The translations under genes and the position numbers were made by a program. From IMG/VR virus record IMGVR_UViG_3300020176_000083, positions 1 through 26,006 of that record: DNA of 26,006 bases. The stretch is one strand, 5' to 3'. This stretch comes from a virus. Below the pieces are notes generated by a model, which did not search any database, had not been told where the DNA came from, and saw only the letters and a program-made list of their open reading frames with translations. Positions 1 through 26,006 of this stretch are shown in pieces. How positions within the stretch are numbered: position 1 is the first letter of the stretch; each line of letters opens with the position of its first letter.

Positions 1-96
1 AGACCCAGAAGAATGACTGATGCGCGTCATCTCATAGGTCACCCAAAACTGATTGTCATCCCGCATGACTGCAAAACTCATTGGTAGATTTTCCAT
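1..96 (-). CDS. partial hypothetical protein, runs off the left edge
   Basis: The N-terminal 32 codons of an open frame that continues past position 1. I chose the ATG at 96 because a GGAG lies 6 bases upstream (103-106); an in-frame ATG at 108 has no such site. The visible part (MENLPMSFAVMRDD...) matches no family I recognise. It is the next gene of the recombination operon, 32 bases after the NinG-like gene, and is probably co-transcribed with it. Function unknown. Confidence 0.5.
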   Translation of the reverse strand, partial: MENLPMSFAVMRDDNQFWVTYEMTRISHSSGS

Positions 97-128
97 TGCT
101 TGCTCCATTAGTTATCCACAAACAGATA

Positions 129-731
129 TTAAGATTTTTCGTGGAACTTGTAAACCATTTTTTTACACTTTTTCGCAAAAATATTTTTAATGCGTTTGAG
201 ATAGTCAACTGAGTAGTCAACCTGGTGGTCATGGTCTTCTAGCCATTCAACTTTCTCGTGACCAATGCGCCATACCAATCCAACACGATAGCCAGAGACA
301 TTACCATTTCGATGTCTATTGCAAGCTACGCACTGTGCATGGCAATTCCAAAGATGAAATCTAAGGCTGTGTCCCTTCATCGATCCTCTGGCGATATAGT
401 GGCCTGCATCGACTTCACCACCTGTCTTTTCATAATTCAAGAACTTGTCACAAGAAATGCACCTGCGTTTGTAGTGACGATCTCTAGCTCGCACATAAGC
501 ATTAAATGCCGCTTGTGCTTCCTTCATCCACTGGCCTTTTGTCTTCAGTTTAGCTTTACGCTGTCGTAAATCGCTCTGTACTGCTTTGTGTCGGGTTTTC
601 TCGCCTTGAGGTGAACGTACATACTGGACTAGACATTCTGATGAACAGAACGCTTTTAAATTGCTCTGGTAGATTGAGTCAGCAGGAACCTTTTTGCGGC
701 AACTACTGCACCGTCTAGTTTTTTTATTCAT
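129..731 (-). CDS. ninG: NinG/Rap-like recombination nuclease
   Basis: A 200-residue protein resembling lambda NinG (Rap), a structure-specific endonuclease that cuts branched recombination intermediates in the cytoplasm. It has an N-terminal zinc-binding region (CSSC near residue 9, then FCSSEC), a basic linker, and a second Cys/His cluster with CISC, DAGHYIARGS, WNCHAQC and CNRHRNGN, the typical NinG metal-binding/HNH-like arrangement. Length matches NinG (about 200 residues). I take the ATG at 731, which overlaps the end of the preceding gene; a TTG one codon upstream is less likely. It ends an overlapping chain with the NinB-like gene, as in the lambda nin region. The family call rests on motif spacing, not on a search. 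Confidence 0.85.
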   Translation of the reverse strand: MNKKTRRCSSCRKKVPADSIYQSNLKAFCSSECLVQYVRSPQGEKTRHKAVQSDLRQRKAKLKTKGQWMKEAQAAFNAYVRARDRHYKRRCISCDKFLNYEKTGGEVDAGHYIARGSMKGHSLRFHLWNCHAQCVACNRHRNGNVSGYRVGLVWRIGHEKVEWLEDHDHQVDYSVDYLKRIKNIFAKKCKKMVYKFHEKS

Positions 732-1002
732 CAAAATCGTTCATTTCTGGATCAACTGCATCATACATTTGACTTGTAACTTCGTCAGACACTGCTTTTA
801 ACATTTGCATTTCACGAAGAGCTTCATTTCGCACATCGCTTTTCCAAACAGAATCGCGCATTGCATAAACGCCATTTTTGTCTTCATATAGTCGGTATCG
901 AAAAACTCCGACACACTTGCTTCCGTCCCTTTCGTCGTATTGTTCAAGGTCTAAAAATTTTGAAAATTCTTCAATGTCTGAAGAAAAATTTTTATCTTTC
1001 AT
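724..1002 (-). CDS. hypothetical protein between NinB- and NinG-like genes
   Basis: A 92-residue acidic protein with no family I recognise. The start is set at the ATG at 1002 because GGAG lies 7 bases upstream; the longer frame starting at 1041 would add 13 residues inside the NinB-like gene with no ribosome site. The C-terminus is acidic (VDPEMNDFDE). It overlaps its neighbours by 11 and 8 bases, so translational coupling is likely and a role near recombination is plausible. No membrane segment or metal-binding motif is visible. Confidence 0.65.
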   Translation of the reverse strand: MKDKNFSSDIEEFSKFLDLEQYDERDGSKCVGVFRYRLYEDKNGVYAMRDSVWKSDVRNEALREMQMLKAVSDEVTSQMYDAVDPEMNDFDE

Positions 1003-1324
1003 GAATTTGCTCCGTCTTGTCTTCATTCGGCCACTCCACACTTACGCCTAGACGCTCAGATGTGAATAAATTCATTTGCTCATAGAGTTGTTGCATTTGA
1101 ACTGTTGAAAGATCAGCTGATGAATCAATGTCTGGGAACATCGCTTTCATCACTGGGTGAACCATGTTGCATTTGACAAGGTTTTTTGTTGGTGCGATAG
1201 GCACTTTGATAATAGTACGCATATCTTCATGCCCTGCCTCAGTCAATGCAATAGCGAGCAATTCACAGTATTTGTGAAATGCCCGGTTCTGCTGAATTGT
1301 TCTGCGGTTTGTTTGGTCATCCAT
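992..1324 (-). CDS. NinB/Orf-like recombination protein
   Basis: A 110-residue protein. Its N-terminus (RTIQQNRAFHKYCELLA) fits the start of phage NinB/Orf-type proteins, which bind single-stranded DNA and act as recombination mediators, replacing bacterial RecFOR in lambda. The C-terminal half (VYEQMN-like helix, then ERLGVSVEWP) resembles small phage recombination proteins found next to ERF or NinG. The order with ERF, YqaJ and NinG supports the call. It overlaps the upstream HTH gene by 8 bases and the downstream gene by 11. Alternative: an uncharacterised phage family merely similar in length and position. Confidence 0.55.
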   Translation of the reverse strand: MDDQTNRRTIQQNRAFHKYCELLAIALTEAGHEDMRTIIKVPIAPTKNLVKCNMVHPVMKAMFPDIDSSADLSTVQMQQLYEQMNLFTSERLGVSVEWPNEDKTEQIHER

Positions 1325-1520
1325 AGTACGGCCAAGGCTTTCTCAAATACTCTATGAACTTAAAAGCAGGACTGCTGTCTGTTTTGTATGAGCGAACCGT
1401 GGTTTCTACCGCTTTGGCTGATCGCCCGATTTGCTTGGCTATGATGTGATACGGGATACCTTCAATGTGTAAAGCAATAATTTTACGTTTTTCTTTTTCA
1501 GTCAGTGGCTTTTGTGCCAT
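1317..1520 (-). CDS. small helix-turn-helix protein
   Basis: A 67-residue basic protein with a clear helix-turn-helix at about residues 13-45 (IIALHIEGIPYHIIAKQ, then GRSAKAVETTVRSY), like the DNA-binding segment of resolvase or sigma-type small phage regulators. It has no other domain. It could regulate this operon or act as an accessory DNA-binding protein. The ATG at 1520 lies inside the end of the upstream 55-residue gene and has GAGAAAGAGC just before it as a weak ribosome site. The DNA-binding fold is fairly sure; the target is unknown. Confidence 0.7.
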   Translation of the reverse strand: MAQKPLTEKEKRKIIALHIEGIPYHIIAKQIGRSAKAVETTVRSYKTDSSPAFKFIEYLRKPWPYYG

Positions 1521-1665
1521 GCTCTTTCTCCATTTCTCTAATTGTCTTTAACGCTGAGTTGAGAAACTCTTTAGCTTCTTTGTACTCATTCATTGTCATT
1601 TTAATCTCAGCCATTCGCAGATCGCGCCTAGCCTTGTCTTTTTTATGAAACTGCTCTGCTTTCAT
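1498..1665 (-). CDS. small charged hypothetical protein (55 aa)
   Basis: A 55-codon frame filling the gap between two HTH genes. The ATG at 1665 overlaps the TGA of the upstream gene as ATGA, a usual coupling arrangement here, and the frame ends 23 bases inside the downstream gene. The product starts MKAEQFHKKDKARRD, is very rich in Lys, Glu and Arg, and is probably one long alpha helix or coiled coil. No known family recognised. Good linkage and gap-filling support it as real. Confidence 0.55.
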   Translation of the reverse strand: MKAEQFHKKDKARRDLRMAEIKMTMNEYKEAKEFLNSALKTIREMEKEHGTKATD

Positions 1666-1859
1666 TTCATGTTCCTTTTCATGTATTCCAAAGTGCTAGT
1701 TGTTACGCCATGCTTTCTTGCAAGCTCTGGGTCGCTGTATTTACGCCAAGCCTCTTTGCGTTTCTTTTGTTCCTTCAAATCTTTGAAGATTTTCTCTTTT
1801 AAGACGGCATGAAGTTTGTGCGTCTTTTTTGTTTCATCGATCATATCTGTGTCTTTCAT
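1662..1859 (-). CDS. small basic protein with C-terminal HTH
   Basis: A 65-residue, very Lys-rich protein. Residues 1-40 are a charged helix; residues 42-64 (SDPELARKHGVTTSTLEYMK) look like a helix-turn-helix of the small phage type. The start at 1859 has AGGAAG 5 bases upstream. It follows a 61-base gap after the SSB-like gene that holds a hairpin with UUCG loop, so it may be expressed differently from the genes upstream. The role, regulatory or accessory, is inferred from the HTH only. Confidence 0.65.
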   Translation of the reverse strand: MKDTDMIDETKKTHKLHAVLKEKIFKDLKEQKKRKEAWRKYSDPELARKHGVTTSTLEYMKRNMK

Positions 1860-1895
1860 GTATACTTCCTAGTGCCTCATCGCTCCATTTGAGGT

Positions 1896-1920
1896 AGCCC
1901 CACTTCGGTGGGGCTTTATT
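1896..1920 (+). terminator. Rho-independent terminator facing the + direction, UUCG loop
   Basis: A perfect 8-bp stem, AGCCCCAC (1896-1903) with GTGGGGCT (1908-1915), closes a TTCG tetraloop, followed on the + strand by TTTATTT. The C(UUCG)G loop and the U-rich tail are both on the + strand. Read on the minus strand the loop is CGAA and the stem is followed by ACCTCAAA, not a U-tract. It lies in the only sizeable gap inside a minus-strand operon, so it would stop antisense transcription; for minus-strand mRNA it may act only as a stable hairpin. Confidence 0.65.
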
Positions 1921-2271
1921 TCAAAATGGGATTTCATCGTTTACGTCTGGATCAGGCATTGGAGTCTTAGGTTGAACAGGTTCGATATTCTGTCTGATCT
2001 GATTGGTGTGGTGATTGGCTTCAGCTTCACGCTTGGCCTTCATCTCTGCCTTTTTAACGTAGTAGTTTTCCCTCTCGACATCAGTCATCGGCCTGAACTT
2101 AAAACTGAGGTTTCCGTATTGATCCATCCAAGCACTAAACTTCAACGGCTCACCCATCACTTCTGAGTTGCCAGTAAAGTCAGGTGACTGCGGATTTTTC
2201 TTTTCTTTCTGCCGCCATGCTCTACCCCACCCATTATCTTTCGGGTATTCAATTTTTTCGTATTCGCTCAT
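1921..2271 (-). CDS. SSB-like single-stranded-DNA-binding protein candidate
   Basis: A 116-residue protein. Residues 20-65 carry KKNPQSPDFTG, then LKFSAWMDQYGNLSFKFRP, resembling a small beta-barrel family of phage proteins (KNPxxPDxxG followed by W and a G-N-x-S strand). The C-terminal third is polar and low-complexity and ends DPDVNDEIPF, closely matching the acidic tip of bacterial SSB (DDDIPF) that recruits repair enzymes. It sits directly after ERF and YqaJ with an ATGA overlap. I infer that it coats single-stranded DNA for the annealing pathway; no OB-fold search could be run. Alternative: an uncharacterised DUF protein. Confidence 0.55.
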   Translation of the reverse strand: MSEYEKIEYPKDNGWGRAWRQKEKKNPQSPDFTGNSEVMGEPLKFSAWMDQYGNLSFKFRPMTDVERENYYVKKAEMKAKREAEANHHTNQIRQNIEPVQPKTPMPDPDVNDEIPF

Positions 2272-2876
2272 TTCATTGCCTCAATCTTTTTTGCTTCTGT
2301 TTCAATGATTCGACACGCCTTGATCACTTGTTCGCCAAGCAACTCGATGTACTCTTTGTCGCGTTCTACACGAATCAAAAATGGCGGTAGTGATGGGTGA
2401 TAACTTAAAAAGTCCACCCACTGCACTTTTGGCATTACCCACATATAACCCATGACTTGCGGCTTGTAGATGCTAGGTAGCTTGCCATCTCGCAAATATT
2501 TGATGTGTGTACTTGGTGCAGGGCATTTGATTTCTATCGCACCATCAGCATTGACTAGCCCATCAGGGCTTATCCCCGCTTCATATTCTGCGTGTTTGAT
2601 GAAGCCTACGTCTGTCACCGATACACCACGCTCAAACTCAAAAAACGCTTTAGCGTCAGGTTCTAATTCTCGCCCACGAATCATCCATTCGTTTTCATAA
2701 GTCTCTGGTATCTCACCTGTGACCTTCTGAGCAATCAACTCATTGATGTATGTGTCAGCAGAGCTAGATGGTTTCCCATCTGCCCTGATCAATTTAGAAA
2801 AGCCTGAGCCAGACGGACAACCCAACCTGGCCGCAAACCATTCCTCACTTCTTTGTTCGTGATTCAGAATTCTCAT
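2268..2876 (-). CDS. YqaJ-type viral recombinase exonuclease
   Basis: A 202-residue PD-(D/E)XK nuclease of the YqaJ/lambda exonuclease family, which degrades one strand of double-stranded DNA ends to supply single strands for annealing. Visible motifs: RSEEWFAARLG near the N-terminus, GCPSGSGFSKLI at 19-30 (family GxxTAS-like region), SPDG with D105, and EIKCP with E115 and K117, the metal-binding catalytic core. Length is typical (about 200). It overlaps the ERF gene by ATGA, the standard exonuclease-annealase pairing. Confidence 0.93.
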   Translation of the reverse strand: MRILNHEQRSEEWFAARLGCPSGSGFSKLIRADGKPSSSADTYINELIAQKVTGEIPETYENEWMIRGRELEPDAKAFFEFERGVSVTDVGFIKHAEYEAGISPDGLVNADGAIEIKCPAPSTHIKYLRDGKLPSIYKPQVMGYMWVMPKVQWVDFLSYHPSLPPFLIRVERDKEYIELLGEQVIKACRIIETEAKKIEAMK

Positions 2877-3559
2877 TTTTCTTGTCCCCGAATATCCTTT
2901 CGTAGTTTGTCGAGAACTTCTGCTGATTGATCTTTCGTGGCCTGTCGCCCTTGCCCACTAGACTCTGACGTTTTGTCATGTTTGCCATTTTGTTGCTCCT
3001 TCTTACGTTTCAAAGTCGACATGGCATTGTCATATCTGGATTTCATAATATTCTCTGGCTTGTCGCACTGGAAAGCCTTACAGAAGCCTTCAATGTCTGC
3101 TTTGGTTTCATCAAGCAATTTCTTCATAGCGTTGAATTCAGTCACAGTAATATGTGTGTCCACGACATGACGACTCATAGCCAACTCAGCATCATCATCG
3201 ACTGATGGGATACCTGCGATTGCTTGTAGTGCATAACGCCTTGCATAAGTGATTGCTGACCCTGCTGACTGCGGATCGTATTTTGGCAAAGGCAAAACAA
3301 ATTCATGCTCTATCCATTCACCTGACTCATGCATCAATCGAGTTTGCACACCAACACCTTGTTCTGTTGATATTGGAAACTGTGCGTATCCGATTTTGTT
3401 GTTAGCCCATGCTTCTTTAATAGCCTTGATGACCGATGTTAGATCGGCATAGTTTGACTTAAAAAATGGGTTTGCTGAGTCTTTGACTGCACCTGTCATT
3501 TCAGACTGTGCTTTGATAAGTGCCGCCTGAATCTTGACGACTGATTCACTTGTTTTCAT
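2873..3559 (-). CDS. erf: ERF-family single-strand annealing recombinase
   Basis: A 228-residue protein of the ERF family (P22 Erf-like), which anneals complementary single strands in homologous recombination and genome circularisation. Conserved features: AMTGAVKDSANPFFKS-like N-terminal region with FFKSNYADLTSV, the central QTRLMHESGEW and GSAITYARRYAL, then an alpha-helical region and a charged C-terminal tail (about 170-228) of Lys, Gln and Ser, probably a partner-binding linker. It is the first gene after the terminator and promoter at 3583-3645. GGAG lies 7 bases before the ATG. Confidence 0.95.
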   Translation of the reverse strand: MKTSESVVKIQAALIKAQSEMTGAVKDSANPFFKSNYADLTSVIKAIKEAWANNKIGYAQFPISTEQGVGVQTRLMHESGEWIEHEFVLPLPKYDPQSAGSAITYARRYALQAIAGIPSVDDDAELAMSRHVVDTHITVTEFNAMKKLLDETKADIEGFCKAFQCDKPENIMKSRYDNAMSTLKRKKEQQNGKHDKTSESSGQGRQATKDQSAEVLDKLRKDIRGQEK

Positions 3560-3582
3560 TACATCGCTCCTATGTAAGTGAA

Positions 3583-3610
3583 TCTATATTCTATTGCGAA
3601 AAATTGTAAA
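3583..3610 (-). promoter_or_regulatory. predicted sigma70 promoter for the recombination operon
   Basis: On the minus strand TTTACA (3605-3610; 5 of 6 to TTGACA) is followed after 16 bases by TATAGA (3583-3588; 4 of 6 to TATAAT). The 5' untranslated region to the ERF start would be about 17 bases and holds GGAG. It sits directly downstream of the terminator of the lysis genes, which makes a new start of transcription here likely. Predicted from sequence only. Confidence 0.55.
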
Positions 3611-3618
3611 AGTAAAAC

Positions 3619-3645
3619 AAAAAAAACCCGCTAGGGGTTAGCGGG
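3619..3645 (-). terminator. Rho-independent terminator after the endolysin gene
   Basis: A perfect 7-bp stem, CCCGCTA (3627-3633) with TAGCGGG (3639-3645), has a 5-base loop and is followed on the minus strand by eight T (3619-3626). It starts 31 bases after the endolysin stop codon and closes the late structural and lysis transcription unit. Confidence 0.9.
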
Positions 3646-3676
3646 CGAATGAGGGGTCTCTGCGGGAACCCCTAAA

Positions 3677-4132
3677 CTAATCCATCAATTCAAAGTGCGG
3701 CCCGTCGATGAATGGACGCTTGCCTTCATGCCTTCTAGTGTCAATGTAACTGGTCATTGCTTTAGCCATAGACTTCCTCCATTCCCGAATGTCCATGACT
3801 GTCCAGGCTCCGCCCCATCTGACAGCGACATCAAGTTCAGTAGCGGCAATTTTCATTGCTTCAGCGATGTTGTCGTAGACGTTAATTTCCCAACAGCCTC
3901 GACCATCAATGTATGCCATCAGGTCAACTGCTAGGCCATCGAGATGCTTTGACTTCATTGTCTTTGATGCACCTTTAGCAACCAAGGCTTTCTGTTCTTC
4001 TTCTGTTCGCAAACCTTGAATGACACCAAAGTCTGTATCAGTCACCTCAATGGCTCGCTCAACGACTGCGACTAGACGCTCGTCAACGCCTTCTAAATTG
4101 TCTTTCGATTTCTTTGATAGCTTGTAGCTCAT
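3677..4132 (-). CDS. endolysin, M15-family peptidase
   Basis: A 151-residue single-domain zinc peptidase of the M15 family, similar in layout to the T5 endolysin (L-alanoyl-D-glutamate or D,D-peptidase), which cleaves peptidoglycan peptide stems. Zinc ligands by pattern are H63 and D70 in SKHLDGLAVDL and H146 in DGPHFEL; D143 is the likely catalytic acid. RTEEEQKAL at 42-50 is the usual substrate-side helix. There is no signal peptide or SAR helix, so export depends on the holin encoded directly upstream (ATGA overlap at 4129). Length fits the family. Confidence 0.93.
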   Translation of the reverse strand: MSYKLSKKSKDNLEGVDERLVAVVERAIEVTDTDFGVIQGLRTEEEQKALVAKGASKTMKSKHLDGLAVDLMAYIDGRGCWEINVYDNIAEAMKIAATELDVAVRWGGAWTVMDIREWRKSMAKAMTSYIDTRRHEGKRPFIDGPHFELMD

Positions 4133-4533
4133 TTCGTTAATCCTTTTGCCTTTTCAAAACTACGCATACCGCCAAGACCTAGCATACCCAGTAGGACTGT
4201 CATCAGCGAGTCCATATCGAACGTAGGGATTTCAGGTATCTCTGCCCCAGACCACGCAACTCCAAATACAATGAATGGAGCAAGTACAAAGTGATATCCC
4301 AACGCGACTCCGCATACCCATCCGATAAAGGGTCGCCATCCTGCGACAAAGATTGATCTGTGTTGGGCTTCTGCTTTGTTGACTTCAACTTGTGCCATAG
4401 CCGCTTCATGGGCTTGCTTTTCAGCCAGTGTTGCAATTTCATGGGCTAACTTTGCCTTTTGGTCTTTGTCCTCGACAACCTTATCGAGAACATTACTTAC
4501 TGCGGGAACTAGACTGCTGAGTAAACCTAACAC
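4129..4533 (-). CDS. holin, GTA-type three-transmembrane family
   Basis: A 134-residue inner-membrane protein of the 3-TM holin family first noted in gene transfer agents. Residues 20-58 are a charged helix with the family signature NKAEAQHRSIFVAGWRP at 52-68, followed by hydrophobic segments at about 62-92 and 108-124, with a further hydrophobic stretch at 1-16. It forms the membrane lesion that releases the endolysin. The start is GTG at 4533 with AAGGAG 7 bases upstream. The first 41 bases overlap the zinc-ribbon microprotein gene, so translation may be coupled. Confidence 0.85.
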   Translation of the reverse strand: MLGLLSSLVPAVSNVLDKVVEDKDQKAKLAHEIATLAEKQAHEAAMAQVEVNKAEAQHRSIFVAGWRPFIGWVCGVALGYHFVLAPFIVFGVAWSGAEIPEIPTFDMDSLMTVLLGMLGLGGMRSFEKAKGLTK

Positions 4534-4666
4534 GATCTATCTCCTTATCGTATGGTTTCCTGCCGCACTTATCACAACTGCCGACAGGTCGAAATAAAAA
4601 AGCACATCCACAGTCAGTGCGGTATTCGTGCTGTTCATACACATAACCACACATCTTGCGTTTCAC
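4493..4666 (-). CDS. zinc-ribbon-like Cys-rich microprotein (57 aa)
   Basis: A short frame that fills the gap between the EF-hand protein and the holin. I chose GTG at 4666, with AAGG about 10 bases upstream; an in-frame ATG at 4654 would give 53 residues. Five cysteines (C6, C19, C21, C31, C34) are arranged as MCG, DCGC and SCDKCGRK, the knuckle pattern of a zinc ribbon. The C-terminal tail (QQSSSRSK) is polar. It overlaps the holin start by 41 bases and contains the holin ribosome site. No family recognised. Coding status rests on the cysteine pattern and gap filling. Confidence 0.6.
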   Translation of the reverse strand: MKRKMCGYVYEQHEYRTDCGCAFLFRPVGSCDKCGRKPYDKEIDRVRFTQQSSSRSK

Positions 4667-4668
4667 GG

Positions 4669-4992
4669 CTAACTGCCTTTGTCTTGCTTCTTGCTGATCG
4701 CATCACTAGCAAAGAAAGCTGAACACAAGACAGCTATCGAGGCAAAGTAGGTAGGTGCGATGTCAGAAATAAGTTGAGCCGCTTTGCCCATGCCAAAAGC
4801 ATCAGCCAAGAATATGCCAAAGGGATACAACAAAAGGCCAAACAACGCAAACCACGCCATCTTACGTTGCGCGTCTCTTTGAGCATCAGCATCTTCCATT
4901 TTACGGCGGCGATCCTCAAGCTCAATAGCCAGTAACTCATCAGGGTCGAGAACGCCATTCCCGTTGGTGTCATACTTTTCTAACTCCGTCAT
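4669..4992 (-). CDS. EF-hand membrane protein upstream of holin
   Basis: A 107-residue protein with a complete canonical EF-hand loop at residues 8-19, DTNGNGVLDPDE (ligands D8, N10, N12, D16, E19), then a charged helix (20-44) and two hydrophobic helices at about 46-66 and 72-95. It should sit in the inner membrane with a calcium-binding N-terminal head. Similar EF-hand plus membrane proteins occur, as far as I recall, in marine phages without assigned function. It is adjacent to the holin cluster, so a role in lysis or membrane change is inferred only. It starts 4 bases after the stop of the upstream gene. Confidence 0.75.
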   Translation of the reverse strand: MTELEKYDTNGNGVLDPDELLAIELEDRRRKMEDADAQRDAQRKMAWFALFGLLLYPFGIFLADAFGMGKAAQLISDIAPTYFASIAVLCSAFFASDAISKKQDKGS

Positions 4993-4995
4993 TGC

Positions 4996-5727
4996 TTAAT
5001 CCTCGTCAAGAATGATATCAAATGCGGCTGTGATTCGTGCATTATTGGAACGAACCGTTGCTCTAACATCGATATCAGATTTTTCAGGTATCTTGATCGG
5101 GCAAGCAAACTGATAGAAATATTCGCCGCCATCACCGCAAACTTCAAATGTATGACCTACACGGAAAGCAGAGTCATCAAAGTAGCGAACAAACATATCG
5201 CCAGTAGCATCAGCACCATCCTGGCAAGTAGCAACACCTTGTATCAAGTATGCTGTATGGCCTGCGGGTACAGTATAGACAGCCATCAATGTCTGGCCTT
5301 TGCCCGCTGTGATTTGAGCAACTGTTGTAGCACCCGCTTTGATCGTGACATTGCCAACATTCGTCGCTGACCCGTTCGTTATGTAAGCGCGATAGACTCT
5401 AATGAACTCTGTTGTTGATGCATTACCTGTTGCCGCTGTCAACGTAATCGTTTCATTAGCTACGTTGTAATTTGCATCTAGTCCTTCAATGTAAACTTCT
5501 TTGTCAGCATCACTAGCGGATGCTCTGTCTACTGTAATTGTTGTAGCTGATGCCCAGGCTGACCAAGGGTATTCAGTATCGTTGACATCCCAGATAGTCC
5601 CTGTGTTGTTTTGTGACATGGCAGGAACAGCACCGAACTTATGTATGCTAGAAACATCTGCAAATTGACCTTTTGCGATACCTAGTGGTGCATTGGCTAA
5701 ACGCATACAATCCATCAGTTGAGACAT
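4996..5727 (-). CDS. beta-rich virion-like hypothetical protein
   Basis: A 243-residue protein rich in Thr, Ala, Val and Gly with alternating hydrophobic residues, probably all-beta. The middle (ITLTAATGNASTTEF, GNVTIKAGATTVAQI) and the region ending FACPIKIPEKSDIDVR resemble a structural protein widespread in marine phage genomes, where it is usually annotated as a virion protein. No signal peptide or membrane helix. It sits between membrane proteins, downstream of the fibre, so it may be a minor particle decoration or fibre-related protein. Function not proven. Confidence 0.65.
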   Translation of the reverse strand: MSQLMDCMRLANAPLGIAKGQFADVSSIHKFGAVPAMSQNNTGTIWDVNDTEYPWSAWASATTITVDRASASDADKEVYIEGLDANYNVANETITLTAATGNASTTEFIRVYRAYITNGSATNVGNVTIKAGATTVAQITAGKGQTLMAVYTVPAGHTAYLIQGVATCQDGADATGDMFVRYFDDSAFRVGHTFEVCGDGGEYFYQFACPIKIPEKSDIDVRATVRSNNARITAAFDIILDED

Positions 5728-5730
5728 TAG

Positions 5731-6180
5731 TTACTTTCCTTTAAGAGATATAAGCCACAGTAATAGGGCCACGGCCCCGCCAACCACACCGAGAACAGCA
5801 ATGCCAACAGCACCATACAAAAATCCATTCTGTATGGCTTTTTTTCTAGCCAGTTTCTTAGCTTCTGCACGTTTCTTTTCGTTTTCCCGCATTTGTTTGC
5901 GATTTGCGATGAACTTTTCGTAATCTGTCCATAGGCCAGGTCTCCCGGAATAGATAAAAAGTTGCTTTATTTCTGCCTCTCTAGATCGTATTTTTTCAAG
6001 TGCAAAGAAGCATTCCATATCACCATCTTTAGCTTTTTTCTCTATTTCTTCTTTAGCATCAGCTAGCTTAGTGAGTTGCGGCCCCATCTCGCCAACAGAT
6101 TGAACGTGACCTGCAAACTCTTTGATTGCGCCGATAGCCTCGTTTGCGATCTTGATAGCGGCTATGGCTTCAAAGATCAT
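5731..6180 (-). CDS. coiled-coil protein with C-terminal membrane helix
   Basis: A 149-residue protein. Residues 1-75 are helical with hydrophobic and charged repeats, 95-116 are strongly basic (KKRAEAKKLARKKA), and 120-145 form one membrane helix followed by a short KGK tail. Proteins of this shape are common in marine phages; a C-terminal anchor with a long helical body could be a virion or lysis-associated protein. There is no lipobox, so it is not an Rz1-type spanin. It is separated by only 2-3 bases from its neighbours. Function unknown. Confidence 0.65.
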   Translation of the reverse strand: MIFEAIAAIKIANEAIGAIKEFAGHVQSVGEMGPQLTKLADAKEEIEKKAKDGDMECFFALEKIRSREAEIKQLFIYSGRPGLWTDYEKFIANRKQMRENEKKRAEAKKLARKKAIQNGFLYGAVGIAVLGVVGGAVALLLWLISLKGK

Positions 6181-6182
6181 GG

Positions 6183-6377
6183 CTACGTCTTAGCGAGAAG
6201 GGAGATTAGGAGCATGATCGTCGCACCTGCTGTGCCGATCATTATGGCTTCGATCCGTTTGATTCTTAGAATTGTCTCAGTCCAACGCTCAGTGCAGACA
6301 GCCTCATGCTTGGCAAAATCTGCGGCCAAGCCGTCAATTCTTTCATGTGCTGATGCTACTGTACGTTTGTCCATCAT
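6183..6377 (-). CDS. small membrane protein (64 aa)
   Basis: A 64-residue protein: a helical N-terminal part (residues 8-42, with CTERWTETILRIKRIE) and one membrane helix at about 44-62 ending in AKT. It resembles small phage proteins annotated as putative holins or anti-holins, but a single helix and the presence of a clear holin downstream make that uncertain. Two consecutive ATG codons open the frame; GAGGACGC before the first is the ribosome site. An extended -10 promoter lies just upstream (6400-6408). Confidence 0.65.
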   Translation of the reverse strand: MMDKRTVASAHERIDGLAADFAKHEAVCTERWTETILRIKRIEAIMIGTAGATIMLLISLLAKT

Positions 6378-6399
6378 GCGTCCTCATAAAACAGACTGA

Positions 6400-6408
6400 A
6401 TTATATCA
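6400..6408 (-). promoter_or_regulatory. extended -10 promoter candidate upstream of the lysis block
   Basis: On the minus strand the bases TGATATAAT form a perfect extended -10 element (TGn plus TATAAT). The TGA is also the stop codon of the upstream small gene. No good -35 hexamer is seen 16-18 bases upstream, which is normal for extended -10 promoters. It would initiate about 20 bases before the 64-residue membrane gene and could give the lysis block its own transcript. The same bases form a weak 5-bp palindrome (ACTGA/TCAGT). Confidence 0.4.
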
Positions 6409-6621
6409 GTCAGTTTCTTCCTGAACCACCTCATCCAGACTAGCTTTGAGCATATTCATAAATGCATCGCGGCCTACCTGAAGTTGATCTAGGTTAAATT
6501 GTGCTGACCGAATTTTACGATCCAAATCACCGACATGGTTAATCAGCACTTTCTGCTGATCAGTTAGTTGGTTTTCTGTGTACTCTGTTCCGTCGATAGA
6601 GACTGTTTGTTTCTCGCTCAT
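6406..6621 (-). CDS. DUF6447-like small conserved phage protein
   Basis: A 71-residue protein: TVSIDGTEYTENQLTDQQK at the N-terminus, then a helix with regular hydrophobic heptads (LDRKIRSAQFNLDQLQVGRD) and an acidic C-terminus. The layout of a short beta hairpin with SIDGxEY followed by a coiled coil matches a family I recall as DUF6447, common in marine phages and found near tail fibres. Function unknown. AAAGGAG precedes the ATG. Confidence 0.7.
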   Translation of the reverse strand: MSEKQTVSIDGTEYTENQLTDQQKVLINHVGDLDRKIRSAQFNLDQLQVGRDAFMNMLKASLDEVVQEETD

Positions 6622-6640
6622 CTCGATTCTCCTTTAGTGG

Positions 6641-6964
6641 TTAGTTAGCCCAAGGCATACCTGACAGTGTGGCAGGATTCTTTTGTGACTCGATCTTGCT
6701 TGCAATTGATGCTTCAGTTGCCGCCTGATCAACGGCGTTCTGTACCCAACCAATCACCATCGCTTCTGTGAGGTCAGCATAGGCGACATAGCCGTCAGCC
6801 GATGGGTCAGGTGTGAACGACTGTGTGCTGTACGCAGATGCGCTGTAGGTAACATCCCCAACGGTCTCTGTGCCAGTGCAACGCCAGTGGGCAACTACTA
6901 CGCCCTGATCTGAGTCGTTGTTGTATTCAAGTTGTCCGATAGTCCAAGTGTATTCAATAGCCAT
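6641..6964 (-). CDS. small conserved protein downstream of the tail fibre
   Basis: A 107-residue protein starting MAIEYTWTIGQLEY, with HWRCTGTE and a C-terminal helix ending in the segment AVDQAATEASIASKI and PATLSGMPWAN. It matches a small family often encoded next to fibre genes in cyanophages and other marine phages (I believe DUF7936, name not certain). The first half is beta-rich and the second helical. Fibre assembly or adhesion support is inferred from position. AAAGGAG lies 7 bases upstream of the ATG. Confidence 0.7.
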   Translation of the reverse strand: MAIEYTWTIGQLEYNNDSDQGVVVAHWRCTGTETVGDVTYSASAYSTQSFTPDPSADGYVAYADLTEAMVIGWVQNAVDQAATEASIASKIESQKNPATLSGMPWAN

Positions 6965-6976
6965 TCTAAGTCTCCT

Positions 6977-9900
6977 TTAGATAGCGGCAATAATAAATGC
7001 GAGTAATTCAGAGTAACGTACACCCATACGGCTACGCTCCTCACCAGTTTCTTCATCAGTCCAAGTGGAGTGGATGAACATTGCATAACGCCCTGCGTCT
7101 AAACCTTCAGCTTCAAAGGCCGCTTGCAAATCCTGTGCAATGATTCCAAAGTGGATGCGGGCATCGTCACCTTTTTCTTCAACAGAGTCGATCCACCGAA
7201 ATTTGCGTAGCAATCCTTTAGCCGCCACAGCAACACGCTGTTCAGCTTCAGACAGTTCTTCAATGTCTTGCTTCTCGTTGCGGTCAGATGTTTGAATCGT
7301 GCCGTTGGTGGCAAAGATGTCGTCAAATCTTGCGTTAATTATGCCAAGATCAGTTGTATTGTCTTCGACACTACCGGTGGCACCACATGGGTAAATTTGC
7401 GAATTTCCTAATCCCAATCCTGCGCCGCCAGTAACTCTAGGTGACTGTATGTAAAGAAAATCGGATGCACAACCAATCGACCCGACTGTTGATCCGTCTT
7501 TGCGAAACTGAAGAAACTGCGAATCAACCCCCGTTTGATTAAATATAATATTTGCCTGACCAGAACTAGTCGCTTGCCTGTTAAAAGCAGAATAGCTATC
7601 TGGGTCAAGAGCAATCCCCCCTCCGCTAGTCGCTGAAATCAAGCTAGTTGGCAAGCTAGTAGTACCCACCATCAAGTTACCACTGGAGTCGATACGCATG
7701 GCTTCTGATACAAGTTGTGTTTCTGTTGATGCATCTCCATAGCGGAACATCATTGCAGAGCCGTCAACTTGAATTGCAAAGTCTGTCGATGCACCTGAAA
7801 TATCTTGCCAGACAACCGCAGGAGTATAAGCTTCTATATGAATCGTATAGTCATCTAAACTAGATGTTGAGTCTAAAATATGCAGTTTACTGTTGCTGTG
7901 CGGCGTCGTCCCAATCCCAACATTACCACTGGAGTCGATTCGCATGCGTTCTATGATGCTTCCGCCAGTTCGAGTGTCAAAAGCGAGAGCACCGTTATCA
8001 CTAGATACCGATATTCCCCTTATTTGAGAAAAGTTTTTAGTATTTTCATTGCTATCCTTACCTTGAAACGCAATAACTGGCCCAGTTCCAGCGGAATATG
8101 CACTTGTATCTCTTAGTTTTAATAGGACATCGTCACCAAACACTTCTAATTTTTCAACAGGACTACTAGTACCAATCCCAACATTACCACTGGAGTCGAT
8201 TCGCATGGCTTCTGAAGCGGAACTAGCACTCATTGTGCTAAAGGACATATAAGAGTTGCAATTCGGAGATGCGTCCCAAAGGTTTTCCTTTCCAACTTTA
8301 ATTTCACCTGCGTCACGATCTGCTCCGCCTGACCTGCTTAAATTAAAGTTAATATTTAGAGCATCTGCCGCACCATCATCTCTTTCGTTTTTTAGTTTTA
8401 GTGCATTAAAAGTTCCAGAAATAGTGTCAGCAATTTCAGTTTTATAAGAAGGACTCGTCGTCCCAATTCCCAAGTTACCACTGGAGTCGATTCGCATGCG
8501 TGTTGTTGGGCTAGAATTTCCTGCGGATGCTGTGCTAAATGAAACTGTCCCATCGCCTAAATTTATAGACGATATACCAACACCTGAATCATCAGCCGAC
8601 CACCCGCTAGAATAAGTTGTATTATTGGTAATGTAAGTATTGTCAGAAAATTGACCAATATATGTAGCAGTTGCATCAGTAGCATCTACAATTTTTATTG
8701 ATGCTGTATCTGTACTTGGTGTAACTATTTCTAATTTTTTATCAGGACTCGTCGTCCCAATCCCAACCGATCCATCGGAGTCGATTCGCATTGCTTCTGC
8801 TGGGACACCACTACCTTCCGTAATAAACGCCAAGAATCCACCAGTAGTAGTGCTTCCGTGACTAGAGACAATTCTATTAACAACTCTGTTGTTGTTTGTA
8901 TTAAAGTCAATAGACGAAAAAGTATTAGCGGCTGTTGATGCGTTTTGTATTCTTAGTGTTGCTGATGTGTTTTGACCACCGACGGCCAAAGGATCATAAG
9001 TTGTTGAGGATGTGCCATAGGTGTGCAGGATAGTCTGTGGATCATCTTCCCCAATCCCTACGTTACCACTGGAGTCGATGGTCATACGGGTAGTTGATGC
9101 AGTTTTAAAATACATATCATCGCTAATAGCCCCAATACGATTTCCTGCACCAGTTGTCCCACTGTCTGCAAGGACGATAAATACATCAGCATCACCAGAG
9201 GTAAATCTAGCAATCCCGTTATCCGTTGCGTTTTCTACGTCTAATGTATAGCCGGGAGTAGTACCTATGCCTAGATATTCATCAGCGGCATCCCAGAAGA
9301 ACTTTGCAGTTGTGCCAGTGTCCTCGTAGAAGGAGATGTCGCCGCCGTCAGCAATATTTAAACGAATTCCGCCAGAACTATCTTGGAACCTAAATGCGCT
9401 AAGATTAGATGAAGCCCTATCAGCAATAAATCCCAATCTTGTATCAGAGCCAGAACTTGTTATATCGACTGTGTTTGTTCCATCGTTTAACGTCAACCCA
9501 TCAGCCGTGACTGTGCCTGTTACATCGATGCCTGTAGGGGTAACACGAGAAACTTCAGTACCGTCTACATCAAAACGTACAAAACTATCAGCCGCTACGT
9601 TTCCGGTGTCAGCAGATATAGTAAGTCCAGTATTTGTCGGCGTGAATACTCGATGGTACAACCCTGCAACATCTTCATCTGTAAACCTAATTGCAGGTTG
9701 TGCTGTGCTTCCAGATAACTCTAATAAATCACTAGGGCTGTCAGTCCCCACACCAACCCGATTATTCGTTGCATCAACGTATAAAGTATCAGTGTCAACC
9801 GTCAACCCATCAGCCGTGACTGTGCCTGTTACATCGATGCCTGTGTTGGTCGTGGCGAGCTTCAATGAGTTATTGTAATTTATTTCTACTTGTCCATCAG

Positions 9901-10195
9901 CGACACAACCTATATATGTTTCGTTCGTTGAACTTTTTAGATTTAAATTAGTTGCTCGTATTTGCAAAGACCCAGTGCCTTGCTCATCAATATAACTATG
10001 ACTACCATCATGATAAATCTGAAGGTCATCGCCCGCACCAAAGATGGCTTTGTCGTTGTCGCCAAAAGAAATATCGCCTGTAACAGACCCGCCAGATGTT
10101 TCTAGCTTGTCAGTGTTCAGGTTCTCAAAGTTAGCATCTACTTCGTCATTAGTAAGAGGCGACCCCTTTGTCGCCCGTTTGGTGATAGTCGCCAT
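6977..10195 (-). CDS. tail fibre with C-terminal S74 self-cleaving chaperone domain
   Basis: A 1072-residue fibre. Residues 1-40 (TNDEVDANFENLNTDK) are the usual virion-attachment start. The shaft is made of beta repeats; at least six copies of a motif like MRIDSSGNVGIGTTSP are visible, plus two GIDVTGTVTADGLT units. The C-terminal 103 residues form a peptidase S74/intramolecular chaperone domain: S970 and K975 in SDRNEKQDI are the expected Ser-Lys dyad, followed by HFGIIAQDLQAAFEAEGLDA. By analogy with endosialidase the chaperone helps trimerise the fibre and cuts itself off before S970. It likely carries host recognition. Confidence 0.93.
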   Translation of the reverse strand: MATITKRATKGSPLTNDEVDANFENLNTDKLETSGGSVTGDISFGDNDKAIFGAGDDLQIYHDGSHSYIDEQGTGSLQIRATNLNLKSSTNETYIGCVADGQVEINYNNSLKLATTNTGIDVTGTVTADGLTVDTDTLYVDATNNRVGVGTDSPSDLLELSGSTAQPAIRFTDEDVAGLYHRVFTPTNTGLTISADTGNVAADSFVRFDVDGTEVSRVTPTGIDVTGTVTADGLTLNDGTNTVDITSSGSDTRLGFIADRASSNLSAFRFQDSSGGIRLNIADGGDISFYEDTGTTAKFFWDAADEYLGIGTTPGYTLDVENATDNGIARFTSGDADVFIVLADSGTTGAGNRIGAISDDMYFKTASTTRMTIDSSGNVGIGEDDPQTILHTYGTSSTTYDPLAVGGQNTSATLRIQNASTAANTFSSIDFNTNNNRVVNRIVSSHGSTTTGGFLAFITEGSGVPAEAMRIDSDGSVGIGTTSPDKKLEIVTPSTDTASIKIVDATDATATYIGQFSDNTYITNNTTYSSGWSADDSGVGISSINLGDGTVSFSTASAGNSSPTTRMRIDSSGNLGIGTTSPSYKTEIADTISGTFNALKLKNERDDGAADALNINFNLSRSGGADRDAGEIKVGKENLWDASPNCNSYMSFSTMSASSASEAMRIDSSGNVGIGTSSPVEKLEVFGDDVLLKLRDTSAYSAGTGPVIAFQGKDSNENTKNFSQIRGISVSSDNGALAFDTRTGGSIIERMRIDSSGNVGIGTTPHSNSKLHILDSTSSLDDYTIHIEAYTPAVVWQDISGASTDFAIQVDGSAMMFRYGDASTETQLVSEAMRIDSSGNLMVGTTSLPTSLISATSGGGIALDPDSYSAFNRQATSSGQANIIFNQTGVDSQFLQFRKDGSTVGSIGCASDFLYIQSPRVTGGAGLGLGNSQIYPCGATGSVEDNTTDLGIINARFDDIFATNGTIQTSDRNEKQDIEELSEAEQRVAVAAKGLLRKFRWIDSVEEKGDDARIHFGIIAQDLQAAFEAEGLDAGRYAMFIHSTWTDEETGEERSRMGVRYSELLAFIIAAI
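7923..8498. repeat. 24-bp direct repeats in the fibre gene
   Basis: An identical 24-base segment occurs at 7923-7946, 8184-8207 and 8475-8498 (begins TTACCACTGGAGTCG on the + strand). Diverged copies are near 7677, 8768 and 9063. They encode the MRIDSSGN part of the shaft repeat. Such identity within a gene favours recombination and change of repeat number. Confidence 0.85.
9491..9844. repeat. pair of identical 45-bp direct repeats in the fibre gene
   Basis: Positions 9491-9535 and 9800-9844 are identical over 45 bases, 309 bases apart (an exact multiple of three). They encode the duplicated GIDVTGTVTADGLT shaft unit. Recombination between them would delete 103 codons in frame. Confidence 0.9.
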
Positions 10196-10214
10196 TGGTT
10201 ACGCCCCTTCCTAA

Positions 10215-10664
10215 TTAAGATGCTGAGATAGTGATTGTGTGAGTCACGGTCATCGTATCGTCTGCTTGCTTGTTCACAACGCTGAATACCACGCGAGCTA
10301 ACATCGTGCCGCTAGTAGACGCATTGAATAAACCCATTTCAGTCACCGCACCAGTTGCATCACCTGCTTCAAAAGAAGCCACATAAGTGATCGTGTTGTC
10401 TGTGACAGTCGTAGAGTCTAAGGCTTCGCGTGACCCAAGCAGAGACTCCAGGTCGGTATCACCTGCCGCCGCCGCTGTCGTGCCTGAACCCAGACCCATG
10501 TGAGTCATAGCAGTTGCAGTCGCGTCCTTCATGCGTGAAGCAATGTAATCAAGACCTGTATCAACGATCAGATTATCGACTTCGCGTGTTTCCTTGACAT
10601 TGCCTTCTTTGTCCTTCAAGACAATGCTGACTCTGCCCTTTGCTTTTAAAGTGTCGTTAGACAT
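10215..10664 (-). CDS. fibre-associated tail protein
   Basis: A 149-residue protein with N-terminal beta strands (GRVSIVLKDKEGNV), the block NLIVDTGLDYIASRM, a glycine-rich centre (MGLGSGTTAAAAGDT) and C-terminal strands with EMGLFNAST and MTVTHTITIS. This order (NxxVxxGLxxIA...MxxGxGxTxxxxxDTxL...ExGlF) is typical of a phage tail protein found next to fibres, often annotated as a tail fibre or collar protein. It lies directly upstream of the fibre with 19 bases between them. AAAGGAG precedes the ATG. Likely a fibre adaptor; exact position in the virion not known. Confidence 0.75.
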   Translation of the reverse strand: MSNDTLKAKGRVSIVLKDKEGNVKETREVDNLIVDTGLDYIASRMKDATATAMTHMGLGSGTTAAAAGDTDLESLLGSREALDSTTVTDNTITYVASFEAGDATGAVTEMGLFNASTSGTMLARVVFSVVNKQADDTMTVTHTITISAS

Positions 10665-10675
10665 GGTTCACTCCT

Positions 10676-11332
10676 TTAAGTGAAAGTTCTCGAATCGCCA
10701 ACATAGTCTTCAGCGAAATAGGTGTTGTCCACAGTGTAGTTCTGTGAGCGTAAAGAACCAGAATCAGCACCCGATGCTGAGTCAGTGGTTACCTTTCCTG
10801 CTAATTTTACTTCTTGATCACTTGCAAAACCACTATCTCGCTTGACCTTGAAGAAATGCATCTCCTGATCGTCTTGAATTGATGCTTCACCATCAACGTC
10901 ATCGGTCACAAAAATGCTGTCTGTCAGCAGTTTAGTAATGTCAAATTGTTGTGCATCAGCAGTGCTAGCAGAGTCAGTTGTGTTCTTTCCAATCTGCAAA
11001 AGATCAATGGCATCAGCAACGACAAAGGTATCTGCTATGTTTTTGCCTACATCAGCAGTTTGAGCCTCTGTCGTGGAAACGCTGTCTGACAGGTTCTTTC
11101 CGGTTTCCTTCACCTCTGTATCACTGGCAACAAAAGAATCTGATGTAGGCCGTGAGAAAGCCTTAGAGATAGCATCTGAAACGCTAAATGAATCAGTGAC
11201 CTCTAGTATTTTAAGAAATAGGCCAGAAGATATGCTAGCAATTAGCCTCTGACTTTGAACCAAGGCATTGATGCCTTTGGATGTGACAGTAGCCGCTAAA
11301 GTCTTGGCGACTGCCTTTAAGTTGAAGCTCAT
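10676..11332 (-). CDS. tail protein with 18-residue tandem repeats
   Basis: A 218-residue protein. From about residue 47 to 201 it carries repeats of about 18 residues starting with Asp-Ser or Asp-Thr: D47, D65, D83, D101, D120, D138, then D166 and D184 after a less regular stretch. Typical units are DSFVASDTEVKETGKNLS and DSVSTTEAQTADVGKNIA. The regular spacing suggests a stacked beta structure or a rigid shaft. Related repeats with DSxxxxDxxxxxxGK are known in marine phage tail proteins. It overlaps the BppU-like gene by ATGA, so it is part of the tail-tip/fibre module. Confidence 0.75.
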   Translation of the reverse strand: MSFNLKAVAKTLAATVTSKGINALVQSQRLIASISSGLFLKILEVTDSFSVSDAISKAFSRPTSDSFVASDTEVKETGKNLSDSVSTTEAQTADVGKNIADTFVVADAIDLLQIGKNTTDSASTADAQQFDITKLLTDSIFVTDDVDGEASIQDDQEMHFFKVKRDSGFASDQEVKLAGKVTTDSASGADSGSLRSQNYTVDNTYFAEDYVGDSRTFT

Positions 11333-11664
11333 GCAAAATCTTCTCGCAATACAAAGTCAACGACTTCATACACGCTTTCTTTTGCGCCTGAATCAAATGT
11401 GACTTCAACTTCGCCTTCGTATTTACCCGGATCGAGGTCTAGCTGACTACTAGAAAACGCAAAGATCGTTGTGCCTGCTGTTGCTTCATCTGGCGTTGAC
11501 TGCCCTGTAATCGAAAATAAAAGCGTTGTCGTGGCTTTTTTTCTGAAGTGCATTTTGACGGTTGATCCAGTAAGGTCTTCAGCCGATCCAGTGTCTTTGC
11601 GAGTCAGTGTTACCTTGACTTGTGGTGATGTATCACCTTGTACTAACAGAATTGGTTCAGCCAT
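11329..11664 (-). CDS. BppU-like baseplate/fibre adaptor domain protein
   Basis: A 111-residue protein made of one beta-sandwich domain: VQGDTSPQVKVTLTRKDTG, DLTGSTVKMHFRKK, then LDLDPGKYEGEVEVTFDSG and YEVVDFVLRED. The pattern GDT-x-P near the start, DLTGxxV and PGxYxGEVxV matches the N-terminal domain of lactococcal phage BppU (baseplate upper protein), which attaches receptor-binding proteins to the tail tip. Here the domain stands alone. GAGG lies upstream of the ATG. A fibre-attachment role is inferred from homology and position between tip protein and fibre. Confidence 0.75.
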   Translation of the reverse strand: MAEPILLVQGDTSPQVKVTLTRKDTGSAEDLTGSTVKMHFRKKATTTLLFSITGQSTPDEATAGTTIFAFSSSQLDLDPGKYEGEVEVTFDSGAKESVYEVVDFVLREDFA

Positions 11665-11672
11665 GTTTCACC

Positions 11673-13658
11673 TCAGAATATCCATACACTAGAGCTTTGC
11701 TCCTGCAAGACTAAATCAACAGTTACCGTATCTGTGACGTTGATCTGGTAATCAATTATCTCATAAATCTTGCTGCTAATTGAGGCTCTGGAGTAAGTTA
11801 GTTGCACAGTGTCGCCAACCTGATAGCGCAATCCAGAGGCATTGACTGTCACAACAACAGTTTCAAAGAGCCTTGATCTTTCAACTGCGATAGCCGCCAA
11901 ACGGTTTGCTTGCGACAGATTTGTCGTATATCTCAACGGCAAATCAATGAAGTTTTCTAAATCGTTATCATCTGATAATGCGGTTGCATTGATATATGGC
12001 TTAAAATCTTTAGCAACGAAATCTTCATTGCGTGAACGATAAAAGCCTTTTACTCCATTGAATAAGGTTCTAGCCCCTGGCCTCGTCTGTATTCGTATTC
12101 CAGAGACCATATCATCTTCAGTAATGGTGTGAGTTGGCGCACGATAGTCACCTGCTAACAAACGGAATCTACCGTTTGAGTAACACAGCTTGCCCGCCAA
12201 AGAAGTCAGCAGGTAATCCAAATTGGTCTTGCGGCTGTTTCCTGTGTCTGCAATGCCGTTGGCTGAATACCGTTTTGTCGAGTATTGTATATCGGTAGTG
12301 GTGTCTGTTGCGTCTCCAGATTGCCAAGCGTAGTCAATGTAAAAACCTTTTTTGTTTGCTGTTAGTTCTGTAACCGTGTAGCTGTTGCCGTACAACGAAT
12401 GATTGACATCATCAGTCAAAACCGTGACGGTATCGCCAACGTGAAATGGCAGGTACAACTCTGAAATACTAGAGTTTGGTTCCCATAATGTTTTGCCCGC
12501 CGTATCCGGGTCTTCTTGCACCGTTCCTGATCCATGTCTTGCAAATCCAACTGTCCCATCGTATGTCACGGTTTCATCACAAACATTAGCCGCCGCTTTG
12601 ATTGCTTCATCGTCTATTTCAGACGCATCGACACGGCATCCGTAAACCGTATTGATTAGATAGTCACGAATAGTCAGTGCAGGGTTGTCGCTCCAGACAG
12701 TGCTTGAATCGCGTGGATCGAATAGCTTCTTCCCTTTAACCAAGCAAGCAATATTCGGAGCCTGACCTTGCAATGTATCCGTGTCGTATTTGATGCGAAC
12801 CCAGATGTGAGCAAGTCCCGACATGGTGTGCGTTGTATCCCATTCACCATCCGTACTTGAGTATTGGTTTCCTGCTGATGTGTCATCGCTTACATCACGA
12901 CCTAAAAACTCAAAGTAGTCGTCTGTCCCACCATAAACTGGGTAGAAATGGATCAGGTCTTTGTATTTTTCTGTCACTTGGAAATTGCAGTTCAATAACT
13001 GCATGTAGTAACGCCCTGTTCCTGATGCCGTGTAGGTCAGCGTATAGGATTGGTCAGAGCCACTCGTGTTCTGATATGTTTCAAAATGAACAACTCCGCC
13101 ACCCGTATGAGTGAACACTGTTGTACCGCCCACAACTAAAGTAACAGTGCAAAACCCCGCCATATAGCCGCTGTATTGAATCTGCCCACCAGCTACGACT
13201 GTACCAGTTTTTGTGACGTTGGTACTTTGGCTGTTGGAATAATGCTCTTGAACCGTTGTTGAGATTACATCGTCTTCAACTTCCAGATCGATTGCTTTGT
13301 CATTGTTGACATACACATTCTGAATGCCTTCTATCTCATGCGGAGCTAAGGCAATAATTAAATTTAAATAATCAGAATCAACGCCGCTTAATTGCGAATA
13401 GACCAACGTGCCACCCGTTAGCGTCTTGCCATAGATAATCTTGTGCGTGTCAATCGGACTAAGGGTTGTGATGTCACTGCTTGCAGGTTGTCTTTCTAGT
13501 TCAAATGTTGGAGGCTTTGGTGCTAGTGCGCGGCCAATCTGATCGAAAGCAAGAGTTGACCAAAATGTGGTAGAAAACACGGCAGTTGATCCTGGAATCA
13601 GCACCGAGACTCCTGCAACGACAGCCGCTTTTAAGACTGATTCACCGACATCACTCAC
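11673..13658 (-). CDS. tail tip/central fibre protein (gpJ-like)
   Basis: A 661-residue tail-tip protein. I place the start at GTG 13658: GGAGG lies 6-7 bases upstream and the codon overlaps the stop of the preceding gene by 8 bases; a frame from 13685 would lose that ribosome site. Residues 5-50 are hydrophobic and glycine-rich as in other tip proteins; then comes HKIIYGKTLTGGTLVY with a beta domain as in lambda J. Further on there is a region rich in WSDNPALTIRDYLI and LDYLLTSLAGKL, typical for the gpJ/DUF1983-like tail family. It closes the tail tube and probably binds the BppU-like protein. Confidence 0.85.
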   Translation of the reverse strand: MSDVGESVLKAAVVAGVSVLIPGSTAVFSTTFWSTLAFDQIGRALAPKPPTFELERQPASSDITTLSPIDTHKIIYGKTLTGGTLVYSQLSGVDSDYLNLIIALAPHEIEGIQNVYVNNDKAIDLEVEDDVISTTVQEHYSNSQSTNVTKTGTVVAGGQIQYSGYMAGFCTVTLVVGGTTVFTHTGGGVVHFETYQNTSGSDQSYTLTYTASGTGRYYMQLLNCNFQVTEKYKDLIHFYPVYGGTDDYFEFLGRDVSDDTSAGNQYSSTDGEWDTTHTMSGLAHIWVRIKYDTDTLQGQAPNIACLVKGKKLFDPRDSSTVWSDNPALTIRDYLINTVYGCRVDASEIDDEAIKAAANVCDETVTYDGTVGFARHGSGTVQEDPDTAGKTLWEPNSSISELYLPFHVGDTVTVLTDDVNHSLYGNSYTVTELTANKKGFYIDYAWQSGDATDTTTDIQYSTKRYSANGIADTGNSRKTNLDYLLTSLAGKLCYSNGRFRLLAGDYRAPTHTITEDDMVSGIRIQTRPGARTLFNGVKGFYRSRNEDFVAKDFKPYINATALSDDNDLENFIDLPLRYTTNLSQANRLAAIAVERSRLFETVVVTVNASGLRYQVGDTVQLTYSRASISSKIYEIIDYQINVTDTVTVDLVLQEQSSSVWIF

Positions 13659-14037
13659 CGTTGAACCTCCATGCCTTTTCCGCAATGCTCATCCGGTATG
13701 ACTTCATGCCGTTCGCTGTGACGCAAAGAATATTTCCTGCGTTAGCAATGCCCAAAGTTGGCTGTCCTTGCAACTTGATGAGATCGCCATTCTGCACATA
13801 GTTAATATCAACCTCTGTGCCGCCAAAGTCACTGACCGCTTGGTCAAGTCCACCCAGTTCATCGATCTTTTCTATCGCGCCTTCTTCAGTGTCGTACTGG
13901 TCAACCAATACATCCAGACGATCAGGGCAAAGACATGACATGGCAAAGATACAGCAATCCCATTCGCCCCACGCAAACGAACGATTCAGGTTTTGATCAA
14001 TGACTTGATGCATTCTTTGTTTATTTATGCACCCCAT
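13651..14037 (-). CDS. tail-associated Cys-peptidase-like protein (DUF6950 type)
   Basis: A 128-residue protein of the small phage-tail family DUF6950, related to NlpC/P60 peptidases. FAWGEWDCCIFAM carries the presumed catalytic cysteine; the C-terminal half has GDLIKLQGQPTLGIANAG, ILCVTANGM and ends with AWRF as in the family. It sits between hub and tip genes, where lambda K occupies the same place, so it probably cuts or binds peptidoglycan on entry or matures the tip. The ATG at 14037 has AGGG 7 bases upstream; the frame could start at 14070 but without a site. It overlaps both neighbours. Confidence 0.8.
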   Translation of the reverse strand: MGCINKQRMHQVIDQNLNRSFAWGEWDCCIFAMSCLCPDRLDVLVDQYDTEEGAIEKIDELGGLDQAVSDFGGTEVDINYVQNGDLIKLQGQPTLGIANAGNILCVTANGMKSYRMSIAEKAWRFNGE

Positions 14038-14654
14038 GTCAGCACCCTTTTCTGAATTGTCGTCACCCACTCCAAGCTGTAATCGTCAGGATGTTGCAAC
14101 TGTTGTTCTTCATAGGTATATCGACACTCGCTTGAACGCTCAAAATCAACCAATCGGTTTTCTACGGCTACGCTAATCGTGCAAGTTTCGCCATTATCAG
14201 CAATAGTCATTGAGTCCATCCGACCTTCAAATACAACCGGAGGCAGTTCGTCAGGGTTGATTAGTATGTTTGGTGATGATCCTGCTATGTTTACAGTGTT
14301 GGCATATCGGAATCCAAGATAAATGGTCAGTGTTCGATCTTGGTAATCTGTGTTTAACGCTTTGTCTAAGATTGATGAATCAAGGCCATTCAATGTGATG
14401 TTAATGCCACTGCTTCTCAAATCCAAAGGCTCATCAATTGCGCTGAAGGACAAGAAATCACCCGCCCCATAAAACGTCCCATAACCAATAACAACAATGT
14501 CTGAGTGATGCGTACACATTCGCTCGTAAGTTCCGTCAAAGTTTGCCTCAAGCAAAAAGACAGGTCTAACAATTTCTCCAGTAAGAATGCCGTCAATCGT
14601 TGTATTGATAGAATTGTTGTCACCGACTCCAGGTGTGTAAAATTCACGGCTCAT
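14025..14654 (-). CDS. tail hub protein (DUF2163/BR0599-like)
   Basis: A 209-residue protein. The features VRPVFLLEANFDGTYERMCTH-type start, INITLNGLDSSILDKAL, LTIYLGFR and VFEGRMDSMTIADNGETCTISVAVENRLVDFERSS match the tail hub family found in gene transfer agents and many siphophages (DUF2163/Phage_BR0599). It should form part of the baseplate hub between distal tail and tip. It overlaps the upstream gene by ATGA and the downstream gene by 13 bases. GAGG lies 7 bases before the ATG. Confidence 0.8.
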   Translation of the reverse strand: MSREFYTPGVGDNNSINTTIDGILTGEIVRPVFLLEANFDGTYERMCTHHSDIVVIGYGTFYGAGDFLSFSAIDEPLDLRSSGINITLNGLDSSILDKALNTDYQDRTLTIYLGFRYANTVNIAGSSPNILINPDELPPVVFEGRMDSMTIADNGETCTISVAVENRLVDFERSSECRYTYEEQQLQHPDDYSLEWVTTIQKRVLTWGA

Positions 14655-15262
14655 AGATCAGCCTCAACACAAGCGAAACTGAACCCGTATATTGACGCCT
14701 GATTGATTGAGAATCCAACCTCATTGGTTGCTAATCGCCAAAGACCTTTTGCAGGAGAATATTCCACAGCGACATTTTGAGACACATTAGTTCTTAGTGA
14801 TGGCTCAAAAGTTGCCGTGTATGAATTATTTGCAATACCTAATATCAAATCTTCAACAAGCATATAGATGTGATTGTTCAGTTCAATGAAATCACCTGCT
14901 TTCAAAGTTGTGCCACCTGACTCTGTGCGCTTCAGTGGAATACTGTCATCACCTGCCGCACCTGCGCTCGCTACCACAACATCCGCTGTTAGATTTCCAT
15001 GTGGTGTTGCATTGAGTGGGTTGTACATTTCAAACGTCCCAATCGTGCCACGCAAACTCACAAAGAACGCTTGCCATTGTCTAGCTTGTGCATGGGTCAA
15101 TGGAGGCAAAGTAACAGTCGCTTCCCATCGTGTACCACTGTTCTCATAGCTTTGTGACGCATAAGTAAATGGCGATACAACAGTGGCTACCTTTCTTTGT
15201 AGCCTCAAATCAAATGCTTGGAAGTCATGATTTGGAAGTGTTAGTGGATAACTGATTGCCAT
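14651..15262 (-). CDS. distal tail / minor tail protein
   Basis: A 203-residue protein with an N-terminal Dit-like beta domain: DFQAFDLRLQRKVATVVSPFT, TRWEATVTLPPLTHAQARQW and FFVSLRGTIGTFEMYNPLN. This is typical for minor tail proteins that follow the tape measure in siphophages and join the tube to the hub. The second half is beta-rich (GDFIELNNHIYMLVED). It shares TAATG with the end of the tape measure gene. The general role is well supported by motif and order. Confidence 0.8.
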   Translation of the reverse strand: MAISYPLTLPNHDFQAFDLRLQRKVATVVSPFTYASQSYENSGTRWEATVTLPPLTHAQARQWQAFFVSLRGTIGTFEMYNPLNATPHGNLTADVVVASAGAAGDDSIPLKRTESGGTTLKAGDFIELNNHIYMLVEDLILGIANNSYTATFEPSLRTNVSQNVAVEYSPAKGLWRLATNEVGFSINQASIYGFSFACVEADL

Positions 15263-16890
15263 TAGATACCTGCCAAACCTCTACTGTATGATCCGCCACG
15301 CTGTCTCGCTTCTAGCACAGCACCTTTGGTTGCTTCTGTAATCTGAGGCATTAGGTTAGCAATCTCTGCTCTGACTGTCTGCGATACGCCTGTTGAGATG
15401 TTTAGTGTGACACTGACAGCACCGCCCATGCCTTGACCTTTAGTGTGATCAATCACTGTTTCGTTCGGGTGTAGGATTGCAGGGAATCCACCTTTGCCAT
15501 CAATACCACCTGCTCTAGCACCTAGTCCTGTAAAGCCACCACCGTTTCCGCTAGGAACAGCCGTTGTTCCTGTGCTTGCAGGTGCAAATGCTGAACCAAT
15601 AGCCGTAAACAAAGGCTGTGTTATTTGTTGTCGAATAAACATCTTGGCCATATCAGCAAGGATTGATCGAGCCATATTTTTGAAAGCATCTTTCGCTGAG
15701 TTAGCCCCAACAACAATATCTGCCAAGGTATTCGTTGTTGAATCTAATGCTCTCTTAACACCTTGATCTAAAGCATCTTGCAAAGTCGTTGCTTGTTGGC
15801 TTGCTTTATTAAAAGCCAAACCAAGTTGTTCAAGTAATGAAATTTCATTTGGCAGATTTCCGCCTTGAGATTTTACTGCCTCTGTTGCTTTGCCTATGCT
15901 TTCTGCTAAATTATCAACTGTTTTAGCCGCATCTCTCGCACCATCTGTTAAAAGACCAAGATTAACGTATGCAAACTCTGTCTGACCTCTAAAACGCTGA
16001 ATCGCATTAGCCGCATCAACCAAGATATTTATAAACCCTTGCACACCTTCTATGAAATCAGCAAATGCTCTTAATGTGTTTGCTAACGATTGCAACAGCC
16101 CTTTCGCTAAAGATTGTGCAAATAATTTGATATTTTCATTCGCATCTTTAATGCTGACTACAACAGTATCTTTCAAAGAGGTTGCAAATTCTTCAATAGC
16201 AGGTGCAAGTGCCGCTACAACTTGGTCAGTGATTCCTTTAAATAAGGATGCGAGTTTAGTTAAAGCATCATTCGCATCTTCAACGCCTTTTGCGGCTGAA
16301 GCTGACATAACAACACCCAAAGTTTCGGCTTCTTGGAACATGGCTTGTAGCCCGTCACGGCCTTCTTTGAGCGTATTGATGAAAGCCAAACCTTCAGAAT
16401 CAAAGAGTTTGAAACCTAACCTGACTTCATCATTTGCGTTTTTGACGTTTCCAAAAGCATCGGCTAAGGCAAACATCTGCTCTTGTAACGGAAGCTTGCT
16501 CAATTGCGCCGCATCAATGTTCAATTCGCGCAAAGCACCTTTAGCTTCACCTGTGCCTTGTGCGGCTTCAGCAAGTCGTCTAGTGAATCGCTGTACAGCC
16601 ATGTCAGTGGTCTGTATTCCGACCCCTGATAGCTCTGCCGCATAACGTAGTGCGCTTAAACTTTCAGTTGTGACACCTAGCTTTTGTGCTGTTTTAGAAA
16701 GAGCATCAGTTGCTTGTAGTGAGTTGCGAACCAACAGGCCAATACCTGCCGCACCAACAACTCCGACTAATGCTGTTTTAAGAGAAAAGACAGCAGAGGT
16801 GACGGCTCCAACCCCTGCACTGATGCCTCTGAAAGCTGATTTAGTTTTATCAAATGCGGTAATTACAATGTTAAGTTTTTGATTTGCCAT
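15262..16890 (-). CDS. tape measure protein
   Basis: A 542-residue, mostly helical protein rich in Ala with hydrophobic stretches near the N-terminus (about 22-58) and in the middle (about 210-300, with ANTLRAFADFIEGVQGFI). The start LNIVITAFDKTKSAFRGI and the block DALSKTAQKLGVTTESLSALR belong to the tape measure family; the C-terminal region (MARSILADMAKMFIRQQITQ, then Gly-rich, GGFPAILHPNETVID) is the lambda H-like tail end. It sets tail length; at roughly 0.15 nm per residue the tail would be near 80 nm. AAGGTGG precedes the ATG. Confidence 0.93.
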   Translation of the reverse strand: MANQKLNIVITAFDKTKSAFRGISAGVGAVTSAVFSLKTALVGVVGAAGIGLLVRNSLQATDALSKTAQKLGVTTESLSALRYAAELSGVGIQTTDMAVQRFTRRLAEAAQGTGEAKGALRELNIDAAQLSKLPLQEQMFALADAFGNVKNANDEVRLGFKLFDSEGLAFINTLKEGRDGLQAMFQEAETLGVVMSASAAKGVEDANDALTKLASLFKGITDQVVAALAPAIEEFATSLKDTVVVSIKDANENIKLFAQSLAKGLLQSLANTLRAFADFIEGVQGFINILVDAANAIQRFRGQTEFAYVNLGLLTDGARDAAKTVDNLAESIGKATEAVKSQGGNLPNEISLLEQLGLAFNKASQQATTLQDALDQGVKRALDSTTNTLADIVVGANSAKDAFKNMARSILADMAKMFIRQQITQPLFTAIGSAFAPASTGTTAVPSGNGGGFTGLGARAGGIDGKGGFPAILHPNETVIDHTKGQGMGGAVSVTLNISTGVSQTVRAEIANLMPQITEATKGAVLEARQRGGSYSRGLAGI

Positions 16891-17361
16891 CGTTTACCAC
16901 CTTGAAATAAGCCATCCATTCGTACAATTCGGAAAGCGGCATTTGCTCGATCTCACCGATAGTTTTACCAAGACGATCCGCTAGTGAAATTAAATTCATT
17001 CTTAACGAATCGTTTCTCAGTTTTTTTCGTAGTCCTCCACGCTTTCTACCGTGTTGAACATTTGTTGACCGATATCTGATATGACATTGAGATCAACTTT
17101 CATTAGTGCAGGGCGGTCATCTAATCCAAACAGTTTCTCACCTTGTGAGTTTTCTGCTTTACGAATGATCAGTTCTACCATCGCACCTAACGATGGATTG
17201 GAAATAAAGTCTTTGTGTTTCTTCTGAAGCACATCAACATCCAACCCATTGATCGGTGTACACCAAATTTCGGTGACACCTTTCTCATGCCATTCCTCTG
17301 GTACTTCAATTCGTTTTCTCTTTTGCTGATATAACTCAGCAAGCTCCATTCCAAGACCCAT
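16871..17361 (-). CDS. tail assembly chaperone G-T, -1 frameshift product
   Basis: The zero-frame chaperone gene can be extended by a -1 shift at A AAA AAC (17020-17026), immediately before its TGA. The new frame runs 49 residues to TAA at 16871-16873, giving about 163 residues. The extension contains ISLADRLGKTIGEIEQM and LSELYEWMAYFK, a pattern typical of the T domain of lambda-type G-T chaperones, and it overlaps the tape measure start by 20 bases. In lambda the T part recruits the tube protein to the chaperone-tape measure complex. An independent start at an ATG at 16999 is possible but has no good ribosome site. Confidence 0.8.
17017..17361 (-). CDS. tail assembly chaperone (gpG-like)
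   Basis: A 114-residue protein located between tube and tape measure genes, where gpG-type chaperones occur. It begins with MGLGMELAELYQQ and has a conserved-type central part (VTEIWCTPINGLDVDVLQK, then VELIIRKAENSQGEKLF). It coats the tape measure during assembly and is absent from the virion in lambda. The last codons are GAA AAA AAC TGA, which form a slippery site. GGAG lies 7 bases before the start codon. The name is given by position and by the frameshift extension. Confidence 0.85.
   Translation of the reverse strand: MGLGMELAELYQQKRKRIEVPEEWHEKGVTEIWCTPINGLDVDVLQKKHKDFISNPSLGAMVELIIRKAENSQGEKLFGLDDRPALMKVDLNVISDIGQQMFNTVESVEDYEKN
17020..17026 (-). promoter_or_regulatory. -1 ribosomal frameshift slippery site A AAA AAC
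   Basis: The minus-strand bases read C GAA AAA AAC TGA. The heptamer A AAA AAC sits in the correct zero phase (last A of GAA, then AAA, AAC) with the stop codon immediately after, where both tRNAs can re-pair in -1. It joins the G-like frame to the T-like frame. I looked for a strong downstream stem and did not find an obvious one; many such phage sites work without it. Confidence 0.85.
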
Positions 17362-17374
17362 GAATTATCTCCAG

Positions 17375-17788
17375 TTAGCTTGTAGTAGTTGTCAAATCAC
17401 CATCACCTGAACCTGCAAACGTAAACTCAGTCATGCCGTCAAAAGACGCTGTGATGTCTGCTTGCGTACAAATGACTGTACCAGAAAACTTATAAACAGT
17501 ACCGTCACCTTCTGGCAAGATTTCAAAGTCTACCTTATCGCCTACGATAATTGCGTCTTGCTGTGCGGCATTGGTGTCGTCCCAGTACATATCAACGCTA
17601 ATTGAATAAGCCTTCAGTCCTGCTACATAAGACCGAAACTGTGTGGTATCTGACCCACTCATTGTTGTAGTTTCAATCGTGTCTGCTGTTTGGCTGATTG
17701 TATAACTGCGAACATGAGTCAAGGCCGCAACCGACCCTCCTGTTGTCACTAATTTAACAACGCCGTTTTGACCAGTGAAAATAGCCAT
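17375..17788 (-). CDS. major tail tube protein
   Basis: A 137-residue beta-rich protein. It begins MAIFTGQNGVVKL, has the tube-protein type SYTISQTADTIETTTM, then TQFRSYVAGLKAYSISVDMYWD, and ends with VICTQADITASFDGMTEFTFAGSG and a short Thr-rich tail. Order (after tail terminator, before chaperone) and length match the phage tail tube family of siphophages. It polymerises into the tail tube. GAGG is found before the start codon. High expression would be expected but no own promoter is seen. Confidence 0.85.
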   Translation of the reverse strand: MAIFTGQNGVVKLVTTGGSVAALTHVRSYTISQTADTIETTTMSGSDTTQFRSYVAGLKAYSISVDMYWDDTNAAQQDAIIVGDKVDFEILPEGDGTVYKFSGTVICTQADITASFDGMTEFTFAGSGDGDLTTTTS

Positions 17789-17825
17789 CTTCGTTACCTC
17801 GCTTGATTGGCTGTAAGTAAATGGC

Positions 17826-18260
17826 TCACACTGAGCCTCTCGTGAAATTATACATGACTCTGACTGTCACGATAATTGCCCCGACCGGATCGATACTACC
17901 TTCATCAACTTCAATGCTAATGATCTGCGTATCTAAGGCATAGCCGCCTCTGGTTCTGTCGTCATCGAGTTTTTCTTCGATGCTTTCAATTAACTCGTTT
18001 CTGGCTTTGTCGATATTCTTTGATTGAACGTAGCCAACAATTTCATACTCAAGCTCACCCATGCGATTACCAATAGAACCACCTATACTAGAATCATTTC
18101 TAGTCTCATTGGATGTGCGAATCAATAAAGCAGGGAACTGTGCGGCTGAAAGCTTGTTGAAGTCGAACGGCTCCCTAGTAACCTTCTTGGCTTTGACAGG
18201 TGTCGTCATTGCCTCTAGGGTCGTTACGATATTTTCTGCAATGCTTTCTCTAGCACTCAT
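17826..18260 (-). CDS. tail terminator protein
   Basis: A 144-residue protein with the typical layout of gpU-like tail terminators: N-terminal helix (SARESIAENIVTTLEAM), strands FPALLIRTSNETR and LEYEIVGYVQSKNIDKARNEL, a helix IESIEEKLDDDR, and C-terminal strands (IISIEVDEGSIDPVGAIIVT, then RVMYNFTRG). It caps the tail tube and joins it to the head. It overlaps the preceding gene by ATGA; 37 bases separate it from the tube gene. Assignment by pattern plus order. Confidence 0.8.
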   Translation of the reverse strand: MSARESIAENIVTTLEAMTTPVKAKKVTREPFDFNKLSAAQFPALLIRTSNETRNDSSIGGSIGNRMGELEYEIVGYVQSKNIDKARNELIESIEEKLDDDRTRGGYALDTQIISIEVDEGSIDPVGAIIVTVRVMYNFTRGSV

Positions 18261-18706
18261 TTGAATACCTCGCGGCTAAATACATTGCGTAGCACTTTTT
18301 GGTCTTTTCTGTTTAAACCAAAGAAAGGTCTTTTGACTTGGTTGTATGCCGCTTTTTCAGCATTAGAAATTTTGGCTTCACCTTTACCTGCAAAGAATAT
18401 TCTTACCTTCCCGTTTTGCGGTCTAGTGTTGGTCATTGACCTAAGCATATCGTTAGTTAATTGCAGGTTAACACCACGGTAGTTCACGCCTTGTGCTTTG
18501 CGTTTGAATGTTTCGTATTCTGGAGTGTAGCGTGCAAACGAACTTCCATTGATTTCTTTGCCATCATCAGTTCTTTCTTCAATGCGTTTAGTGGCAACCT
18601 GAGCAACAACATCTAAAGCCCGGTTGATATTGCCTCTGAACCGATTCTGAAATAATCCAAGACTCGCTAGAAAACTACGATTGTTGATTCTGACTGTTGC
18701 TGTCAT
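18257..18706 (-). CDS. HK97 gp10-like head-tail / tail completion protein
   Basis: A 149-residue basic protein. It has an N-terminal helical part with INRALDVVAQVATKRIEERT and GREINGS-like DGKEINGSSFARYTPEY, then LTNDMLRSMTNTR and KVRIFFAGKGEAKISNAEKA, ending in KDQKVLRNVFSREVF. This resembles the minor capsid/tail completion family around HK97 gp10, which joins the connector to the tail. It overlaps both neighbours by ATGA. Good support from gene order. Confidence 0.75.
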   Translation of the reverse strand: MTATVRINNRSFLASLGLFQNRFRGNINRALDVVAQVATKRIEERTDDGKEINGSSFARYTPEYETFKRKAQGVNYRGVNLQLTNDMLRSMTNTRPQNGKVRIFFAGKGEAKISNAEKAAYNQVKRPFFGLNRKDQKVLRNVFSREVFK

Positions 18707-19116
18707 CGGATCAAACGTCCAGTGAATGTCAGGTCTTTCTCTGTATCTTGGATGATGCCATCTTCATTGAAATCATATTCAACACCGTCAGCCAAAACAG
18801 ACTCTAACTCTCGACCGTACAAGTCACGATAGAAGTCAATCATCAGTCTGAACCTGTCACCATCAACCCAGTTGGTTAGTTGCGGCAAAGCATACTTCCA
18901 CAAAACCAGATAAGCGTTAGTCCGTGTCCATTGTGTGTCGGTCAAAAGACTGTCATTCATTTCGCCTTTGAAGCCAGTGCGAGGCCACCAACGTCTGCGA
19001 ACCTCACGCTTAATATCTTCTTCTGCTTTGGCGTGTTCGTCAGCAAATGAATCAATGCCTAGATCAAGGATGTCAGGAACGATTGTCTGTAAATCTGAAT
19101 CTTTAGAAAATGCCAT
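18703..19116 (-). CDS. head-tail connector/adaptor protein
   Basis: A 137-residue mainly helical protein: FADEHAKAEEDIKREVRRRW, then LTDTQWTRTNAYLVLWKYALPQLTN and RLMIDFYRDLYGRELESVL, followed by acidic DFNEDGIIQDTEKD. Helical bundle, size and position after capsid genes fit HK97 gp6/SPP1 gp15-type adaptors that bind below the portal. The acidic stretch DFNEDGIIQDTE resembles a calcium-binding loop but lacks the Gly and ligand spacing of a standard EF-hand. The ATG overlaps TAA of the small gene before it. Confidence 0.75.
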   Translation of the reverse strand: MAFSKDSDLQTIVPDILDLGIDSFADEHAKAEEDIKREVRRRWWPRTGFKGEMNDSLLTDTQWTRTNAYLVLWKYALPQLTNWVDGDRFRLMIDFYRDLYGRELESVLADGVEYDFNEDGIIQDTEKDLTFTGRLIR

Positions 19117-19265
19117 TACCGTTTCCTCTTACGCATCCGATCAACTTGCGATTTAGTATACAACCTGCGCGAACTTGATGTATGCGTTGCACCTGAGTGG
19201 ATTTGACCGTTTGGCATCCGATGCGTCTTGCCTGTGAAACGTCTACCTGTTCTTGTGTAGTACAT
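19116..19265 (-). CDS. small very basic protein (49 aa)
   Basis: A 49-residue frame that exactly fills the space between two genes, with TAATG junctions on both sides. It starts MYYTRTGRRFTGKTHRMPNG and ends DRMRKRKR; it is Arg/Lys/His/Thr-rich and probably nucleic-acid binding or a small virion part. No family recognised. The precise double TAATG coupling is strong evidence that it is translated. Confidence 0.7.
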   Translation of the reverse strand: MYYTRTGRRFTGKTHRMPNGQIHSGATHTSSSRRLYTKSQVDRMRKRKR

Positions 19266-19540
19266 TACCACTTCACCTTATCTGCCCAGTACGCACCTGA
19301 GAAAACGCCTTTAGCGATGTTCTTAGCATGACGCGCTTTGAACGATCTACGCTTTGCTTTGGCCGCTTGGCTTTCACCTTTTCTTGGTGGCGCAGTCTTA
19401 GCACCTTGCTGACCAAATCGAATAAGACGCACCTTGTCGCCTTTCTTCGCTAATACCGCATGGCTTTTTGTTCTGTGGCTTGGTGTCCTTTTGGGTTTGT
19501 TGTAACCCGCAAACCTTTGACCACGATAGGTAACTGCCAT
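19265..19540 (-). CDS. small basic phage protein, DUF6321-like
   Basis: A 91-residue protein with about one third basic residues. The segment KVRLIRFGQQGAKTAP and the C-terminal KRRSFKARHAKNIAKGVF, then AYWADKVKW, match a conserved family I recall as DUF6321, found in marine phages and some other genomes. Its role is unknown; nucleic-acid or virion contact is a guess from charge. It is the first gene after the capsid terminator, with AGGAGG 4 bases before the ATG. Confidence 0.8.
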   Translation of the reverse strand: MAVTYRGQRFAGYNKPKRTPSHRTKSHAVLAKKGDKVRLIRFGQQGAKTAPPRKGESQAAKAKRRSFKARHAKNIAKGVFSGAYWADKVKW

Positions 19541-19553
19541 GAAACCTCCTAGT

Positions 19554-19578
19554 AGAGAAAACCCCGCACTAGGCGGGG
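19554..19578 (-). terminator. terminator after the major capsid gene
   Basis: On the minus strand a 6-bp GC stem (19573-19578 with 19562-19567), 5-base loop, is followed by TTTTCTC. It lies 15 bases after the capsid stop codon. The short U-run suggests partial read-through, which would make capsid mRNA more abundant than the genes after it. Confidence 0.75.
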
Positions 19579-19592
19579 CATCTCGTCAGACC

Positions 19593-20426
19593 TTACAGTC
19601 CTGCGTCAAAGTACATCTCGACACCGTAAGAATCGTCTAGCTCTGCTACGCCATAGATGGCAGTAGCGTTAAGCTCGAAACCACGGTTAGATGCGTCACG
19701 CTCTGGCTCAAGGTTGAAGTCACGCTTCATAGCCATTGCAATCGCTTCTGGTGCAAATACAGCACCCTTAGCATCGCCTGAACCGTCAACAGTGACGTTG
19801 GCTGATTCAAAGATGTCGATGCCTGCGATTGTGCCAACATATCCTGAACGCATTGCTTCGTTCTGGAGATCGCCGCCGTTAGGGTTAGCGAATGTGTTGG
19901 TCAAGTTAGCCTTTAAAGCATAAGTCTGGAATGGATGGAATACACCAACCAAACGACCCGGTGCTTTGTTAGCGCGGAGTGTTGCCGCCGCTTGGAACAA
20001 ATAGGCAACTGTCAGTTCAGTAGTAGTCGCACCCAAAGAAGTTGAGAAGCCATCGAACAGTGCGATTGCGTCTGTGTCCATCTTAGTTGCGATAGAGTTA
20101 CCAAGAACAGTTCCTAGCTCATCAGCAGGGTTACCTGCGCCCATAGCGGCTAAGTCAGTCAAGAACACCTGCGCTCCGACTTCACCAACTGTCACTGAGA
20201 CAGATGAAGTTGAAACAGTTGTAGATGTCATGTCTGTACCTTCAGTCAGGTCTGCCGCTGAAACAGCAGGATACTTAGGTACTTGGATTGTAACTCCAGG
20301 CTGTGCTTCGATGTTGTACACAGTCACAAGGTTACGCATGATTGACTGCTCCTCGGCAGTAAACCGAGCCTGAGCAACGATATTGACGAACAGATCGTCT
20401 AAGGTTGAAGTAGTAGATGCGGCCAT
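19593..20426 (-). CDS. major capsid protein (HK97 fold)
   Basis: A 277-residue protein starting MAASTTSTLDDLFVNIVAQARF. The sequence has the organisation of HK97-fold coat proteins of the P22 gp5/small siphophage kind: ITIQ-type strand (VTIQVPKYPAVSAADLTEGT), the E-loop side VSVTVGEVGAQVFLTD, helix IATKMDTDAIALFDGF and the C-terminal AAIAMAMKRDFNLEPERDA-like region. No delta domain is visible; a separate scaffold is encoded just upstream. AAGGAG precedes the ATG and a terminator follows the gene. Confidence 0.9.
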   Translation of the reverse strand: MAASTTSTLDDLFVNIVAQARFTAEEQSIMRNLVTVYNIEAQPGVTIQVPKYPAVSAADLTEGTDMTSTTVSTSSVSVTVGEVGAQVFLTDLAAMGAGNPADELGTVLGNSIATKMDTDAIALFDGFSTSLGATTTELTVAYLFQAAATLRANKAPGRLVGVFHPFQTYALKANLTNTFANPNGGDLQNEAMRSGYVGTIAGIDIFESANVTVDGSGDAKGAVFAPEAIAMAMKRDFNLEPERDASNRGFELNATAIYGVAELDDSYGVEMYFDAGL

Positions 20427-20461
20427 GGTGCCTCTCCTTTACAGTAAAAATTTACAAACGA

Positions 20462-21145
20462 TTATCGCTTGCCCTTCATTGCGGCAAACGCTTGGCGGCC
20501 ACCGTTTTCCCAGTTGGCTACCATATCTGCCACAGATAAAGGCTTCTGCGTAGAGCCACCTGCCGCACCCTGCGATCCGACACCACTAGGTGATGCTTTC
20601 ACGAAATGAGGGTTAGCAGTAAGGAATTCCGAAACTAAGTCATTGACTCCTAACGGAACTCCAGAGTCATTATAACGCACAGTCCCATCTTTATCCAAAA
20701 TTTCCACAGAACCGTCTTCTGACAGTCTCGTGTTCGATTTCAGTAGGGCTACCACCTGATCAGGACTGACTGCGTTGTTTTGGCTTGCGGCACTCATCAA
20801 AGCACCGTCTACCTGTATCTCTTGTAGTTTAGTCTTGTATTGACTTATCTCATTGTCTTTCTTCTCAGCGAGTTGCTGTAAGACCTTCTCGAACTCGCCT
20901 TTTTCTTTCTGGCGTTCGATTTCCGCTTGCTCTTTGGCTTGTAGTAACTGCCGTGCTTCATCTAGGTCAACTCCTTCGATTTGCTTTTGGAACTTCTTAC
21001 GTTCACGGGCTAGTCGTTGTTCGATAATTCCTTCTAGCTCAGTTTGCGTGAATGTCTTTTCAGACGCTTCAGTTGTTGTTTCGGCCTGTTGCTCAACTGG
21101 TTGATTTTCCATTGATGCTCCATCGGCCATGATTTCATCGCTCAT
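20462..21145 (-). CDS. capsid scaffold protein
   Basis: A 227-residue acidic protein. I place the start at ATG 21145 with AAGAGG 8 bases upstream; the frame extends up to 21256, but that part overlaps the 41-residue gene and has no site. The central region, about 50-110, is a coiled coil rich in Glu, Lys and Gln (LARERKKFQKQIEG, AKEQAEIERQKEKGEFEKVL), typical for scaffolds of the DUF4355 kind. The C-terminal end (VADMVANWENGGRQAFAAM) probably contacts the coat protein. It helps build the procapsid and leaves before packaging. Confidence 0.85.
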   Translation of the reverse strand: MSDEIMADGASMENQPVEQQAETTTEASEKTFTQTELEGIIEQRLARERKKFQKQIEGVDLDEARQLLQAKEQAEIERQKEKGEFEKVLQQLAEKKDNEISQYKTKLQEIQVDGALMSAASQNNAVSPDQVVALLKSNTRLSEDGSVEILDKDGTVRYNDSGVPLGVNDLVSEFLTANPHFVKASPSGVGSQGAAGGSTQKPLSVADMVANWENGGRQAFAAMKGKR

Positions 21146-21165
21146 GTTACGAACCTCTTTTCGAG

Positions 21166-21291
21166 TTATACACGTTTGGGCTTCCACCCCATTTTTCGCA
21201 TCGTCCCGTAAACATAGCGAGCGCAACGCTCTTTGCCATATTGACGATCCTTGCAAATCTTTTTGAGTCTACGTTCTAGTGCTTTCGGCAT
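21166..21291 (-). CDS. small basic protein between MuF and scaffold (41 aa)
   Basis: A 41-residue frame: starts MPKALERRLKKIC and ends YVYGTMRKMGWKPKRV. Its ATG overlaps the TGA of the MuF-like gene by one base (TGATG). A very similar short peptide (MPKxLExxLKK...YGTxRKxGWKPKR) is, as I recall, encoded in many phages near capsid genes, without known function. The conserved C-terminal half and the coupling make it real. It may bind DNA or the scaffold. Confidence 0.75.
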   Translation of the reverse strand: MPKALERRLKKICKDRQYGKERCARYVYGTMRKMGWKPKRV

Positions 21292-22178
21292 CACTCAGTC
21301 TCACTATCAAACACTGGCCGCCAATGATGGCGACAATTGTATCCACCACGGACAACAAACGGATCGCCCGGTGCTTTGCCTGCCCAGTCTTGTGTTGACC
21401 AAATTTCTCTAATCTCATCTTCAGTAAACTCTTTGTTCACTGTGTCTTCACAAAACTTTCTACTGTCTTGAATTAGCGAACCGAAATACTTCCACTTGGT
21501 CGCACCTACACGCTGACCTGCTGAGACATTAAGTGAGGCGTTGTACTGATTTGCGGCATCGGTTGCCATCTGCCTCGCATACCTCCGCATATTACGCCCT
21601 GCTCTATCAGCCGCATATATTTGGTGTAACTGCCTAACCGCATCTTCTGCCGCTTCACCGCCTGCGTTCGCAATATCAACCAGTCGTTGTATCTCGACCT
21701 GATCCGACTGAATGTAAACACCATTGATCTTTTGTCGGAGTGACTTAATTGACTCTGAGCGTGTGCGACCTGTAAGCGTGTTCTGATATAGCTCATTGGC
21801 GAGTTCGTCTGTGAACGTAACTGCGATGTCTTGAAAACCTTGAAACGATATACGCTTGAGATTGACAATGACTTCCTCTGGAACATCTAGCAGTGTGCCG
21901 TATTCATCAAACATCGTTGCGAGTGATTCTTGGATGCGGTCATAGTCTCTAACCAAAGCATCTGCTTCACCCAAATAGATGTTCTCAATTGATTCATTGA
22001 TTGCTGTGCGAGCATTGACAGACCAAGCCAGGTCAAACAGCTTGCCTTCCCTGACAGGTGCATCATCGAGAATCGCTTCAATTTCTAGCTCTAACCTTTG
22101 CAGAGAATCAACGATGCGCTGTTCGTGCGTATCAGTGATGCGATCAACGATGCGAGCATGATCGTCTTCAGCCGCCAT
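21291..22178 (-). CDS. MuF/SPP1 gp7-like head morphogenesis protein
   Basis: A 295-residue minor head protein. The first 180 residues are helical; the C-terminal part contains WKYFGSLIQDSRKFCEDTVN, EIWSTQDWAGKAPGDPFV and GGYNCRHHWRPV, the signature of phage Mu F/SPP1 gp7 proteins that bind the portal inside the procapsid and affect ejection. There is no toxin domain at the end. It starts directly after the portal stop codon with AAGG 7 bases upstream. Confidence 0.88.
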   Translation of the reverse strand: MAAEDDHARIVDRITDTHEQRIVDSLQRLELEIEAILDDAPVREGKLFDLAWSVNARTAINESIENIYLGEADALVRDYDRIQESLATMFDEYGTLLDVPEEVIVNLKRISFQGFQDIAVTFTDELANELYQNTLTGRTRSESIKSLRQKINGVYIQSDQVEIQRLVDIANAGGEAAEDAVRQLHQIYAADRAGRNMRRYARQMATDAANQYNASLNVSAGQRVGATKWKYFGSLIQDSRKFCEDTVNKEFTEDEIREIWSTQDWAGKAPGDPFVVRGGYNCRHHWRPVFDSETE

Positions 22179-23678
22179 TTACTGACCTTGCTGTGGCACA
22201 ATTGGCTCAATCAACTCATCACCACCTACGATATCTTCCAATCCAATCTTCTGGCGAACTTCGTTTGGAGATACAACGCCGCTATCAATGTGGTACTTGT
22301 AAATCTGTGTGCGTTCTGAGAAGTCACCGACATTGCGTGTACCTTCATCAATCTCATCATGTGCTTGGTGCAAGGTCTCGTCATCAAGAATCAGGTCAAC
22401 AATGCGCTTATCAACCTCTTTCAAGAACGTCAGTGATTTGACCCCTGAAGCTCGCGCTTTCTGCAAAAACTCAAGTTCATTTGGATAGTCACGGATATCA
22501 AACGAATCAGGGTAATTCACTTCAACGTCTGGCGTAATACCTTGCCAAATTGCAACATAGAACCACATCTGCTCCTCAGCTAACTGAAGCAAGTCAGCCT
22601 TCTCAGCCAAGCGAGCATTAAGCAGTTGAAACTCAGTCTGTAACGCGATACCTGAAGCCTTCACAGCATCCGTACCGCGAACTGCTCCTAGGTGCGCCAT
22701 TCTATTGATCGATTCAGTCTTGCGCTGAATACTGTCCATGACAGCACTTAGGTTTCCACCGTTTGGCTGAAGCAAGAATGGTCTGAGATTAGCATCTAGT
22801 TCATCAGGCATATTCACAATGCCACCTGCCCCTGCTGATGCGTCTGTGTCGTATGACTTAACCAATGTTGGATGGTTGCTAATGCGGATCAACTGTTCGA
22901 TCTCAGATAGCTCTTGATAGATAGCCTTTTGCATCAGAGCAATATCAGCGATGTCAGACTTTCCGATTCCCTTGGTCACAGTTCTCGCGGCAGGCAAATG
23001 GACAGCAGGGATCATTCCAATCGGGTTATCTATTGACTCAATCAGTCGCTCTGTTTCATTGTTGACCTCATAAAGCTCAACAGTGTCTTCAGTCCAAATG
23101 CGGAAATGTACAACAGACTCAGTGGCAGTTTCACGAATGATTGCTTCACGGACTTTGAGATAGACTAGCTTGTGCCGACCAGATGTCGTCCGTTCCCAAC
23201 GCCAATCAAAGACGTTCTCAGGTGTGTACAAGTTAAAATACGGGCGGATGCCTTGATCAAGTTCTTCTGCGCGTGTCCCTGCGTTGCTAGCAGGTTTATC
23301 GACAATGATCCAAACGTGACCATATACAGACGACCAAATCTGTGCTTCTTTCATAAACGCATCAAGTGACCGACCATCTAAGTCAGCGTCACGCATCATC
23401 GGAAGCAAAACTGGCGAACCGTCCATGCTGTTGTACTGGCGTGTTGGTGGATTGCGCCACAAGAAAGATGAATAGATATGAACCACGTTAGCGCAGTGGT
23501 TATCAATCGGTGTTAAGTCTAATCGTCTGGCGAACTCGTTTTTATCTTCATTGAGATACTTAACAAGGTACTCACCGTCTTTGTAGTGTTCACCACCTAA
23601 GTATGATCGCAGGTGGAATTCCCACTGATCCTGATAGTCGTCATAGTCTGGATGGGTGTAGGTAATTTCTTGCGACAC
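22179..23678 (-). CDS. portal protein
   Basis: A 499-residue portal protein that forms the dodecameric DNA channel at one capsid vertex. Visible parts: THPDYDDYQDQWEFHLRSYLGG at the N-terminus, IDNHCANVVHIYSSFLWRNPP, the wing region with GHVWIIVDKPASNAG, IGKSDIADIALMQKAIY and the long stem/clip helices (LAEKADLLQLAEEQMWFYVAIW). Length is usual for portals of the DUF4055-like kind. I prefer GTG at 23678, because AGGTGG lies 8 bases upstream; GTG at 23690 would add four residues without a site. Confidence 0.88.
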   Translation of the reverse strand: MSQEITYTHPDYDDYQDQWEFHLRSYLGGEHYKDGEYLVKYLNEDKNEFARRLDLTPIDNHCANVVHIYSSFLWRNPPTRQYNSMDGSPVLLPMMRDADLDGRSLDAFMKEAQIWSSVYGHVWIIVDKPASNAGTRAEELDQGIRPYFNLYTPENVFDWRWERTTSGRHKLVYLKVREAIIRETATESVVHFRIWTEDTVELYEVNNETERLIESIDNPIGMIPAVHLPAARTVTKGIGKSDIADIALMQKAIYQELSEIEQLIRISNHPTLVKSYDTDASAGAGGIVNMPDELDANLRPFLLQPNGGNLSAVMDSIQRKTESINRMAHLGAVRGTDAVKASGIALQTEFQLLNARLAEKADLLQLAEEQMWFYVAIWQGITPDVEVNYPDSFDIRDYPNELEFLQKARASGVKSLTFLKEVDKRIVDLILDDETLHQAHDEIDEGTRNVGDFSERTQIYKYHIDSGVVSPNEVRQKIGLEDIVGGDELIEPIVPQQGQ

Positions 23679-23680
23679 GA

Positions 23681-24898
23681 TTAAGTCCACCTAGTCGGTT
23701 GGGGTATGTCATATTGTCTCTTAATAGGATACAGGAAATCAATGAGATAGCCCAAAGCATCATTCATGTGGTCATAGCCTGAGTCTTTGTCTGGCTGATT
23801 AGTGCCTTCTTTGTAGGTTTGACGTTCTAGCGATCTGATGACTTGCTTGCATTTCGGGTCTACGAATAAATGTTTTTTGCCATCTGCGCTCATCAGTCTT
23901 GCGTTGACTGAGTTGATTCTATCTCTGATGGCTGAGTGTCGCTCTCTGACTTTGACTGTGAATCCTGCGTTTTGCAAGATGCTGAGGTCTGTTCGTCCAC
24001 CTGCGCTTGTTTTTCTTTGTCTTGCGGCAGGGTCGGGGTAAATGCAAATCTGCTTCTGTGCGTACCTCGTCTTGATCTCATCTACCATTTCATCCGTGTT
24101 TGATCCAAATATTACGATCTCATCTATGATCTTGATAATGCCGCCTTCACGCACTGATACAACCGCAGACATCGGGTCGAGGTTGAAGTCCATTCCGATG
24201 TGTAGCATTTGGTCGGGTTCAATATGACTTTTAGCCACTGATTCTTCACGACTGAAGTTGTAGTAGATGATTCCTGAGTAGTTGACGAACTGTGCATTGT
24301 ATTCTTGATTGAATGTTCTTTCATCCAGGTCTCGTTTCGCCGCTTCCACTTCTTCAGCATCAACCTGTCCTCCGTCTAATGTAGTGAACTGAAATGATCG
24401 CCAATCGGTTACTTTATCAGTGCCTTGCGTCCATAGGTCGTAAAAGTGGTTCCTGCCTTTTGGTGTGCCAATAAACACAGCAGACCCTCTGCGGTCTGAC
24501 AAGGAAGGTCGAATGACTTCAGACCAAGTTTCTGGTCGCATATCAGCAAACTCATCGAGTACAACAAAGTCTAAAGCACGACCTCGCAAGTTATCGGCTT
24601 TCTCTGCACCCTTTAAACTGATCGTTGAACCATTGATCAAAGTCACGCTTAACGATGATTCATTTGTTTTGCGTATGTATTCTTTTGGCAATGAATGAAG
24701 AAGCATATCCCATGCGATCTCTTTAGCGGCCTTGTAAGTAGGTGCGACATACCAGACGTTTCGATCTTTGCCTTGTATCGCTTGAATGATCAGTTCAGTA
24801 GTTGATAAAAACGTCTTACCAAACCGCCTACCTGCAACGACAACACGAAACCGATCTTTGCTATGAAATATTTTGCTCTGAGGTTTAGTCAGGTGCAT
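23681..24898 (-). CDS. terL: terminase large subunit
   Basis: A 405-residue packaging motor. ATPase: Walker A GRRFGKT (23-29), Walker B VVLDEFAD (D115, E116), coupling motif FIGTPKG (142-148). RNase H-like nuclease: D237 in IGMDFNLDP, D289 in CIYPDPAARQ and D380 in DHMNDALGYL. It cuts and pumps DNA through the portal. Nuclease and ATPase residues are all present. The start at 24898 overlaps the small subunit by 14 bases. Confidence 0.96.
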   Translation of the reverse strand: MHLTKPQSKIFHSKDRFRVVVAGRRFGKTFLSTTELIIQAIQGKDRNVWYVAPTYKAAKEIAWDMLLHSLPKEYIRKTNESSLSVTLINGSTISLKGAEKADNLRGRALDFVVLDEFADMRPETWSEVIRPSLSDRRGSAVFIGTPKGRNHFYDLWTQGTDKVTDWRSFQFTTLDGGQVDAEEVEAAKRDLDERTFNQEYNAQFVNYSGIIYYNFSREESVAKSHIEPDQMLHIGMDFNLDPMSAVVSVREGGIIKIIDEIVIFGSNTDEMVDEIKTRYAQKQICIYPDPAARQRKTSAGGRTDLSILQNAGFTVKVRERHSAIRDRINSVNARLMSADGKKHLFVDPKCKQVIRSLERQTYKEGTNQPDKDSGYDHMNDALGYLIDFLYPIKRQYDIPQPTRWT

Positions 24899-25250
24899 AA
24901 GTGTTGACTACGAATGACGGTATGTCTTGACTAGCTTGATTATCCTCACGCCACCCAGCCTGTGTTTTAAGATAAAAAATGGTAGCCGCCGTGTTTCCTT
25001 TTCTTGCTTGTGATATCAAATTTGACCCAACAGATGCGATGGCTTTACCTCTACCTTTTTGATATGCCTCAAAAACTTCTGGCTGACGTTCTTCAATGGC
25101 TCGAAAAGTGTTCTCCGATATAGCAAAATAATCAGCCATCTGTGCCTTAGACAATACAGCGGCTAATGCTTCAACCTGAGCGATCTGCGATTGATCGAAC
25201 TCAACTATCGGCCTTCCGCCACCTTCGCCTTGTCTGCCGTTCTTAGCCAT
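24885..25250 (-). CDS. terminase small subunit-like protein
   Basis: A 121-residue protein with an N-terminal Gly-rich stretch (RQGEGGGRPIVE), a helix-turn-helix at about 35-60 (LSKAQMADYFAISENTFRAI) and a helical part (KAIASVGSNLISQARKGNTAATIFYLK, here split by function) ending with WREDNQ. The segment GNTAATIFYLKTQAGWRE is typical for small terminases of this kind. It recognises the packaging site and regulates the large subunit. AGAGGTG lies 4 bases before ATG, which overlaps the end of the methyltransferase gene. Confidence 0.85.
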   Translation of the reverse strand: MAKNGRQGEGGGRPIVEFDQSQIAQVEALAAVLSKAQMADYFAISENTFRAIEERQPEVFEAYQKGRGKAIASVGSNLISQARKGNTAATIFYLKTQAGWREDNQASQDIPSFVVNTYAPD

Positions 25251-26006
25251 TAGACACCTCTTTGAATGTCTGACCTGTTGATTCCAGTGTTGCTTCTTTG
25301 CCTGTGAAATCCTGCCAACGCTTTACGATTACATCGCAGTACTTAGGGTCTAGTTCCATACCAAGGCAAGATCGACCAGACTTTTCACAAGCTATCAGTG
25401 TCGTTCCAGAACCACAAAAAGGCTCATAGACAGCTTGGCCAACGCTACTGTTGTTTAATATTGGGCGCAACATAACCTCAACAGGCTTTTGCGTTCCGTG
25501 ATTTGTTTGTTTATCTTCACCTTTTCTGTCTTTACCAATTCTCCATAAACTATCTTGATCTCTTGCGCCTTGCCAACAAGCATCTCCACGAACAGCATAC
25601 CAACAGGGCTCATGCATTTGATGATAATGACCCCTACTCAAAATATGACCAGTTTTTGCCCAAATTATTTGACCGCGTATATCGAAACCATTTTTTATTA
25701 AGCTATCAGCAACAATGTGGCCTTTTTTATCAGCATGCCAAACATAGGCCACTGAGCCACGGAATAAAGCCCAAGCATCAGTCCAATCAGCGTTATCATC
25801 ATTAAGAACTGTTCCTGTAACACTGTTTTTTATACCTGCTCTTTTAGCCCCGTCAGCAGGGTCATAATTTACACCATATGGCGGATCAGTAACCATCAAG
25901 TGAGGCATTACGCCATCGATCAGCTTCTCAACCGCATCAATACTTGTGCTATCGCCGCACATCACACGATGGTTACCGCAAATCCAAATATCACCTTCTT
26001 TGGTTA
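25243..26006 (-). CDS. DNA methyltransferase, beta class, partial (N-terminus outside window)
   Basis: The C-terminal part of an adenine-N6 or cytosine-N4 DNA methyltransferase. The frame stays open to the right edge; the residues before the apparent start read TKEGDIWICGNHRVMCGDST, which is a conserved part of the family, so the gene begins outside. Motif IV is VTDPPYGVNYD and motif I, located after it, is FCGSGTTLIACEKSGR; this order defines the beta class. DPPY favours N6-adenine. In phages such enzymes often carry a ParB-like N-terminal domain. It is next to the terminase genes and may protect the DNA or mark it for packaging. Confidence 0.92.
   Translation of the reverse strand, partial: TKEGDIWICGNHRVMCGDSTSIDAVEKLIDGVMPHLMVTDPPYGVNYDPADGAKRAGIKNSVTGTVLNDDNADWTDAWALFRGSVAYVWHADKKGHIVADSLIKNGFDIRGQIIWAKTGHILSRGHYHQMHEPCWYAVRGDACWQGARDQDSLWRIGKDRKGEDKQTNHGTQKPVEVMLRPILNNSSVGQAVYEPFCGSGTTLIACEKSGRSCLGMELDPKYCDVIVKRWQDFTGKEATLESTGQTFKEVSNG

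Follow-up and report, generated by a model that had tools for sequence, protein, structure and literature searches.

The window analysed here is the whole 26,006-nucleotide stretch of one IMG/VR virus record (IMGVR_UViG_3300020176_000083), in which the late genes lie on the minus strand. Between 3.6 and 6.4 kb this strand encodes, in order of transcription, a 64-aa protein, a 149-aa protein, a phrog_8198 protein, a small EF-hand membrane protein (hereafter, the EF protein), a cysteine-rich microprotein (the Cys protein), a holin and an endolysin, followed by a terminator. All of these features are on the minus strand. The 64-aa protein (6183–6377) has a coiled-coil-like N-terminus and a C-terminal transmembrane (TM) helix, a layout like that of XhlA-type lysis accessories. 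The 149-aa membrane protein (5731–6180), also with a C-terminal TM helix, is conserved and is a frequent partner of the EF protein, with homologues near the EF gene in 43 of 71 distinct loci; the family also occurs in the freshwater Limnohabitans phage DC31 and in Roseobacter phage CRP-345. The phrog_8198 protein (243 aa, 4996–5727) is encoded before the EF protein in the window and directly after it in two other loci (L033 and L070), and thus moves within the module.

The genes for the EF protein (107 aa, 4669–4992) and the Cys protein (57 aa, 4493–4666) lie directly upstream of the holin gene, the order given in the preliminary description. The Cys gene has a GTG start codon and begins two bases past the EF stop. 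Its overlap with the holin gene had been put at 41 bases and is exactly that (4493–4533). The holin (134 aa, 4129–4533) is a member of the GTA_holin_3TM family (PF11351, E 1.4e-23, 84.2 bits against a cut-off of 24.8; phrog_3427, annotated as holin, E 1.8e-34); its gene starts with GTG, and AAGGAG lies about 8 bases 5' of this codon. The endolysin is an M15-type peptidase (151 aa, 3677–4132; PF13539, E 2.8e-6; phrog_465, E 4.9e-53) whose start lies inside the holin stop, an overlap of four bases. A strong intrinsic terminator (3646–3626, GCCCGCTAACCCCTAGCGGGT and then a T-rich tail) closes the series. The endolysin and the terminator extend the cassette beyond the part covered in the preliminary description. 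Given that the last genes of the cassette are separated by gaps of only 2–3 bases or overlap (by 41 and 4 bases), they appear to form one lysis operon.

The ORF at 4669–4992 carries the EF-hand loop previously assigned to residues 8–19 of a two-helix membrane protein. The loop (DTNGNGVLDPDE, 4936–4971) contains every standard EF-hand ligand, and hydropathy indicates two hydrophobic helices, at residues 45–63 (4804–4860, hydropathy 1.97) and 78–96 (4705–4761, hydropathy 1.63). Six-frame lists contain many short ORFs and loosely matching motifs, which would suit a chance origin: an EF-like motif and a spurious small ORF that happen to lie beside a holin. This explanation is ruled out by shuffling, ligand conservation, purifying selection and synteny, and its probability is negligible. 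The strict 12-residue EF-hand pattern appeared in 74 of 200,000 shuffles of the EF protein; over the 182 ORFs of the window it was seen twice, against 0.025 expected from shuffled ORFs. Ligand conservation, a check named in the preliminary description, is complete: none of the 138 relatives with complete loops, some of them less than 45% identical, has lost a calcium ligand. The fixed columns of the loop are D1, N/D3, N/D5, G6, D/S/T9 and E12, and positions 2, 4, 7, 10 and 11 vary freely. The median dN/dS of the family is 0.19, indicative of purifying selection. A second EF-like loop (DFNEDGIIQDTE) occurs at residues 115–126 of a 137-aa ORF (18703–19116, minus strand) in the structural gene region.

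When the family profile was compared with all PDB chains, it matched calmodulin (E 2e-4), calbindin and further EF-hand proteins, with the loop as the aligned region. The protein falls below the curated cut-offs of the Pfam EF-hand models (18.7 bits versus 25.4 for EF-hand_1), probably because its entering helix is very short. Judged by sequence, EF proteins are a genuine family under purifying selection in which a complete EF-hand loop is combined with two predicted TM helices. At least 593 relatives were identified in viral contigs, from marine phages. The family as a whole has no match among Pfam, PHROG or NCBIfam families; large as it is, protein family libraries gave only the sub-threshold EF-hand matches.

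An AlphaFold2 model (mean pLDDT 81.5, pTM 0.44), made with an alignment that left out rows from isolate records, begins with a short helix and the loop, continues as one long helix through the first TM segment (residues 17–65) and ends with another short helix and the second TM helix (residues 79–106). The exit helix is long and confidently predicted, and the entering helix spans only residues 3–7 (pLDDT about 66–76). The predicted protein shares the 12-residue loop and standard ligands with the calmodulin/calbindin superfamily, but differs in having a single loop, a very short entering helix and an exit helix that passes without a break into a TM helix. Fold searches against viral models gave a single significant match, to an unnamed protein with 46% identity; those against the PDB gave none, which is unsurprising for a helical hairpin. 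Many lysines and arginines precede the first TM helix and follow the second, with almost none in the loop. This charge distribution suggests that both termini are in the cytoplasm. From the distribution of charge and established EF-hand chemistry, the loop is expected to bind Ca2+; a lone, unpaired EF-hand may bind weakly or serve as a structural site.

The genes around relatives of the EF protein were also surveyed. A lysis gene was found within 2 kb downstream of the EF gene in 61 of 71 loci in a first scan and in 45 of 45 in a second, more divergent scan; recognised endolysins were present in 45/71 and 44/45, respectively. Some of the loci are near-copies of one another, which means that the counts do not represent independent events. 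Equal-size windows at other offsets on the same contigs contain lysis genes in only 0–2% of cases. Thus, the linkage to lysis genes that had been proposed as a check is borne out in relatives. An independent scan that started from the Cys protein covered 64 loci: the EF gene preceded the Cys gene in 61 of them, and a lysis gene followed it in all 64.

The position occupied by the holin in the window is filled by at least five families in loci with an EF gene: GTA_holin_3TM, phrog_2524, phrog_9646, phrog_1544-like and phrog_6637-like proteins. The endolysins beside the EF gene are of M15, GH24, GH108 and GH19 types. The EF protein remains constant while holin and endolysin families are swapped, and the EF tree contains two separate lysis-linked clades; descent of a single cassette is thus insufficient as an explanation. 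The commonest holin-slot family next to the EF gene, phrog_2524, is annotated as of unknown function. It lies between the EF or Cys gene and the endolysin gene in most relatives (e.g., L031, 5437–5814; L090, 4297–4632; L100, 4297–4683). We treat it as holin-like because of where it lies, its size and its weak profile similarity to the GTA holin; phrog_2524 probably represents a family of 3TM-type holins that has gone unrecognised.

In cultured phages the downstream gene varies. Roseobacter phage CRP-810 has the order EF, holin, GH108 endolysin; in Roseobacter phage CRP-345 the EF gene is followed by a spanin-like gene and an M15 endolysin, and in phage DC31 by an Rz-like spanin gene and an M15 endolysin. 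CRP-345 and DC31 have complete genomes in which no holin is annotated and none is detected by the holin-family HMMs used here. The paper on phage Melnitz, whose genome encodes an EF homologue, nowhere mentions a holin under that name, and for the role of pinholin analogue it suggests a curli pore (PMC9004378). These genomes raise the possibility that the EF protein is itself a two-TM holin (N-in, C-in) with the EF-hand on its cytoplasmic N-terminus and, where a 3TM holin is encoded as well, a second holin or an antiholin. Such a role would suit a small protein with two TM helices and charged ends that is encoded next to an endolysin. However, in most relatives a separate holin or holin-like gene comes right after the EF gene, in T4-like phages the EF gene adjoins the tape measure gene, and the DC31 and CRP-345 genomes encode further small two-TM proteins elsewhere. 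The EF protein is not a member of GTA_holin_3TM and matches no holin family in PHROG or Pfam, and comparison with three holin-slot alignments (hhalign) gave probabilities below 1%. Given the lack of detectable homology to the tested holin profiles, we do not class the EF protein as a holin, although it is the obvious candidate in CRP-345, DC31 and Melnitz; overall, we consider that it is unlikely to be one. The family nevertheless supplies a candidate holin for these three cultured phages, which makes an annotation gap testable.

Linkage to lysis genes does not extend to the whole family. In a branch recognised by LEFKRKE after the loop, which includes T4-like phages of Pelagibacter and Methylophilales, the EF-hand is equally intact and a lysis gene lies downstream in only 3 of 18 rows. 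In the T4-like phages HTVC008M and Melnitz (L084 and L085), the EF gene is flanked by the tape measure gene and the gene for a gp51-like catalyst of baseplate hub assembly. Other relatives are near glycosyltransferase, DnaJ or terminase genes. These locations, together with conservation of the EF-hand in both settings, would fit a general late membrane protein with a structural calcium site, involved for example in virion assembly at the membrane, injection or superinfection exclusion and simply parked by the lysis genes in the late operon. Against this, the lysis neighbour is nearly invariant in two separate clades in which one lysis gene family replaces another, and the control offsets give only 0–2%; we regard this alternative as unlikely, to the same degree as a holin role. 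Conversely, close relatives of the window holin are encoded in cassettes that have neither the EF nor the Cys gene, in CRP-823, Venkman and a Manatee Spring podovirus. From the T4-like EF genes that do not adjoin holins and the GTA-type holin cassettes without an EF gene, we infer that the EF protein is neither needed by nor confined to that holin type. The lysis pair described for the Rhodobacter capsulatus gene transfer agent, the type for GTA_holin_3TM, consists of a putative lysozyme and a holin (PMC3423380).

The Cys protein of the window has five cysteines (C6, C19, C21, C31 and C34), as previously noted, of which only four are conserved: C21 is absent from the pattern C-x12-C-x11-C-x2-C, which is invariant in 26 aligned rows, along with conserved Y, G, RP and K positions. 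The median dN/dS of 0.30 and the invariant pattern indicate that this is a real, conserved protein. Four invariant cysteines in a protein of 40–60 aa are most naturally read as a zinc site, although only the second pair forms a CxxC knuckle. There is no match in Pfam (E up to 1), PHROG or NCBIfam, a fold search with the model gave nothing significant, and no homologues were found in cultured phages. The term metal-responsive unit, applied earlier to this gene pair, is a reasonable one for the predicted EF-hand and cysteine sites taken together.

Most simply, the Cys protein would be a small zinc-ribbon-like regulator whose translation is coupled to that of the holin. The junction between the two genes ranges, over 58 distinct pairs, from a 257-base gap to an estimated 149-base overlap, with start sites guessed. 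Overlap is common and the length of 41 bases is not itself conserved; in 41 of the 58 pairs the Cys gene either runs into the holin start or lies next to it. Phage Mu Com, a zinc-binding translational activator of mom, is likewise tiny and cysteine-rich, and its gene extends into the start of the one that follows. By analogy, the Cys protein could be the actual regulator of the cassette, binding RNA or protein and controlling translation of the overlapping holin gene. In keeping with this are the invariant four-cysteine pattern, the presence of a lysis cassette in every one of the 64 loci and the frequent contact with the holin start. However, the cysteine spacing differs from that of Com, no Pfam zinc ribbon (including the Com type) is matched, and seven folds at the holin start gave z-scores of −1.5 to +1.3, nothing beyond chance and no conserved RNA structure. 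The Cys gene is also absent from about half of the EF loci. We thus consider it quite unlikely that the Cys protein is the controlling element.

Our best reading is that the EF gene encodes a predicted calcium-binding protein of the inner membrane, made late in infection as part of the lysis cassette, in which it would be an accessory or an alternative holin. This is based on the conservation of the ligands, the PDB matches aligned on the loop, the linkage to lysis genes and their swapping, the two lysis-linked clades, the gene orders in cultured phages and the terminator that closes the operon. Counting against it are the T4-like branch, the GTA-type cassettes without an EF gene, the annotation of phrog_2524 and the unpaired state of the EF-hand. 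Among specific roles, we rank highest that of a calcium-dependent partner that would sharpen or time holin triggering, with a probability of roughly 0.4. This putative role in lysis timing is plausible, and the interpretation in the preliminary description is supported in part.

Such a partner could work as follows. Cytosolic Ca2+ is kept low and sea water contains about 10 mM, and the EF-hand would be empty in a healthy cell. Entry of Ca2+ via holin lesions, loss of membrane potential or damage would fill the loop, and the filled loop would be expected to stiffen the continuous helix that joins the EF-hand to the first TM segment. The stiffened helix may alter packing with the holin, or the oligomerisation of the EF protein itself, and this change would make holin triggering abrupt or set its time. 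A bolder version is a calcium-gated holin system, in a widespread group of marine phages, in which entry of sea-water Ca2+ is read by the EF-hand and turns early leakage into all-or-none lysis, with the EF protein acting as the holin where known holins are absent. We judge this to be improbable.

Membrane-bound lysis accessories are already known, and the new element here is the conserved EF-hand. Two-TM holins and holin/antiholin pairs, such as lambda S105/S107, phage 21 S68/S71 and XhlA/XhlB, resemble the EF protein as small membrane proteins encoded with a holin and an endolysin. We know of no EF-hand in any of these, and the EF protein further differs from them in that it is unmatched by the tested holin profiles. 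Calcium-binding loops do occur in phage endolysins, for example in staphylococcal CHAP lysins. These share the association of calcium with lysis proteins, but there the site is in the wall-cutting enzyme, whereas the site predicted here is in a membrane protein encoded 5' of the holin. In the open-access literature we found no EF-hand phage protein linked with holins or with marine phage lysis and, consistent with the preliminary description, no lysis system with the order EF, Cys, holin; an earlier description elsewhere is possible. If the EF protein senses calcium, it would carry a conserved calcium switch, and we know of no other lysis protein on the holin side that does. Lysis timing would then be tied to the ion gradient between the cell and sea water, and, in many viruses of marine bacteria, calcium could contribute to the timing of host lysis or to lysis itself.

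Also identified in these surveys was gp73 of Roseobacter phage CRP-207 (L086, 3292–3873), which is annotated as a putative lysozyme. This protein, of the family designated d4, has an N-terminal TM helix and a long coiled coil, and looks more like an inner-membrane spanin than a lysozyme.
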